The notes under the pieces: model-generated | Database searches by the model: none | Told to the model about the DNA's origin: nothing | The model's input: the letters and a program-made list of their open reading frames with translations, nothing else | In this document: one piece after another, positions 1-58,634 of the stretch | Layout: every line of letters begins with the position of its first letter | Numbering within the stretch: position 1 is the stretch's first letter | Source of the DNA: a virus | Length of the DNA: 58,634 nucleotides | IMG/VR virus record: IMGVR_UViG_3300021180_000013 | Span: 1 to 58,634 of that record | Direction: 5' to 3' (one strand) | Translations under genes and position numbers: made by a program

Positions 1-156
1 GACGAGGCTCTCGATGCGATGGCTAAGGGTGGGGTGCAGTTAGTGTATGTCGCTCCCCCGCCGGACGTTCCGTTCGCAGAGGAAAAGAAAGCGTTACCGA
101 GTTCGCCAGATTTCATTGATGCCGAGTTCACTGAAGGAGATGATAATGGAAAATGA
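1..156 (+). CDS. C-terminal fragment of an unidentified phage protein
   Basis: An open frame runs from the window edge to a TGA at 154-156 and encodes about 51 residues that include Met and Pro-rich stretches (VAPPPDVPF) and an acidic tail (DAEFTEGDD). Its stop overlaps the start of the next gene by 11 bases, the tight packing seen elsewhere in this cluster. It lies two genes upstream of the large terminase, so a packaging or virion role is possible, but the visible part shows no diagnostic motif. The start is outside the window. Confidence 0.55.
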   Translation, partial: DEALDAMAKGGVQLVYVAPPPDVPFAEEKKALPSSPDFIDAEFTEGDDNGK

Positions 157-433
157 CGATATGTATATTGACTTCGACGAGAATGAGCCGATCACGAGGG
201 GAGAGTTGATCCAGGTGCTCGAAGAGACCGAAGCGATGATGAAAGAGTTCAAGCATGTGATTAACACCCAGGCGGAGGTACTGGGGTTACACCGGTACAT
301 CCTCGACACGTTCGTGCCTACCCCACTCCTACAGAAAGCCGCGAAAGAGTATCACGAGGCTAGGCTGAAACAGATCGACGTCGAAACGGCGGTCGACGAG
401 TCGTTCGAGTCGGATTCGAAGAAGCATAACTGA
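146..433 (+). CDS. Small acidic helical protein upstream of terminase
   Basis: This is a 95-residue acidic protein of unknown family. The start at ATG 146 is chosen because an AGGAG lies about six bases upstream and overlaps the end of the preceding gene; a longer reading from 47 would begin with a basic, unnatural N-terminus that is the shadow of that gene. The stop TGA shares a base with the terminase ATG (TGATG), implying coupled translation. A terminase small subunit often sits here, but no helix-turn-helix is evident, so this role is only possible. Confidence 0.65.
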   Translation: MENDDMYIDFDENEPITRGELIQVLEETEAMMKEFKHVINTQAEVLGLHRYILDTFVPTPLLQKAAKEYHEARLKQIDVETAVDESFESDSKKHN

Positions 434-2103
434 TGCCTAATACCCGCAAGCCTGCGCTGGAGCCCGAGGTACGGATCAATTTCAAGTTCCAAGCGTCCCA
501 GGCTAAGTTACTACATAAGATTACTCGTGGTGCGGGGACGTACGTTGTGTTACGCGCTCCCGAGTGTCTCGAAGTGGGCGGTCAGCGTAGCGGCAAGACT
601 GTCGGCAAGCTCATGCATGGGATTCTTGAGTACTGCCTGCGGTACCCTAAATGTGACATTCTAGTTCTCCGCCGCACGATCAGCGAGTTGGATAACATTG
701 TGCAGGACGTGCGGACACTCATTCCCCAGAGCATGTACACGTACGTCGCGTCGCCGAACAAAGTGATCACTTTCACCGGTAATGGCTCACGCATCGTCTT
801 CGGTGGCTGCGCGAACGATGTCGAGAGAGACATTGAGAAGTATCTCGGCCAAGCGTATCCGTATATCCAAGTCAGCGAGTGTGCTCAGTTCAGTCCTGAG
901 ATCTGGGAGAGACTGGCGATGCGAAACCTCGTCAACGCCGCGTGCCAGCCGGACGAGTATGGGAACGTGCCGATACCGAGGATCGTCGGGGACACGAACC
1001 CAATCGGGGCGCATTGGGAGTATTACTATACAAAGTTCGTTAAGAAGCAACCGTGGAATAAGCCCGAGGGGGCGAGGCAGGATCGTGAGGGGAGGTGGTA
1101 TGTTCTGGAGGCGGGAGAAATGCGTTGCTTCTATGATCCCCAGAATTACGCGTATAACCACACGACAATTCTTGATAACAAAGAGTACATGAAGCGTGAC
1201 CCGGGGATGATCGATCGTTTGAACGCGATGTCCGGACCGATGCGCGAGATATTCTTACAGGGGAGAATGGACGGTGTATCGGGCCAGTTCTTCGACTGCT
1301 GGGCGCCCGATTATCATATCGTTGATCTCCGGGAGGATCCGGAGAGGATCATCTGGCAACCGTGGCAGCCGGTGTGGGCAGGGCAGGATTGGGGGGTGGG
1401 CGGACAGGGACATACGAATGCGTTTTATTTATTTACGAAGGCGTTAGTGAAGTCGGCTGTGGGCGGTGACCCCAGAGTGAAGACCGTTTGCTTCCGCGAG
1501 ATCGCTCCGCGCACGAGCGTGACAAAGGACGACTACGCTGATCTGATACGTAACGCCGCGTATTACCCGAGGCTACCTCAGGATCATCCTCAGTACGAGT
1601 TAATTAGTGGAAAGCCGTGTAAGGTGAGAGCGATATACTTCTCGCACGAGAAGTTTAACAGAGTATTAGAGTCTCACTCTCCGGCGGACGAATATTCGAA
1701 GGCGTTACGGGCGAGAGGACTACCGCCGGTATCACGCGCAACTCGCGACCGTATCGGTTCCGCAGGGTATATGTATAGCGAGCTGAAAATGGGTAATATT
1801 GTGATTCTTCGGTCATGTGAGGAGATCATACACGCGATTCCTACGCTAATGCGAGATAAGAAACAGTTGGATGACGTGCAGAAGACGGATGCGCGGTCGG
1901 ACGATTTGTATGACGGGTTCAGGTTAGGGTTGTATGGGGGATTCAGAGACTTGGAGATGCCCCAAGACGTGCGGGATCGGATTGAAATGGACAAAATGGA
2001 CCCGTGGCAGAAGCATTTTCGAAAGATGAAGTTGGCTGGGGAGCAGAAGAAACGCACACAAGCATTCACCCAGCCGGAGGCCCCGTTTTGGCAGAGAAAA
2101 TAA
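433..2103 (+). CDS. terL: Terminase large subunit
   Basis: This 556-residue protein is the DNA-packaging motor ATPase and nuclease. A Walker A motif GGQRSGKT lies at residues 49-56, and a Walker B-like segment YIQVSE ends at Glu149. The C-terminal half has an RNase H-like nuclease start, WAGQDWG, near residue 315, with further acidic residues towards the end (DARSDDLYDG). Length is normal for the family. It opens the late cluster, with the portal 3 kb downstream; homing-endonuclease-like genes lie between the two. Translation start ATG 433 overlaps the preceding stop. Confidence 0.9.
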   Translation: MPNTRKPALEPEVRINFKFQASQAKLLHKITRGAGTYVVLRAPECLEVGGQRSGKTVGKLMHGILEYCLRYPKCDILVLRRTISELDNIVQDVRTLIPQSMYTYVASPNKVITFTGNGSRIVFGGCANDVERDIEKYLGQAYPYIQVSECAQFSPEIWERLAMRNLVNAACQPDEYGNVPIPRIVGDTNPIGAHWEYYYTKFVKKQPWNKPEGARQDREGRWYVLEAGEMRCFYDPQNYAYNHTTILDNKEYMKRDPGMIDRLNAMSGPMREIFLQGRMDGVSGQFFDCWAPDYHIVDLREDPERIIWQPWQPVWAGQDWGVGGQGHTNAFYLFTKALVKSAVGGDPRVKTVCFREIAPRTSVTKDDYADLIRNAAYYPRLPQDHPQYELISGKPCKVRAIYFSHEKFNRVLESHSPADEYSKALRARGLPPVSRATRDRIGSAGYMYSELKMGNIVILRSCEEIIHAIPTLMRDKKQLDDVQKTDARSDDLYDGFRLGLYGGFRDLEMPQDVRDRIEMDKMDPWQKHFRKMKLAGEQKKRTQAFTQPEAPFWQRK

Positions 2104-2468
2104 GATTGTTCTTTCGACAGTTGTTCGGTTCGCGGTTGATCCAGCGTCTCGAACAAGACCTACTCGACGTTCGCGCGGACTTCGAGCATCGGCTAAATGA
2201 CAAAGACGATGTCATTGCTAATTTGCGCTCGGAGTTGCAAGCTGCGCGGCTGAAGATCGAGACGTTAGAGACAGTAATCATACCTGTCATCTCCCCAGTC
2301 GGTAACCTATTCAAACCTAAGCCTGATACGCGGACTTTTGAGAAACTATCAGGGCCAGAGGAAGGCTCGTGGGCGTGGGTGCAGGCTGAGTGGGCGAAGA
2401 AGCAGGCTGAGGAAGCTCAACAGGAGTCTCACAGTGGAGGGAAAGAAGCGGTCAGTTTGTCATCCTGA
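2088..2468 (+). CDS. Coiled-coil phage protein, TTG start
   Basis: A 126-residue hydrophilic protein with a predicted coiled coil (RLEQDLLDVRADFEHRLNDK and following heptads) and an alanine/glutamine-rich acidic tail. The start is taken as TTG 2088, since GGAGG lies seven bases upstream at 2076-2080 inside the end of the terminase gene; the ATG at 2004 would put 28 extra residues entirely inside terL. Function is unknown. It might be a small packaging or virion assembly factor, judged only by its place beside terL. Confidence 0.6.
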   Translation: MAEKIRLFFRQLFGSRLIQRLEQDLLDVRADFEHRLNDKDDVIANLRSELQAARLKIETLETVIIPVISPVGNLFKPKPDTRTFEKLSGPEEGSWAWVQAEWAKKQAEEAQQESHSGGKEAVSLSS

Positions 2469-2865
2469 TAGGCCGGTGTTTTCTAAAGGGAAATGCAGAA
2501 ATTGTTACCGGAAGGAAAGAAAAGATAATGGTTCTCGGGAATCTAAAACTCGCTGGCGAGAGAAAAACCGAGAATCTAGTCGCCTATCTGTCAAACGCGT
2601 TCATATTCGTCGAAGCTATGGCATTACACTCGAAGAATACGAGCAAAAGCTACTTACCCAGTCTGGGATTTGTAGCATGTGTAAAGAGCCTTTTTATGGA
2701 GAATATCCAGGAGAGGGAATACCCGTTTTAGACCATGATCATGAAACAGGGGAATTACGCGATTTTATTCATAAGAAATGCAATGTTGGGATTGGGCATC
2801 TTGGCGATAGTTCAGTGAAATGTCGATTAGCGGCTGAGTATTTAGAAAAACACAGGAGAATTTAA
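2434..2865 (+). CDS. Endonuclease VII-type homing endonuclease
   Basis: 143 residues with a zinc-finger HNH fold of the recombination endonuclease VII type: CSMC, then LDHDHETGELRDFIHKKCN and GIGHLGDS, in the usual order after the YGITLEEYEQ helix. An N-terminal CHP...CRNC pair may bind a second zinc. GTG 2434 is chosen because AGGAG is seven bases upstream (part of the recurrent GGAGTCTC element). It overlaps the preceding gene by 35 bases and its stop shares a base with the next ATG. Genes of this kind in phages usually act as free-standing mobile endonucleases. Confidence 0.8.
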   Translation: MEGKKRSVCHPDRPVFSKGKCRNCYRKERKDNGSRESKTRWREKNRESSRLSVKRVHIRRSYGITLEEYEQKLLTQSGICSMCKEPFYGEYPGEGIPVLDHDHETGELRDFIHKKCNVGIGHLGDSSVKCRLAAEYLEKHRRI

Positions 2866-3347
2866 TGAGCTTTGCTAGCAAAGATGGAAAAAAGAGTAAC
2901 TCAAAGTTCCGAGCGAACAGGCGTGATCGTGAGTCCGCTGTGCAGGACGGCATGGAGTCGCAGAAGGGACCGAGGGCACAGGCTAATGCGGTCGAGGGTA
3001 AGGGGAGTAAATCACCCGAGTCACGCGAGGAGAAGTCGAAGCCCGCGCAGGTATCCGGCGGGGCAAGCGATATGGGCGGGGATGTGAACAGTCAGGCCGC
3101 TGGGACGATGGGTGCGAAGGCTAAGGAAGTGCATATCACCCACGATGACAACTCCGGGCATCACCATGTTCATACGGTGATGGATTCGGGGGAAGAACAG
3201 CACAGCGATCATCCTAGCCGGGAAGAAGCGCACTATCACGGAGCTATGGCTGCGGGTGCAGGGGAAGGTAATTATCCCCAGAAGCACGATGCGCCTGATG
3301 CGGACTGGCCGGATGGGGATGATTTCCAATCGGAACCGTTGGACTAA
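2865..3347 (+). CDS. Histidine-rich hydrophilic protein, unknown function
   Basis: A 160-residue, strongly hydrophilic protein, basic at the N-terminus and acidic at the C-terminus, with a His-rich central stretch (HITHDDNSGHHHVHTVMD, then HSDHPSREEAHYHG). The spacing of His and Asp could bind metal, but no known family is recognised. It lies between two mobile endonuclease genes in the packaging region, with TAATG coupling at its start and end, so it is probably an original phage gene. Disorder is likely over most of its length. Confidence 0.65.
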   Translation: MSFASKDGKKSNSKFRANRRDRESAVQDGMESQKGPRAQANAVEGKGSKSPESREEKSKPAQVSGGASDMGGDVNSQAAGTMGAKAKEVHITHDDNSGHHHVHTVMDSGEEQHSDHPSREEAHYHGAMAAGAGEGNYPQKHDAPDADWPDGDDFQSEPLD

Positions 3348-3928
3348 TGAAACAGTATTACGTGTACATTTGGTTCCGAAAAGATGGCTCGCCCTACTAC
3401 GTTGGCAAAGGCTGCGACGACCGCGCTTTTGTTAACGATGGGCATCGAGTCCATCGACCAGATTCGTTGGATCGGATCTTTGTACAGAATTTCCCCTCGG
3501 AGGCGGAGGCTTTCGCAGAGGAAATTGCATTAATAAAGTATTTCGGGCGCAAAGATTTGGGCACAGGTTGCCTGCGTAACCTAACGGATGGGGGCGAAAA
3601 TCCTCCGAGTTGGAAGGGAAAGAGACGTTCTCAGCATCATCGAGACGCGGTGAAAGCGGCGAAGCAAGGAACGAATTTTACGCCAGCAGCGAGAGAAGCT
3701 TCAAGACTGGCGTCGCAGCGGCGAAGAGGCATATCGCGGGAAACGCCTTGGATGATAGGTTTCAAGCATTCCGAAGAGTCTAAGGCAAAGATTCGCGCAG
3801 CAAAGCTTGGAAAGAAAATGGTGCCGCATACTGAAGAGTGGAAGCAGGCTATGAGCGCCAAAATGAAGGGTAGGAAGATTACTTGGGGCGATAAGATCAG
3901 TGCGGCCAAGAGAGCGGGCATTGATTAA
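3347..3928 (+). CDS. GIY-YIG homing endonuclease with NUMOD3-like repeats
   Basis: 193 residues. The N-terminal GIY-YIG nuclease module is visible as YVYIWFRKDGSPYYVGKG, followed by a conserved Arg region and the GRKDLGTGCLRNLTDGGEN segment with the catalytic-type Glu/Asn. The C-terminal half has repeated NUMOD3-like DNA-binding motifs (HSEESKAKIRAAKLGKK, HTEEWKQAMSAKMKGRK). The gene at 25328 is a clear paralogue. Start ATG 3347 shares a base with the preceding stop, and the end overlaps the methyltransferase start, so it is packed seamlessly between two genes. Confidence 0.88.
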   Translation: MKQYYVYIWFRKDGSPYYVGKGCDDRAFVNDGHRVHRPDSLDRIFVQNFPSEAEAFAEEIALIKYFGRKDLGTGCLRNLTDGGENPPSWKGKRRSQHHRDAVKAAKQGTNFTPAAREASRLASQRRRGISRETPWMIGFKHSEESKAKIRAAKLGKKMVPHTEEWKQAMSAKMKGRKITWGDKISAAKRAGID

Positions 3929-4442
3929 CATTGAGAAAGCACTAACGATCGACGGCTGGATGCAGCCTGAGGAGCTTGCGTGGTTAGCTGAGCAGGCCCA
4001 ACGGAGGCGATTCATCGTCGAGATTGGGTCGTATTTGGGACGATCGACGAGAGCGTTAGCAGATAATGCGTTAGGTATCGTTTACGCGATCGATGATTGG
4101 CATGGACCGAGGGATGTGGATTGGTTAACGGACGAGCAGCGGGGAGCGATCGCCGATACGTTCCGAAAGAACATGGAGGGCACGAAGGCAAGGGTGGAGA
4201 TGATCAGTAGCGATCACGCGGCGGCGTCAGTGATCGAAACGCCCGATATGGTCTTCATCGACGGTGACCATGAGTACGCGAGTGTTAAGAGAGACATTGA
4301 TCGTTGGTACGCAAGGATGGCACTGGGAGGTTTACTCTGCGGTCACGATGTGAATCACGTCGGCGTCGCGCAGGCGCTGAGACATACGTTCGGTAAATAT
4401 GCGATCGCGCCGAATACGACGATCTGGTATGTGGAGGTATAA
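3900..4442 (+). CDS. Class I SAM-dependent methyltransferase
   Basis: 180 residues with a Rossmann methyltransferase core: motif I VEIGSYLGRSTRALA, an acidic strand-2 region YAIDDWHGP, and strand 4-5 DMVFIDGDHEYASVKRD with GGLLCGHDV. It matches the Methyltransf_24/CmcI-like group, which often methylates sugars or small metabolites. The start is uncertain: GTG 3900 gives this span, whereas TTG 3921 follows an AGAGAG sequence. The 3900 start would overlap the preceding GIY-YIG gene by 29 bases. A link to the phage glycosyltransferases is inference. Confidence 0.75.
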   Translation: MRPRERALINIEKALTIDGWMQPEELAWLAEQAQRRRFIVEIGSYLGRSTRALADNALGIVYAIDDWHGPRDVDWLTDEQRGAIADTFRKNMEGTKARVEMISSDHAAASVIETPDMVFIDGDHEYASVKRDIDRWYARMALGGLLCGHDVNHVGVAQALRHTFGKYAIAPNTTIWYVEV

Positions 4443-4601
4443 GTGCCGTTTCAGTCTAAGAGTCAACAGAGATACATGTACGCGCACAAGGACGATCCGA
4501 GTATGAAGAACGTTGATCTCAAAGAATGGTCGGCGGCTACGGATTTCAAGAAGCTACCGGAGAAGAAAAAGAAATTCGCACGGGGGAAGAAACGTGGGTA
4601 G
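4443..4601 (+). CDS. Small conserved-type phage protein (MPFxSKxQQRYMYA)
   Basis: A 52-residue basic protein starting at GTG 4443, right after the preceding stop, with GGAGG at 4434-4438. The N-terminal pattern MPFQSKSQQRYMYAHK and the mid segment LKEWSAATDFKKLPEKK match a widespread short phage protein family of unknown role that begins MPF.S..QRR and is often found near packaging genes. It ends in a basic stretch (FARGKKRG) that overlaps the next GTG by eight bases. Confidence 0.7.
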   Translation: MPFQSKSQQRYMYAHKDDPSMKNVDLKEWSAATDFKKLPEKKKKFARGKKRG

Positions 4602-4830
4602 TAACTTTGCACGCGGGAAGATGCCGACGGCGAATGATGTAGGCGCCGCGTCCGATGCGATCGTACGGAACGCGGGGAGGGTATTATTCCACCCGTCGAA
4701 CGATCAGAGACCGTTGGAGCAGCAGATGATTCAGCCCGACTCCCCCGGTCCCGCACCAGTGATCCCAACCCCGAAGCCGCCGGAGAATTTCTGGACAGCT
4801 TACGGTCGATACGCAGCAGCGAAGAAATAA
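4594..4830 (+). CDS. Short proline-rich hypothetical protein
   Basis: 78 residues, begins GTG 4594 (GSNFARGKMPTAND) with a purine-rich ribosome site, GGGGGAAG, just upstream. It contains a Pro-rich linker (PDSPGPAPVIPTPKPPENF) and ends AYGRYAAAKK. No family recognised. It sits directly before the mobile endonuclease that precedes the portal gene, and may have been the portal gene's original upstream neighbour before that insertion. Confidence 0.6.
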   Translation: MGSNFARGKMPTANDVGAASDAIVRNAGRVLFHPSNDQRPLEQQMIQPDSPGPAPVIPTPKPPENFWTAYGRYAAAKK

Positions 4831-5220
4831 ATGACTCATACTGAATATCAACGCAAATGGCGGAAGAAGAATCCAGCGAAGCAGAAAGAATACAATCGTC
4901 GCTGGCGAGAACGTAATCCATCCAAAGCGCGGGAATATGCTCGTAAGCATCGCCAGAATAATCCTGAGGCGTGGAAGACCTATCACCTAAAATCGAAGTA
5001 TGGAATAACAGCGGAGCAACGCGAGGAAATGATTGCGGCTCAGGATCACAAATGTGGGATATGTAAGTGTGAACTCGACGACCCACATGTGGATCATATT
5101 GAGGAACCATTTAAGCTTCGTGGAATTCTTTGTCATAACTGTAACGTAACTCTTGGTCTAATGAAAGATAGTCCAGAACTCTTGCGTGCTGCCGCAGACT
5201 ATCTGGAGAAATATGCCTGA
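4831..5220 (+). CDS. Endonuclease VII-type homing endonuclease upstream of portal
   Basis: 129 residues. A basic N-terminal region made of repeats (RKWRKKNP, RRWRERNP, RKHRQNNP) leads to the endonuclease VII core: YGITAEQREEMIAAQDHKCGIC, DPHVDHIEEPFKLRGILCHNCN, GLMKDSP. The CxxC pairs and the VDH motif are intact. ATG 4831 follows the previous TAA without any gap, and its end overlaps the portal start by eight bases. Base composition is AT-richer than the surrounding virion genes, as expected for a mobile gene. Confidence 0.85.
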   Translation: MTHTEYQRKWRKKNPAKQKEYNRRWRERNPSKAREYARKHRQNNPEAWKTYHLKSKYGITAEQREEMIAAQDHKCGICKCELDDPHVDHIEEPFKLRGILCHNCNVTLGLMKDSPELLRAAADYLEKYA

Positions 5221-7921
5221 ACTAAATCAGACAGGGATGCGAGATCTTGACGTTTCGTCTCCTGAAAAAGAATCGATTGACTTTAATAAGTTAGGTCTAG
5301 ATGCGCCCTTTGACTGGTCTCCGGAACCGATGTATACGGCGACAGAGGTTCATGTTCCGGATGAATTTGAAGATGATCCCCGAAGTCCACGCGATATCTC
5401 TCCTCTTTCTGAGGACGCGTTAAATGCATTACTAGAGCTTGATAGAATAGCCTCTCAAGCCGATGTAGCTCCTAGAAGGATTGAAATAGAACAAGCTTGG
5501 AAAGCTATTCACTATAATAGGGGCTATCAGTTTCTCCTTAAACACCGAAATGGTGGTTGGACTGTTCCCGCTAGCGGACCATATGCACCGGCTGGGCAAC
5601 AACAAGTCCAACAGTGGTATCAAACAAATATTTATGGCGAGAAAGCTGAAATCATCGTCGCCGCGTTATCGCGCGAAGTCCCACGCGTAGAATTCTTCCC
5701 CGCGAATCCCGATCATCCCCCGGACCAGGATATGTCCGAGGTCGCTGATGATCTGAAGAGTATTTGGGCGAAGAATAATAATCTACATTGTATTCTCAGA
5801 GACGTCGCTGGAATATTCTTCAACGAAGACCGCGCTGTCCTCTGGACTCGTTACGAACTGAACGGCGATGAGTACGGGTACGAGGAGCCGGGCGAGCCGC
5901 CGGTGCCGGAGAATGAGATTGATCCTCCGACGGACCCGACGGATACCACTGAGTCTACTGATTATCAAGTGAAGAACGAATCGCCGGTGGATCAGGGCGC
6001 GGCGAGACGCCCGCGAGGACGCGTACGCACAACGGCGTTCGGTAAGCTCGAAGCGAAAGTGCCGATATATGTAGATAAGATCGCAGAGATGCCGGTGATC
6101 CAGTTATGCGTCGATTATGACGTGTCTATTGCTAAAGCAATGTTCTTCTGGATGCGGGACAAGATTCGCGGCGGCGGGGACGGGACAGGTGAGACAGAGC
6201 TTGATCGTATCGCGAGAGAGAACGTCCGCCAAGCGGTCCCGGGTCAGTATGTTACTGGGGATAGTATTAACCGTCACTGTGTTGTTAAGCATGTGTATAT
6301 ACGTCGTAGTATGTTCTACGATGCAGGAGTGAAGGATGAGGTAAGGGAGGAGTTGCTTACTAAGTTCCCTGCCGGATGTAAGTTGGTTAAAGCCGCGACC
6401 GAGTTCGTGTACGCACGAAACGAATGTATCGATGACCATCTTACGATCGGACACCCTTTCCCCGGTAAAGGACAGAACCGCCGCTCCCTTGGCGACTCTC
6501 TCCTCCCAATACAAGATTATATCAATGAGCTAGTCGATCTAGCATTAGCATTCGCGAAACGCACGGTAGCAAAAAAATGGATGGACAGCGAGGCGTTCAA
6601 TGTTGAAGCGTTGCGAACGCAAACTAACACTCCTGGCAGTATCGGCCCTTTCGTTCGTCAGCCGGGTGTGCCTACATCTGAGCTTATCTTTATTGAGCCG
6701 ACACCTACGCCGCAACCTTGGCTCATCACCTGGATCCAGTGGATCATTACCAGCCTCAGCGAGCAGATTAGCGGTGCTCTACCCTCGCTCTTCGGAGCGC
6801 AGATCACCGGGCAAGTAGGTAGTGAGGGTGTGGAGACGCAGCGAGATCAGGCGATGCAGAGAGTTGGATGCCCGTGGAATGAGATCCAGGGCATGTTCGC
6901 GTGCTCGGCGAGGCAAGCAGTGATGCTGACCGCGAAGTGTGCGAATAAGGATATTAGTGATGTTATTCCTGGTAAGGGACGACCGATCAATATTAAACTG
7001 AATCAACTGAAAGGCGCGGTGTTATGTTATCCCGAATCGAACCCTGAGTTCCCCGAGTCGTGGTCGCAACGTGAGACGAGGGTGATGGGGATCGTGGATC
7101 AGGCATTGGCCTCGCCGAACACCGAGTTCGCACAGATCATCCTTGATCCCAAGAATCTGAAAGCGATCAAAGAAGTCGTGCGGATGCCGGATTTCGTTAT
7201 TAAGGGAGCAGCTAGTGTCGAGAAGCAGGAGGCGGAGTTGGAGTTGCTGCTACGCTCCGGTCCGGCGCCGAATCCCCAGTTACTCCAGTTGCAGCAGAAT
7301 GTTGAGCAGGGGATGGAGGAGATGAAGGTGATAGGAATGAAAGCCGCGTCCGGTCTCCCTCTCTCGCCCGACGAGCAGCAGCAGATGCAGGCAGGTCCCC
7401 AACTCCTTCAACAGGCCCAGCAGCAGATGCAGAGTCTGCCGCCCGAGATCAGCACCGTCGCTGTGCGTGAGGACGCGTCTGAGGACCACGACACTGAAGC
7501 AGCAGTGCTGTTCGACTGGATGAACGGTCCCAATGGACGCAAGTTCCAGTACGGTAATCCTCAGCAGCAGGCTGCGTTCCAAAATGCTTATCTCCACTGG
7601 CAGAAGCATATCAGTGTATCGCAGCAGTTAAAGGCTGCGGCGCAGGCTCCCGCTCCTCCGAAACCACCCTCAATAAGCATCAACGCCGCGCAAATGCCGC
7701 CCGAGGTTCAGGATGGGATCGTTAAAATGGCTCAGATCCCCGTAGCTGCTCAGCCCAGCACGTTCGCTGACCACGCGACGCGGGAGATGAATCGGGATAT
7801 TGCGAAGAAGGTAATACCGGATTCAATCTACACCGCTGGTCTACATAAGGACACGTCGGAGCAACCCGCTCCCGGAACTGACCAGAACCCCCCGAATCCC
7901 ACTCGGAAACTGAGGCGTTAA
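5213..7921 (+). CDS. Portal protein (large, podovirus-like)
   Basis: A 902-residue protein in the expected place after terminase. The central part (residues about 420-640) is typical of large portals: long helices, WLITWIQWIITSLSEQISG, and SLFGAQITGQVGSEGVETQRDQAMQRVG. It is followed by a Gln-rich helical C-terminus consistent with a barrel region. Start ATG 5213 follows GGAG in the end of the preceding endonuclease gene. The first 140 codons are clearly AT-richer than the rest, with a shift near 5640. Its length exceeds many portals (500-750), so identification rests on position plus pattern. Confidence 0.75.
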   Translation: MPELNQTGMRDLDVSSPEKESIDFNKLGLDAPFDWSPEPMYTATEVHVPDEFEDDPRSPRDISPLSEDALNALLELDRIASQADVAPRRIEIEQAWKAIHYNRGYQFLLKHRNGGWTVPASGPYAPAGQQQVQQWYQTNIYGEKAEIIVAALSREVPRVEFFPANPDHPPDQDMSEVADDLKSIWAKNNNLHCILRDVAGIFFNEDRAVLWTRYELNGDEYGYEEPGEPPVPENEIDPPTDPTDTTESTDYQVKNESPVDQGAARRPRGRVRTTAFGKLEAKVPIYVDKIAEMPVIQLCVDYDVSIAKAMFFWMRDKIRGGGDGTGETELDRIARENVRQAVPGQYVTGDSINRHCVVKHVYIRRSMFYDAGVKDEVREELLTKFPAGCKLVKAATEFVYARNECIDDHLTIGHPFPGKGQNRRSLGDSLLPIQDYINELVDLALAFAKRTVAKKWMDSEAFNVEALRTQTNTPGSIGPFVRQPGVPTSELIFIEPTPTPQPWLITWIQWIITSLSEQISGALPSLFGAQITGQVGSEGVETQRDQAMQRVGCPWNEIQGMFACSARQAVMLTAKCANKDISDVIPGKGRPINIKLNQLKGAVLCYPESNPEFPESWSQRETRVMGIVDQALASPNTEFAQIILDPKNLKAIKEVVRMPDFVIKGAASVEKQEAELELLLRSGPAPNPQLLQLQQNVEQGMEEMKVIGMKAASGLPLSPDEQQQMQAGPQLLQQAQQQMQSLPPEISTVAVREDASEDHDTEAAVLFDWMNGPNGRKFQYGNPQQQAAFQNAYLHWQKHISVSQQLKAAAQAPAPPKPPSISINAAQMPPEVQDGIVKMAQIPVAAQPSTFADHATREMNRDIAKKVIPDSIYTAGLHKDTSEQPAPGTDQNPPNPTRKLRR

Positions 7922-8754
7922 TGGCCCGTTTAATAGCGCTTATTGTCCGTCACGGTGAGACCGCTGCGAACGCAAAGAATCTCTTCCGCTCGCGGATGGA
8001 CCCGCCGTTGAATAAAAAGGGCGAGTCTGAGGCCGAGAAAGTCGGTAAGATCGTGTGCGATAAGTACACCGTGCATCGGATCGTGTCTTCCCCGATGCTA
8101 CGAGCAGTGCAGACAGCGGATATTATCGCCGAACATTGCGGGGCGAAAGTGTCGCAGGATCGTGGATTAATATCATGGAATCTAGGATTCCTCTCGGGCA
8201 AAGATAAGAAAGAATACTCCGATGTCCTCGACTACTTCGTCGATAATCCCAAGGAACCGGTGCCTGAGGGCGAGTCGCTGGACGACCTTGAGGAACGAAC
8301 GTGGGATTTCTTCGAGCCTGAGTTGAAGAAGGATCCGCAGGACGAAGCGTCAGGGACGCCTCAGTCCGGGTACGCTGAGTCCGGGCCGTACCACTGCGGT
8401 CAGTGCATACATAAGCCATCGAAAGAATCGTCGTACTGTAATCATCCCAAGGTCGTCGCTGACCCGATGAATGCTAAGAGAAAAGTAAACGGTCTGATAC
8501 AGATCGACCGCGAGCACGGTTGCTGCGAGTACGTTCGGCCTAAGAAGGAAGACGTAGGTATAAAACTCTTCGTTACTCACACGAGCAACGTTATAGCTTT
8601 AGAGAATATGTTCCATGGGAATAGGGATGGGAGACCGGAGACGGGTGAGGATGCGGTTGCCCCAGGGGGCCTAGCCGAGATCTGGGAGACGGGCGAAGGC
8701 GAGTTCGAGTTGAAGCCGGTGCTGGGTGAGAAACCAGCGGCGTTCGGCGAGTAG
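7921..8754 (+). CDS. Histidine phosphatase with a cysteine-rich insertion
   Basis: 277 residues of the phosphoglycerate-mutase-like histidine phosphatase superfamily. The phosphohistidine motif VRHGET is at residues 9-14 (His11), a second conserved Arg lies in SSPMLRAVQTAD, and the second histidine is in VTHTSNV (His220). Between these lies an insertion with Cys159, Cys162, Cys173, Cys201 and Cys202 (HCGQC, CNHP, CCEYV) that looks metal-binding. The start overlaps the portal stop (TAATG), which suggests co-expression with the portal. Substrate unknown. Confidence 0.85.
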   Translation: MARLIALIVRHGETAANAKNLFRSRMDPPLNKKGESEAEKVGKIVCDKYTVHRIVSSPMLRAVQTADIIAEHCGAKVSQDRGLISWNLGFLSGKDKKEYSDVLDYFVDNPKEPVPEGESLDDLEERTWDFFEPELKKDPQDEASGTPQSGYAESGPYHCGQCIHKPSKESSYCNHPKVVADPMNAKRKVNGLIQIDREHGCCEYVRPKKEDVGIKLFVTHTSNVIALENMFHGNRDGRPETGEDAVAPGGLAEIWETGEGEFELKPVLGEKPAAFGE

Positions 8755-8764
8755 CCCCGAGCCC

Positions 8765-8783
8765 CTTTCCACTCAATAACAGG
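8765..8783 (+). promoter_or_regulatory. Late-type 19-bp motif, copy 1
   Basis: CTTTCCACTCAATAACAGG matches the gapless consensus CTTTYCASACANTTAYAGS found upstream of nine rightward genes. Its last bases run into the ribosome site AGGAGTCTCT of the gene at 8791, so any transcript starting here would have a leader of only about a dozen bases. Confidence 0.6.
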
Positions 8784-8790
8784 AGTCTCT

Positions 8791-9291
8791 ATGAGCGAAA
8801 CGAAGGATATTGAGAAGGTATTAGCGGCGAGGCTAGCTAATATTGAGCAGCAGAAGCGTAAGGATGCGGAGGAGTTTGAGCAGAAGAAGAAGGCGCGTGA
8901 AGAACAGTTAGAGGCGGCGAAGAAGGCGCGGAGAGAAGAGATCGATGCGGTTGTTGCGGCGAGGGTAGCACGAGAGACGCGCGAGCAGGAGCAATGGGAA
9001 GCGTGGGAGCGGAATGAGAGAGAGCGGAAGCAGGCTGAGGAGCAGGCGGTACTGAAGGCTGAAGCTGAGCGGAGAGCTGAGGAAGATAAAGCTCGGGCGT
9101 TGCAGGTGTTACTAGCACAGATCGAGCACGCTGAGGAGCAGAGGAAGTTGAAGGAGTTGCAGGACGCGTTGCCGCCGGTAACAGTGCAGGAAGAAATAAC
9201 GGACGGGGTGTTCGGGTTAACTCCTCCAACGAGCGAAATGAGCGATCATTTGAAGAGAATACTTCGACAGGATAGGGATTTCAATGTCTGA
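8791..9291 (+). CDS. Long charged coiled-coil protein
   Basis: 166 residues, nearly all charged helix rich in Glu, Lys, Arg, Ala and Gln (QQKRKDAEEFEQKKKAREEQ and more), then a short conserved-looking tail (VFGLTPPTSEMSDHLKRILR). Such proteins in head clusters can act as scaffolds or assembly chaperones, but this is not shown here; the protein at 16730 is a better scaffold candidate. AGGAGTCTCT lies directly before ATG 8791, and the late-type motif is immediately upstream. Confidence 0.7.
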   Translation: MSETKDIEKVLAARLANIEQQKRKDAEEFEQKKKAREEQLEAAKKARREEIDAVVAARVARETREQEQWEAWERNERERKQAEEQAVLKAEAERRAEEDKARALQVLLAQIEHAEEQRKLKELQDALPPVTVQEEITDGVFGLTPPTSEMSDHLKRILRQDRDFNV

Positions 9292-10996
9292 GACGCCGCA
9301 GGGATATAGCGGGCCTTTACCAGCCTATTACGTCCAGTCCTCAACTCCGCAAACACCGAACCTCGGGCTAACCCTCGTCGGCATCGACCCTATCGTCGCG
9401 TACAACTTTGTTCTCATTGATAATAACAGCGGCGGCGGGGGCGGGTCGGTAAAAGTTAACGGCGCTACGGTCACGAATCCCAATTTCAACGGCACGACAC
9501 CTGCGGCTGGAGCGGGATTTACTAATGTAACGTTCCAAGTTTCAGGGAGTAACGTATCGGCGGAGTTACTTCTACCCGCAAATACGCCCGCAGTAGGCGG
9601 CCAAGCTCTAGCTAGTTATAACTCGACGACCGGCGCGTTCACAACGGTCGCGGTTGGCTCCGGTACGGTTACATCGTTCTCTGCCGGTAATCTTTCTCCA
9701 TTATTCACTACAAGCGTTGCTACAGCGACGACTACGCCTGCCCTAACATTCGCACTTACGAACGCGGGCGGCGGTACGGTGTTCGGAAACAGCGGAACAT
9801 CCTCAGGCGCCCCAGCGTACACAATTGCGCCTCAGCTGGGTGTCCCGGGTACCAGCACCGGAACTATTGCCCTCGCATCATCGACCGCGTCGGGATTATA
9901 CACGATCACCGCACCAGCGAACGCTGCGACACCAACGTTAACTCTCCCCACTGGAACAGGAACGTTCGCGGTAACGGCTTCATCTCCAATTGTCCTCAAC
10001 GCCACAACAGGAAATCTTACTGCCCCAACCGCTGTAACATCCGCCTCATCTCTTACCAGTAATGCTGTTGTGCTTGGTGCTGGCGGTCAGGCAACGCAGA
10101 CACTATCTGCGTTTACTACCGACGGTGTTACTCAGCTGAACATCGGTCCCGCCGATACAACGAATAATGGTATCCTTGGACTAAAGGGTAAAACGAGCGG
10201 AACGGCGACATTTACCGCCCCGGCTGTCGCTGGAACATCCACTAATGGCATTGTTTGTAGCAATAATCTCTTACTACCTGCAGGTACTCAAGCTGCTCCC
10301 GCCTTTTCGTTTTCGGGCGGTACCAGTACTGGTTTCTCCAGTCTCACATCCAATGAAATCAATTTTAGTAACGCGGGAGTCCAGACTCTTAGCTTATACG
10401 GTGGTGGCCCGGTGCTCGCCAATCTTCCAAACACCGGGATTTTTGCCTTTACATCGGGCAGCGCGTCATCAACTGGGCAGGATACGGGAATTTCACGGCT
10501 CGGGGCCGGTTCAATAGCGTTCGGTAACGCTAGTGCTACTAGTGATACTTCGGCTAATCTATCGTTCAATACGGTTATTAAATATGGTGGCTCGGCAACA
10601 GTAGGCCAAGGTGTTCCTTCTGAAATTGTACTAAGCGACCTCACTGCTCAATCGGCGGCGATTACAGCTACTAATATTATAGCATCAGCTCCCCGTACGG
10701 GCATGTATAAAGTTATCTGGTCGGCTACGATTACGACCGCAGACGGGGTTTCATCTGTGCTTGGAGGAACGAACGGGTTTCAGGTCGTATACACATCTCC
10801 AACAGATAGTGTGACTAAAACTACCGTACCGGGGAATAGTGTTACGTCCTCTGCTAATACTACGGGAACGGCAGTTGGCGGAGTTGAGGTAATTTACGCT
10901 AAAACTGCGACCGCAATTCAGTATAAATATGATTACACATCGGCCACGCCAGGACAAATGGTATACGAATTGCATATAAGATTAGTCGCTCTGTGA
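9284..10996 (+). CDS. Tail fibre-like adhesin
   Basis: 570 residues, extremely rich in Thr, Ser, Gly and Ala with short beta-repeat units, typical of phage fibres: a Gly-rich hinge (NNSGGGGGSVKVNG) near residue 50, repeated TxxTxxF segments, and a globular C-terminal domain starting near residue 445 (LSDLTAQSAAITATNIIA). That C-terminal domain is shared with the whole of the next protein. ATG 9284 overlaps the stop of the preceding gene by eight bases. It is probably a receptor-binding or structural fibre; no intramolecular chaperone is recognised. Confidence 0.75.
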   Translation: MSETPQGYSGPLPAYYVQSSTPQTPNLGLTLVGIDPIVAYNFVLIDNNSGGGGGSVKVNGATVTNPNFNGTTPAAGAGFTNVTFQVSGSNVSAELLLPANTPAVGGQALASYNSTTGAFTTVAVGSGTVTSFSAGNLSPLFTTSVATATTTPALTFALTNAGGGTVFGNSGTSSGAPAYTIAPQLGVPGTSTGTIALASSTASGLYTITAPANAATPTLTLPTGTGTFAVTASSPIVLNATTGNLTAPTAVTSASSLTSNAVVLGAGGQATQTLSAFTTDGVTQLNIGPADTTNNGILGLKGKTSGTATFTAPAVAGTSTNGIVCSNNLLLPAGTQAAPAFSFSGGTSTGFSSLTSNEINFSNAGVQTLSLYGGGPVLANLPNTGIFAFTSGSASSTGQDTGISRLGAGSIAFGNASATSDTSANLSFNTVIKYGGSATVGQGVPSEIVLSDLTAQSAAITATNIIASAPRTGMYKVIWSATITTADGVSSVLGGTNGFQVVYTSPTDSVTKTTVPGNSVTSSANTTGTAVGGVEVIYAKTATAIQYKYDYTSATPGQMVYELHIRLVAL

Positions 10997-11002
10997 GGAA
11001 TT

Positions 11003-11458
11003 ATGACTTGTAATGGCGATTCAACAGTCCTGCCGACAACATTCGCTCAGCTTACGGGTACGTGTCAGCCGAATCAGTTGCCGACAGGCCTGCCGATGCA
11101 AGCGTCGGTTGTTAATCTTACTGCTCAGGCTGCGAGTATTGGCGCAACGCCGTTGTATGCAGTTATAACGACAGGATTATATCGTATTAGTGCGTCAATC
11201 AAACGCACACAGATAGCTACGACATCCTCAACGTTACCTTCCGTAGCGATCACATGGACTGAAGGCGATAATTCCGCTGCTGGGGCATCGACTCCGATAG
11301 CGACGAACGCAACGAATACTCTTGTAGCTACCGCAGCGTCCGAGGTCATTGTTTACGCGAAAGCGGCCACGAATATTCAATACACCTGCGCAGGATACGC
11401 TTCCTCCGGCGCGACCCCGATGCAATACGCCCTTCGCATAAAATGCGAGCAGCTGTAA
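11003..11458 (+). CDS. Small fibre-tip-like protein, paralogue of upstream C-terminus
   Basis: 151 residues. The segment from about residue 35 onward (NLTAQAASIGATPLYAVITTGLY ... VIVYAKAATNIQYTCAGY ... YALRIKCEQL) aligns with the C-terminal domain of the preceding fibre (LTAQSAAITAT ... EVIYAKTATAIQYKYDY ... YELHIRLVAL). This indicates duplication of a virion head-group domain. Ribosome site GAGG precedes ATG 11003. It is likely a receptor-binding or fibre-tip component. Confidence 0.65.
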   Translation: MTCNGDSTVLPTTFAQLTGTCQPNQLPTGLPMQASVVNLTAQAASIGATPLYAVITTGLYRISASIKRTQIATTSSTLPSVAITWTEGDNSAAGASTPIATNATNTLVATAASEVIVYAKAATNIQYTCAGYASSGATPMQYALRIKCEQL

Positions 11459-11461
11459 CGA

Positions 11462-13942
11462 ATGCCAATAATACCGAAAGGAACCGCTGTGAGCCAGATT
11501 GTACACAACGGGGATGCGACTTCAGTGACAATACCACAGAGTTTCGCTGATTTGTCGCCGTTCAGCGCAGCGGGAGTCGTATGCGATGGTATAACTGATA
11601 CGACCGTAGCGATGCAGGCGTTATTGACGAGTATCGGATCGAAAGTAACGACTCTAGTCTTCCCAAACACCGGCTCGTGTGTACTTAGTAACATAACGTT
11701 CCCGACTAATATAACACTGGACTTCACCCAAGGCGGAGCGTTACAGGTTGTCACTGGACAGACCGTGACGATCGCAGGCTTGATCCGCGCAGGGTTGCAG
11801 CAGGTATTCTTCAATGCCTTACCGGGACAGGGAACGGTATCATTACAAAGCACACTTATTACTTGTGTCTACCCCGAATGGTGGGGAGCAGTACCGGGGA
11901 CGAATCCCCCCGCGACGAACACTCAGGCGTTACAAGCTGCGATATACGGAGCGTATGGTACGAATCGCACGAACGGCAGTGCGAGCTTGCAGTTCAATAG
12001 AGAGTTACATTTCTCAGGATTGTACGAGATCGGCGGCGAGTTGAAATGTTATCACATGAACGGCTTCCTCTGGACAGGAAGTAATCGTCTCTCCAGTGGG
12101 ATCATTCAGTTCGCGCCGAACGCCCGGATCGTCGACGGCCAATCGGTCTCCTATGGATGTTTTGACAATCTGTCATTTTCTGCTCAAGCCGCTTCGACGA
12201 ATTGTTTGATCGATTTAGATTACAACGGATCTCAGGGCTCCGACCTTCGCCCACAATTCATTGACTTTCGTATGTGTAGTTTTAACGGTAACGGATTAGT
12301 CGATACGGGAGTACTGATAGCTAAGTCGGGCGGAGGGGCACAGGGAAGCAATATCTACTTCTGGGATTGTAATGGATTAGGCTTTACCGGCGCGTGCGCT
12401 CAGATCGGCGGGAATAATACTGGACGGAACATCGGGCGTTTTTACGCAGATAACGCGATTATTAACGGATGGTTCGGTGGAGATATCCAAGGTTGTCCGG
12501 GCTATGGATTAGCCTCATATGGAGGTAACTGGTTCGTTGACGCAGTGTCATTTGAGAATGGTGTATTGGCTCAATATATTAATAATCAAAAGAACCCCGC
12601 TACTGGATTCGATGTGTATTCCGAAGGCCCACAGACAGTTTCAACAATGCGTAATGTCCGAAGCGAGAGTTTATTATTAGCAGCAGGCGTAGGGATAATG
12701 GAATACTGCGAGACGATCATGCAAGCAATCCAATTCTGGGGCAACCCTCAGATATATGGTATTGCTGGATCCAATTCGAGTGTTAATCAGATTATTACTG
12801 GTACGAGTTTAGGCGGGGATGGGAAGTATTATTTAGTATCAAATGTTGGTGTATATGGTGGGACGACGCAACTTATAGCAACGGGCGGGTCAGCGACAAC
12901 AATACAATGCTTAACAGCTAATTTTGTTCCGAATGCTTTTGTCGGGATGCAAGTTACAGTTTATCCTGCGTCCTATCAAGCCGGACAATATGGTATAGTA
13001 ACCTCTAATGATAGTACAAGTATTACGTGCTCATCTGGCTGGGTAACACTCGATCCCACATTTAGAATAAATAATCCTCCAGCGGCTCCGGCTAACGGGC
13101 AGTTATTCGTGGTCGAACCTTATTGGGCTGGTAATCCCACGTCCTGCGGTACAGTAAATTTCTCATTAATGACATTCAATGTTATAGCGGGTAACTTTGG
13201 TACATCGTATATCTCTGGCAAGTTTGACAACTGCTATGCTGCTGGGGGATACGCGCTTATTAGTGGATTAATTAAAAATTGTTCGTTTAGCCGCATAGAC
13301 TGGAACGGCACGGCATTTATGCTGGATGATAATCCTATTATCGTGGATGTCGATGGTGTTCAGATTATTACCGGTCCGGGGGCAAAGCCGAAGCCCTGGA
13401 AGTTTCATCGTAATAGCGGTGGCACGAGTTATTTTGGTATAAGTCAGAAACAAATGGGTACCGTGCCGGTTGTGTGGTCGACTGGGCAGTACGGCGACGG
13501 GCAGACGGCGAACGATACATGGATCGGCGGCAGGAGTGATGCGAATTCGATTACGTCCGTGTCAAGAGCGGTGCTGGAGTACGGAGGAGTGTTAGGCAGA
13601 GCGACGCCAATAGGATTGGACCAGAACGGTACGAGTACGGATATACAGGGTGGGTTGCCAACTGGGGCCGGAGCCCCCGGGGCTATCAACTTTTGGATTG
13701 GTAACAGTGGGGTATCGGGGACAGAGATCAATGATGGGTCGATTGTTGGGTCGGTGACGGGTGCCGGACTAACGCTAAAGAGTGGGTCCGTGGTTATAGC
13801 TACTTCAACAAGCCCGACGAGCGCGGCGACAGCAGGAGTAACGGGGCAGTTAGCGTGGGACCAGGGGAATATTTATCTCTGCGTGTCCGGTGGACTGGCG
13901 GGCGCAGCGGTATGGAAGAAAGTAGCGTTGTTATCGGATTAA
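11462..13942 (+). CDS. Tail spike with pectate-lyase-like beta-helix
   Basis: 826 residues. The N-terminal portion has AAGVVCDGITDTTVAMQALL, the classic entry (DG.TD.T.A.Q) to phage beta-helix spikes. The middle is beta-solenoid-like with Asn ladders and GNN/NNTG turns (residues about 130-600). The C-terminus (TSPTSAATAGVTGQLAWDQGNIYLCV) is a common phage tail tip module. It probably binds and possibly cleaves a surface polysaccharide. Cleavage residues cannot be assigned by eye. A palindrome TGACAATCTGTCA lies inside the gene at 12163. Confidence 0.8.
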   Translation: MPIIPKGTAVSQIVHNGDATSVTIPQSFADLSPFSAAGVVCDGITDTTVAMQALLTSIGSKVTTLVFPNTGSCVLSNITFPTNITLDFTQGGALQVVTGQTVTIAGLIRAGLQQVFFNALPGQGTVSLQSTLITCVYPEWWGAVPGTNPPATNTQALQAAIYGAYGTNRTNGSASLQFNRELHFSGLYEIGGELKCYHMNGFLWTGSNRLSSGIIQFAPNARIVDGQSVSYGCFDNLSFSAQAASTNCLIDLDYNGSQGSDLRPQFIDFRMCSFNGNGLVDTGVLIAKSGGGAQGSNIYFWDCNGLGFTGACAQIGGNNTGRNIGRFYADNAIINGWFGGDIQGCPGYGLASYGGNWFVDAVSFENGVLAQYINNQKNPATGFDVYSEGPQTVSTMRNVRSESLLLAAGVGIMEYCETIMQAIQFWGNPQIYGIAGSNSSVNQIITGTSLGGDGKYYLVSNVGVYGGTTQLIATGGSATTIQCLTANFVPNAFVGMQVTVYPASYQAGQYGIVTSNDSTSITCSSGWVTLDPTFRINNPPAAPANGQLFVVEPYWAGNPTSCGTVNFSLMTFNVIAGNFGTSYISGKFDNCYAAGGYALISGLIKNCSFSRIDWNGTAFMLDDNPIIVDVDGVQIITGPGAKPKPWKFHRNSGGTSYFGISQKQMGTVPVVWSTGQYGDGQTANDTWIGGRSDANSITSVSRAVLEYGGVLGRATPIGLDQNGTSTDIQGGLPTGAGAPGAINFWIGNSGVSGTEINDGSIVGSVTGAGLTLKSGSVVIATSTSPTSAATAGVTGQLAWDQGNIYLCVSGGLAGAAVWKKVALLSD

Positions 13943-13961
13943 CTTTCGAGCAAAAGATAGA
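13943..13961 (+). promoter_or_regulatory. Late-type 19-bp motif, copy 2
   Basis: CTTTCGAGCAAAAGATAGA fits the late consensus at the CTTT and AYAG ends but diverges in the centre. It fills the whole gap between the tail spike stop and ATG 13961, so initiation here would give an almost leaderless message. Confidence 0.45.
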
Positions 13962-14674
13962 TGGTAAACACTGTAGGACCGAAGATCGCGGTGGTCGATA
14001 GTATACCCGATGGGGCTTACTATGGAGTTGATGGGCGGTCGTTTCTGCGGATGTTCCAAGCGCTGATCCAGCCTAATGTTATTAATCTTACGACGACGTC
14101 GCCTCCGGGATCACCGACGAATGGCGATACGTATGTGATCGGATCGGGAGCGAGCGGAGCGTGGATAGGTCTCGACGCGCATATTGCGTACTGGACGACC
14201 GATAATCCTCTTTTCCCCCTCGGCACATGGGATTATTATGCCCCGAAGCAGGGTTGGCAGGTTGTGTCCCAAGTGAATAATGGGACGTATGTGTTCAATG
14301 GCTCGGCGTGGGTTGGGGCGCGAGTAGCAACAATTCTATTTGAAGTTGATGGCGGGGGATCAGCAATAACCACTGGAGCAAAAGGTCAGTGGCCAATTCC
14401 AATGGCATGTACGATTACAGGGTGGGTAATCTCAGCGGATCAATCTGGTTCATGCGTCGTCGATGTACTTCGCAGTAGTTATGCTAATTTTCCATCGACT
14501 GCCAGTATCGCCGCATCCGACAAGCCGACATTGTCCTCAGCACAGAAGAACGAGAATCTGAATGCGTCGACGTGGACGACGGGGATTAATGCGGGAGATT
14601 TCATTCAAATAAACGTGAACAGCGCGTCGACAGTTACAAGAATTAACCTTGGTATCAACGTTACAATCCCCTAA
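13961..14674 (+). CDS. DUF2793-type tail protein with receptor-like C-terminus
   Basis: 237 residues. Residues 1-115 match DUF2793-like phage tail modules (ALIQPNVINLTTTSPPGSPT, NGDTYVIGSGASGAW, AYWTTDNP, WDYYAPKQGW). They are nearly repeated in the protein at 15418. The C-terminal 120 residues form a distinct beta-rich domain (ATILFEVDGGGSAITTG ... INLGINVTIP) often placed at phage fibre tips. The N-terminus likely attaches the protein to the virion while the C-terminus varies. The stop overlaps the next ATG. Confidence 0.75.
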   Translation: MVNTVGPKIAVVDSIPDGAYYGVDGRSFLRMFQALIQPNVINLTTTSPPGSPTNGDTYVIGSGASGAWIGLDAHIAYWTTDNPLFPLGTWDYYAPKQGWQVVSQVNNGTYVFNGSAWVGARVATILFEVDGGGSAITTGAKGQWPIPMACTITGWVISADQSGSCVVDVLRSSYANFPSTASIAASDKPTLSSAQKNENLNASTWTTGINAGDFIQINVNSASTVTRINLGINVTIP

Positions 14675-15411
14675 TGGCAATCTCCCTTTTACAATCAGGC
14701 AGGGGCAGCAGCGTATCAGCTACAGGAACTGTTCCATTTACCGTGGGAACTGCTACATACACTTTACCCCAAGCCACCCAAGCAGGAAGCTTGTTAATAA
14801 TACACCACGCAGGTACAGCGCATAGTCATACCGCAGGACAATTTGAAGGGCCAAGCGCTGCTATTAGCATACCGGGCTTAGGATCATTTTCTTCCCCAGC
14901 AGGAAACCAGTGGAAAGAAGGAACAAATACTACCGGCGGCATAGCGGATATAGATTATCTAGCTAACGCAGCCTCTGTACCTATGGGTACTGTTGTTTCT
15001 GTTACGTTTTCTATGCCGGGGTCAGGTGTTACGTACGACGTTACCGGAGAATTTTATTTTTATGAGTTTGCTGGAGTAGTTACTAGTAGCCCAGTAGAAG
15101 TTGCACATAGTTTTAATTCTCCGAATACAGGAGTACCTACTCAAAACAACCTTACTACGGTTAACACCGATTTGATAATGGTCGGGTATGCGGGAAGTGA
15201 TTCTAATGCTGCAGCAGGATCAGGATATACGATAGGGTCTTCGATGTTAGTTTCCGTCTACTCAGAAGTTCAGTATATATTAAATCAATCCCCGGGGACT
15301 TTTACAACTTCTTTTGGAAGCGGGAGTCAGACACATTTCGGGGGGTTCGCAGTAGCGTTCAAAGCTGCAGCGGTTACAGCAAATAGTTCGTACGGATTCT
15401 TTTTCGGTTAG
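14674..15411 (+). CDS. AT-rich beta-sandwich virion protein
   Basis: 245 residues, Ser/Thr/Gly/Ala-rich with alternating hydrophobic strands, resembling beta-sandwich adhesion domains; no catalytic motif. Its DNA is visibly richer in A and T than the flanking paralogous genes at 13961 and 15418, and its codon choice differs, which suggests acquisition as a cassette. ATG 14674 overlaps the preceding TAA. A receptor-binding role is likely but unproven. Confidence 0.6.
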   Translation: MAISLLQSGRGSSVSATGTVPFTVGTATYTLPQATQAGSLLIIHHAGTAHSHTAGQFEGPSAAISIPGLGSFSSPAGNQWKEGTNTTGGIADIDYLANAASVPMGTVVSVTFSMPGSGVTYDVTGEFYFYEFAGVVTSSPVEVAHSFNSPNTGVPTQNNLTTVNTDLIMVGYAGSDSNAAAGSGYTIGSSMLVSVYSEVQYILNQSPGTFTTSFGSGSQTHFGGFAVAFKAAAVTANSSYGFFFG

Positions 15412-15417
15412 ATATAG

Positions 15418-16410
15418 ATGGCTAATACCATAGGACCAAAGATAGCAGTTGTTGACAGTATTCCTGACGGCGCAACGTACGGGAACGACGGCAGAGCATT
15501 CCTACGCATGTACCAAGCGCTCATTCAACCGAATGTGATCAATATGACCACAGCGGCGGCGCCGGGGACGCCGACGAACGGGGATACGTATGTTGTTGCT
15601 AGTGTGGGCTCGGGGGCGTGGACAGGGAAGACTAATTTCGTCGCGTATTGGTCCACTGATAATCCTCTCGCCCCGTCGGGCGAATGGGAGTTCTACCAGC
15701 CGATCAACGGCTGGACGGTCGGGGATCAGAATACGGGATTTACGTATAAGTATAACGGCGCGACATGGGTACAGTTGCCAGTAGGAGTGAATAGCCTTAA
15801 TTCAGGCACCGGAGCGTCGTCGTCGACCTTCTGGCGCGGCGACGGCTCGTGGGCAGCGGCGGGGGCGGCGACGTTTAGTACCGCAGGGTCAGCGATGTTT
15901 TATCCCGGGATAAACTTACCCGGCTATGTCAATTTGAACGGTAATTTCGCGGCAGCGGCGACGTCGAATGCCGTTGGAGTGTTACCGTTAGTGCTTACCG
16001 CATCGTACACGGTACGCAAAATAGCAAATCAGGTGAGGTCGGGGCTGAACTCGGCGAATGGCGTGTGTGCAGTGTACTCGGCGGACGGGAATACGAAGCT
16101 CATTGACTCCGGCGCGAACGCGTTCAATTTGAACAGCAGTAGTACGCAGGTGGTTACGCTGGGTTCGCCGGTTGTATTAGCGGCAGGGGAGTATCTATTC
16201 GCATGGGGCGCGACGTCCGGGAGCGGGACGCTGGCGAACGCCGGGTTCTATCTCGACGCGGTAACGCCCGCATTGTATAACGCCGGGACGTCCGGGTTCG
16301 TAGCGACAGCGGCTAATGCGATCTCCGCCGGTGCGATGCCCGCAACCCTCGGTACGTTGACCGGCACAACGAATATCACGAACGTACCGATGTATTTGTT
16401 TATAGTCTAA
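15418..16410 (+). CDS. DUF2793-type tail protein, paralogue of 13961
   Basis: 330 residues. The first 125 residues (NTIGPKIAVVDSIPDG, FLRMYQALIQPNVIN, NGDTYVV, AYWSTDNPLAPSGEW) closely repeat the product of 13961. The remaining 200 residues are different: a beta-rich domain with GNFAAAATSNAVGVLPLVLT and AGEYLFAWGA, and then NAISAGAMPATLG. The shared anchor plus divergent tip suggests duplicated receptor-binding proteins. The TAA stop overlaps the ATG of the next mobile endonuclease. Confidence 0.75.
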   Translation: MANTIGPKIAVVDSIPDGATYGNDGRAFLRMYQALIQPNVINMTTAAAPGTPTNGDTYVVASVGSGAWTGKTNFVAYWSTDNPLAPSGEWEFYQPINGWTVGDQNTGFTYKYNGATWVQLPVGVNSLNSGTGASSSTFWRGDGSWAAAGAATFSTAGSAMFYPGINLPGYVNLNGNFAAAATSNAVGVLPLVLTASYTVRKIANQVRSGLNSANGVCAVYSADGNTKLIDSGANAFNLNSSSTQVVTLGSPVVLAAGEYLFAWGATSGSGTLANAGFYLDAVTPALYNAGTSGFVATAANAISAGAMPATLGTLTGTTNITNVPMYLFIV

Positions 16411-16676
16411 TGGCGCGAAGACGATCCAAAAAGTACATAATCCCCCAACTTTCTACGGAGGAATATGAGAAACAGCTCGCGGAGCAGGGTGGGCATTGTG
16501 CATGCTGTGACCGTGTGCCGAAGGGTCGTAGGCTTAATGGTGACCACTCGCATAAGACCGGGCAGAGACGTGGTCTGTTGTGCTTTCCCTGTAATTATTA
16601 CGTTATCAACGCTATAGACAAGTTTAACGTCGATCCCGAGAGGGTGGCGGAATATTACCGTAAATATGGCAAATAG
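16410..16676 (+). CDS. Short endonuclease VII-type homing endonuclease
   Basis: 88 residues, the smallest of the endonuclease VII-like set, with the core only: LSTEEYEKQLAEQGGHCACC, NGDHSHKTGQRRGLLCFPCN and a final VDPERVAEYYRKYGK. Zinc Cys pairs and the DHSH catalytic segment are present, but the usual IGxxxDxP tail is altered (VINAIDKFNVDP). The start overlaps the stop of the fibre gene. It lies just before the late motif of the scaffold gene, so insertion left that element intact. Confidence 0.8.
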   Translation: MARRRSKKYIIPQLSTEEYEKQLAEQGGHCACCDRVPKGRRLNGDHSHKTGQRRGLLCFPCNYYVINAIDKFNVDPERVAEYYRKYGK

Positions 16677-16677
16677 C

Positions 16678-16696
16678 CTTTCGAGATACATATAGC
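16678..16696 (+). promoter_or_regulatory. Late-type 19-bp motif, copy 3, with hairpin
   Basis: CTTTCGAGATACATATAGC matches the late consensus. A small hairpin AGCGC-tct-GCGCT (16694-16706) begins on its last bases, followed by GGAGTCTCC before ATG 16730. The same order of motif, hairpin and ribosome site is repeated at 26976. Confidence 0.6.
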
Positions 16697-16729
16697 GCTC
16701 TGCGCTAATCTGTCTCGATTGGAGTCTCC

Positions 16730-18094
16730 ATGTCCATAGGTGATGTCTCTGGTCTCATTGACCTCGCAACCGCACCCGAAGCCGCCCCGCCAGCACCCGA
16801 AGAAACCAGTTCCCCGTCCCCTGAGACCGATCAAGCATTAGATTCGACAACCGACGTTTCCATGGAGGAGGGTACCGATCCATCCATGGATGCAACGCAG
16901 TCCTCGGACGGCGACGCCGAACGGTCTGTCGACGCCCGTACGAATCCCGCCGCTGTCCGCGCTGCGTTGAAGAAGCTGCGTGACTCCGATCCGGCGATGG
17001 CGCCGATTGCTCGCCAGCTCAACGATAGTTTTGGCAGATACAATGCCTATAAAGCGGTGTTCCCAAAAGTCGCCGACGCCCAGAGTGCTAAAGCACTCCT
17101 TGACGCCGTTGGTGGAGCTGATGGGTTCACGTCGTTACAAGAGAATGTTAAAGCGATACAGGCGACGGATGCGAAGCTGTATGCAGGTGATCCTACTGTA
17201 CTCGACGATATTATCGAAGATATGCGGTCAGAGGGTAAAATCGATGCGTTCGGCAAGCTAGCATCGCCGTTCCTGGAGAAACTCCGCGCGACGGACGAGA
17301 AGGCTTATTTCGCCGCGATGAAGCCTCATTTTTATCAAGGACTACGCGACGTCGGTCTGCCGAATGTCGTCGAGAGTCTGATGGAGAGTCTCGCTGGCGA
17401 CCAACCGAACGTTGCAAACGCTAAGGCTATTCTCGGTAATATGCAGAAATGGTTCGAGGATCTGAAGGCGGGTGTGGATAGCGCGAGCAAACAGAACCTT
17501 GATCCTGAGCGACAGGCGTTCGAGAAAGAGCGGACAGAGTTCCGTTCCCAGCAGCAGAAGGAGTTTCAGTCCGGCGTCGCTACGTCATGTGATAAGTATA
17601 ATAACGATTCGCTCGGTGCAGCGTTGAGACCTTACCTGAAGGATCCGTTCTTCTCCGGCTGGTCGAAAGAGTCACTACACGACCTCGGTGCGGCGGTGAA
17701 GCAGCAGCTTTACTCCGAACTGAGCCAGAACAAAGCCTACCAGACACAGATGGATGCGTTCTTCTCGCAGAAATCGCCGGATAAGACGAAGATTCAGAAT
17801 TTCCATAATCAGACGGTTGATTCGATCGCTAAGCGGCTGGTCAAGGAAGTATTGGATCGCCGGTATCCGAACCGCACGAAGGGTAAAGCGGCTCCGGTAG
17901 CTAGGAAAGCCGCCCCAGCACCGCAGACTACGGGCGCCGACGGTAAGTTCCAGTTCCAATACGTTCCGACGAAACCGAAGTTCGAGGATATTGATTGGTC
18001 GGAGCCCGGTGCGCAGGCAGCGTATATCGCTGGGAAGGCGAAGCTCAGGGGCTCAAACAGGTACGTGAGTTGGAACGCGCGTGATAAACGCTAA
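16730..18094 (+). CDS. Putative capsid scaffolding protein
   Basis: 454 residues, acidic and Pro/Ser/Thr-rich for the first 75 residues, then helical with a charged central part and a basic C-terminus (TKGKAAPVARKAAPAP, then NRYVSWNARDKR). It lies immediately upstream of the major capsid gene, interrupted only by a mobile endonuclease, which is the standard place for a scaffold. The helical, low-complexity composition agrees. No protease motif was seen. GGAGTCTCC precedes ATG 16730. Confidence 0.6.
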   Translation: MSIGDVSGLIDLATAPEAAPPAPEETSSPSPETDQALDSTTDVSMEEGTDPSMDATQSSDGDAERSVDARTNPAAVRAALKKLRDSDPAMAPIARQLNDSFGRYNAYKAVFPKVADAQSAKALLDAVGGADGFTSLQENVKAIQATDAKLYAGDPTVLDDIIEDMRSEGKIDAFGKLASPFLEKLRATDEKAYFAAMKPHFYQGLRDVGLPNVVESLMESLAGDQPNVANAKAILGNMQKWFEDLKAGVDSASKQNLDPERQAFEKERTEFRSQQQKEFQSGVATSCDKYNNDSLGAALRPYLKDPFFSGWSKESLHDLGAAVKQQLYSELSQNKAYQTQMDAFFSQKSPDKTKIQNFHNQTVDSIAKRLVKEVLDRRYPNRTKGKAAPVARKAAPAPQTTGADGKFQFQYVPTKPKFEDIDWSEPGAQAAYIAGKAKLRGSNRYVSWNARDKR

Positions 18095-18123
18095 TTGACG
18101 TTTTGTCATAAGTGTGGTATCGT
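18095..18123 (+). promoter_or_regulatory. Early-type promoter with TGAC palindrome, before endonuclease
   Basis: TTGACG (18095-18100), a 17-base spacer and TATCGT (18118-18123) form a sigma70-like promoter. The -35 overlaps the palindrome TGACGTTTTGTCA (18096-18108), whose exact reverse complement is found at 57628-57640 in a leftward promoter. The likely start codon GTG 18130 begins seven bases beyond the -10, so the message may be leaderless. Confidence 0.6.
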
Positions 18124-18129
18124 GGTTCC

Positions 18130-18630
18130 GTGGGATACAAGAATCACGAAGATTACGTCGCGTATCATAAAGCATATCGTGAGCGTAATCGCGAGAAATT
18201 AAAACTCCAAGAACGCCAACGCCGCAAGGATGATCCCGATTGCGACCGAGAGTGGCGTGCGGAGTATCGCGCTAAGCCGGAGCGAATAGTTCGAGAAAAA
18301 GAAGCTAAAGCACAGAATTATCTTGCCAACAAAGCAACTCGCAATCAACAGAGTCGAGAGGGTCATTACCGCCGCAAATACGGTAAATCCATTGCCGATA
18401 AAGAGCGGAAGCTGGCCGAGCAGAATTACAAATGTGAGATTTGCGGCGATCCGATTGATATGACTACTGGTCATTGGGATCACCGAAAGAAGCCTTTCAA
18501 ACTTAGGGATATTCTCTGCAGAGGATGTAACCCTGGGATCGGTAATTTCCGAGAAGATCCCGTCCGTCTACAAAAAGCTATTGCCTACCTTCAGAAACAT
18601 AGCCTTTCCAATATATCTACAGAGGTCTAG
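18130..18630 (+). CDS. Endonuclease VII-type homing endonuclease upstream of capsid gene
   Basis: 166 residues. A long basic Arg/Lys-rich N-terminal half (YRERNREKLKLQERQRRK and following) leads to the endonuclease VII core: YGKSIADKERKLAEQNYKCEIC, GHWDHRKKPFKLRDILCRGCN, GIGNFREDP. GTG 18130 is preferred over in-frame GTG 18112, because the latter lies inside the promoter. A late-type motif for the capsid gene appears to be carried in its last codons (18604). Promoter and insertion between scaffold and capsid genes support a mobile origin. Confidence 0.8.
   Translation: MGYKNHEDYVAYHKAYRERNREKLKLQERQRRKDDPDCDREWRAEYRAKPERIVREKEAKAQNYLANKATRNQQSREGHYRRKYGKSIADKERKLAEQNYKCEICGDPIDMTTGHWDHRKKPFKLRDILCRGCNPGIGNFREDPVRLQKAIAYLQKHSLSNISTEV
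18604..18622 (+). promoter_or_regulatory. Possible late-type motif upstream of capsid gene
   Basis: CTTTCCAATATATCTACAG resembles the late consensus but is one base longer between CTTTCCA and TACAG. A hairpin CAGAG-N10-CTCTG starts on its end (18620-18639), as at other copies. It would give the capsid message a leader of about 190 bases. Confidence 0.4.
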
Positions 18631-18815
18631 CGATCTCTGGGACCGCGCCCGTTAACAGGTGGCCTCGCCAAGCCAGCTAGAAATAGCGAATACCGGCGTA
18701 AACGCATATCGCTAGTTTTCCTCGCCCGATTCTAGGAGTCTCCCTAGCAGAACGGCTGCGTCTCGGCTCCCGTTGCTGACTTAACTTTGGGCATAGCCCA
18801 ACAAGGAAAACTACA
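18631..18815 (+). promoter_or_regulatory. Structured 5' leader of the major capsid gene
   Basis: This 185-base gene-free stretch has consecutive inverted repeats: TAGCGA (18684-18689) with TCGCTA (18709-18714), enclosing GCGT/ACGC; CTAGG-agtctc-CCTAG (18732-18747), which hides a copy of GGAGTCTC; AACGG/CCGTT (18751-18774); and GGGC-ata-GCCC (18789-18799), just before the AAGGAA ribosome site. No open reading frame fits. A leader that controls or stabilises the capsid message is plausible; no intron core was recognised. Confidence 0.5.
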
Positions 18816-20183
18816 TTGGCGATTTCGAGTCCCAACCCTCTTCTAGAAGCAGCCGTGGAAAGTATTGAGGTTGAAGCATTTGCGGAGAAAATTCCGGACC
18901 TTGTCTTTCACGGTACTACTACTTACAGCTTATTCAAACAAAAAGCCCACACAGTGAAGGTTTCCAACGAAACCGCCGCTGGTGGAACCGCTCGTCCCTC
19001 GTTCCGTGTTCCGTTCCGTGTCCAAGCTGGCGCGGCAGTGGCGCAAGGAACAGGTAATGCTGATTCGCTTTATCGTGGATCCGGCTCCCAGTGGGCCGCG
19101 TTCGCAGTGTCTCCAGTGTTCGTGTACAACGTATGCGAAATTTCTTGGTTGGCACAGCAGTCGACCGATGGGAAAGAGAAGGGCTTGTTTGAGGTAAAAG
19201 CCCAGGAAATGAAGAACTCTCTTGATCAGGCGATGCAGGGGTTGGAGGCGTTGGTGAACGCTGACGGCTCCGGTATGCTGGATCAGATTCCTTCGACGGC
19301 GACGGTTAATTCTGGCACCGGCTCCGCTGGCCCCGGATTCAGCTCAATTGTGGGCATGAATATCGCGGCTGCGTTCACCGACCAGCAGAATGTGACGGTT
19401 TATCCGACCGAGACTTCGGCCTCGCCCCGGGGAAGCTTCACTATCTCCTACGTCGACCCGGTCTCCCAGACCATTTACTCCGCGTCCGCTCTGCCGTCCA
19501 CCGGTGGTGCGACCGCGACCGGCGATTACCTGTTCATTTACAACGGCAATACCACGAACGGCGCGGCCTCCGCGTCCATCCAGGGTATCCGTGCGTGGCA
19601 GGTGAATAGCAACACTGGCACGATCGGTGGGTTGAATCGTGCGTCCTATCCTGGACGCCTGAGCACCCCAGTGATCGCGCTCAACGCCGCAGTGACCCCT
19701 GGTCTCTCGCAGCGTGCACTAACCCTGCTGGGCCGCGCCCTCGGTCCCGATGCCTCGGCCATCAAATCGATGGTCTGGCACACCGGGCCTGATCAAGGGT
19801 ACGCAATGGCGAACCTGCAGTACAACGTTCAGATCGAGTACAAATCAGCCGTCAAGGGTGACAAACCCGAAGACATGTCCTACAAGCTCTTCCAAGAGAC
19901 GTTCGGCGGTCGTCCGCTGCATATCTCGTGGAACGCGCTCCCGGGACGTATCGACGGACTCGTCCTCGACAATTGGTACATCGGTGAGTTGGAGCCGTTG
20001 GAGCTGTATGATTTCGGAGGGGGCCAGGTGGTTGCCCCGGTTCCGGACATCCCCGCAAGTCCAACAGGACAAAACACTTACCTCGCGTCGCACATGTTTT
20101 CCTATGTCAGCTGTTTCAACTTAGTGGACTGTGCGCCCAAATCCGGTGTTTATATCACTGGAGCAACCCAGCCAACTATCTAG
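18816..20183 (+). CDS. Major capsid protein
   Basis: 455 residues starting at TTG 18816 with AAGGAA upstream. The sequence has the pattern of a HK97-type capsid: an N-terminal helix (LLEAAVESIEVEAFAEKIPDL), a long helix with EKGLFEVKAQEMKNSLDQAM, a central P-domain-like region, and LDNWYIGELEPLELYDFGGG near the C-terminus. It has scaffold-like protein upstream, its own leader, and a strong terminator directly after, as expected for the most abundant virion protein. About 150 bases next to the preceding endonuclease have lower GC than the rest. Confidence 0.82.
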   Translation: MAISSPNPLLEAAVESIEVEAFAEKIPDLVFHGTTTYSLFKQKAHTVKVSNETAAGGTARPSFRVPFRVQAGAAVAQGTGNADSLYRGSGSQWAAFAVSPVFVYNVCEISWLAQQSTDGKEKGLFEVKAQEMKNSLDQAMQGLEALVNADGSGMLDQIPSTATVNSGTGSAGPGFSSIVGMNIAAAFTDQQNVTVYPTETSASPRGSFTISYVDPVSQTIYSASALPSTGGATATGDYLFIYNGNTTNGAASASIQGIRAWQVNSNTGTIGGLNRASYPGRLSTPVIALNAAVTPGLSQRALTLLGRALGPDASAIKSMVWHTGPDQGYAMANLQYNVQIEYKSAVKGDKPEDMSYKLFQETFGGRPLHISWNALPGRIDGLVLDNWYIGELEPLELYDFGGGQVVAPVPDIPASPTGQNTYLASHMFSYVSCFNLVDCAPKSGVYITGATQPTI

Positions 20184-20207
20184 TTTTCAATTAGATAGAA
20201 GTAATTA

Positions 20208-20241
20208 GGACCAAGCCTCAAAACTTGGTCCTTTTCTTTTT
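20208..20241 (+). terminator. Rho-independent terminator after capsid gene
   Basis: GGACCAAG (20208-20215), an eight-base loop and CTTGGTCC (20224-20231) form a perfect 8-bp stem followed by TTTTCTTTTT. It lies 25 bases after the capsid stop and should end capsid transcription, isolating it from downstream genes. Confidence 0.92.
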
Positions 20242-20271
20242 GTTCGCCTCGGTAATTCGCAAAAATAAGTC

Positions 20272-20300
20272 TTGACAAAATGACATAAGAATGCGAATAT
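20272..20300 (+). promoter_or_regulatory. Early-type promoter with TGACA motif, before endonuclease
   Basis: TTGACA (20272-20277), 17 bases, GAATAT (20295-20300). The -35 forms part of TGACAAAATGACA, an imperfect version of the TGAC-N5-GTCA palindrome. GGAGGA precedes ATG 20317. Placed directly after the capsid terminator, it would give the endonuclease gene its own early expression. Confidence 0.55.
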
Positions 20301-20316
20301 CCTTTTCGGAGGATAT

Positions 20317-20925
20317 ATGCCATTTGAACCGGGAAACGAACATGGGAAGCATAACAATCACGCGCGGGGTTTTGAATGCCGTAACCTTGAGCAACTTAAA
20401 AGTATGCGGTGGATTCAGCGCGGCGAAGAGACACTACGCGTCCCCGTTGATCAACTTGAGACGTATTTAGCTGATGGATGGAAGCGTGGGCGCCCAAAAC
20501 CGTCCGTTGAGGCGCGAAAGAAGATGCGAGAGGCTCAACTAGCTCGAACGGATCGGCCTCGGGATTCGCATACGCAGGAGCATCGCAGGAATCGACAGTA
20601 CAAAGCTCGGTATAAGAAATCGAATCAGGATTACGAAGAGACATTGGCCGCACAGGACGGACACTGCTTTCTCTGTCCAGAAAGAGAGTATGAGAAGCGG
20701 CGGTTGTGTTGGGATCATGATCACGACTGCTGTCCAGGATATTTGACCTGCGGAAAATGTGTCCGTGCGTTACTTTGTATGGGCTGCAATCGAGATATCT
20801 CTGTGGTCGAACGGATACGAAAAGAGGCTAAGATTGTGGATGTTATCCCGGGTACGTGGACGGATAACGCAATCAACTACTTACAATCCTACTCCTTTTC
20901 AACCAAAAGTAACCCCTCTGGCTAA
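20317..20925 (+). CDS. Endonuclease VII-type homing endonuclease with DNA-binding N-terminus
   Basis: 202 residues. Residues 28-62 (SMRWIQRGEETLRVPVDQLE, TYLADGWKRGRPK) match the small DNA-binding module often attached to phage homing endonucleases. The C-terminal part holds the nuclease: EETLAAQDGHCFLCPE, RRLCWDHDHDCCPGYLTCGKCVR, LCMGCNRDI. The Cys pairs and WDHDH are intact. It has its own promoter and follows a terminator, so it is an autonomous expression unit. Confidence 0.83.
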   Translation: MPFEPGNEHGKHNNHARGFECRNLEQLKSMRWIQRGEETLRVPVDQLETYLADGWKRGRPKPSVEARKKMREAQLARTDRPRDSHTQEHRRNRQYKARYKKSNQDYEETLAAQDGHCFLCPEREYEKRRLCWDHDHDCCPGYLTCGKCVRALLCMGCNRDISVVERIRKEAKIVDVIPGTWTDNAINYLQSYSFSTKSNPSG

Positions 20926-20935
20926 AGGAGAAAAT

Positions 20936-21343
20936 ATGCAATACATCGGTATTGTTGCGCTCGTCGTGTCTGTCGTAGCGCTGATTGTTGGATTCGTGCA
21001 TAAGGGCGCTGCGGGGCCGAGTGGTCCTGCTGGTGCAAGAGGTGCGATCGGGCCAATGGGTCCGCAGGGAGCTACTGGGTCTCAGGGACCGCAGGGTCCG
21101 GCTGGTGGCGCCGGGAGTAAGGGCGATAAGGGTGATAAAGGCGACGCTGGTAGCAAAGGCGATTCTGGTAGTAATGGAGAGAATGGGGTCAACGGTCTCA
21201 AAGGAGACAAAGGGGACAAGGGAGATAAAGGTGATGGTGGTCCTTTGGGTACGAAGGGCGATAAAGGGGATAAGGGTGACAAGGGCGACAAAGGCGATCG
21301 TGGCGATGCAGGTCCAAAGGGAGATAAGGGGGACAAAGGTTGA
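20936..21343 (+). CDS. Membrane-anchored collagen-like protein
   Basis: 135 residues from ATG 20936 (AAAGGAG upstream). Residues 1-24 are a hydrophobic segment (YIGIVALVVSVVALIVGFVH), followed by about 36 uninterrupted Gly-X-Y triplets beginning GPSGPAGARGAIGPMG and continuing as GDKGDKGDK units. This predicts a membrane-tethered or virion-displayed trimeric collagen-like stalk. An in-frame start at 20759 would lie in the endonuclease gene and is rejected. The repeat region is prone to length change by slippage. Confidence 0.82.
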   Translation: MQYIGIVALVVSVVALIVGFVHKGAAGPSGPAGARGAIGPMGPQGATGSQGPQGPAGGAGSKGDKGDKGDAGSKGDSGSNGENGVNGLKGDKGDKGDKGDGGPLGTKGDKGDKGDKGDKGDRGDAGPKGDKGDKG

Positions 21344-22047
21344 TTCTAATCGATTGTATTAATGCATCAACGGAAGCGTCTGATCAAATGATCGAATGGC
21401 TCGTCGCTGCGTTGCAGAAGCAGGTGACGAGGGATTTCTTTCCGATCTGGGGGATCAACGCGCAGTTGTTCTTCGTGCCTAAGTCGGGGACACCGAACCC
21501 GGCGCATTGGCAGTTAGTGTTCCTTGATAACGCGGATGTTGCGGGGGCGTTGGGTTATCACGACCTTACGTCCACTGGACTGCCGCTGGGGAAAGTGTTC
21601 ATTCGAACGACTGAGTTGGACGATTCGGCGTGGTCAGTCACAGCCTCGCATGAGCTTATGGAGATGCTCGTGGATCCGTACGTGGATTCAGCAGTGATCC
21701 AACTGAACGTCGACGGCACGGGGACAGCGTACGCTACCGAAGTCTGTGATGCGTGCGAGAACGACTCGAACGGGTACGTGATCAATGATTTCAAGGTCAG
21801 CGATTTCGTTACGCCAGAGTGGTTCGGGCCTCCGACGCTGGAGCCGAACGCGCGGTACGACTTCATGGGGCATATTCTGGCGCCGTTGCAGTTGTTACCA
21901 GGAGGATACATTGGCGTGCTGACGATTGGCTCGTCGTCCGGCTGGCAACAGTTGCTCGGGCATACGGCTAAAGCTAACACGCCTCTTGGATCGCGTCGGA
22001 GACTGCGAACGATCCCACACTCTCAGAGAATACTCAGTAATAAGTAG
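21340..22047 (+). CDS. Putative metallopeptidase-like protein (HELMEM motif)
   Basis: 235 residues from TTG 21340, overlapping the collagen-like stop by four bases. SVTASHELMEMLVDPYVDS (residues about 101-119) carries an HExxE helix of a type seen in conserved proteins of unknown role, with a following DFMG region. Two Cys (VCDACEND) and a Gly-rich segment follow. It might be a zinc peptidase-like or virion enzyme, but the canonical HExxH is absent. Translational coupling links it to the collagen-like protein. Confidence 0.55.
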   Translation: MILIDCINASTEASDQMIEWLVAALQKQVTRDFFPIWGINAQLFFVPKSGTPNPAHWQLVFLDNADVAGALGYHDLTSTGLPLGKVFIRTTELDDSAWSVTASHELMEMLVDPYVDSAVIQLNVDGTGTAYATEVCDACENDSNGYVINDFKVSDFVTPEWFGPPTLEPNARYDFMGHILAPLQLLPGGYIGVLTIGSSSGWQQLLGHTAKANTPLGSRRRLRTIPHSQRILSNK

Positions 22048-22063
22048 TTATTCCCGCGCATGA

Positions 22064-22082
22064 CTTTTCAGAGAAAGTCAGA
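22064..22082 (+). promoter_or_regulatory. Late-type 19-bp motif, copy 4
   Basis: CTTTTCAGAGAAAGTCAGA fits the late consensus at its ends; GACTTT and AAAGTC within it can also pair. It lies in the only gap between 21340 and 22109 genes, 26 bases before ATG 22109. Confidence 0.45.
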
Positions 22083-22108
22083 TCAAATTTTCTGGCCTCT
22101 GGAGTGTC

Positions 22109-23137
22109 ATGCGCGTTCTTTTCATACTCAAGAAAACGGTATACGACTATGCTGACGCTGGTTATTGCGATGATCACGCGGGCGGACTACTGAACTCATG
22201 CCGGTTCATCGTCGATATGTTGAATCAGAATGGCGTCGCGGCGAAGATTGCTGTCGTTACTGATAACAATGACATCGATCGTGAGGTCACTGCGTACCAG
22301 CCTGATGTAGCGATCATCGAGGCGTTATGGGTCGTTCCTGAGAAATTTGACATTCTGTCACAGTTGCATCCGACGGTGACGTGGGTGGTGCGGTTGCATA
22401 GTGATCTCCCGTTCCTCTCTTCTGACGGAATAGCGTTCCTGTGGATCAAAGGTTACCTCGACCGTAACGTATACGTCGCGACGAATAAGCAGCGGACGCA
22501 GGATGATTTGGTGAGGGTATTTGGGGACGAGGGCGGGTTCGTTCATTTGCCGAATTACTATCCCGTTACGAAGCCTAGTGTGAAGCCGATCCTCACTGGA
22601 CTGAACATTGGATGCTTCGGGGCGATCCGGCCACTCAAGAATCAACTCGTCCAAGCGGTCGCTGCCGTCGAATACGCCGACCAGACCTCCCAGACACTGA
22701 ACTTCCACATGAACGGGACGCGTACTGAGTCTGGCGGGAACGCGATACTGAAGAATATTCAGTCAATGTTCGCTGAGACCAACCACACGCTCGTGCTGCA
22801 CCCTTGGCTCCCGCATAACGAATTCCTTATGCTCATGGCACAAATGGATCTCGCGCTCGCCGTGTCGTTCAGTGAGACGTTCTGTATTACTGCTGCGGAC
22901 GCGGTGAACGTTGGTGTGCCGTTAGTGTGTAGCGACCAGATCCCCTGGGCAGATTCGTCGAGCGTCGTCGAGGATCCAACGGATACGGGGGAGATCCGGG
23001 GGAAAATGACGCGGTTACTGCGGAGTGATTTTCTCTCCAACTTGTTCAATCTAAGGAACTTAAAGGGGTATTCTAAAAGATCCACGAAAACATGGCTCTC
23101 CGTGCTTGACGAAATATCGAAGTATGATTATACTTAG
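22109..23137 (+). CDS. GT-B glycosyltransferase (GT4-like)
   Basis: 342 residues with the fold of family 4 glycosyltransferases: an N-terminal Rossmann domain (MRVLFILKKTVYDY, GGLLNSCRFIVDML), a linker, and a C-terminal nucleotide-sugar domain (NIGCFGAIRPLKNQLVQAV, LHPWLPHNEFLMLM, and the SFSETFCITAADAVNVGVPLV segment with the E-x7-E-type donor-binding pattern). It transfers a sugar to an unknown acceptor. It is separate from the leftward sugar island but likely serves the same modification. A TGACATTCTGTCA palindrome lies inside the gene. Confidence 0.82.
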   Translation: MRVLFILKKTVYDYADAGYCDDHAGGLLNSCRFIVDMLNQNGVAAKIAVVTDNNDIDREVTAYQPDVAIIEALWVVPEKFDILSQLHPTVTWVVRLHSDLPFLSSDGIAFLWIKGYLDRNVYVATNKQRTQDDLVRVFGDEGGFVHLPNYYPVTKPSVKPILTGLNIGCFGAIRPLKNQLVQAVAAVEYADQTSQTLNFHMNGTRTESGGNAILKNIQSMFAETNHTLVLHPWLPHNEFLMLMAQMDLALAVSFSETFCITAADAVNVGVPLVCSDQIPWADSSSVVEDPTDTGEIRGKMTRLLRSDFLSNLFNLRNLKGYSKRSTKTWLSVLDEISKYDYT

Positions 23138-23149
23138 TCGTGAGGTCTC

Positions 23150-23386
23150 ATGGCTAAAAAGGATCGTACGGTAAAGATTGAGGACGTATTCGACCAACTC
23201 GTTGGGGCGCCGGAGATTGGTAGCGAGGTTGTTGTCATCAATGACCGACACTCGTATCGGGGTAAGCTCGTAAAGTATGGCAAGCAGGATGGTAAGGTTA
23301 AGAAAGCGTTCGTTCAAGCTGACAGCTTCTTCGACAGCGATCGCTGGGTAAGTATTCACGATATTTTTACGATAGAAGAGTTATAA
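23150..23386 (+). CDS. Small hypothetical protein upstream of groES
   Basis: 78 residues; basic N-terminus and a compact beta-rich sequence (GSEVVVINDRHSYRGKLVKYG). The composition suggests a small SH3-like barrel, but no family is certain. GAGG precedes ATG 23150. It is nine bases upstream of groES and likely part of the same operon. Confidence 0.6.
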   Translation: MAKKDRTVKIEDVFDQLVGAPEIGSEVVVINDRHSYRGKLVKYGKQDGKVKKAFVQADSFFDSDRWVSIHDIFTIEEL

Positions 23387-23395
23387 GGAGTCTCA

Positions 23396-23761
23396 ATGTC
23401 CTCACCCGTAACACCCGTTGTCGATCTGCGTCCTGATCGTTCTCGCACGTACCATAAGCCTCAACCTATCCTCGACCGGGTATTAGTCAGAGTCATCAAA
23501 TCTCATTCTGAGACTGAGGACTTCGTGATCCCAGATAAGTACAGGGAGAAGTCGCGACTGGGCGAAGTGATCGCTGTTGGCGATGGAGTCGTATTAGGCA
23601 ACCAATACCTCCCCATCGAGGAGTTCATCTCCGTCGGTGATCGAGTGAAGTTTGGTGAGTATACTGCTGAAGCCTACGACCACACGGACCCGACGCAGGC
23701 GACGGAGTTCATCGTGCGTATCCAAGACATCCGTACAGTCGAGAGGCTCGTTCGTGAGTAA
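23396..23761 (+). CDS. groES: GroES-like co-chaperonin
   Basis: 121 residues with the Cpn10 plan: PILDRVLVRVIKSHSETEDFVIPDKYREKSRLGEVIAVGDG (roof and mobile-loop region) and VGDRVKFGEYTAEAYD, and then IVRIQDIRTV. It is longer than the bacterial 97 residues by an N-terminal extension (SSPVTPVVDLRPDRSRTYHK). GGAGTCTCA precedes ATG 23396. It overlaps groEL by eight bases, as in cellular groESL. Acts as the lid of the adjacent phage chaperonin. Confidence 0.85.
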   Translation: MSSPVTPVVDLRPDRSRTYHKPQPILDRVLVRVIKSHSETEDFVIPDKYREKSRLGEVIAVGDGVVLGNQYLPIEEFISVGDRVKFGEYTAEAYDHTDPTQATEFIVRIQDIRTVERLVRE

Positions 23762-25331
23762 GCAGATAGTAAGTGGTCCTGATGCTCTAACTAAGTTGCT
23801 GGCGGGCGTGAATCTTATCGCTAACGCCGTAAAGGTCAGCCTTGGTCCGAACGGACGTAACTGTGTGTACGAACGCCTCGGAACGAACCAGCCTATCAGC
23901 ACCCGTGACGGCGTCACGATCGCTAACCAGATCGAAGCATCGGACCCGTTCGAGAATATCGCAGTCGAAACTCTTAAGGGGGTAGCGCGTGAAGCGGTCG
24001 ATCAATCTGGCGATGGTACTACTACTGCTACATTACTGGCACAAGCGATATTCAGTGAAGGCGTCAAGCAGATCAGTGTCGGTTGCAACCCGGTCGCTCT
24101 CAAACGCGGCATTGAACGAGCTACGGCGGGAGTTGTTCAGTCCCTCAAGTCGATGGCTCGTCCCGTTTCAGGGGACATGGTCCGACAAGTGGCTACCATC
24201 TCGGCGAATAACGACGCAGGATTGGGGGGACTCATTGCTGATGCAATGGAGAAAGCGGGCGAAGACGGAGTTGTGAGTGTCGAAGTAAGCAGGAGTACCG
24301 AATCGTCATTAGTTGTTGTCGATGGTATGCAGATTGGGACAGGGTTCATTCTGCCGGAGTTCGTGAATAATCGTGAGCGGAATGAGTGTGTGCTTGAGGA
24401 TGTAGCGGTACTGCTGTGGGAGAAGAAGCTCGCGACGATCCTCCCAGCGAAGAAGTTGCTTGAGGAGATTGTTAAGCAGGGTAAGTCTCTATTAATTATC
24501 GCTGAGGACGTAACTGATGAGGCGTTGGGTGTCCTCGGGGCAAATGCTGCGCTTCGTAACACCGACGGGAAGCAGCCATACAAATTCTGCGCGATCCGCA
24601 CCCCCGGTGGAGTCGACAACCTGCACGATATCGGTGCGTTAACGAACGGAACCGTCTTCACGGAGCTAAAAGGTGTCAAACTATCTGACGTGGCCGCGTC
24701 GATGCTGGGGCATGCTAGTAAGGTTATCATTAAGCCCACTGGCACTACGATTATTGCTGATATTACTGAGAATCCTGCGTTGACTAGGAGGATTAATGAG
24801 CTTAGGACACAAGTTAAAGAATCTGTGGATGACGGAGCCCGTCTTCGCTTGCATTCTCGTCTTGCTAGGCTGGTTGGCGGTGTGGCGGTTATACGCGTTG
24901 GTGCGGCGACTGAGTTGGAGATGATGGTTAGGAAAGATGCGATTGAAGATGCGATGCACGCAACACGAGGCGCAATATCAGAAGGCATCGTCCCCGGAGG
25001 GGGTGTCGCATTGTTTAGAGCGTCTAGAGTGCTTGAATGCTCTGACGAAGAAAGCGCAGGGGTGAAAATAGTTCAAAAGGCATGCGAAGCACCAATACGA
25101 ACACTCGCCGAGAACTCTGGAAAATCTGCTGACTATGTTCTCGCTCAAATTCTTGACGGAGATCACGCGAACTACGGATGGAACGCTAGGACGGATTTCT
25201 TTTGTGATATGATTGGTGCCGGAATCCTTGATCCTGTCCGAGTAACTCGCGTAGCACTTGAATCTGCCGCTTCAGTAGCTGCAACGATGTTAATCACAAA
25301 TTGCTTAGTGGCGAACGAACGACCCAAGTGA
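23754..25331 (+). CDS. groEL: Phage GroEL chaperonin
   Basis: 525 residues from GTG 23754 (GAGAGG upstream). Alignment by eye with E. coli GroEL keeps the numbering of key ATPase residues: Asp52 in RDGVT and GDGTTT at 86-91 with Asp87. The DAMHATRGAISEGIVPGGG segment corresponds to the Asp398 region. The apical domain is present (LLIIAEDVTDEALGVL). The flexible GGM tail is missing. It probably folds virion proteins. The last 330 bases, next to the GIY-YIG gene, look AT-richer. It overlaps that gene by GTGA. Confidence 0.93.
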   Translation: MSKQIVSGPDALTKLLAGVNLIANAVKVSLGPNGRNCVYERLGTNQPISTRDGVTIANQIEASDPFENIAVETLKGVAREAVDQSGDGTTTATLLAQAIFSEGVKQISVGCNPVALKRGIERATAGVVQSLKSMARPVSGDMVRQVATISANNDAGLGGLIADAMEKAGEDGVVSVEVSRSTESSLVVVDGMQIGTGFILPEFVNNRERNECVLEDVAVLLWEKKLATILPAKKLLEEIVKQGKSLLIIAEDVTDEALGVLGANAALRNTDGKQPYKFCAIRTPGGVDNLHDIGALTNGTVFTELKGVKLSDVAASMLGHASKVIIKPTGTTIIADITENPALTRRINELRTQVKESVDDGARLRLHSRLARLVGGVAVIRVGAATELEMMVRKDAIEDAMHATRGAISEGIVPGGGVALFRASRVLECSDEESAGVKIVQKACEAPIRTLAENSGKSADYVLAQILDGDHANYGWNARTDFFCDMIGAGILDPVRVTRVALESAASVAATMLITNCLVANERPK

Positions 25332-25915
25332 GATTTTATACATACATTTGGTTACGGTTAGACGGTACTCCCTATTATGTCGGGAAGGGGCAAGGACGGC
25401 GAGGATTTATCTCTGGATCCCATCGGCTACGCCGTCCCATTTCAGACGATCAAATTATAGTTCAGGAGTACGAGTGTGAAGAAGATAGTCTCTTCGCCGA
25501 ATGCGTCCTAATCGCGTTTTATGGGCGCAAAGATTTGGGAACTGGATGTCTCAGAAATATGACGAATGGGGGAGAAGGCGTATCCGGTAGAATTATTCCT
25601 GAATGGCTTCGGTTAAGACTAATCGAAGTGAATACAGGCCGAAAAGCGAGCGAAGAAACTCGTCATATTCTTAGACAAAGTCATCTGGGTCAGAAAGTAT
25701 CTCCAGAAGCACGGGTAAAAATGAGCATTGCCCGTAAAGGAAGGTCTTTGTCTCCGGAGCATTGCAAAAAGCTCAGTTTTTACGCTCGGAATCGTTCAGA
25801 GGAACATAAACGCAGACTTGCAGAAAGCTGTAGTAAAACTAGAAAAGGTAAGCCTTGGTCAGAAAGACGCAGAGCGGCACAAATTGCTAGAAATGACAGA
25901 TCCGACGAAAAATGA
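25328..25915 (+). CDS. GIY-YIG homing endonuclease downstream of groEL
   Basis: 195 residues starting at GTG 25328, overlapping the groEL stop (GTGA). The nuclease core FYTYIWLRLDGTPYYVGKG, FYGRKDLGTGCLRNMTNGGEG is a close paralogue of the 3347 gene, followed by NUMOD3-like repeats (SEETRHILRQSHLGQKV, SPEARVKMSIARKGRSL, SEEHKRRLAESCSKTRKG). AT-rich relative to its neighbours. Probably a mobile gene inserted exactly at the groEL end. Confidence 0.88.
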   Translation: MRFYTYIWLRLDGTPYYVGKGQGRRGFISGSHRLRRPISDDQIIVQEYECEEDSLFAECVLIAFYGRKDLGTGCLRNMTNGGEGVSGRIIPEWLRLRLIEVNTGRKASEETRHILRQSHLGQKVSPEARVKMSIARKGRSLSPEHCKKLSFYARNRSEEHKRRLAESCSKTRKGKPWSERRRAAQIARNDRSDEK

Positions 25916-26109
25916 CATTACGGTATAATCTCCTCGGTAAAACATTCGGCTACCTCACCGTGATCGGTGGAGCAAAGCTTCCTCCTCACCCGGAGTACCT
26001 CTGGCTCTGCCGGTGTGTGTGCGGGGCGTTCAGTTTAGCGCGAGGGACGAACCTTAGGGAAGGCCGCACGAAGACTTGCGGGTGCAGGTATGGAAAGAAA
26101 AGAGTGTAA
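25912..26109 (+). CDS. Small zinc-knuckle protein of homing-endonuclease type
   Basis: 65 residues. The pattern LLGKTFGYLTVIGGAK, LWLCRCVCG, GTNLREGRTKTCGC is typical of the N-terminal zinc module that accompanies phage HNH/AP2 homing proteins. Here it stands alone without a nuclease domain, so it may be a remnant or a stand-alone DNA-binding protein. ATGA overlap with the preceding gene and overlap with the next. Confidence 0.7.
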   Translation: MTLRYNLLGKTFGYLTVIGGAKLPPHPEYLWLCRCVCGAFSLARGTNLREGRTKTCGCRYGKKRV

Positions 26110-26794
26110 TGTTGTGCCACGCGAGTATGCGGATTGGCTTCGGCACCTCGGGGGCGTGAACCGATATGACTCCCCTCGTTTCGTCCTCTTCTGGGCTCAG
26201 TATGGTGGGGGAGAGGGCTCGTACCGCGCTGGCGGGCGATGGAGTGTGGACGAGGCGCATTACGTTGGTTATCGTACGCTGCTAAGGGGCGACGGCACCC
26301 CCTGCTGGGCTCTAGCAATGTGGCATGATGCGATTGAGTACGGGACGCCGGAGGGGTATTACGTGTCTAACCTCGACGAAGAGACTGGACTGCAGACACT
26401 TGGTGAATACCCTTATTCAGGTAGATACGAGACGTTGTATCACCTGAAATGGTGGGAGCGGGTCGATGACCGTATCGTCACCCACGCGATGCCACTGAAT
26501 TATGCCACGTTCGAACGTCTGATCCCTATCATTCAACGCGCGAAAGAGATATCCTGGGAGAAGACGAAAGCGGCGCATCAGGCGTTGTTAGCGAAGGATG
26601 AAGAGGAGAAGGAGAGGATGATCGAACGCCACCTTCACGACAATGCCGTCCCGTTCGGCGGGAACGCAATATCGTTCGCTAAACAAGGCGTCCGGTCCAC
26701 AGTGATTGATCAGAAAATGATCGAGCTTCAGCGTTACTGGAATCAGTTACAGCAATCTGCCGCCAAACTCCCTCGCGGCCACTCTACCCGATGA
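26090..26794 (+). CDS. Hypothetical protein, Trp/Tyr-rich
   Basis: 234 residues with many aromatics in the first half (ADWLRHLGGVNRYDSPRFVL, LKWWERVDD) and a charged helical second half (WEKTKAAHQALLAKDEEEKE). No family recognised. GC content and codon use match the phage core. Overlaps the previous gene by 20 bases and the next by four. A structural or accessory role in the neck region is conceivable from position only. Confidence 0.65.
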   Translation: MERKECNVVPREYADWLRHLGGVNRYDSPRFVLFWAQYGGGEGSYRAGGRWSVDEAHYVGYRTLLRGDGTPCWALAMWHDAIEYGTPEGYYVSNLDEETGLQTLGEYPYSGRYETLYHLKWWERVDDRIVTHAMPLNYATFERLIPIIQRAKEISWEKTKAAHQALLAKDEEEKERMIERHLHDNAVPFGGNAISFAKQGVRSTVIDQKMIELQRYWNQLQQSAAKLPRGHSTR

Positions 26795-26973
26795 CCTGTC
26801 CTAATTGCGGTGACGGCTCGGGCTGGACGATTTGGAATACCTATAGCTATTCCGGAACGCCGCTGAAAGTCTGGTCAGCGTGTGCGGATTGTAATGACGA
26901 TGAGTATAAACCTAAGCCTCCGCTCTGTGTCTGCGGGGAAAAATTAATAGATTGTAATCGTTCCTGTAACTAA
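26791..26973 (+). CDS. Small zinc-ribbon protein
   Basis: 60 residues with CPNCG, CADCND and CVCGEKLIDCNRSC: four Cys pairs likely binding two zinc ions. Function unknown; small zinc-ribbon proteins are common phage regulators or nucleic-acid binders. ATGA overlap with the preceding gene. Confidence 0.7.
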   Translation: MTCPNCGDGSGWTIWNTYSYSGTPLKVWSACADCNDDEYKPKPPLCVCGEKLIDCNRSCN

Positions 26974-26975
26974 GC

Positions 26976-26994
26976 CTTTCCACATAGAGATAGG
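26976..26994 (+). promoter_or_regulatory. Late-type 19-bp motif, copy 5, with hairpin
   Basis: CTTTCCACATAGAGATAGG matches the late consensus. A hairpin GGCGC-acct-GCGCC (26993-27006) starts on its last two bases and is followed by AAGGAGTCTCT and ATG 27018, repeating the arrangement of the 16678 copy. Confidence 0.6.
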
Positions 26995-27017
26995 CGCACC
27001 TGCGCCAAGGAGTCTCT

Positions 27018-27944
27018 ATGGGTTACATCGTCGATAAGGTTCACGAGGGGTCCACGTCCGCGATCGGCGGGAATATGCCGTACGGCGGGTTGGAATGGCG
27101 CCAGCTCCGTGAGCCGGATTTCAAGATTTTCATTTACAATGTGTCCGCTAGGAGTATGAAATTCGACCGGTACGGGAACAATGGCGTACCGATCCCGGGC
27201 GTTGATGAGAACGATAAAAGTGAGGTGACTCAGGGCGCCCCTCCCCAGCCCGGGCTGAATCAGTCCAAGTTCATTGCTGAGCTGGCTACACGGGTCGATC
27301 TCGATACGGGTAAGGGTAAAATTGTGCGTCAGGGAAAAGAGAACGAAAAGTGGCATCTTGTCACTTCGTTCCCTCAGCCGATCCTGCTGACCAAAACGAA
27401 CGATGCATCGAATATGATCGAATCGTACGAGCAGGATGCGATTCGGTATGTCGTTGATCTCATTAATCCGAATAATCTGGGTCGCACGTTGGAAAATGCG
27501 CCGACCGGGATGTCACAGAATGTTGATCTGTCCCAATCGGGAGTGTTCTTCTCTCTCGCGAACCCCCCGTTCGAGACTGATATGCGGAACGCGGTCGATC
27601 GGATGGAGAAGAGGTATAAGGATCTGTTGGAGAGAGCGGCGACGTTGGAGCTTACGAACAAGGAATTGCTGGCTCAGGAGCTAGGGAGTAATCCTGATTA
27701 TGCGTTCGCGGCGGATTACTTTGGTAAGGTAGTTAGCTGGAGACGCGCTCCTCAGCGTACGATCGAGTGCCCCAACTGTGGTGGTCAGAAGCCTGCTGGA
27801 CGCTTGTTCCACATGGGCGAGTTCGGGCTGTGCGTTGAACAGAGTGAAGCGGGATGGAAGGCAGCCGTGAACAGCGGTGTGAAACGGTACGAGGACGTAC
27901 CGGATGACTTTCGTTGGAAGAAAGAGCCGAAGGAAAAAGGCTAA
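27018..27944 (+). CDS. Hypothetical virion-region protein with C-terminal zinc motif
   Basis: 308 residues. The N-terminal half is beta-rich (YGGLEWRQLREPDFKIFIYN), the middle a coiled helix (METRYKDLL-type heptads, residues about 195-220), and residues about 245-275 hold CPNCGGQKPAGRLFHMGEFGLC, a probable zinc-binding knuckle. The family is not recognised. It begins the neck/tail gene block with its own late-type motif. Confidence 0.65.
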   Translation: MGYIVDKVHEGSTSAIGGNMPYGGLEWRQLREPDFKIFIYNVSARSMKFDRYGNNGVPIPGVDENDKSEVTQGAPPQPGLNQSKFIAELATRVDLDTGKGKIVRQGKENEKWHLVTSFPQPILLTKTNDASNMIESYEQDAIRYVVDLINPNNLGRTLENAPTGMSQNVDLSQSGVFFSLANPPFETDMRNAVDRMEKRYKDLLERAATLELTNKELLAQELGSNPDYAFAADYFGKVVSWRRAPQRTIECPNCGGQKPAGRLFHMGEFGLCVEQSEAGWKAAVNSGVKRYEDVPDDFRWKKEPKEKG

Positions 27945-27966
27945 ATCCAATGAGTAACCTTCCCGG

Positions 27967-28041
27967 ATGAACCTCGTCGCTATTAACGGCCCCGAGACTC
28001 CGTCGAAAATCGATGGGATAATCCGGGATGTAATTTTATGA
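27967..28041 (+). CDS. Possible 24-residue coupling peptide
   Basis: A short frame (NLVAINGPETPSKIDGIIRD) starts at ATG 27967, overlaps the stop of a six-codon frame at 27950, and ends as ATGA on the next gene's start. Inverted repeats TCCCGGAT (27961-27968) and ATCCGGGA (28021-28028) enclose it. It may be a leader peptide or only a chance frame in a hairpin. Confidence 0.25.
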   Translation: MNLVAINGPETPSKIDGIIRDVIL

Positions 28042-28211
28042 ATGATAGAGATGCATGTCCGCGTTGCAAGCAACCGTGGGAGCGATCCTCGTGCGAGCAT
28101 TGTGCGTTAGTCGCGGGGAATGTGCCCGTTGCGTCTCCATCATATAAGTGTAATCGTCTACCTATACGCCCAGTTCGCTCAATTGAACTAGATTTGGATG
28201 AGTATCAATAA
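28038..28211 (+). CDS. Small zinc-binding protein
   Basis: 57 residues from ATG 28038, containing CPRCKQP and SCEHCA, a compact zinc-ribbon pattern, and an acidic tail (IELDLDEYQ). The stop TAA shares a base with ATG 28211 of the next gene, strong sign of coupled translation. No family assigned. Confidence 0.6.
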   Translation: MNDRDACPRCKQPWERSSCEHCALVAGNVPVASPSYKCNRLPIRPVRSIELDLDEYQ

Positions 28212-29104
28212 TGGCCCCCTCGTATAACACTGGCGGTCCGCCAACTCTCGAAGTCATTGCTAATTTGGTGCGGGTTTTAATGAAGGATTGGCAGGCGGGT
28301 CGCAACAACATCCCTGGCGAGGGAATTATCACGACCGACGATCCCAATGTCTCCCCTCAGACCCTCCCCGCGCTGAACTCTGCGATCCGTTGGGTGTATC
28401 GGAAGTTGAGGAACGTTGGGGACCCCCGAGTCATCCGCGATAACGTCCAAGTGAATATCCCCGCGAATAGTGTCACCGGGCCGAATATCCAGACGTATCT
28501 TACGTATAATGGTTATTTTGACGGCGGCGTGCTTAATGCGTCCCCAGTCCTACCCCCTGACCTCATGTTCCCCCTCGAACTCTTCGAACAGCAGACGACG
28601 AGTGTTACGAATCTCCCGTTCGTACGCATGAACCAGCCTCAGTTCGGGTTGCAATCGCGGAACCAGACTTTTGCCCTCGGCGACTGGGAGTGGAGGAATC
28701 AACCGACGACGAATAGTAGTTTAGTGCTGACGCCGGGGACAGTCAATCCCCCGGCAGCAATCTTCTTCATCGGCACGTTGTCCCAAGTGACCGTGCGGAT
28801 GCGTTACATCGCGAGTATGACTACGTTCGCCTCCCTCGTCGCTGCCGACTACCCAAATGTCTACGTCCCGATCATTGACTGCGAGGAAGCAGTAGCGTAC
28901 CGAGCGGCGTACATCATCTCATCGGCTCTCTCCGGTATGACCCCCGGTGCGCAGGCGCTGAAGGCGGAGGCGGAGGATGCGATTCAGGATCTCAGGAATA
29001 GTGTAGTGCGCCGACAACAGGTCATTGAATACCACCGTATCGAATGGAACGCCGGTGTCGGCGGAGGCGGCGGGTATTACGGAACGGCGGACGGACTTAT
29101 TTAA
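28211..29104 (+). CDS. Putative neck/head-tail adaptor protein
   Basis: 297 residues. Starts with a helical segment ahead of LNSAIRWVYRKLRNVGDPRV, a beta middle, and a C-terminal helical hairpin (DCEEAVAYRAAYIISSALSG, KAEAEDAIQDLRNSVVRRQQ) ending in a Gly-rich tail. This order resembles head-tail connector/adaptor proteins of podoviruses. Location between capsid and tail genes agrees. No specific motif confirms it. Confidence 0.55.
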   Translation: MAPSYNTGGPPTLEVIANLVRVLMKDWQAGRNNIPGEGIITTDDPNVSPQTLPALNSAIRWVYRKLRNVGDPRVIRDNVQVNIPANSVTGPNIQTYLTYNGYFDGGVLNASPVLPPDLMFPLELFEQQTTSVTNLPFVRMNQPQFGLQSRNQTFALGDWEWRNQPTTNSSLVLTPGTVNPPAAIFFIGTLSQVTVRMRYIASMTTFASLVAADYPNVYVPIIDCEEAVAYRAAYIISSALSGMTPGAQALKAEAEDAIQDLRNSVVRRQQVIEYHRIEWNAGVGGGGGYYGTADGLI

Positions 29105-29119
29105 CCTGCGAACCCCCGA

Positions 29120-29138
29120 CTTTCCACACACTTACAGA
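29120..29138 (+). promoter_or_regulatory. Late-type 19-bp motif, copy 6, with hairpin
   Basis: CTTTCCACACACTTACAGA fits the late consensus closely. CGGAC-gagga-GTCCG (29141-29155) forms a hairpin just downstream; a separate ribosome site GAGGAGG precedes ATG 29190. Confidence 0.6.
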
Positions 29139-29189
29139 CACGGACGAGGAGTCCGTCAACATTCACAACTGGTCTGAGGAGGACCACGC

Positions 29190-29627
29190 ATGGCCGTAGC
29201 GACTGCAACAATTACACCTTTTCCATACCCTAAAGGACACGATAATACACAACGTAACATCGTTGTCCGTGGGACGTTCACGATCAGTACGGGAACGTAC
29301 CCTCCGGGCGGGTTCTCTTTGAACTGGAACAACGTTCCGGGGATTTACTCGATCCCTGTACCGGGATCTACGCCCAGTTCCACCGGCTCACCGGCTCCGT
29401 TCGACGTCGATGTGAAGTCGGTTGCTAATCGCGCTGGCTCGGGTGGTATCGGTCCGAGTGGATATATTTATCTCTGGGACAACGTGCTCGGCAACCTGCA
29501 TATCTTCGAGAGTGACAACGGAGCGTCGTCCGCTTCCGGCCCGCTCATCGAATACGGCGGGAACATCGACGGGAATATCGTGAACGATACGATCCAGTTT
29601 ACCGCGTACTTCTATAGGAACAACTAG
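29190..29627 (+). CDS. Beta-rich virion protein
   Basis: 145 residues, rich in Gly, Ser, Thr, Pro and Asn, with beta-strand pattern (NIVVRGTFTISTGTYPPGGF, IYLWDNVLGNLHIFES) and ending DTIQFTAYFYRNN. It resembles decoration or tail-associated proteins, but no family was recognised. It has its own late-type motif and long leader, suggesting high expression, as for a head decoration protein. Confidence 0.6.
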   Translation: MAVATATITPFPYPKGHDNTQRNIVVRGTFTISTGTYPPGGFSLNWNNVPGIYSIPVPGSTPSSTGSPAPFDVDVKSVANRAGSGGIGPSGYIYLWDNVLGNLHIFESDNGASSASGPLIEYGGNIDGNIVNDTIQFTAYFYRNN

Positions 29628-29645
29628 CCCGAGGAGGCTGCTCCT

Positions 29646-32600
29646 TTGGCAAACCCGTCTGCACAGCAGTCAGCGGTACTTGACTCTTTTCTAGGGCTAC
29701 TGACTAACGTAGCCCCAGAGTCCATCCCTGAAGGCGGGTCCAGTCTCACCTGGGATACCGACTTCATCACTGGGAGTGTCTTCACTCGCCCCGGGCTAGT
29801 ATCGGTGTATTCCGTAGGCGAAGGCTGGGGATTCGACTGGGGAAGTAACTGGGGCGGCGCGACGATAACCGCTAATTTTAATTACATTAAATCCTTGCCG
29901 TTATCTGGCGGCGGACTATACACCCTCGCGCTCGACACCGCTGGGAACCTCTGGACAGAGAATGTAATAACGAATCCGGGAGTACTCACGCCGCTATTCC
30001 CTACCGTGATCGCCGGGTCGTATGCGTTCAGCACTACTCAAGCGGATTATGAGTATATATGTTTTAGCGATCTGACTCAGGGAACAGATATCCCGAGGCA
30101 GTATAATCCTCAGCCTCCGTCGTCGGTGTCCGGCGCGTACACGCTTGATCGTATCTCCCAGGTAGGCCCCGGGGCGCCACCGACCTTCAGCGTTACGACC
30201 GCGACGACCACGACGCAGACGGTGATTACTGCGTGGTCCGGTAGCGGGAATATTGTAACGTTTACTTCGTCGAACGCTTTTACGGCAGGCGAGCTAGTTA
30301 AACTCGGAGGATTCCTTACCTCCACATTCTTCAATAACCAAGTATTCAGTGTTCTCTCTACAGGACTGAGCGGATCACAGTTCCAAGTGTCATTCTCTGG
30401 GTACTCCGGTGGCAGCGACACAGGCTTCGCTACTCCCCAATACACTTATGACATTGCGTCAATTTCCCAGCCTGCAGCGGCGTCCGATCCGAGCGATCCC
30501 GGGCATTTTCAAGCGATGCTATGGTCCGCTGGAGTAGGCTCACGGTCACCTGGGAATGTCATCACCGTTTATTACTCGAACGCGTTCAATCATCCGCAGG
30601 ACTCAACACTTGTTAATGCGTTCAACAGTGGTCAACCGCTGTATGTGTACATCTCCGGCGCCCCGTTCGGTAACGGGACACAACTCGTAACAGCGGTAGG
30701 CCAAGCGATCCCTCCGGGCGGCGACTATGTCCGCTGGTACTTCACGTTCCAGACGACCTCGTCGGTCTACCAGTTCATCGGTGGGCCTGATAACGCCGCT
30801 GGCACGTATCAGATCACTCAAGCGACGCTGGTTACAAAGGAAGCGATACCGAACCTGTTCCCTGGGGATCAGATCACGATCTCCGGCGCAACGCCCTCCG
30901 GCTGGAACAGCGCGTGGACGATATCTCAGGCGTTGCTCTCTGGTACGTACACGATTACCCAGACGAGCATGTCTGCAACGGGGGTAGCGACGTATAACTG
31001 GACATGGGCTGGGTCGAGCACAGCGATCACTCCCCAAGTCGGCCAGCTCGTCACGGTTACGAATACTCTTGCCGGGAATGGGATATACAACGTCGCGTCT
31101 GCGGCGATCGCTACAGTCACTGGCGGCCCGTCGTCTGGCACATTTACAATCACCGGCTTCCCCGCATCAGCTATCCCGGCGACAGCAGAGAACGGACAAG
31201 CAACGACCGCTGGGACGAAATTCACATTCGACCCCGGGGCTATTACGTTCGGAACGAATACCTCACCGATCTACGGGAATGATAACGGGACGGGGTTAGT
31301 CACAGTGTCCGGCGCAAGCACATCGGTCGCCGCCGGTACGAGACAAGCCGTATGCTTCTTCGAGACCGAGAATGGGCTGAAGACTGCGTGTTCCGCGCCT
31401 ATTACATTCACGACCGATATTAACGCCTCTTACATACTAGCGACGAACATACCAATTGGCCCGCCCGATGTTATCCGACGCTGGATCGCATTCACTACAG
31501 CTGGGCAGAATGGGATCCCTGGACCGAACTTTTACACGATCGACGACCCGGTGTCGTATACGATCAACAATCAGACACTAAAGTACTCCGCCACATACAT
31601 CGACGATAATATTACGACGCAAGCAAAGTTCACATTCACCGATGCGATACTTACGTCTGGCGAGGAGATCGATGTCCAAGGGAACAATCTGTTCAACCAG
31701 ATCGAACTAGGATCGTCCGCGTGGAACATTGCATACGCTGGGAGAATGTTTTACGGGCTAGAACAGAATAAGGTGCTAAACTTTACGAATATGTCATTCG
31801 ACGGTGGGTATATACCTAATCCGAACGGCCCGAACGTCCCGTTAGGCTGGGGGCTCGATCCGACGTCGAATAGTGTCATTGGTACGCCAGCGACGATCAC
31901 TGCGTTCAGTATTACGAATAATGTTGTTACGTTCACAGCGGTCAATACGTTCGTCGCGGGGCAGGTGGTCGGTGTATCGGGGCTCAGTACGGGGACATAC
32001 CTGAATACTACTCTCACTGTATTAGCTACAGGATTATCGGGCACGAACTTCGAAGCGTCGTTCACGCATGCGAATGTTGGATCGACGAGTGATTCGGGAA
32101 TAGCGACACCGGCGTTCCTCGGTGTCGAGCTAGTAGTCTCGGACGTCTTCGGCGACGCATTATATATCGATAACATCACGGGGATGACGCAGAGTACGCT
32201 GGGGATGATCTACCAGAACGCGTACCAGGACGCGTACAATGTTCCGATTATTCTGCCGAATACCCTTTATTCCGTCCGCGTCACGGCGACGATCCCAAGT
32301 GGGAACACGAACGGCACGCTGATCGTTGATCTTACGAATAGTAATAGTGGGTTAGTGTCGGGATCAGGGGTACTGAGCGGATACGGTATCACCTACGGCA
32401 CCTTCGCTCTCCCATTCTCCTCAATGTCCACGACCTCGGGGATATATTCTGGCACGCTACTCACCACTCCCTTCACGACCGGCGTCCCCACCGGACTCAT
32501 CCTCCGCGTCTGGGCCAAAAATATAGCCTATGGCGCCGATGTGAAAGTTGATAGAATAGAAGTATACCCGACGGCGCAGCCCGTTAACACTACGAACGTA

Positions 32601-33725
32601 CGAGTCTCTTATGTCGACAACTTCGAAGCCTTCGACGCTGTTACCGGAAACATCGGATTGGCCGAGCATAATACACAACCCTGCTATGGTGCGGTCGAAC
32701 TCCATGATCAGTTATATTTTCTGCAGTCGGCGTCGATGCAAAGCACTCAGGACATCCCGGGGACAGAGCCTTCAGGCCCGAATGGTGGATGGTCAGTGCA
32801 TGAAGTTTCAAATAGAGTTGGCACCTGCGGGATCCACGCGTATGATTACGGTGAAGAATGGATACTTACTGCCTGTCGTAACGGATTGTTCGGATTCAAC
32901 GGAGGACAGCCAGTTAGACTCGACTTCCAGCAAAAAGAAATCTGGGAAGCAATAAACTGGGCCGCAGGGATAACGATCTGGGTCCGGAACGATCTGCCCA
33001 ATAGGCGTATCACAGTAGGTGTCCCGTTACCTACGCCGAACAAATGGTTACCTCTAGCTCCCACGAATACTAACCCCACCACACCTAACGTCATCCTCAT
33101 GTGGAACTGGCAGGGGTTGAATGATTTCCAAGAGTTAGTAGATGGCCGCGCGATGCATACGACGATGTTCGGGACGTTAGCGTGCGTGGACATGCGGCTC
33201 AAGTTCAGTATATGGCAGATTGCCTCCCCGTACTCCGCGATGATCCAGCAGGGGGATCAGCTGACACAGACACAAGTGATTTGTGGCGGCGGGAGCAGCG
33301 ATAAGATATACAAACTCAGCGCGGCGCAGTTATCCGACGACGGCGTCGCGATCAACAGTACTTATTATACCTATGGCTTCGTAAACAGCGCTAAAGCGTC
33401 CCAGAACCCTCTCCTCGGCTTCCATCGTAAGGCATTTAGCGAGATGCAATTCCTCGCGTACGGGTCTGGCACGATGACCGTGTCCGTGTTACCGAATTAT
33501 ATACTCACGAACACGAACACATTTAATCAGTATTCGTACACATTGCCGGGGGTTGCGTTACAGGCGAATCCTATTGACGATTTGATTAGACCGTTAGCGA
33601 TCAGTGGTAACCGTGTGTACGTAGGATTCAGTACGAACGCGGTCGGCGCGGCGTTCCAGTTGAGTAAGTTGATACTCGTCGGGGCGATTGATCAATACGC
33701 TACGACGAATCCGAATTCAGGATAA
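29646..33725 (+). CDS. Very large virion protein, tail/stopper-like
   Basis: 1359 residues from TTG 29646 (GAGGAGG upstream). The opening LDSFLGLLTNVAPESIPEGG and SVFTRPG follows the pattern of podovirus tail or DNA-stabilisation proteins (S..GL.T...PE..P.G ... RPG). Long beta-rich repeats (two copies of a TITAFSxTNNVVTFTxxNTF-like unit near residues 190 and 755) follow, and a C-terminal beta-propeller-like region. Likely a tail knob or stopper. Size makes it the largest gene here. Confidence 0.65.
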   Translation: MANPSAQQSAVLDSFLGLLTNVAPESIPEGGSSLTWDTDFITGSVFTRPGLVSVYSVGEGWGFDWGSNWGGATITANFNYIKSLPLSGGGLYTLALDTAGNLWTENVITNPGVLTPLFPTVIAGSYAFSTTQADYEYICFSDLTQGTDIPRQYNPQPPSSVSGAYTLDRISQVGPGAPPTFSVTTATTTTQTVITAWSGSGNIVTFTSSNAFTAGELVKLGGFLTSTFFNNQVFSVLSTGLSGSQFQVSFSGYSGGSDTGFATPQYTYDIASISQPAAASDPSDPGHFQAMLWSAGVGSRSPGNVITVYYSNAFNHPQDSTLVNAFNSGQPLYVYISGAPFGNGTQLVTAVGQAIPPGGDYVRWYFTFQTTSSVYQFIGGPDNAAGTYQITQATLVTKEAIPNLFPGDQITISGATPSGWNSAWTISQALLSGTYTITQTSMSATGVATYNWTWAGSSTAITPQVGQLVTVTNTLAGNGIYNVASAAIATVTGGPSSGTFTITGFPASAIPATAENGQATTAGTKFTFDPGAITFGTNTSPIYGNDNGTGLVTVSGASTSVAAGTRQAVCFFETENGLKTACSAPITFTTDINASYILATNIPIGPPDVIRRWIAFTTAGQNGIPGPNFYTIDDPVSYTINNQTLKYSATYIDDNITTQAKFTFTDAILTSGEEIDVQGNNLFNQIELGSSAWNIAYAGRMFYGLEQNKVLNFTNMSFDGGYIPNPNGPNVPLGWGLDPTSNSVIGTPATITAFSITNNVVTFTAVNTFVAGQVVGVSGLSTGTYLNTTLTVLATGLSGTNFEASFTHANVGSTSDSGIATPAFLGVELVVSDVFGDALYIDNITGMTQSTLGMIYQNAYQDAYNVPIILPNTLYSVRVTATIPSGNTNGTLIVDLTNSNSGLVSGSGVLSGYGITYGTFALPFSSMSTTSGIYSGTLLTTPFTTGVPTGLILRVWAKNIAYGADVKVDRIEVYPTAQPVNTTNVRVSYVDNFEAFDAVTGNIGLAEHNTQPCYGAVELHDQLYFLQSASMQSTQDIPGTEPSGPNGGWSVHEVSNRVGTCGIHAYDYGEEWILTACRNGLFGFNGGQPVRLDFQQKEIWEAINWAAGITIWVRNDLPNRRITVGVPLPTPNKWLPLAPTNTNPTTPNVILMWNWQGLNDFQELVDGRAMHTTMFGTLACVDMRLKFSIWQIASPYSAMIQQGDQLTQTQVICGGGSSDKIYKLSAAQLSDDGVAINSTYYTYGFVNSAKASQNPLLGFHRKAFSEMQFLAYGSGTMTVSVLPNYILTNTNTFNQYSYTLPGVALQANPIDDLIRPLAISGNRVYVGFSTNAVGAAFQLSKLILVGAIDQYATTNPNSG

Positions 33726-33727
33726 GC

Positions 33728-33749
33728 TTAATAACGAATACGTTATTAA
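33728..33749 (+). promoter_or_regulatory. AT-rich hairpin before an ATT-start gene
   Basis: TTAATAACG-aata-CGTTATTAA is a perfect 9-bp stem with a four-base loop, three bases after the stop of the large virion gene and six bases before AGGAGG. There is no T tract, so it is not a standard terminator; it may affect coupling or message stability. Confidence 0.5.
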
Positions 33750-33765
33750 AGTATAGGAGGATAAC

Positions 33766-34389
33766 ATTTCACAAGGAAATAAACTCGACGGTGGCCGCGA
33801 GCTTGAGATCCTCAGGCAATCGTCCCCGCTCGTCGGGTCGCTGCTATCCCGTGTTATCGCTGGGATCAATCAGTTAGCGAAGAACGTGTCGGCGGGGAGC
33901 ATGGGCGAGCTTGAAGCGCCGAATCCTGTTGACTCTACATCAGTGAGCGGGACGTATAACGCATCGACGAATACGCTTACCGCTCCGGGAGAGTTCCTTC
34001 ACGCTGTACATACGCATAACGCATCTCTGACCCGAGGGATACAGTATATCACTGAGATCGACACGGACCCAGGGTTCCCTAACCCACACCCAATCGACTC
34101 GGGCTCGTCACGCACCGTGTTCAGCACGTTACCGACGAATAGCTCAGCGAATTCGCCACAGGGATATTACTTGCGCGTAACTCCCCAGTACCCCGGCTCC
34201 GTCCCCGGTCGCCCGACAGTGTTCGGCGGGGTGAAAGCGCCCACAAAGATCGTCATGTCCGGCTCGACCACGGCGGACCTCCTGCCGTCCCAATCCGGGG
34301 GGACCGCTCGCCCGGGTCAGGGTGGCAAGGGACTAGGACCAATACCTGCTCGCCCGCCCGTTGGTGGACCGAAACGGAAGCTGACGTAA
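33766..34389 (+). CDS. Virion protein with apparent ATT start codon
   Basis: 207 residues if begun at ATT 33766. AGGAGG (33755-33760) lies five bases upstream, an in-frame TAG at 33754 closes the frame before it, and no ATG, GTG or TTG exists in frame until GTG 33886. The intervening codons read as a normal helical N-terminus (RELEILRQSSPLVGSLLSRV). The rest is beta-rich with a Pro/Gly tail (GGTARPGQGGKGLGPIPARP). Family unknown; probably a tail or neck component. Confidence 0.65.
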   Translation: MSQGNKLDGGRELEILRQSSPLVGSLLSRVIAGINQLAKNVSAGSMGELEAPNPVDSTSVSGTYNASTNTLTAPGEFLHAVHTHNASLTRGIQYITEIDTDPGFPNPHPIDSGSSRTVFSTLPTNSSANSPQGYYLRVTPQYPGSVPGRPTVFGGVKAPTKIVMSGSTTADLLPSQSGGTARPGQGGKGLGPIPARPPVGGPKRKLT

Positions 34390-34390
34390 C

Positions 34391-34409
34391 CTTTTCAGAC
34401 AGTTATAGC
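34391..34409 (+). promoter_or_regulatory. Late-type 19-bp motif, copy 7
   Basis: CTTTTCAGACAGTTATAGC is one of the best matches to the late consensus. It is followed by CGAG-t-CTCG and ATG 34420, with a degenerate GAGTCTC ribosome element. Confidence 0.6.
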
Positions 34410-34419
34410 GAGTCTCGGG

Positions 34420-34824
34420 ATGATTATTCGTGATTACAAGCCTTCGGATTTGGAGGCTGTGAAGAGAATACATGAGAGAACTGGTATCGATTATACGTTC
34501 CCGGACATTAACTCTCCTCTGTTCCTCGTTACGAAAGTTATCGAGGATGATTCTGGCGTTATCCGAGCGTGTGGAGGGGCGTATATCCAGGTCGAGTTGT
34601 ACCTCTGGTTGGATCCAGACGACTGGGCTGATGCGCCTGACAAACTCGCCGCAATTCATGCCCTCGACGGCTCAGTGTTACACGACTGTTACCTTAAAGG
34701 GATCGACTGTGCAGTACTCTGGTTACCTCCCGGGATGGAACGGTTCGGAGAACGTCTCGTGGACATGGAATTCACCAAAGACAGAGACGGCTGGGTAAGC
34801 TATTCGAAGAGGCTAGATGCTTAA
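34420..34824 (+). CDS. GNAT-like acetyltransferase
   Basis: 134 residues with an N-terminal GNAT opening (MIIRDYKPSDLEAVKRIHER), a strand-turn GVIRACGGAYIQVELYLW, and the end pattern GMERFGERLVDMEFTKDRDGW. Short phage GNAT proteins are often found beside ejection-protein genes. The acetyl-CoA loop is weakly conserved, so activity is uncertain. The end overlaps the following ATG by eight bases. Confidence 0.65.
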   Translation: MIIRDYKPSDLEAVKRIHERTGIDYTFPDINSPLFLVTKVIEDDSGVIRACGGAYIQVELYLWLDPDDWADAPDKLAAIHALDGSVLHDCYLKGIDCAVLWLPPGMERFGERLVDMEFTKDRDGWVSYSKRLDA

Positions 34825-35443
34825 TATATCGAAACGTTTCATTGACGGGAATTATGATGTCAGCGAGTACCGCTGGTGCTATGACCGTGCGGCTCAGGGC
34901 GCGGCTAGTGGGGCAGCGAAGACAGCGGCTGGGACAGCGGCGACGGAACAGGGGAATGCGAATGCTGCTGGCGCAGCACTGACTCCCTTTTACCGCTACG
35001 AAATGAACGCTCAACACGGGTTCAATCCTCAGCAGCAGCAGGAGTTGCTGAATGCTCAAGCCGCCCCATTAGCGGGCTCGGCGGCTACGGCTGCAGGGCA
35101 GGCGAGGAGCGAAGCGGCAAGGACGAGGAATACCTCAGGCTTCAGCGCTGGGTTGGACGAGGCGGCGAGAATGAGGAACGCAGCGATGGGTCAGGCCGGG
35201 GCGGATGTTGCGTCGGCTGACGTTATGGGCGCTAAACAACTCAATCAAGCGGGCGCCGCTGGGATGGCCGGGTTGTATAACACCGACACCGATGCGATGC
35301 TGAAAGCTATGGGGATACAAACAGGCGATATCAACGCTCAGACGGAAGCGGGTAAGTCAGGATGGTTCCAGAATCTCACGGGTGGACTAAACGCAGTCGG
35401 CGGATTGCTTAGCGGTGCCGCAGCGGCGAAGAAGGCATTCTAA
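34817..35443 (+). CDS. Ala/Gly-rich putative ejection protein
   Basis: 208 residues, highly Ala- and Gln-rich helical (GAASGAAKTAAGTAATEQGN, AARTRNTSGFSAGLDEAARM) with a C-terminal hydrophobic Gly/Ala segment (GGLNAVGGLLSGAAAAKKAF). This composition, together with the next two genes, resembles small internal virion proteins ejected with DNA by podoviruses. The first 20 residues (LNISKRFIDGNYDVSEYRW) differ in style. Confidence 0.6.
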   Translation: MLNISKRFIDGNYDVSEYRWCYDRAAQGAASGAAKTAAGTAATEQGNANAAGAALTPFYRYEMNAQHGFNPQQQQELLNAQAAPLAGSAATAAGQARSEAARTRNTSGFSAGLDEAARMRNAAMGQAGADVASADVMGAKQLNQAGAAGMAGLYNTDTDAMLKAMGIQTGDINAQTEAGKSGWFQNLTGGLNAVGGLLSGAAAAKKAF

Positions 35444-35445
35444 CT

Positions 35446-37254
35446 ATGGCCCCTATTAATCCCAACGACGATGACAACAAACTAGCCCCGGATATTATCC
35501 TCGGCGCTCGCCAGTTCCCGAATCCTGACGGTATCGCCCCAAGAATGGACACCGAAGGGCCGCCACCGACGCGTTTCACGGGCGGTGCTAGACTCACCCT
35601 CGCGGATAATCCGGGCGGATTAGGCGTATCCGGTACTGCAGCGCCGCAACGAATGACATCACCAACCTCGCTCGAAGACGCGGCTGCGGCAGCGAACGAG
35701 CAAGAAGATACAGAAGTCGATCAGCCACAGGAGCAGGGGATCAATAAACTAGGTAGTCATTATCCTTCAATGCCTAAGCCTGCGGCTACACCGGGGAGTG
35801 CTACTGAAGCATCGCCCGAGCTTGGACTCCCGGCGGTATCCGGATCAGGCCCTGCGATCGCTCACCAAGCAACGATGGCGGATGTGCCTGCACCGGTGAA
35901 TAATCCCGAGGGGCAAGCAAGACACGCTGAGCAGTTACGTCAGTTCGGCGCGGCGAAAGAGAAACTGAACTCCCAGCTCCTCCGATCGCCCGACGAATTC
36001 TCGAACCCACTAGAGTACTCACGACACCTTGAGTCGGTGCGTGAGGGGCTTGGGGCGATCAAGGAAGCGAAAGCTGAGTACGAACTCTCCCACCCGTGGG
36101 GGAGTATGGAATCAGCCCACCCCGGACTATTCGGGAAAATCGGCCACGCGTTCGGTACGATCGGTAACGTCGCGGGTGAGGCGTTAGCGCCAGGGGTTGC
36201 TGCGGCGATACCGGGGTCGCATGAAAGGTTGTTAGGCGAGAAGGCAGCGGGGGAACAGCAGATTGGTACAGCGGTAAAGGAACAGAGTGAGTCAGCGGCA
36301 GCGGGATTAGCAGGAGAGAAGGCAACAACCGAAGCAACGAAGCCGTCACTGAACGAAGCTCGGGTCAATGAGCTTGGGGCGAAGCAGGGATTAGAGGAAA
36401 AGAAAACGGACGTTGCCGCGCCCAAGGACGAGAGCCAAGCGATCCATGATCTTATGGTCGGTAACCCTGAGGGTGGACCGAGGATAAATCCTTTGACGCA
36501 GAAACCGTACACGTACGCTGAAGCGTATGGTGCGGTGAAAGGGTTGGGTAAACCAGAGGCGAAACAGAAGTTACAGCATGTGTCCGGTACGGTGAACGGC
36601 AAGCCAACAATGGCTAACTTTGATCCCGCATCCGGCGAATACACAAGCCCCGACACACACGAACGTCTCCAAGGATTCCAGCCTGCGCCTAATTATGCTC
36701 AAGTGCTGCCTGAGAAACTTGAGACGCAGACGAAGGAACTTGTTGGTCCGGATGGTATCGCTCATCAGTACGGATGGAATCCGAAGACAAGGGCGTATGA
36801 CGTTGATATGGGCGTCAGCGGGGCCGGTCAGCAAGGCTCAAGACTGTTCGCAGCGGGTGTGAGCAAAGCTGGCGCGGACACGTTGGTACACGATATCCAA
36901 GCCAACAGGGCGAAGCTCGGATCACTGGAAGCATGGGTAATGAAGCATGGATTAGATACGCCGATCGCGGATCCGGTGCTCGCTAGGTTGCAATCAGAGC
37001 TAGCATCGTTCGCGGCGCTACAACCCGCACAACACGGCTTCCGATCCGCGAGCGCGATGGAAGCGTTCGAGAAGATCATCGGTGGTCTACAGAAGAATCC
37101 TGACGCGACGATCGAGAGTATCCGTGGGATCAATGAAGTCACGACACAGGCGTTGCCGAAAGCCGCACCGGGCGGGGCGAAGAATAATCCAGCCGCTCCG
37201 GCAGCGACAAGCGGCACGGAGAAAAAGAGCTTCGCCGACTGGAAGAATAAATAA
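35446..37254 (+). CDS. Large hydrophilic putative ejection protein
   Basis: 602 residues, rich in Ala, Pro, Gln and Glu, largely disordered for the first 150 residues, then helical (AEQLRQFGAAKEKLNSQLL, HLESVREGLGAIKEAKAEY), with a hydrophobic stretch near residue 240 (IGNVAGEALAPGVAAAIPG). A C-terminal helical domain ends PAATSGTEKKSFADWKNK. In podoviruses such proteins form the ejection channel. Stop and next ATG overlap (TAATG). No lytic enzyme domain was seen. Confidence 0.55.
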   Translation: MAPINPNDDDNKLAPDIILGARQFPNPDGIAPRMDTEGPPPTRFTGGARLTLADNPGGLGVSGTAAPQRMTSPTSLEDAAAAANEQEDTEVDQPQEQGINKLGSHYPSMPKPAATPGSATEASPELGLPAVSGSGPAIAHQATMADVPAPVNNPEGQARHAEQLRQFGAAKEKLNSQLLRSPDEFSNPLEYSRHLESVREGLGAIKEAKAEYELSHPWGSMESAHPGLFGKIGHAFGTIGNVAGEALAPGVAAAIPGSHERLLGEKAAGEQQIGTAVKEQSESAAAGLAGEKATTEATKPSLNEARVNELGAKQGLEEKKTDVAAPKDESQAIHDLMVGNPEGGPRINPLTQKPYTYAEAYGAVKGLGKPEAKQKLQHVSGTVNGKPTMANFDPASGEYTSPDTHERLQGFQPAPNYAQVLPEKLETQTKELVGPDGIAHQYGWNPKTRAYDVDMGVSGAGQQGSRLFAAGVSKAGADTLVHDIQANRAKLGSLEAWVMKHGLDTPIADPVLARLQSELASFAALQPAQHGFRSASAMEAFEKIIGGLQKNPDATIESIRGINEVTTQALPKAAPGGAKNNPAAPAATSGTEKKSFADWKNK

Positions 37255-38357
37255 TGGGATTCGATCCTTCCACAGATAAAGATTTCCTCGCCGCTACGCC
37301 TGAGCAGCAACATGCTTACCTCGCCGATCAGGATCAGGATTACGCGAACGCGAATCCGGCTGAGCAGGCGCAGTATCGACAGTATGTGACTGGGGCGAAG
37401 GCGCCTAAGATAGCAGTTAATTCTCTGAACGTCCCGAAGCCTAAGTTGGATATGAAAATGGATCCCGGAGGGGTCGAGCCCGGTGGGATGCCCGGGGTCA
37501 GCGAGGGAGCGGGATTAGCTGGAGGGCTGAGTGAATACGATAAATCTGTCGCTCAGGGTGTAGGTGGCGGGGCGAAGGATATTGCGCATGGGAACGTTGC
37601 GAAGGGAGCGCATGAGATCATCGGTGGAGTCGGGTCGGCGTTAACGCCAATATTATCTCTTACCGTACCCGCAGCGCCGTTAGCTACGCTTGGAGCATTC
37701 GGTGGAGGGCAAGCGGGTGGGTATCTTGCAAATAAAGGTGCGACGGCTCTCGGGGCGACGCCCGATCAAGCGGCGTTAGCAGGGGATGTGGGGAATATTG
37801 CTGGAGGGATCGCGGGCGGAACACTCGGTCATTATGGACAGCGCTCTCTTCCGGGACCGACGTTCGCGCGGGCAAAGACAGGATTTCAAGAAGTAGCTAA
37901 AATAGCTAATCCTGAAGCGGTAGATATCACGAAACCAGGGAACACGGCGTTAGAAATACAGAAGATGACGGATGAGTATGGCGCTGGAACGCAGCCGAGA
38001 TCGGTTCGAAAATTTGTACAACGCATCACGGACCCGAATAAAGGCCCGCTGACGTACGAAGAGGCGCGGAATTTCTATAGCACGATTTCTAAGTTATCCG
38101 CAGACGAACAGCAAAGAATGCCCGGGAATATGAAGCGATTAGTCGGACAGCTTCGAGCGGATCTCGACGAATCAATTACTGCCGCTGCCGCTCGGCGGGG
38201 TAAAGGACCAGAATATACGCAGGCGATGAAGGATTATCGCCGCGCTTCCCAAGGCGAGAAGGCCATCCAAGGATTGAAGAAATTTGGAACAGGCGCAGCC
38301 CTTACTGGGGCTACCGGTGCGACCGGGTACGGACTTTACAAAGCCTTAACGAAGTAG
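37254..38357 (+). CDS. Gly-rich membrane-active putative ejection protein
   Basis: 367 residues. Central hydrophobic Gly/Ala stretches (GGVGSALTPILSLTVPAAPL, AGDVGNIAGGIAGGTLGHYG) and a C-terminal one (GTGAALTGATGATGYGLYKA) could insert in membranes. The part between is helical with an actin/talin-like SADEQQRMPGN segment. Likely the third ejection or internal head protein. Starts at ATG 37254 overlapping the previous stop. Confidence 0.55.
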   Translation: MGFDPSTDKDFLAATPEQQHAYLADQDQDYANANPAEQAQYRQYVTGAKAPKIAVNSLNVPKPKLDMKMDPGGVEPGGMPGVSEGAGLAGGLSEYDKSVAQGVGGGAKDIAHGNVAKGAHEIIGGVGSALTPILSLTVPAAPLATLGAFGGGQAGGYLANKGATALGATPDQAALAGDVGNIAGGIAGGTLGHYGQRSLPGPTFARAKTGFQEVAKIANPEAVDITKPGNTALEIQKMTDEYGAGTQPRSVRKFVQRITDPNKGPLTYEEARNFYSTISKLSADEQQRMPGNMKRLVGQLRADLDESITAAAARRGKGPEYTQAMKDYRRASQGEKAIQGLKKFGTGAALTGATGATGYGLYKALTK

Positions 38358-38363
38358 TTTATT

Positions 38364-38389
38364 GCCCGAAAGGGGTCACCCCGGCGGGC
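38364..38389 (+). promoter_or_regulatory. Nested hairpin after ejection gene block
   Basis: GCCCG (38364-38368) and CGGGC (38385-38389) enclose GGGGT-c-ACCCC, giving a double stem. It lies seven bases after the preceding stop with no T tract. Could be a factor-dependent terminator or a message-stabilising element for the downstream small gene. Confidence 0.45.
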
Positions 38390-38407
38390 CACCAACAGGA
38401 GGCCCCG

Positions 38408-38557
38408 TTGATATTTCCATTGGACAGTGAGGTAGAAGAGGCGTCGTATAGGCGAATTGTCATACCAGTGATCTCCCCCGCCGATGCAGACGAAGGGGCT
38501 TACACGCGCCTTTTCACACAGTTACAGGAGCAAAAATGCCCGCTTATACCGGAATAA
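38408..38557 (+). CDS. Small 49-residue protein, TTG start
   Basis: A TTG at 38408 with AGGAGG six bases upstream opens a 49-residue frame (IFPLDSEVEEASYRRIVIPV, EGAYTRLFTQLQEQKCPLIPE) that ends inside the next gene. The strong ribosome site supports translation. The next gene's late-type motif falls within its coding sequence. No family known. Confidence 0.5.
   Translation: MIFPLDSEVEEASYRRIVIPVISPADADEGAYTRLFTQLQEQKCPLIPE
38510..38528 (+). promoter_or_regulatory. Late-type 19-bp motif, copy 8
   Basis: CTTTTCACACAGTTACAGG is the copy closest to the overall consensus. It lies just before ATG 38536, with its last bases contributing to the AGGAG ribosome site, like the copy at 8765. Confidence 0.6.
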
Positions 38558-39222
38558 ACCAGCCCGTACCCCAAGCCGTCCCGGGGCACCCGACCTACCT
38601 TCTAGGCACATTTGACTACCGCGCCGCCGTCGGGAATTACACGATCACGAATGTCGCGAGGACTGGTACGACTGCGACGGTGACGATCCAAGTCATCGAG
38701 GGCAACGTTCCCGCCGTCGGCCAGCTGATCAATGTCCTGAGCGATAACACGAATTTCAATGTCACTGGTGCGCAGACAGCGATCACTGCGGTGAGCGTGA
38801 ACGCTACTACTGGCGCTGGGACGATACAGTATACAACGAGCGGGTCTGGTACAGTTACGTCCGTTGCAGCGACCGGGCGGGTGCAGGCGCTTGTTCCCGA
38901 AGTCGGCGAAGCGTTAGCGAACGTCACCTCGATGCCTTGCGAGCTGCAATCGAACACCGGCGCGAATAACGGGAGAGACGTAACCTTCGAAGTCACCCTT
39001 GCTGGCGGAACGCCGACGGCGAACGTCGCTGTGCAGAAGGCGATGAATAATATTGACAGCGAGTTCGTTGACGCTGGTGCAGGGACGAATCTGAATTTCT
39101 CCGCCGCTACCGGTACCAAGAGCTACACCGCCGTCGACTTGCGCGACCACTTCGTCCGTTTCGTCGTGTCCGGCGTATCAGGCGGAACGTCGCCGACGAT
39201 CGTTGCGAAAGTACTCTGTTAG
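38536..39222 (+). CDS. Beta-rich virion or decoration protein
   Basis: 228 residues, rich in Thr, Val, Ala and Gly, all-beta in pattern (NYTITNVARTGTTATVTIQV, TAITAVSVNATTGAGTIQYT) with a second domain after residue 130 (LQSNTGANNGRDVTFEVTLA ... FVRFVVSGVSGGTSPTIVAK). No catalytic motif. The strong late-type motif and ribosome site suggest abundant expression; it is probably a structural or decoration protein. Family unknown. Confidence 0.6.
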   Translation: MPAYTGINQPVPQAVPGHPTYLLGTFDYRAAVGNYTITNVARTGTTATVTIQVIEGNVPAVGQLINVLSDNTNFNVTGAQTAITAVSVNATTGAGTIQYTTSGSGTVTSVAATGRVQALVPEVGEALANVTSMPCELQSNTGANNGRDVTFEVTLAGGTPTANVAVQKAMNNIDSEFVDAGAGTNLNFSAATGTKSYTAVDLRDHFVRFVVSGVSGGTSPTIVAKVLC

Positions 39223-39243
39223 CTCCCGGGAGACTGGCCCTTC

Positions 39244-39477
39244 ATGGAAGATAAATTGGATCAAATTCTGGCGGATACGACTAGGATCAAAGCTGCGTTA
39301 TGGCCCGATGAGGGTCAGCCGGGGGTGCTTACCAAGCATACCGAGCGTATGGATGAGATTGACAAGAAGGTCCAGTCGCTTGCAGATTGGAGGAACTATC
39401 TGATCGGCGCGTGGTCCGCGATCACATTGATCTTCGGCACAATCTTTGGCGTACACGTTTCACGACACGGTGGGTAA
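39244..39477 (+). CDS. Small single-TM protein, holin-like
   Basis: 77 residues: an N-terminal charged helix (MEDKLDQILADTTRIKAALW, RMDEIDKKVQSLADWRN) then one membrane segment (YLIGAWSAITLIFGTIFGVH) and a short basic tail. This layout resembles XhlA-type holin helpers and other small phage membrane proteins. Followed directly by a peptidoglycan-type gene, it fits a lysis cluster. Stop overlaps the next ATG. Confidence 0.6.
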   Translation: MEDKLDQILADTTRIKAALWPDEGQPGVLTKHTERMDEIDKKVQSLADWRNYLIGAWSAITLIFGTIFGVHVSRHGG

Positions 39478-39872
39478 TGAAGATCGAAGTGAGGCGTAAG
39501 AAAGAGACGGATAAGAGTATTGTTGGGGAGCTTTGGATCGATAACCAACTCGAATGCTTCGATCTTGAGCCCGCGCGGGTCAATCCTGTAAATGCTGGTC
39601 ATCCGTGTATCGCCGCCGGGACGTACGATTTAGAGTTAACCTTCTCTCCTCATTTCCAGACTATTACTCCCGAGGTTATGAACGTCCCGAACCGGACTGA
39701 CATCCGCATCCACTGGGGGAACTTTCCAAAGGATACTGAGGGGTGTACGTTGGTCGGGGAGGATCGCGGGGCGGACCAAGTGTATCGGTCAAAGCCTGCG
39801 TTCGACAGGTTGATGACTCTCTTACGAGCAACACATGACAAGATCAGTATTACGTATAAGGAGATAGAATGA
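39477..39872 (+). CDS. DUF5675-like protein, candidate peptidoglycan-active enzyme
   Basis: 131 residues from ATG 39477 (TAATG overlap). The pattern LECFDLEPARVNP, CIAAGTYDLELTFSPHFQ, VPNRTDIRIHWGNFPKDTEGCTLVG has the HxxNxxxDTxGC signature of DUF5675 proteins, which are related to L,D-transpeptidases by fold prediction and often stand where an endolysin would. The central His and Cys fit a catalytic pair. A lysis role is inferred from family and neighbours. Confidence 0.72.
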   Translation: MKIEVRRKKETDKSIVGELWIDNQLECFDLEPARVNPVNAGHPCIAAGTYDLELTFSPHFQTITPEVMNVPNRTDIRIHWGNFPKDTEGCTLVGEDRGADQVYRSKPAFDRLMTLLRATHDKISITYKEIE

Positions 39873-39988
39873 TTAAAGTATTGTTGTTACTAGCTACCGG
39901 CTGCGTAGGTGGAGTATACGGAGAGTATAAATTCTCTGTCATGAGTAAGATTGTGACCGTACTCCGTTTCCTCCACCTCCATAAGTAA
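39869..39988 (+). CDS. 39-residue membrane peptide
   Basis: Begins at ATG 39869 overlapping the preceding TGA (ATGA), with GGAG just upstream. It has an N-terminal hydrophobic stretch (IKVLLLLATGCVGGVYG) and a basic C-terminus. The Cys after LLLATG slightly resembles a lipoprotein site but not a strict lipobox. Next gene starts one base after its stop, indicating a lysis-cluster component. Confidence 0.55.
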   Translation: MIKVLLLLATGCVGGVYGEYKFSVMSKIVTVLRFLHLHK

Positions 39989-40531
39989 ATGTGGAACTAT
40001 CTTCGTACCCATGTGTTCTATGTCGTGCTGATCGCAGTTGGGATCATCGCGTTCCATTCCTGGTCGCAAGAACACGACGCACGGATCGTAGCTGAGTCGC
40101 AGGCGAAGGCTATTGAGGCGGCGAACGCGACGTTACAGTCACAGATCGCTTCGTCTGATGCGTTAGCAGCGAGGACGATCGCAGCGTTGAAGGCCCAGCG
40201 AGCACAGGTGACTACTCCTGCTCAGGCAATAGCAGCGATCCCTGACGTATCAACGCTCCCGCTGAACTCTCGCCCCGCTGTTGATAATCCTGTCCAAGTA
40301 TCGGTGGACGCTACGGCGTTGTACAATGAACTGAACCAAGCGAAGCAGGACGCTGTATCGCTGAACGCCTGCGTGACCGCCCGGACCGCTGACGAGGAGA
40401 TCATTAAGAATGATAAGCAAGAGATCGTCGTGTTAAAGAAGAAACCAGCGTTCTGGCACAGGGTAGGCAGCACGCTGAAGATCGTTGGTATCGGAATCGG
40501 CATCGGCGTGATCCTCGGAGCGCATGTGTGA
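39989..40531 (+). CDS. Membrane/coiled-coil protein, spanin-like
   Basis: 180 residues: an N-terminal membrane anchor (THVFYVVLIAVGIIAFHSW), a coiled-coil central region (AIEAANATLQSQIASSDALA, ALYNELNQAKQDAVSLNACV), and a C-terminal Gly/Ile hydrophobic segment (LKIVGIGIGIGVILGAHV). The N-terminal anchor with coiled coil resembles an inner-membrane spanin, but the second hydrophobic end argues for a variant or other membrane role. Overlaps the next gene by four bases. Confidence 0.55.
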   Translation: MWNYLRTHVFYVVLIAVGIIAFHSWSQEHDARIVAESQAKAIEAANATLQSQIASSDALAARTIAALKAQRAQVTTPAQAIAAIPDVSTLPLNSRPAVDNPVQVSVDATALYNELNQAKQDAVSLNACVTARTADEEIIKNDKQEIVVLKKKPAFWHRVGSTLKIVGIGIGIGVILGAHV

Positions 40532-40770
40532 AGAAGTTCTTTCTGAATATACTAACTGAACCTGATAATCACACTTTCTGCCCCGTTCGTATCCTGTCGA
40601 TCCTCGGTGTCCTACAATACCTCACCACCTCCGGGTTCCATTACGTCCAACACGCGATCTTCGACCCACAGGCGTTCGCCGTTGGCTTCGGTGCGATTAT
40701 CGGGTCGGTGGGAGTAGCGTTAGGATTGAAGAAGGACACACCGGCTGATCCCTCGGCCCCGACAACCTGA
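40528..40770 (+). CDS. Small two-segment membrane protein, holin-like
   Basis: 80 residues from GTG 40528: a charged N-terminus (KKFFLNILTEPDN), two moderately hydrophobic segments (PVRILSILGVLQYLTTSGFH, AFAVGFGAIIGSVGVALGL) and a short polar tail. This is the second holin candidate in the cluster. Its coupled start to the preceding gene supports a lysis function. Confidence 0.55.
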   Translation: MKKFFLNILTEPDNHTFCPVRILSILGVLQYLTTSGFHYVQHAIFDPQAFAVGFGAIIGSVGVALGLKKDTPADPSAPTT

Positions 40771-40789
40771 CTTTACACAGTAATACATG
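40771..40789 (+). promoter_or_regulatory. Late-type 19-bp motif, copy 9, overlapping a start codon
   Basis: CTTTACACAGTAATACATG fits the late consensus except in the centre; its last three bases are the ATG of the next gene. There is no ribosome site between motif and ATG, so a transcript starting at or near the end of this motif would be leaderless. Confidence 0.45.
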
Positions 40790-41227
40790 CGCCGTTTCGT
40801 CCGTTTCCTGACTGTTACTTATCTCTGGATCCTTCTCACCCCTTACCTTTTCATCCTCCTTGGTAACGTATCGAATCAAGCCGTATTCTCAGCGAACAAC
40901 GATATGTTCCCCGTGCGAGAGAATGCGGTTAAACTACTCGCGGATCTCAAAGCTGATCCTGACCTAGTACAGCTAAATCTGAATATGCGCGAGAGTGATC
41001 CGAACGCGCCGATTATGCTAGATGATCGACATTGTTTGATGTCGGATAAAACACACTTGAATTGGCTCGGGGATATCTTCGATTTTCATACAGATATAGT
41101 GAGTATTGGGGATATGCTAGTTAACTTTGGCTACTGGCTACAATCCTTCTGCCCTTACCTCTTCGCCGCGTTCGCTATACGTCGGCTTGTAGATAATAAT
41201 GGGATATGGACGTCTGAGGATGAGTAG
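40787..41227 (+). CDS. Membrane protein of unknown function
   Basis: 146 residues with an N-terminal membrane segment (LTVTYLWILLTPYLFILLG) and a C-terminal one (MLVNFGYWLQSFCPYLFAAF). The loop between has conserved-looking MLDDRHCLMSDKTHLNWLGD. No family assigned with confidence. It is the last rightward gene and its end overlaps the leftward glycosyltransferase gene by 53 bases; no terminator was seen at this junction. Confidence 0.65.
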   Translation: MRRFVRFLTVTYLWILLTPYLFILLGNVSNQAVFSANNDMFPVRENAVKLLADLKADPDLVQLNLNMRESDPNAPIMLDDRHCLMSDKTHLNWLGDIFDFHTDIVSIGDMLVNFGYWLQSFCPYLFAAFAIRRLVDNNGIWTSEDE

Positions 41228-42089
41228 GGTGAGAGGCGTGGTAGCAGGTGACGCATACGATACGGGAGACCTTGTCCTCCGCCGCTAACGGCTTACGACA
41301 CTCCTCACAGTAACGGAACTCCGGGACGCGAGCACCGCCCATCAGACGTTTGAGCAGCGAAGGATTCTTCAACGCTAGCTTAACAATCGCGACTCTCTCT
41401 TCCAGCGATCCCGCAGCCTTCTCCTTGCTTTGGTGATATCCCCTCCAGCCACAATGAGTCGCTCGCGGTCTCCGAGGCCATACACAACGCTTCGACTCAG
41501 ACTCCATCACACGGTAAATCAGACCGTCTTGTTCCCAGTGACTAGAGTTTCTCTTATTAGAGTTAGGATATACTCTGTTTAAATAATTCTTCATATCACA
41601 GTAGTATTCAAGTCTGGCGTGTTGAACAATAGAAAAGATAGATTTACGCGGTAACACTGCTCCTACCGAGAGATACCACGGTATCATAATATCTGGCCCA
41701 TCGGAGATTATCGCCTCAGGCGAATACTGCCAGAAACAAGCAGCGAATGCCTCTGGGCGCTGTGACAAGGCACGCATTCCCCAATCAAATGCCGTTTTGT
41801 CAATTATCGCGTCGTCCTCAATAATCCAGACTCTCTCGTATCGCGCATGATATGCCCACTTAAGGGCTTCAAGCATATTATACGAGTTGCCATGAAATGT
41901 GTGCGGAAGAGTCTTATGCTCCGTAACACCTGGGAACCGAGAAGTTACGGCGGATTCATCCGATGCTCTATCCGGGAATACCTCAATAGGTATCGTAGGA
42001 TTAGCATCTCGAATTGCTTCTAAGCAACAATAGAGAAATTCGCTTCGATCATGTGTTGGCAAAACAACTACATCATGTATATTCTTCAC
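41175..42089 (-). CDS. GT-A glycosyltransferase with C-terminal zinc ribbon
   Basis: 304 residues. VVLPTHDRSEFLYCCLEAIR and WIIEDDAIIDK provide the family 2-like nucleotide-sugar domain with an acidic metal site (EDD). SVGAVLPRKSIF and HWEQDGLI continue the fold. The C-terminus adds CEECRKPL...CVTCYH, a zinc ribbon unusual for this family. The N-terminal portion, beside the AP2/HNH gene, is AT-rich. Likely part of a sugar-modification pathway. Confidence 0.75.
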   Translation of the reverse strand: MKNIHDVVVLPTHDRSEFLYCCLEAIRDANPTIPIEVFPDRASDESAVTSRFPGVTEHKTLPHTFHGNSYNMLEALKWAYHARYERVWIIEDDAIIDKTAFDWGMRALSQRPEAFAACFWQYSPEAIISDGPDIMIPWYLSVGAVLPRKSIFSIVQHARLEYYCDMKNYLNRVYPNSNKRNSSHWEQDGLIYRVMESESKRCVWPRRPRATHCGWRGYHQSKEKAAGSLEERVAIVKLALKNPSLLKRLMGGARVPEFRYCEECRKPLAAEDKVSRIVCVTCYHASHPTHPQTSISHYYLQADV

Positions 42090-42516
42090 AGGCCTTCACC
42101 CACGCTTCGTGCGCTTCTTCCTCTGTATCATATAAACCAATCCGTTTTGGCTTACCTCTAAGACCCTTAATAGAGATTTGTGCTCGGAATCGCCCGCCCT
42201 TAGTCTTAATGTATCCTTTCGTGTTATATCTACGATATGCACGACGAGTCGATAATTGAGTATACTGATCTTCCCAGTGACAATTTTCTGGGCAGTAATT
42301 CCCGTTTGGATTGATTCTTCCCAGAGTTTTCCCGTCGGGCCGAGGACCCATATCCGCATAAAAATTCTCGAACGTCATCCATCTCTCACAGATGGTGATT
42401 CTCCGTCCGCCGTAATATTCGTAGCTATCGTTTCTTGGGTCCAAGCAACGTTTTTTCATTGCCTGCCAGCTCCAATATGCAGGAGAGCCCGATAAACCAT
42501 GTGTCTTTGCTGGCAT
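42073..42516 (-). CDS. HNH/AP2 homing endonuclease
   Basis: 147 residues from ATG 42516 (TAATG overlap with the upstream stop; GGAG nine bases before). The N-terminal HNH-like half is AYWSWQAMKKRCLDPRND, YEYYGGRRITICERWMTFEN, TLGRINPNGNYCPENCHW. The C-terminal AP2-like DNA-binding domain is GRFRAQISIKGLRGKPKRIG, YDTEEEAHEAW. It is placed between two glycosyltransferase genes with overlaps at both ends. Confidence 0.85.
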   Translation of the reverse strand: MPAKTHGLSGSPAYWSWQAMKKRCLDPRNDSYEYYGGRRITICERWMTFENFYADMGPRPDGKTLGRINPNGNYCPENCHWEDQYTQLSTRRAYRRYNTKGYIKTKGGRFRAQISIKGLRGKPKRIGLYDTEEEAHEAWVKACEEYT

Positions 42517-43124
42517 TATTTCAACTCCGTCCCCCACTTCGCATTATACAACGCCCGATTACGATCACACGAGCGTTGCACATCGACCGCGCCCTCGGCT
42601 TGTCTTCGGAAGAACGTCGCGGCACCGGAGTGTCGGCATGGAATATCTATCGGGAGAGTGTGGTATCCAGCGATCTCCATTCGATGACAGTAATCATTGT
42701 CGTCATATCCGTAACCCGTAAACTGCTCGTCCATTTTTCCAATGGTATCAAGTACGTTACGTTTCCAATATCCAGCGACGAAGGGGGAATTGCCGTGTAA
42801 CTGGACGGTTGCAACACCCACTGTGGGATCACTGTAAGCTGCCTCCTGTAATAGCTTCACGAACGGCCCGTCGAATCGTAGGTCATCGCCCGCAAGAATC
42901 ACATCCGACGTCCCCGTCACCGTCCACCCGAGATTAACATTACGCGAATAGCTGAACGGTAATGATCCATCGATCACCGCCCAGCCATCGATCGACCAAG
43001 GAATGTCCTCGCCGTCACGGATCAGGAACTTCGTTATCTCAGGCTCCCACTGCTCGACCGATGCACGGAACCCGGAGTTAATGTCTTCGTAATGGCCGAG
43101 GACGACTAGTCTTACTCTATTCAT
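42516..43124 (-). CDS. GT-A glycosyltransferase
   Basis: 202 residues. ATG 43124 is chosen for GGAG six bases upstream. The fold is seen in VRLVVLGHYEDINSGFRASV, the acidic site ILAGDDLRFDGPF, and MDEQFTGYGYDDNDYCHRME, the classic glycosyltransferase 2 segment, with its ED-type base replaced by DDND. It transfers a sugar to an unknown acceptor. Confidence 0.78.
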   Translation of the reverse strand: MNRVRLVVLGHYEDINSGFRASVEQWEPEITKFLIRDGEDIPWSIDGWAVIDGSLPFSYSRNVNLGWTVTGTSDVILAGDDLRFDGPFVKLLQEAAYSDPTVGVATVQLHGNSPFVAGYWKRNVLDTIGKMDEQFTGYGYDDNDYCHRMEIAGYHTLPIDIPCRHSGAATFFRRQAEGAVDVQRSCDRNRALYNAKWGTELK

Positions 43125-43257
43125 CGGCGGCTCCGTGCACAAGAACACATACTGCCTCTTTTACTTCATAAAGCATCTGAATAACCGCATTTGCATCCGT
43201 GTATCCATCTTCACGAAGCATTTCCTCTAATTTTGAAAAAGCATCGTCAACGTTCAT
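43117..43257 (-). CDS. Small acidic helical protein
   Basis: 46 residues (NVDDAFSKLEEMLREDGYTD, NAVIQMLYEVKEAVCVLVHG) from ATG 43257, overlapping the upstream epimerase stop by four bases and the downstream start by eight. AT-rich compared with flanking genes. No family; the tight overlaps indicate a real gene. Confidence 0.6.
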   Translation of the reverse strand: MNVDDAFSKLEEMLREDGYTDANAVIQMLYEVKEAVCVLVHGAADE

Positions 43258-44246
43258 AGCCACTTCTCCGGTATATTCTTGCGTATCTCAATCTCGGTGA
43301 ATTGTTTCGTTTCGCGTGCTCCGGCGGTCCATGCCCATCGTCCCATGCGAGAGAGGCCTTCATCGAGTGGTACAGGGGCGTAATCCCCAAATACACGCCG
43401 CCTCGCGGAATGATCACTGAACGCTGTTCGCACCTCAACCCGAGGGGGAAGATGAACAATATTAGGTGATGAATACTTCATCGCAGCGTTTACCTTAATC
43501 GCTAACTCATTGATCGTAATCGGCTGCTCCCCGCCGATATTAAATATCTTACCATAACACTCAGGCGTCTCGATCGCCCTCGCAATCACCGGCGCAATAT
43601 CACTGATATAACTGAACGCCCGGACCTGCTCCCCATCACCGAACACCGTCATCGGCTCGCCACGCATGATCTGGTTCATGAATATACCGATAACATTCCG
43701 GTACCGATCCCCGATATTCTGTCGCTCACCGTACACATTATGCGGACGGAAGATACAGTAGTCGAGACCGAACATATCCTTCGCGATCGCCAGCTCACGC
43801 TCGACCGCAGCCTTAGCGATTCCGTAAGGATCCTCCGGCTCGGGACGCATATCCTCAGTATACGGTACCTGCTGTGACCCGTATACTGCCATTGAGGAGG
43901 TGAAGATGAACGATTTAACGTTATGGTTCACGGCGGCGTTGATGAGGTTGATACTACCGATCAGATTATTTTCATAGTTATATCGACGGATGAAATGGCT
44001 TAGCCCCTCGGCTGCGTACGCCGCTAAATGGAAGACGTGATCAAACGCACATGCTCCAAATATCTTGTTAATGGCATCGGTATCTAGAATCGTATCTTCA
44101 AAGAAAACGGCGTTATTTGGCAGATTAGCGAAAGACCCGCCGGACATATCGTCGATGATAACTACACGATGGCCCTTCGCCAATAACTCCTCAGCGACCC
44201 ATGATCCAAGGAATCCCGCTCCGCCGGTGACAAGAATATTAGACAT
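43254..44246 (-). CDS. NAD-dependent epimerase/dehydratase (extended SDR)
   Basis: 330 residues from ATG 44246. NAD-binding GGAGFLGS is near residue 10, the HLAAYAA strand near 75, and the catalytic Ser and YxxxK: FTSSMAVYGS and YGIAKAAVE. PHNVYGERQN and GDGEQVRAFSYISDIAP are typical of nucleotide-sugar epimerases/dehydratases. It supplies an activated sugar to the neighbouring glycosyltransferases. Confidence 0.9.
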   Translation of the reverse strand: MSNILVTGGAGFLGSWVAEELLAKGHRVVIIDDMSGGSFANLPNNAVFFEDTILDTDAINKIFGACAFDHVFHLAAYAAEGLSHFIRRYNYENNLIGSINLINAAVNHNVKSFIFTSSMAVYGSQQVPYTEDMRPEPEDPYGIAKAAVERELAIAKDMFGLDYCIFRPHNVYGERQNIGDRYRNVIGIFMNQIMRGEPMTVFGDGEQVRAFSYISDIAPVIARAIETPECYGKIFNIGGEQPITINELAIKVNAAMKYSSPNIVHLPPRVEVRTAFSDHSARRRVFGDYAPVPLDEGLSRMGRWAWTAGARETKQFTEIEIRKNIPEKWL

Positions 44247-44958
44247 TTGGTTTCCATCTCGCTCCGTCCCAGTGTTGTACACGGGCCATCGCGCCAGCAG
44301 TAGGATTGTAAATAGCTAACTTCCCATCAGTCCAACCATGCGCGAATCTCTGGTATAATGTCGGCTCAATCATCTGGCCCTTTAGCCCGACGAGATGATG
44401 CTCGTACATACGTGCGTACCACTCTAACGACGCAACATGCGGCCATGTTGAGTATTGTATTGTCTCAATGACACAGAAGTCACGATGATCGCCTGGGCCG
44501 TAACGTTTCCGCGCTGTCATAAGATGCTCGTGTTCGGGAGGGATCCTGTGCATGCCAGAGAGCTTAATGTAATTATACGTATGATCAAGTATCTTCTCAG
44601 CAATACTATTCCATTCGATAGGATCAGGGAGAACTTCGAAGTCGTGTTCGAGGTAGAGGACTAATGGAGTGTCAACTGTCTTCAACCAATACTCCAGCAT
44701 CCCGACCTGATTCACCGGCGCCATGAACACAGTGACCTTAGCGTTATCATACTTACCCATCAGCTCGGCACAATATCCAGAATACTTCGTCATCGTCCCG
44801 CGATCGACATCGTCGCGGAGGCCGTCGCAGCAGATACTGATCTTCGCCTCGGGGAGATGGTAACGCACTGTCCTCACCGCTTGGTCAATGAGGAACGTGC
44901 TTGGGCAGGAGGGGGTAAGGCTAGTCGGGATCAATACCGTTATCTTATCGTCAATCAC
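44239..44958 (-). CDS. GT-A-like glycosyltransferase
   Basis: 239 residues from GTG 44958 (GTGA overlap). Opening ITVLIPTSLTPSCPSTFLID, QAVRTVRYHLPEAKISICCD and the acidic site LVLYLEHDFEVLP match a GT-A domain. The rest (IKLSGMHRIPPEHEHLM, YSTWPHVASLEWYARMYEHH) is a divergent acceptor region. Part of the leftward sugar island; overlaps the epimerase start by eight bases. Confidence 0.7.
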   Translation of the reverse strand: MIDDKITVLIPTSLTPSCPSTFLIDQAVRTVRYHLPEAKISICCDGLRDDVDRGTMTKYSGYCAELMGKYDNAKVTVFMAPVNQVGMLEYWLKTVDTPLVLYLEHDFEVLPDPIEWNSIAEKILDHTYNYIKLSGMHRIPPEHEHLMTARKRYGPGDHRDFCVIETIQYSTWPHVASLEWYARMYEHHLVGLKGQMIEPTLYQRFAHGWTDGKLAIYNPTAGAMARVQHWDGARWKPNV

Positions 44959-45107
44959 TTCGTCGTCACCTTACAAATCTTATCAGCTTCGCGCTTCGCC
45001 AGAAATAACGCCTTCGCCGGTGTATACCCGGCGCGGATGAATAATGCGCGTTGGGCGGTGATGTACCGTCGGCGTAGCGACTGACGATTACGTTTCTTAT
45101 CGTTCAT
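44955..45107 (-). CDS. Small basic protein
   Basis: 50 residues from ATG 45107, very basic (NDKKRNRQSLRRRYITAQRA, AKALFLAKREADKICKV). It overlaps its neighbours by four bases on each side. A short helix-turn-helix-like GYTPAKALFLAK is suggestive but not conclusive. Function unknown. Confidence 0.6.
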   Translation of the reverse strand: MNDKKRNRQSLRRRYITAQRALFIRAGYTPAKALFLAKREADKICKVTTK

Positions 45108-46045
45108 ATCGCTCCCAAGCTTATCATATCTTTCACTAAACTCTGCCGGAAATTTAACTTATACTTCTGCCAAAAATACTGCGCTGCTCTCGCATGCCGC
45201 TCCCAATCCCCCAGAATCTCCTTACTCACCGGCCCCCACTCTTTCTCCCAGTCCTGGATAACAAAGAACGGATGATCACCGAACACAACGTCCCAATACC
45301 CCTCGACGCGATCGAGAGCGTAAGCGTCCAACACCGGCACCGCCCCAGCTTCCAGCGCCTCTGCCATACGGAATGAATCGGGCGTCGCAGGCCCAGCAGG
45401 ACACGGCACGATCAGCGCTCGGCGCATGAAGTCGTAGTACGACTCATGCGATAACCCAGCCCCAAATGACTGAGTCTTAATCAATATACTCGTTATCGGC
45501 GCCTCCGGGGGCATCTTGTTCGTCGGCGTCCCCCAGAGCGAGCGTGAAGTCTCTAACGCGGCGACGCATTGTTCTCTCCGCTCGTGAGTAACTTGACCGG
45601 CGAATAGCCAGTGTAAATCTCTCTCCTGAGGGACCAACGAATCCAGTATCTCACGCTCGTCCGCCGGGTAACCCTCAATGAAATAACGATCAGCATGAGT
45701 CATCCCAGGCTTAGGCGTCTGCGCCCATATCTTACAATTAGGATGAACAATGAGATGCAGGGGGAACTCCGCCGATTCATCCCCTACACTCACGAAAATC
45801 ACCCAACGATAATGCATCAGCTCAGCAGACATGATCGCCGCTAACGCTGGCCCACGGCGTATCGCCGCCTCGTTCCCCCCGTGGAACACAACGACCGCCC
45901 CGTTCAGCTTCGGTAACTCAGCGTCCGAGTCGATCCCGAACCCAACATGATGAGTCGTATCATGCGCATCGAAGAGTTCGTTGAGCATTGCGCAACACGC
46001 GTATGACATCCGCTCAGGCGCGTACCATAACACATCGAGTCTCAC
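45104..46045 (-). CDS. Exostosin-like glycosyltransferase
   Basis: 313 residues. Near the C-terminus, CPAGPATPDSFRMAEALEAG and AVPVLDAY form the donor-site pattern of GT47/exostosin-type enzymes (R..EAL..G..PV..D). The N-terminal domain holds VVVFHGGNEAAIRR and a DLHWLFAGQV strand. It presumably works with the other island enzymes. Overlaps the downstream small gene. Confidence 0.75.
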   Translation of the reverse strand: MRLDVLWYAPERMSYACCAMLNELFDAHDTTHHVGFGIDSDAELPKLNGAVVVFHGGNEAAIRRGPALAAIMSAELMHYRWVIFVSVGDESAEFPLHLIVHPNCKIWAQTPKPGMTHADRYFIEGYPADEREILDSLVPQERDLHWLFAGQVTHERREQCVAALETSRSLWGTPTNKMPPEAPITSILIKTQSFGAGLSHESYYDFMRRALIVPCPAGPATPDSFRMAEALEAGAVPVLDAYALDRVEGYWDVVFGDHPFFVIQDWEKEWGPVSKEILGDWERHARAAQYFWQKYKLNFRQSLVKDMISLGAI

Positions 46046-46248
46046 TTACATTTCCCCTTACAATCCCATTTCACGCCCAGGCCCGCTAACCTCACCGCAT
46101 CCTCCTCTTCCACACCATACAACACCGCCTTGAACGCCTCCAACACCCTCTTATTCGTCTCAATACACCATGTCTCATGCCTGATCACTCCCCCGCAGAC
46201 TTCGCATGACGACTCCAGAGCGTATTGGTTCGTGTGATACCAGGCCAT
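46042..46248 (-). CDS. Small zinc-binding hypothetical protein
   Basis: 68 residues if started at ATG 46248, which follows the upstream stop with GGGGAT before it; a longer frame from 46320 would be inside the upstream gene. Cys pattern SCEVCGGV, TWCIE, DCKGKCK suggests metal binding. Function unknown. Confidence 0.55.
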   Translation of the reverse strand: MAWYHTNQYALESSCEVCGGVIRHETWCIETNKRVLEAFKAVLYGVEEEDAVRLAGLGVKWDCKGKCK

Positions 46249-46250
46249 TG

Positions 46251-48119
46251 TTAACTGATCCCCATTTTCGTCAAAAGGCTCTTCATTCTCTCGTGGTACG
46301 TCTCGTGATCCTTTACCCATTTACTTGTCAACCTCACACTTGCTTGTCGAGCGTCTTCGTTCGCTAAGAAATAATCTATTCGATCTTGCAACTCGTAAAG
46401 ATCCCCCGGGGTAAATGTGACCATTCCGGGGATCGAGAGCCCTTTACAATATGGATGCACAAGGAATCCGCCTCGTCCGAGTGTCTCTGGGACACGATCG
46501 GACCAGTAAAAATCGGCGCCCCCGAAGCATGAATCTCCCACCACAACCCGGCACGAAGCATACACGTCGTTGAGCGATTGTCCTCGGTAACCTTGGAACA
46601 ATCTGAATCGTTCGCCATACACTTGTCTCAAAAAGTTGAGTAGTTGTCCTCGGAATTTGTATTCTTCATGGTATCCTTCAGCGCCCACGAAGCCCACATC
46701 AATCGCTAACTCTTTTCTCCATTCTCCGACGTAACAATCCCTTCGGACGACAGCAGGAGGGAGCCACGTATGTTTGTCCGAACCAAGCCGTTCGGTAAAT
46801 TTGTCATCGTTCCCCCCATCAGCAGTAAAAATCCGGCGTGTCCTCCAGAAAGGATGGGCACCAATACGGTCTTCCCTTCCGTCAGACTGATTAAGTCCCC
46901 AGTATCGGTCAAGGTGGAAACTAGCGGTTCTTGTTCCATTGGTATCGAGTTCCTTCCAGAGTTCATCAAGTGTTAATTTACCGGGTGTTGTCCAGCCATG
47001 CGTATGTACATAGATCAGCAACGCCACTCCCCAACACCCCTCCAGTATCTCCTCCGTCCTATCCTCATCCTCCTGGAACGGTATCGTCGTGTAGCCCATA
47101 TCCCGGAGCGTCCATAGGAGATCGTTCTCCGTCGAGTGCTCGGGCCGAAAGTTGCCTAGGAGGGCTATACGGGGCTTCCCCGCCCCCTGACCCGCCGCGA
47201 CGACCGATCGTGGCTCCAGGAGCCTGCGAAAGGCCTCCCCAGCGTCCCTATTACCCCTCACGAACCTCGCCCGCGCCTCCATCCCCATCCGCGCAACCTC
47301 ATAATTCGGCTGCTTCACCATCTCCGGGAGCTTGCGTCTGAGGTCGCAGATATCGACCTCGTACAACTCCCCTAGATTGTAAGACTTACCGGAACGAGCG
47401 TTCGCTTCGAACGGGGCGGATAACTCGGACATTGGACCGGCGCCGGTGGTAAGGAGTACAGCTCCTACTCCTTGGCTCTCGTGCAGCGACTGCCCGAACC
47501 CTTCGTAATTACTCGGCGTAGCGTGAAAACGGTGAGAATTCTGAAGATGAATCAACTCCTCATCCGACACTCGCGAGCGAAACTCTACCCCCTCCACGGG
47601 CGTCGTATCCACCATCTTGCTATTCGTTATACAAGTCAGCGGCGGCAGTGACGATTTGTCATAATATCTGTACTCACGGTAGCAGGCCAGCAGCTCGTTC
47701 GTTCCCCTCATCCCGCTATTGCCCCCTAAATGGAGTACTCGATCTTCCCTCTTCACGCTCGCATCGTAATGATCCTCAGCGAAGAATCCGGTGTATTCAA
47801 CGTTGGAAAACAAGACACGCAGCCGTCTCTCCGCGTCCCTAGTCTTAGCCAACACTTTCTCACAATGCCTCTGGATCGGTCTGACATTTTCAGGTTTGAG
47901 CCATTCTGGATTTGCGATATAAAACCAACGCTTCGCGTGCGGGACATGATCCACATTGAACGTCTCGATCGATACACCTAACTCGAACTCCTCCTCACAC
48001 GGCTCATCATACTGCACTAATTCCGCGACATGCCCCTCAGAAACAAGAAAACGCTGAAGTAACTCAGCGTCTTTCTGAAGACCGATGCCGTTAATATTGG
48101 TAAAGAGACCTATCTTCAC
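46251..48119 (-). CDS. Two-domain glycosyltransferase
   Basis: 622 residues that appear to be two enzymes in one chain. Residues 1-310: GT4-like (IGLFTNINGIGLQKDAELLQ, LHLGGNSGMRGTNELLACY, PSNYEGFGQSLHESQGVGAV with the E-x7-E-type donor site). Residues about 315-622: a CgeB-like domain (PRIALLGNFRPEHSTENDLL, IDVGFVGAEGYHEE, NDVYASCRVVVGDSCFGG, RVPETLGRGGFLVH). Overlaps its neighbours. A fused polysaccharide or glycan chain enzyme is inferred. Confidence 0.8.
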   Translation of the reverse strand: MKIGLFTNINGIGLQKDAELLQRFLVSEGHVAELVQYDEPCEEEFELGVSIETFNVDHVPHAKRWFYIANPEWLKPENVRPIQRHCEKVLAKTRDAERRLRVLFSNVEYTGFFAEDHYDASVKREDRVLHLGGNSGMRGTNELLACYREYRYYDKSSLPPLTCITNSKMVDTTPVEGVEFRSRVSDEELIHLQNSHRFHATPSNYEGFGQSLHESQGVGAVLLTTGAGPMSELSAPFEANARSGKSYNLGELYEVDICDLRRKLPEMVKQPNYEVARMGMEARARFVRGNRDAGEAFRRLLEPRSVVAAGQGAGKPRIALLGNFRPEHSTENDLLWTLRDMGYTTIPFQEDEDRTEEILEGCWGVALLIYVHTHGWTTPGKLTLDELWKELDTNGTRTASFHLDRYWGLNQSDGREDRIGAHPFWRTRRIFTADGGNDDKFTERLGSDKHTWLPPAVVRRDCYVGEWRKELAIDVGFVGAEGYHEEYKFRGQLLNFLRQVYGERFRLFQGYRGQSLNDVYASCRVVVGDSCFGGADFYWSDRVPETLGRGGFLVHPYCKGLSIPGMVTFTPGDLYELQDRIDYFLANEDARQASVRLTSKWVKDHETYHERMKSLLTKMGIS

Positions 48120-48319
48120 TTACTGACGCTCACCTGCTCACAAGACTTATACCGGTTGAAATCACACGTCATCATCGAGCCACTGACCCGACACACGATA
48201 TCACTAGTGATACACTCGTGCGGGATGACGACGACCGTAATGGGCTTCTTCGCCGCACAGCCACTAAGCAGTAACGTCCCCGCTACCCACGCGCACAAAC
48301 TCCATCGTCTTAAGATCAA
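48116..48319 (-). CDS. Small lipoprotein
   Basis: 67 residues with a signal peptide and lipobox LLSGC (Cys21), so the mature protein is lipid-anchored outside the inner membrane. The mature part has four more Cys and no proline-rich Rz1-like segment. It overlaps the upstream gene by 56 bases. A superinfection-exclusion or outer-spanin-like role is possible; neither is proven. Confidence 0.7.
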   Translation of the reverse strand: MILRRWSLCAWVAGTLLLSGCAAKKPITVVVIPHECITSDIVCRVSGSMMTCDFNRYKSCEQVSVSK

Positions 48320-48515
48320 GTCGATACTCCTTTTGATCGTACCCTAGTTTCTCCGCGACAGCCCGAATACCAGCGTTAAGTGATTCCACTGCAGCCTTCA
48401 TCTGCTCATTCACCTGCTGCTGCGTCGCTTGGATACGATACGCCTCGACCTCTAGTGTGCGGATCGTGAGTTTATCTTCGGCTGTCAAAAACGCCTGCGT
48501 CTCTTTTTCATCCAT
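48264..48515 (-). CDS. Short coiled-coil protein
   Basis: 83 residues from ATG 48515, overlapping the NusG-like stop by eight bases. Charged helix (DEKETQAFLTAEDKLTIRTL, NEQMKAAVESLNAGIRAVAE) then a short beta-like end. A longer version from GTG 48653 would add an out-of-frame hydrophobic stretch inside the NusG-like gene; it has a possible AGAGG ribosome site, so this start cannot be excluded. Function unknown. Confidence 0.5.
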   Translation of the reverse strand: MDEKETQAFLTAEDKLTIRTLEVEAYRIQATQQQVNEQMKAAVESLNAGIRAVAEKLGYDQKEYRLDLKTMEFVRVGSGDVTA

Positions 48516-49068
48516 TGTAGTAGTATTTTCTCCTATCCTTCGGAATATCCAACTTAAGTAGCGCCCTAACCGGGATCCTAATTCGAAGATTGCGAGTAGT
48601 AAGGCTGCAGCGAACGTCGGCAATATCAGCATCAATACTAATAACGTTTCCACAGAGCATCCTCCTCTCCCCCAGCAATATCCTCACAAAACTCCCTTTC
48701 TTCACCCCCTCCGACCAACCCCCACTCACCTGTTCACTTTTTGCGATCATCTGTTCTCCGAATGAGGACGGGATTTCCAGTGGTGTCGACTCATTCGCCA
48801 TTGTCACGCCCTGCACCCCCATTACCGTGCGGATATCCTTGAGCACGCGGAGATCACGGCATTGAATAAGGATGTTGGGATAGAACAGTACGACTCCGCC
48901 GAGATCCCTCGTCTCTACCGGGAACAGAATACGAAACGCTTCGTCGCGTTTGCGCACCCAGCGGACGAGGTGTAAGCAAATCTCCTCCAACCGCGCGTCC
49001 GACGCTAACTCCAACTGCGCCCAGGGTAGCTTCTCGAAACCTTTCGTTTTACCTTGGGTTAGTAGCAT
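48508..49068 (-). CDS. NusG-like transcription elongation factor
   Basis: 186 residues. The central part fits the NusG N-terminal domain: LFYPNILIQCRDLRVLKDIR, then TVMGVQGVTMANESTPLEIP, equivalent to the FPGYV...W..V..PGV..F.....P.PL pattern. The C-terminal SFVRILLGERRMLCGNVISI and IRIPVRALLKL resembles a KOW domain. The protein would bind RNA polymerase and alter pausing or termination. Coupled (TAATG) to the sigma-like gene upstream. Assignment is by eye only. Confidence 0.6.
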   Translation of the reverse strand: MLLTQGKTKGFEKLPWAQLELASDARLEEICLHLVRWVRKRDEAFRILFPVETRDLGGVVLFYPNILIQCRDLRVLKDIRTVMGVQGVTMANESTPLEIPSSFGEQMIAKSEQVSGGWSEGVKKGSFVRILLGERRMLCGNVISIDADIADVRCSLTTRNLRIRIPVRALLKLDIPKDRRKYYYNG

Positions 49069-49604
49069 TATCGGGCCGGACCATCAGGCGTCATAGGACT
49101 AAACAACACCTCCACATCCTCAGCACCAATACTAACAACAAACTCACCTAGCACGCTGGGCTCAGTTACCCTCAACTCCCCCCGTTGCTCACTCGACGTC
49201 TTGAACGACAACACACTCTCCGGCAACGCTCCCGTAGCACTCACACTCGCGATCCCATCCACACCTAACTCCAACGCCTGCCATACCTGTTTCTGTCTCA
49301 TCCCTAACGTCCGCCCGATCTGCTCCTGCGTCCGCCCGAGAAGAAAATATTGATAAAAAATATCCTGTATCACATGCGGGAGATACGCTACTAACTCAAG
49401 GAACCTCTCGGGCTGCTCCTCAGCCATCGCCCGCGCCATCTTACTCTTCTTCCTATTCGGCGACGCTTGCCAATCATCAGCTGAATGAGCCTCAGCGGAG
49501 ACAAGCTGAGACCCCGACAACGCCCCGTCGGGATCATCCTTGAACAACCTCTCCGCGAGATGATCGCTCGACGTCTCGTACGCTGATTTTTTCTCGTCGT
49601 TCAT
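49068..49604 (-). CDS. Sigma region-4-like DNA-binding protein
   Basis: 178 residues. Residues about 68-118 (FLELVAYLPHVIQDIFYQYF, LLGRTQEQIGRTLGMRQKQV, WQALELGVDGI) form a helix-turn-helix of the sigma70 region 4 type (L..LP...R.I......G.TQ.EIG..LG......). No region 2 is apparent, so it may be an appended anti- or co-sigma factor or an atypical sigma factor. It is a candidate for reading the late-type motif. Overlaps the small membrane gene start. Confidence 0.6.
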   Translation of the reverse strand: MNDEKKSAYETSSDHLAERLFKDDPDGALSGSQLVSAEAHSADDWQASPNRKKSKMARAMAEEQPERFLELVAYLPHVIQDIFYQYFLLGRTQEQIGRTLGMRQKQVWQALELGVDGIASVSATGALPESVLSFKTSSEQRGELRVTEPSVLGEFVVSIGAEDVEVLFSPMTPDGPAR

Positions 49605-49771
49605 TTAAACAGGAGTATACCTGCTGCCATTCCGCAGAAGAACGGCGCGAAATCGTAAAGCCAGAATGCTTTACCGTCCGGCGTCTCCCATTTGATCCAA
49701 GGATTGATAACAAATGCTTGGAAGCCATGAAGCACAAAAACGATACCAATGAACTCAATCCAGTGTTTCAT
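49601..49771 (-). CDS. Small membrane protein at an early promoter
   Basis: 56 residues from ATG 49771, two hydrophobic segments (WIEFIGIVFVLHGFQAFVIN, YDFAPFFCGMAAGILLF). The early-type promoter (49780-49808) ends only eight bases upstream; GAGGGAG lies in that gap. Stop overlaps the next ATG (ATGA). Small early phage membrane proteins often affect the host, but no specific role can be assigned. Confidence 0.65.
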   Translation of the reverse strand: MKHWIEFIGIVFVLHGFQAFVINPWIKWETPDGKAFWLYDFAPFFCGMAAGILLFK

Positions 49772-49779
49772 ACTCCCTC

Positions 49780-49808
49780 ATATTACCAATATTATGACAA
49801 AGTGTCAA
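49780..49808 (-). promoter_or_regulatory. Early-type promoter with perfect TGACA palindrome
   Basis: On the minus strand, TTGACA, a 17-base spacer and TAATAT make a near-consensus sigma70 promoter. The -35 overlaps TGACAAAGTGTCA (49795-49807), a perfect palindrome with three-base centre. It drives the small membrane protein, the sigma-like and NusG-like genes and perhaps the sugar island. Confidence 0.72.
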
Positions 49809-49815
49809 ATTGAGA

Positions 49816-50160
49816 TCAATCGCCGAATCCAGCGACGTAGCTGTTCAACTCACCCTTTTCTACTCGCGGCCTCTGCTGCTCCTCCCGCCAACACAGCAAC
49901 AATAAACAATAATTCGCCAGATCCAACAACGTATCCTCGATCGTCTCATCCGCTACCTGCAGATCCCTCTTCTCATATAACGCCGTTTTAATCCTCTTCC
50001 ATTTATCACTCATCCTGACCAGAAACCCTAACTCACCGAACTCACGAAAATTAGCAAACGGATCATCACTCGACCCATAATCGTTATTCTTCGTCTCTGT
50101 GATCCTCGCCATTCGCAACGTCAACTCCCGATGCTTATCGATCAACTGTTCTCGCGTCAT
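49816..50160 (-). CDS. DUF1599-like (nucleotide pyrophosphohydrolase-type) protein
   Basis: 114 residues with the DUF1599 pattern: RMARITETKNNDYG, DPFANFREFGELGFLVRMSD, KWKRIKTAL and ETIEDTLLDLANYCLLLL. Proteins of this group resemble all-alpha NTP pyrophosphohydrolases (MazG-like, E..D..D segments) and occur with modified-nucleotide systems. Overlaps its neighbour by four bases. The catalytic acidic set (EDTLLD) is present. Confidence 0.72.
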   Translation of the reverse strand: MTREQLIDKHRELTLRMARITETKNNDYGSSDDPFANFREFGELGFLVRMSDKWKRIKTALYEKRDLQVADETIEDTLLDLANYCLLLLCWREEQQRPRVEKGELNSYVAGFGD

Positions 50161-50921
50161 CCGTTAGTCACCTTCGCTCCGTCCTCAGATTTCACTTCCC
50201 TCGCCCAGCCGCCACAATCCTGGCACTGTAACCTTCGATACCTTCTCCCCTGCGTCACCGCGAACCCGCGATAAATCAACCTCTTCGCCCCACACTTAGG
50301 ACACACGCGCTCCAACTTCCCCGCTAACACACTGAAATTAGGATGATTACTGATCCACGGTCTTAGTCTAAGATAAAGCTTCTCAAGAAGCAATATATCT
50401 TTCTTGTTGTACGCGATCATTTGATCCCACGCCTTGCGCACCCCGTTGATACAATTTTCCCAAAGGTCAAAATCGGTCTTAATCTTCTTCTCGTTTTCCA
50501 GCAGGAAAGAGAGATCATCGAGCTTATTACTATTGAATCTCGCGACCCGCTTCACCGCTTTCTTGGTATCAACAGTCTTGAACGGTCGTGGCGGGGAGAG
50601 CCTATGGAAGATAAACCTAGCCTGTATCACCTTCACATCGAACTGATCGCCGTTATGTGCGACAATGATATCCGCTTCGTCAACAAGATTCCACAGATCA
50701 GCCACTAGCTTTGTATCGTCGTAAGACCCCGGTTTATATCCCTTGTAATCACATAACCCCTTAGCAAACACTTCTTTCTCGTCTAGCCATTTCGCCGCGT
50801 ACGTCGCTAGACACGTCTGCTCCTTGAACCGAATCACATTTTGATCATACATACCCCAGACGAACGCCTGATTTGGGAACGTTTCGATATCCAAGAACAG
50901 AATACGCGGGAGTTTAGTCAT
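50157..50921 (-). CDS. DEDD-type 3'-5' exonuclease with zinc ribbon
   Basis: 254 residues from ATG 50921. The RNase H-fold exonuclease motifs are ILFLDIETFPNQAF (Asp, Glu), IIVAHNGDQFDVKVIQ (Asn, Asp) and AYNKKDILLLEKLY (Tyr, Asp), so DEDDy subtype. The C-terminal CPKCGAK...CQDCGGW is a zinc ribbon. It likely proofreads or degrades nucleic acid alongside the phage polymerase. The early-type promoter lies six bases upstream of ATG, with no ribosome site. Confidence 0.85.
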   Translation of the reverse strand: MTKLPRILFLDIETFPNQAFVWGMYDQNVIRFKEQTCLATYAAKWLDEKEVFAKGLCDYKGYKPGSYDDTKLVADLWNLVDEADIIVAHNGDQFDVKVIQARFIFHRLSPPRPFKTVDTKKAVKRVARFNSNKLDDLSFLLENEKKIKTDFDLWENCINGVRKAWDQMIAYNKKDILLLEKLYLRLRPWISNHPNFSVLAGKLERVCPKCGAKRLIYRGFAVTQGRRYRRLQCQDCGGWAREVKSEDGAKVTNG

Positions 50922-50927
50922 AGCACG

Positions 50928-50957
50928 AGAGTAACCTAAACCTGTGACAAATGTCAA
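50928..50957 (-). promoter_or_regulatory. Early-type promoter, likely leaderless exonuclease message
   Basis: On the minus strand, TTGACA, 18 bases, TACTCT; the A of ATG 50921 is seven bases from the -10. The -35 overlaps TGACAAATGTCA (50945-50956), a palindrome one base shorter than the others. It lies in the gap after the polymerase stop. Confidence 0.58.
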
Positions 50958-50958
50958 A

Positions 50959-52929
50959 TTATTTCTGATCTCGCCAGTTCGGACCAACAGACGGCTCAGC
51001 CGGTATCACGAGATCGCCCACCTCAGACAACCTCACTTCCATATCCTCCTGTAACCACTGTTTTGCTAGTTTGGGATCCACGGATTCGTGCGTGTAACAG
51101 AGCACCTCATCATGCACCTGCAGTATCGGTCTCTGTAGCTTCTCTCGCTCCCACCTCTTCCAACAATTCAGTAACGCCAGCTTCGTTACATGGCTCACAG
51201 GATTCTGCTGCTGGATCCCTTGCGCGATCTTCATCTTATCCTCAGGCATACCATACATAGGTATCACATACCCGAACGGCGTCCGTACACAATTCTCCGT
51301 CTCTACCTGTCTACTCACTTCACGCTGGAACGCCCGTACCCCAGGAAAGCGCTCAAAATACCTCTCACTGATCTCCAGCGCCATCTTCCTGTGCTCCCAT
51401 GACGCGTCACCGAAGCACCGGCGAGCTAAGTTAGCTCCAGTAAAAGTCACTGTCTTCCCCGCGAACGTCCATCCGTCACACACCGTCCTCGCTCCTGCAG
51501 CGATCTCCGCCCTCAGCTTCACCGACCGCAACGCCCCCGGATCCTTCAACTGCAACCCCTCAAGAATATTATTAGCATGCTGGATACTCTTCGCCGCATT
51601 CCTCGCCGATCCCTCACGAATAGCAATCTCCCAGTCATCCTGTATACCGACCATATCCTTGACCCAGGTATGCAGGTCGGTCTCACGATCGATCGTATAC
51701 CCGCCACGATGAAGCACATAACGATTCTCAGCGTTAGATAAGTCAGCTCTCGTTATATACCACCCCTCTGGCGCTACGATCGCCCTTCTTATCTTCTTCC
51801 CTACACTCTCCCCTTTGAACTTCGCGCACGTTTGCGTTGGATGGGCCTGCTTTGCGGCGCCGCATACACAGACCTTACGGCTAACGCGTCGCTTAGCAAC
51901 GTTTTGAAAGTTAGGAGAGCTACAGGCCAAGCGTCCGCTACTAGTGAAGAAGTTAAGTCGTGGATGGACGAATCCGTAAGCGTCCATGTACCCTCGTAAC
52001 CAGCCATTTTTATCACGATACTCACGTTCGAACCATCTGTCAGTGCCATTCCCTAGCTCCTTATAGTCTAATAGTAAAACTAACTCCTCCGGCGCCGCGT
52101 CCTCTAATTCCTCCACAACCTCCCGAACCGTCTCCTCCTGCGCATCGCTGAGCTTCACCCCTTTATCCGCGAAGTAGCTCATCACTGCTTTCGGGGACTT
52201 AGGATTAAACGGCAACACCTTCTCAATCTCTTCCTTATCATGCCGGAACTGGGCGTTCAGATCATCAACATACCCTTCGTCAATCTTGACCCCATAATCC
52301 TGCATCTGCGCTAGCACATACGCTAGCTCACGATGCATCGGGTAAAGACGATCTACTTTCCTGAGTCGGGCCTGTCTTTGTAACTTTGGTAAGGTAAGAA
52401 CTGGGCCGAGACTGTCAATTCCGTTGTATTCGAAAGGTGCGTGCTTTGGGCAAGCTCCTGTACAATTTTCTCCGCGACAGTCTTTGTAATGGGACAGATC
52501 TGAATAGATACTAAGCAAGGTTGACAAATTGAAGAAACCACGTCCTCTTCGTTCTCCGCCATCTTCTTCTAACGCCGCCTTTTGTGTGGATTTTGCTAGA
52601 TTAGGATTAACTAACCACATATATATAATAGTATCTTCGCATTGTTCAAGCGGCATTTTCAACCCTAGTTTCTCTAGGACTAACAAATCCGCCGCGACAA
52701 TATTATGCCCGACCCATCGTATCTCAGGTCGAGATAATAACTCCCTGAACTGATCAACACCGTCTTCGAACGGAACACTGACCGTCCGCTCACCGTCCGA
52801 TAATCCCAATATCGTCGGCTGACCAGACTGATTCCACTCAAGGTCGTTTCCAATAACATCGCCCTCAAGTAGATCAATGACCTCAGGATCACGGTTAACG
52901 AACGGTAACTCAGGCAGGAATTTGTACAT
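50959..52929 (-). CDS. polA: Family A DNA polymerase with exonuclease domain
   Basis: 656 residues. N-terminal DEDDy exonuclease: GNDLE (Asp29, Glu31), VGHNIVAADL, and YNGIDSLG. Polymerase motifs: A is TRADLSNAENRY, B is RNAAKSIQHANNI, C is LQVHDEVLCY near residue 605. Motif B has His at the Klenow Phe762 position and Ile at the Tyr766 position, both unusual. A CVCGAAKQAHPTQTC insertion may bind zinc. It is the only polymerase in the window and likely the replicative enzyme. Start overlaps the upstream stop. Confidence 0.92.
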   Translation of the reverse strand: MYKFLPELPFVNRDPEVIDLLEGDVIGNDLEWNQSGQPTILGLSDGERTVSVPFEDGVDQFRELLSRPEIRWVGHNIVAADLLVLEKLGLKMPLEQCEDTIIYMWLVNPNLAKSTQKAALEEDGGERRGRGFFNLSTLLSIYSDLSHYKDCRGENCTGACPKHAPFEYNGIDSLGPVLTLPKLQRQARLRKVDRLYPMHRELAYVLAQMQDYGVKIDEGYVDDLNAQFRHDKEEIEKVLPFNPKSPKAVMSYFADKGVKLSDAQEETVREVVEELEDAAPEELVLLLDYKELGNGTDRWFEREYRDKNGWLRGYMDAYGFVHPRLNFFTSSGRLACSSPNFQNVAKRRVSRKVCVCGAAKQAHPTQTCAKFKGESVGKKIRRAIVAPEGWYITRADLSNAENRYVLHRGGYTIDRETDLHTWVKDMVGIQDDWEIAIREGSARNAAKSIQHANNILEGLQLKDPGALRSVKLRAEIAAGARTVCDGWTFAGKTVTFTGANLARRCFGDASWEHRKMALEISERYFERFPGVRAFQREVSRQVETENCVRTPFGYVIPMYGMPEDKMKIAQGIQQQNPVSHVTKLALLNCWKRWEREKLQRPILQVHDEVLCYTHESVDPKLAKQWLQEDMEVRLSEVGDLVIPAEPSVGPNWRDQK

Positions 52930-53246
52930 TAGTCTTCATAAATCACTGGAATACCGAGTTCAATAGCAAGATTAATCTCATCTGTCGCCCCTGAAGATTG
53001 TTTCCATGTCGGTAAAGCAATGACAACATCACACCGACGCATGATTTCCTTATCACCCTCTAACCAAACTTGATCCATCTCTTTTGGGATCGCGCCATCG
53101 AAGTTTGCTGTGTTCGTATGAGGACAAACAACTGCGTAGCCGAGCTTCCAATATTTGAGTGCAACAGCTTCAGCCGCTCGTACCTTTTGTACAATACCCC
53201 AAAAAGTGGCATCGCGAAATGGCCCAGCAATATACGCAACTTTCAT
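52929..53246 (-). CDS. DUF4406/nucleoside 2-deoxyribosyltransferase-like protein
   Basis: 105 residues. VAYIAGPFRDATFWGIVQKV, the DQVWLEGDKEIMRRCDVVIA acidic helix-strand, and SSGATDEINLAIELGIPVIY fit the nucleoside deoxyribosyltransferase fold. It may move or hydrolyse the sugar-base bond of nucleotides for phage metabolism. ATGA-type overlap with both neighbours. Confidence 0.8.
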   Translation of the reverse strand: MKVAYIAGPFRDATFWGIVQKVRAAEAVALKYWKLGYAVVCPHTNTANFDGAIPKEMDQVWLEGDKEIMRRCDVVIALPTWKQSSGATDEINLAIELGIPVIYED

Positions 53247-53776
53247 TTCTTTTTCTCCACAGTCACAATCGTATCATTGTGCACCGCGCCATGAGACACA
53301 AGAAGAATCTCCAGCATCTCATACCCACGCTTCAATCCGAATCCCATCGAGTTCCAGCCACAGCAGATAGCTATTCCCTCTGGTCGGAGCATTCTATCTA
53401 AACCGTCTTTTACTCGCTTGTATAGACGCGCATTCTGCGTATCCTGGGTACTACATTTCTTACCAATATGCTGATAGCATTCACTGATCTGTCGAGGAGA
53501 ATAGGGTGGATCAAATAGAACAACATCCGCAGCGCCGTCAGCCACATGATTCTGTACAAACTCTTCTGCGGGTAAATGAAACTGAGCAGTAGTATTCGGA
53601 TTCAAATCATTAGTTATAGTTGCCCAATTTGAATTCCTGGCAAATGGATCGACGATAACTAATGAGCTGCCTTGTGGCAATACCTTACCCATTAACCAAC
53701 GTTCAAGTAAATCCGTAATTGGATCTATCTTAAACGTCTCACTATTAGGCATTGCAAACTGACGATTGAATATCAT
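53243..53776 (-). CDS. DNA adenine-methyltransferase-like protein
   Basis: 177 residues. DVVLFDPPYSPRQISECYQH holds the DPPY motif IV of N6-adenine methyltransferases; LVIVDPFARNSNWATITNDL is the SAM-binding motif I region, atypical. It lacks a separate target-recognition domain, so target and activity are uncertain. Start may be ATG 53752 instead of 53776. Lies between UDG-like and deoxyribosyltransferase-like genes. Confidence 0.7.
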   Translation of the reverse strand: MIFNRQFAMPNSETFKIDPITDLLERWLMGKVLPQGSSLVIVDPFARNSNWATITNDLNPNTTAQFHLPAEEFVQNHVADGAADVVLFDPPYSPRQISECYQHIGKKCSTQDTQNARLYKRVKDGLDRMLRPEGIAICCGWNSMGFGLKRGYEMLEILLVSHGAVHNDTIVTVEKKK

Positions 53777-54647
53777 TCGCGGACTCGTACTTCAACCAAC
53801 AAGCTCTACAGGGGTTCTTAGGAGGATTACGACCCTTATATCTCACACAACTCTTACAATTATCACTCAACTCCTCAGGCTTAGCAACTACTTTCTTCGT
53901 TTTCTTTTGCTTACCCGTGTACGCGAAAGCTTCCTTGTATGTTTCGGACCAGTTCTCTGGGAGGGCGGCGTAATGCCCGCGCCATTTCGTAACATTGCTT
54001 GCATATCGCATGAAAGCTGCAGCAGCTTTTCCTCCAAGGAGTGCAAGCACTCGTCTGCCTTGTGCGGTGAAATCCCTAACTTTTTCAAAGTCTTTGATTG
54101 CCAACGGGAGCGGAGTAATTTCTCGCAAAATTCCACTCGGATGTAATCCAAGAACAACGGTATCAGGTCGAAACGCGCCGATACGATCATATTGTCGGCA
54201 ATGCTGCTCAGCAGCTTTTTTCGAGTCGCCCGTAGGATACGGCGTGCCACTTTTCCCTTTGGGAGGCAGACACCGGATCGTGTTGTCGATGAAGACGTCT
54301 TCTCTCCTGATCCCGACTTTACCCCAGATCCAGTGTTGTAGAGCAAGCCCCGTGGGACCGACTGCCGGTACACCAGTTCGGATGCTTCCGTTAGAAAGCT
54401 CGGGATAGTCTCTTTGTCGAATACTAATTTCTTCCTCACACTCCTCCTTCGTTGATAGAAACGACCGGTGGGCGTTCGGGGTCAGGGTGAAGCTAATTTC
54501 CTGACTCCCGGGCGCCTCAAGTACAACGAGGAACTTAGCTTTCGCTGGGTCGCCACATCCCAATACAAATCCCTTACCAGTCTTATCTAACGGACAACCT
54601 CTACACCCACTTGGATGGTGATTCTGATACCCTTCACTCTCGCTCAT
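53745..54647 (-). CDS. Uracil-DNA glycosylase-like protein (family 4 type)
   Basis: 300 residues. CRGCPLDKTGKGFVLGCGDP, VVLEAPGSQE, then AVGPTGLALQHWIWGKVGIR and DVFIDNTIRCLPPKG match the SPO1 polymerase-associated UDG-like family. The Cys set hints at an iron-sulphur cluster. A C-terminal CKSCVRY...CRACWLKY adds a second Cys group. In some phages this domain is fused to the DNA polymerase; here it is separate but nearby. Coding is AT-rich relative to the polymerase. Confidence 0.78.
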   Translation of the reverse strand: MSESEGYQNHHPSGCRGCPLDKTGKGFVLGCGDPAKAKFLVVLEAPGSQEISFTLTPNAHRSFLSTKEECEEEISIRQRDYPELSNGSIRTGVPAVGPTGLALQHWIWGKVGIRREDVFIDNTIRCLPPKGKSGTPYPTGDSKKAAEQHCRQYDRIGAFRPDTVVLGLHPSGILREITPLPLAIKDFEKVRDFTAQGRRVLALLGGKAAAAFMRYASNVTKWRGHYAALPENWSETYKEAFAYTGKQKKTKKVVAKPEELSDNCKSCVRYKGRNPPKNPCRACWLKYESANDIQSSVCNA

Positions 54648-56299
54648 TTCCTCCCCGCCAAAGCCGTATTAACTAACACCATATTCGCCCCGGCGGACGC
54701 ATTCACTCCGTTACCTGCAGGCCATGGCGACCGCCCATGCCAAGGTAATGACGATGGCAACCAGTTATTCCCAGTGAGCGACGACGTGCCGGTCCAGCAC
54801 GCGGCGAACTCTTGTGCCAACGACCCAGCGGTAACACTGAAGCAATTATTGACCCCGCCTCCGCTAGAGTAAGCCCCCATCTGCCCCGGGTCCGCTACAT
54901 TGTTCGTAAAGCTGATATTCGGCGTGCCGGTGGGTGGCGCGGCAACATTCAACACCCCCTGCGCATTCGTGCCGACCGGCGACGACGCGTACGTCATCCA
55001 GCCGTCGTTGAGGAACGTATTATGATCAATAACGACATCGTGTAACGTCGCTGGAGGAACGTTCGTCGATGAGTACCCCGCACCAATACCGATCGGATAC
55101 GAGCCACAAGCATAGCATGTAGGATACTGGATATGATCCACGAGATTATCATGTACCGATATCCTCCCCTCGTCCGCAGGCCAGTACCCAGGATCACTCT
55201 GTGAGTACCCAATTTGGAACGCTTGGCCGACGTACGATATGTAATTATATCTGATCGTTACGTCGGTGACTTGGCACACGGGACAGCCGTTCGTCCCGGC
55301 GTTCTTCGCAGTGAGCAACACCCCCGCCCCGACCTGCGTGAACCCACCCCAAGTATTCGTCATTCGATTACCCGTGATCAGTACTCTCGACGCATTCTTC
55401 AGCTCAAGTAAATTCTTGACGATCCACGGGTGCGGTAGACCGTCCTTACCAACTGTCGGCGCGTACGTCGGGTCATGTGGATTCCACGCCCATGGCTTAT
55501 TGAAATCATTGTACGCGATCACTATATTCGACGGAGTGAATAACGCAGGCGAGCCCCCGAATATAATATTCTCACCCGCCGCCTCAAGGTAATTATTAAC
55601 GATCTTGAAATTACCGTCAGCAACGGTCGATCCGCCACCGCTAATAGCTTGGCTGTCGCCACACGCCCCTACTAACGCCCTGCAATGAAACTCGCTGAAC
55701 CAGGAGTTCTGTATCGTAACATTATACGTATTATTCAGAATAATCCCACGGTTCGTCTCATCAATCGCTGTCCCTGCGAACCACATACGATCAATCACCA
55801 CATCATGCGATCCGCTGAAGTTCATCAGGTTATACACAACGCCCGTACCGCTAGGCCTCGTGACCTCAACACCGAACCATCTAACGAACTGCCCCGGCAT
55901 CACCGTTGCGCTTGATGTCGTAATAACAATACGAGGCAGCGCTCCGGGCTTGCTATAGTACTCTGGTCCTTTCAATCGCGTCGACCAACTCGGGAGGTAG
56001 TTATCCGGTGCGTTAACGCGGATGTAGCACCACGCGGTCGCTGTACACTTCGGGCCAACGATCGTTACAGCCGTATCGAAATCAGTCTGAGGAAGAAGGA
56101 AAATCGTCCCGGGCTTCGCTGCTGCGAACACGGCGTTAAGATTATCCGTTGGTTTAACGACTACTTGGATATTCGCTGAGGGAGTAGCTGAGAACGGAGT
56201 AGGTGTGTAGTATGTTTGACTCGGTAACGCCGCAGGCCCGTCCGTCTGCGCGTACGCTACACTTACACTCACTAGCAACAAAAGAATAATCTTCTTCAT
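54644..56299 (-). CDS. Secreted right-handed beta-helix protein
   Basis: 551 residues from ATG 56299 with AAGGA five bases upstream. Signal peptide MKKIILLLLVSVSVAYAQ with likely cleavage after AYA. The mature protein has long beta-solenoid repeats with Asn turns (GIILNNTYNVTIQNSWFSEF, SRVLITGNRMTNTWGGFTQV, DVVIDHNTFLNDGWMTYASS), typical of pectate-lyase-like folds, and four Cys pairs. It would be exported by the host. Catalytic residues are not identified. Style resembles Acidobacteriota secreted proteins. Confidence 0.75.
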   Translation of the reverse strand: MKKIILLLLVSVSVAYAQTDGPAALPSQTYYTPTPFSATPSANIQVVVKPTDNLNAVFAAAKPGTIFLLPQTDFDTAVTIVGPKCTATAWCYIRVNAPDNYLPSWSTRLKGPEYYSKPGALPRIVITTSSATVMPGQFVRWFGVEVTRPSGTGVVYNLMNFSGSHDVVIDRMWFAGTAIDETNRGIILNNTYNVTIQNSWFSEFHCRALVGACGDSQAISGGGSTVADGNFKIVNNYLEAAGENIIFGGSPALFTPSNIVIAYNDFNKPWAWNPHDPTYAPTVGKDGLPHPWIVKNLLELKNASRVLITGNRMTNTWGGFTQVGAGVLLTAKNAGTNGCPVCQVTDVTIRYNYISYVGQAFQIGYSQSDPGYWPADEGRISVHDNLVDHIQYPTCYACGSYPIGIGAGYSSTNVPPATLHDVVIDHNTFLNDGWMTYASSPVGTNAQGVLNVAAPPTGTPNISFTNNVADPGQMGAYSSGGGVNNCFSVTAGSLAQEFAACWTGTSSLTGNNWLPSSLPWHGRSPWPAGNGVNASAGANMVLVNTALAGRK

Positions 56300-56309
56300 A
56301 TTCATCCTT

Positions 56310-56640
56310 TGTGGCCAGAGAAGTATCCGGGGGATCGTGTGAGCAGGTACGCCCGCACGCCCCCGGACAGGTCCGAGTTGGGCCTCGGCGCCGTTCGCTG
56401 AAGGCGAGGAACCGGGAGTTCGGTCTCGATCCCTCGGCCCGATCAGCATTCACCCGTGCCGTTGCGAGACGCGTCGGTGACGGAGTGAAGTTACAATGAA
56501 TTGCGGAGGAGGAAAGGAGGCACGGTTACAAGCCTTGTTAACCCTCACGAGTTAACGCTCCTCCGCAAAGTGATCACGGAATGAGAGCGCACGCCCCACC
56601 CACGGGGATTTTACTCTCACTCCGCAAACTTTTTACGGTT
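56310..56640. other. GC-rich hairpin-dense non-coding stretch
   Basis: No convincing gene lies in the first 300 bases. It holds: TCCGGGGG (56326-56333)/CCCCCGGA (56360-56367) with inner CGTG/CACG; CCGAG/CTCGG (56373-56388); TTGCGGAGGAG (56501-56511)/CTCCTCCGCAA (56558-56568) enclosing GTTAA/TTAAC; and CGGAATGAGAG (56577-56587)/CTCTCACTCCG (56614-56624) enclosing CCCC/GGGG. CTCCGCAAA-N6-ACGG occurs twice (56561, 56620). The last hairpin overlaps the end of the HNH pseudogene. Could be an RNA, an origin or host-derived DNA. Confidence 0.5.
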
Positions 56641-56984
56641 GTACTTCAGCCCACGATGGCCCTCACCAATCCTTCTCGCGTGTTCAGCCGTTAGCTTATA
56701 TCCTTTCTTTCTAACGGGAGGCCGCTTGTTATACAGATTGACAGACCATGTAGCCCAACGTACATTACCAATCTCATAGTGACCATCGTTATTGATACGA
56801 TCTAGCGTGTATCCTTTAGGGCGAGGGCCAAGATGATTATAGAACTCATAGAAATCGGCGAACTTGAATTGTATTCCACGCCCGCCGTAATCATCCCAAG
56901 ACGCATCAGTCGGGTCAGTACATCTACGCCGTGCGAGTGAAATGCTTTGTACTCTACCCCGTACTTATCGTCCCAGTCACCCAT
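56617..56984 (-). pseudogene. HNH homing endonuclease, frameshifted
   Basis: Two minus-strand frames together make one HNH protein. ATG 56984 encodes GDWDDKYGVEYKAF; the second frame continues RRRCTDPTDASWDDYGGRGI, KFADFYEFYNHLGPRPKGYT, LDRINNDGHYEIGNVRWAT and ends KYNRKKFAE at TGA 56617-56619. Between the YKAF and RC elements the spacing is one base short of the family norm (17 instead of 18). This suggests a one-base deletion, sequencing error, or programmed frameshift. Confidence 0.72.
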
Positions 56985-56987
56985 TTT

Positions 56988-57578
56988 CTACTGTTCCCAT
57001 GCCCGTTGGTACTTGGCAAATGCCTTTGGATTGGTTTCATACGCATCTGCTGGATAGATACGCTTCGTCTCAAGCTGATGCTTGAACGCCGGATCGTCTC
57101 CCCCACGCTCGCGACGAGTAATAATACACTCAACGCCAACAAGCATCGCGGAGATGTTCGCAACGTAGCTATCGAAGTCCACTGGCTGTGTGAGTTCGAG
57201 CTCCTGCGGATCCCGGCCAGCTGAACGCGCAACGCTGTTAGGATTGAAAACGAGCGTCTGTAGCTCTGCCGTCTTATCACTGTTCGCAACGGACATACGG
57301 AAAGACACCTGAGCCTTTTCATCCAACGTCCGTGGATCGAACGACTTGCTCCCCAACTGCTCAACGTACTGCTTCGGGAGCCAGATCACTTTGTTCGTTT
57401 CGAGCGTCGGCACGTCGCGTGAGACAAAGCTAATCTTCACCCCCGGCGTCAGCTTCTCTTTACTCGTAATACCCTCAACGCTAACGATCGTCGCGCGATG
57501 AGCATCGGGCGCCGACGGTGGAACTTCCAACTCCTGCACGCTAAAAAAATCATTCTCTGTCATTGTATCCTCGATCAT
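56988..57578 (-). CDS. Early protein of unknown function, possible DNA-binding
   Basis: 196 residues from ATG 57578, with AGGAG well placed and an early-type promoter about 45 bases upstream. The sequence is beta-rich in the middle (APDAHRATIVSVEGITSKEK, GVKISFVSRDVPTLETNKVI) and polar at the C-terminus. A ssDNA-binding protein would be expected here in a phage replication cluster, but no family evidence supports that. The longer frame from 57719 is unsupported. Confidence 0.65.
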   Translation of the reverse strand: MIEDTMTENDFFSVQELEVPPSAPDAHRATIVSVEGITSKEKLTPGVKISFVSRDVPTLETNKVIWLPKQYVEQLGSKSFDPRTLDEKAQVSFRMSVANSDKTAELQTLVFNPNSVARSAGRDPQELELTQPVDFDSYVANISAMLVGVECIITRRERGGDDPAFKHQLETKRIYPADAYETNPKAFAKYQRAWEQ

Positions 57579-57594
57579 TTTTTCTCCTGGTTGA

Positions 57595-57996
57595 TTACTT
57601 GTGGTGTACTGCGACGGGATTAGAATATGACAAAACGTCATTTTCGTCAAGAGGATTATTATTCGTTGGTTCATGCTCCTCAGGCTCAATCGATCGGATC
57701 CAATCCGCGAGCTGGTCAATCGTCATTTTACCCGACATCACATATTGATCAAACGGCAACCAGACAATTGTCGTGCCTGTGAGCTCATACCGTTTGAACG
57801 GGCACGTCACAGTCTTACCCTGCAACCACGGCCAGTTCTCTAGAAGATGATTATAGTAATCCTTCGCCAGCGGTTCCGACTCAACTTGCACTCCAATAGC
57901 ATTACACGCCATCGTCACAGCACAAGCGTTAATATCCGTAGCTCGCGGCTCCTCGATCAGCAAACTACCCATTCGTATTGCTTCAGACAGTCTCAC
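57595..57996 (-). CDS. Conserved-type early protein (LSEAIRxG pattern)
   Basis: 133 residues from GTG 57996 with GGAG upstream, overlapping the preceding stop. RLSEAIRMGSLLIEEPRATD, ACAVTMACNAIGVQVE, NWPWLQGKTVTCPF recall a family of unknown function found in phages and bacteria that begins LSEAIRLGA and has WPW. Its C-terminus carries the early-type promoter of the next gene. Role unknown. Confidence 0.65.
   Translation of the reverse strand: MRLSEAIRMGSLLIEEPRATDINACAVTMACNAIGVQVESEPLAKDYYNHLLENWPWLQGKTVTCPFKRYELTGTTIVWLPFDQYVMSGKMTIDQLADWIRSIEPEEHEPTNNNPLDENDVLSYSNPVAVHHK
57622..57650 (-). promoter_or_regulatory. Early-type promoter with operator-like spacer
   Basis: On the minus strand, TTGACG, a 17-base spacer, TATTCT. 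The palindrome TGACAAAACGTCA (57628-57640, plus-strand reading) sits fully between -35 and -10 and is the reverse complement of the 18096 site. It drives the gene at 57578, with a leader of about 37 bases and a good AGGAG. Confidence 0.7.
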
Positions 57997-58312
57997 TCTT
58001 CTCCTCCTTATACCTCTTCGGTATTCTCCCTCGACCGCCCTTCTTCCACTTCCCAAATCCCTTCCTCGTACTCACCCTCCTCTGCTGCTTCTCCCTACAC
58101 TCATCACACTGCTGCTCGTACCGATTATCCTTCGGTCCCCGGCAGGAGTAGCATTTCCCAGTATAAATCAATCGATAACGATAAATCAACTGTCGAACGT
58201 ACACTTTTCTCTCAGACACATACCCATCTGCGATATCACGCTCGCACTCGGGACACGGCTCGGACGCCCTCCGTAAATGAACACAGCGCTTCTCAGCTGG
58301 AGGACGGGGCAT
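57983..58312 (-). CDS. Zinc-ribbon protein
   Basis: 109 residues with HLRR...CPECE, KCYSCRGP and CDECREK: CxxC units likely binding one or two zincs. Very basic C-terminus (RKGFGKWKKGGRGRIPKRYK) suits nucleic-acid binding. No family assigned. Two-base gap from the gene upstream. Confidence 0.65.
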   Translation of the reverse strand: MPRPPAEKRCVHLRRASEPCPECERDIADGYVSERKVYVRQLIYRYRLIYTGKCYSCRGPKDNRYEQQCDECREKQQRRVSTRKGFGKWKKGGRGRIPKRYKEEKSETV

Positions 58313-58314
58313 TA

Positions 58315-58530
58315 TTACCCCTTCAGTGCCTTCTTAATCGCCTCAGCGATCGCTCGAAGCGTCTTTGGCCCGGAGAACGCAACGATCCCGCCCTGGTAAT
58401 GAACCGTCATATACGCCTCTTTCCCCTCACCAACCACGAACAACTCCCCACTCTGATGACAATTATCCGACACAACAGAGATAACCGCCTCACCGTCCCG
58501 ATCCGGATCCAACTTACGCACTCTTGCCAT
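58315..58530 (-). CDS. Small hypothetical early protein
   Basis: 71 residues, compact alpha/beta pattern (GEAVISVVSDNCHQSGELFV, YMTVHYQGGIVAFSGPKTLR, AIAEAIKKALKG). GGGGG precedes its ATG. Function unknown. Follows the truncated YAA-repeat gene after 19 bases. Confidence 0.6.
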   Translation of the reverse strand: MARVRKLDPDRDGEAVISVVSDNCHQSGELFVVGEGKEAYMTVHYQGGIVAFSGPKTLRAIAEAIKKALKG

Positions 58531-58549
58531 TATTTTACCCCCTTCGTCG

Positions 58550-58634
58550 TTACAATTCTAAATAAAATTTAAGCCTATCCGCTTGCCATTTTCTTTCGGC
58601 GGTGTTGGCGGCGTAGGCGGCGTAGGCGGCGTAG
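58550..58634 (-). CDS. C-terminal fragment of Ala/Tyr-repeat protein
   Basis: 28 codons visible on the minus strand, ending with TAA at 58550-58552: YAA repeated three times, then NTAERKWQADRLKFYLEL. The YAA units are encoded by a 9-base tandem repeat (GGCGGCGTA on the plus strand) at the window edge. Proteins ending in this YAA...ERKWQ style are frequent in phages, with unknown role. The repeat is a likely reason for the sequence end. Confidence 0.6.
   Translation of the reverse strand, partial: YAAYAAYAANTAERKWQADRLKFYLEL

Follow-up and report, generated by a model that had tools for sequence, protein, structure and literature searches.

A translationally coupled gene pair for a sigma-region-4-type helix-turn-helix protein and a divergent NusG-like protein: a possible phage-made antitermination module

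The window, i.e. the whole stretch of DNA that was analysed, is a virus record of 58,634 bases, which is classed as linear and in which no terminal repeat of 11–200 bases was found. Its plus strand carries a large gene block that extends from the terminase to about 41 kb. The opposite block, which occupies the minus strand between about 57 and 41 kb, encodes a DNA polymerase A, an exonuclease, a protein with a match to uracil-glycosylase and further products. Situated within this block, on the strand of the DNA polymerase, are two overlapping genes for a helix-turn-helix (HTH) protein and a NusG-like protein. The locus is composed of the following elements:

49780..49808, minus strand: promoter-like site TTGACA-17-TAATAT with a TG before the -10 element (extended -10), from sequence
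49601..49771, minus strand: membrane-type ORF of 56 aa, the stop codon of which overlaps the HTH start (ATGA), from the ORF list and sequence
49068..49604, minus strand: HTH protein of sigma-region-4 type, 178 aa, from the ORF, TIGR02937 and a family HMM
49066..49070, minus strand: TAATG junction, in which the HTH stop TAA and the NusG start ATG share one base, from sequence
48508..49068, minus strand: NusG-like protein, 186 aa, with an NGN domain at about residues 1–115 and a KOW domain at about 120–175, from tblastn, hhalign, PDB search and Foldseek
48264..48653, minus strand: ORF 3' of nusG (operon context) with two possible starts, a GTG within nusG (129 aa) or an ATG that overlaps the nusG stop codon (about 82 aa), from sequence

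The coupling of the two genes through TAATG, pointed out in an earlier note made from the sequence, was thus found again at the junction. The promoter-like site in front of the cluster belongs to the best-scoring minus-strand sites of the 40–58 kb region (10/12, TG), a quality that chance alone should produce in a window of this length; a promoter upstream of the HTH cluster is suggested because of the position of the site in the gap before the cluster. Promoter-like sites at 18095 (+), 20272 (+) and 49808 (-) have the sequence TTGAC-nnnn-TG(T/A)CATAA in common, perhaps a common operator. Neither the 56-aa ORF at 49601..49771 nor the ORF at 48264..48653 gave a significant match in the family search. 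Inspection by eye indicates a membrane helix and a coiled coil in the latter, which together with an overlapping small lipobox (LLSGC) ORF at 48116–48319 might form a spanin pair on the minus strand.

When all six frames of the window are searched, the HTH protein is the sole match to Pfam Sigma70_r4 (E 0.014, below cut-off). The NCBIfam model TIGR02937 (sigma70-ECF) detects it over residues 43–111 with an E-value of 3.9e-5, likewise below the curated cut-off, confirming the sigma region 4 type of HTH proposed before. This match is confined to model positions 86–154 of 165, corresponding to the linker/region 4 part only, and neither Pfam nor NCBIfam gave a match to sigma region 2 in the protein. 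With region 4 present and region 2 undetected, the sequence comparisons do not lead us to class the protein as a sigma factor. A structure model of poor quality (pLDDT 45) found its best PDB matches in ECF sigma region 4 (Foldseek, E 0.09), a PDB search with the HTH profile gave no meaningful match, and comparison of the protein with Q models gave none either (hhalign 0.8%).

The second protein is almost invisible to standard family models. At an E-value of 10, searching the window in all six frames yielded nothing for Pfam NusG or KOW, and the protein itself showed a KOW fragment only, with a weak score (E 0.011). This is read as the result of divergence and not of absent homology, a view that the comparisons of sequence and model favour. 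Aligned by hhalign to NusG sequences of bacteria, the family reached 98% (E 1.8e-13) over both NGN and KOW, compared with less than 1% for unrelated control sets; the window sequence alone gave 33% over 128 columns. In a PDB profile search, T. maritima NusG, Aquifex NusG and Spt5 rank first (NusG 1e-4). Foldseek places NusG, Spt5 and RfaH first for a single-sequence model of poor quality (pLDDT 48). Since tblastn, profile-profile alignment, PDB profile search and fold comparison agree, the description as a NusG-like protein with a KOW end stands, and homology to NusG is considered secure on these sequence and model comparisons.

The order NGN-linker-KOW and the end-to-end profile match are found in bacterial NusG, RfaH, LoaP and UpxY as well. 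However, in contrast to these proteins the window NusG lies below Pfam detection, is phage-borne and coupled to an HTH gene, and deviates in two motifs. The PGY motif of the NGN domain is not conserved. The SIFGR segment of E. coli NusG corresponds to SLTTR in the window protein and to IKTK or LKTK in the relatives, an alignment-dependent assignment; owing to this replacement the aromatic position 165, which we take to be the key residue of the segment, would be lost in the NusG-like proteins. With the same dependence on the alignment, the KOW residues by which housekeeping NusG contacts Rho and S10 are not kept.

Among 50,697 records searched by tblastn with the NusG-like protein, one phage was found: Tunturi_5, a 309-kb isolate phage of an acidobacterium (Acidobacteriota; Tunturiibacter), whose gp25 is annotated as ‘transcription antiterminator’. 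The identity of 31% covers practically the whole window protein (residues 1–184, E 4e-16), the difference being a C-terminal extension of about 150 aa in gp25. A DNA pattern for the KOW motif common with gp25 retrieved 13 viral stretches, all of which encode homologues. A family profile search yielded 23 loci, including most of those retrieved before; about 25 contigs with the NusG-like gene were found. The window protein is about equidistant (30–33%) from eight aligned relatives. Exact peptide patterns revealed no close relatives of the window proteins in viral contigs, and no genome contigs with a NusG alignment, the latter search resting on one peptide pattern and showing little. In the giant-phage nusG genes of contigs L013 and L142, intein-like insertions interrupt the C-terminal extension at an identical site (IVYC/C), and several contigs have homing endonuclease genes adjoining nusG or the HTH gene.

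An initial phmmer search of giant phages missed the HTH homologues close to NusG, which were recovered through Sigma70_r4 matches. They form a family of about 245 aa with two HTH regions, which is present in 9 of 25 records searched; a pattern scan returned 73 stretches, 70 with a clear member; about 70 contigs with the family were found. Tunturi_5 is again included: gp346 (PP885688.1 301753–302487), annotated as ‘exonuclease’, is a full two-HTH member. In three members examined, sub-threshold resemblances were seen, of the first HTH to Phage_antitermQ (19–22 bits, cut-off 26) and of the second to sigma region 4. When the family was compared with Phage_antitermQ, seven of eight aligned members matched (best E 1e-5), the profile link being local and weak (16% over 30 columns). 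The window protein scores 29.9 bits against the family HMM (E 1e-8 in a search of 547 window ORFs, where the next best reaches 0.35) and is recovered by direct phmmer at E 5.6e-6 among 4054 ORFs. A smaller family model gives 18.6 bits, compared with at most 7.4 in 2000 shuffles. The N-terminal, first-HTH and C-terminal LGEF blocks occur in family order, and the second HTH, which gp346 possesses, is missing. Judged from these sequence matches, the window HTH protein is probably a distant, shortened and divergent member of the two-HTH giant-phage family. Both parts of the pair thus appear to be shared with other phages, as unnamed families of one giant soil-phage lineage. Since these families are almost invisible to Pfam, they are mis- or unannotated in giant-phage genomes.

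The earlier note regarded the pairing as uncommon. This holds for direct adjacency, which is rare, and not for co-occurrence. When records of more than 200 kb with either gene were searched for both, nine of eleven hold both, one (G024) showing the HTH gene only and another (G006) nusG only, absences that mean little since the IMG/VR records, classed as linear, may be fragments. In most relatives the two genes lie at least 30 kb apart; in Tunturi_5, gp25 and gp346 are separated by about 32 kb across the record start. A physical complex is therefore not implied. The same distance, together with the lack of a significant Q match in the window HTH protein, speaks for two independent neighbours, i.e. 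an ordinary HTH repressor or activator beside a NusG acting alone as general elongation factor or as decoy of host NusG. We regard this reading as doubtful. The pair is more than a chance neighbourhood because both families co-occur in one giant-phage lineage, and in the window the genes overlap. In the lineage of L045 and L142 both genes are kept near each other in the same order, the HTH gene preceding nusG by 1.2–1.6 kb on the same strand, in L142 with a homing endonuclease between them.

Independent HTH–NusG pairs are found in rhizobial phages and likewise argue against unrelated neighbours. In Rhizobium phage vB_RleM_PPF1 and Sinorhizobium phage phi3LM21 an HTH gene lies directly upstream of a phage nusG and overlaps it; the phi3LM21 pair precedes the terminase genes. 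Their HTH proteins, however, are of the HTH_36 type, measure 415–446 aa and include one annotated as putative replication initiator, and their NusG is canonical by Pfam.

A short motif recurs ahead of the late genes of the window:

8765, 13943, 16678, 22064, 26976, 29120, 34391 and 38510, plus strand: late motif CTTTYCASAYANNNAYAG, from sequence

Six sites with at most one mismatch, all on the plus strand in the late half, compare with 0.08 expected, a significance that is optimistic as the pattern was derived from those very sites. The motif often directly follows the preceding stop codon and ends 0–53 nt before start codons. The 19-bp motif reported before therefore exists, its length being about 18 bp. 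It forms one compact block, and its flanks show no separate -35-like block. Extension by PWM iteration drifted into coding sequence and was discarded. The motif may represent a late promoter; its length and position recall promoters of single-subunit polymerases, and no such polymerase was found. In the relatives carrying HTH and NusG the motif is absent, and it was accordingly rejected as a shared recognition site. The motif is real, but no link with the HTH protein or the pair emerged, and action of the HTH protein through it, as envisaged by the earlier note, was not borne out.

The motif bears on two further readings. The HTH protein might serve as a sigma-4-like specificity factor, moving host polymerase to late promoters marked by the 18-bp motif, with NusG keeping the polymerase going. 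The sigma-4-type HTH is in line with this, as are the restriction of the motif to the plus strand close to late gene starts and the position of the pair on the opposite, early-type strand with the DNA polymerase. Given that region 2 is undetectable and that the motif is compact, has no -35-like block and is absent from relatives with the pair, this is considered unlikely. Alternatively, the NusG paralogue could be of the RfaH/LoaP kind, recruited by a DNA or RNA element of its own (perhaps the 18-bp motif), while the HTH protein sets timing. Specialised NusG paralogues often adjoin their targets, RfaH is recruited by the ops element (PMC7819879), and the late motif is located in leaders. Its absence from relatives with the same NusG, and its occurrence as a separate motif before several genes, which resembles promoters and not one loading site per operon, make this explanation very improbable.

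The preferred interpretation, which on sequence comparison and analogy we give an even chance of being correct, is that the HTH and NusG-like genes provide the phage with an antitermination (processivity) module of its own that acts on host RNA polymerase. No beta-subunit or T7-type match to a phage RNA polymerase was found in the window, and host RNA polymerase is therefore the likely target. A phage-encoded polymerase as target of NusG was set aside on this ground, bearing in mind that divergent polymerases can escape and that part of the genome may be absent from the record. The module is favoured over a promoter-redirecting sigma factor because neither region 2 nor a phage polymerase was detected and because of the sub-threshold resemblance of the HTH family to Q. 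Of the take-over of host transcription suggested earlier, the general role remains plausible, whereas redirection to late promoters is disfavoured by the lack of a detectable region 2 and the Phage_antitermQ-like relatives. The changed Rho/S10 segment of KOW and parallels with RfaH and phage-21 Q point in the same direction: RfaH, an antiterminator, likewise does not possess the Rho-binding residues (PMC7819879), and phage-21 Q combines a sigma-region-4-like fold with DNA binding at the late promoter (PMC6606751). As a small phage protein whose sequence suggests a sigma-region-4-like HTH and with relatives that match Phage_antitermQ below threshold, the window protein is comparable to phage-21 Q. 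It differs in having no Q match itself, no identified binding site at a late promoter, and a NusG as companion.

For such a module we infer a DNA target, a polymerase contact, a partnership of the proteins, loss of Rho binding and antitermination. Through its NGN domain, the NusG-like protein would attach to the beta' clamp helices of elongating host polymerase and displace host NusG. Lacking the usual KOW residues for contact with Rho and S10, the bound protein would not recruit Rho, and long phage operons would consequently be read through. The HTH protein would act as sequence-specific partner on DNA near phage promoters and/or at the polymerase flap, the seat of sigma region 4, thereby marking which polymerases receive the NusG paralogue. 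More specifically, the pair could form a two-protein antitermination factor, in which the sigma-4/Q-type protein picks the promoter and the NusG paralogue stays on the polymerase; we propose this tentatively. That the same factor is a core system of the soil giant-phage lineage, compacted into a coupled pair here, is possible to a similarly limited degree.

Translational coupling behind a common promoter-like site and the rhizobial HTH–nusG parallel speak for the module. Against it stand the window HTH protein without Q match, its missing second HTH, the unconserved PGY motif and the number of terminator-like sites in the late region, which is at chance level and so gives no sign that antitermination is needed. 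No loading site for the module was found, nor a recruitment element common with the relatives.

The best-known phage antiterminator complexes, e.g. that of lambda N, borrow host Nus factors. If a phage brings a Q-like DNA binder together with its own NusG, this would show elongation control captured as a unit. No experimental work on phage-encoded NusG was found in the open-access literature; the pair is testable because an isolate with both genes exists in Tunturi_5.

Some giant phages, namely L032 (G009) and L034 (G013), also encode apparent full ECF-type sigma factors. In the late block of the window a strong bidirectional terminator-like hairpin is located at 20207–20232 (+), followed by a good sigma-70-like site at 20272–20300 (+) before an endonuclease VII-like gene, and a GroEL-type chaperonin is encoded by the phage at 23652–25331 (+).
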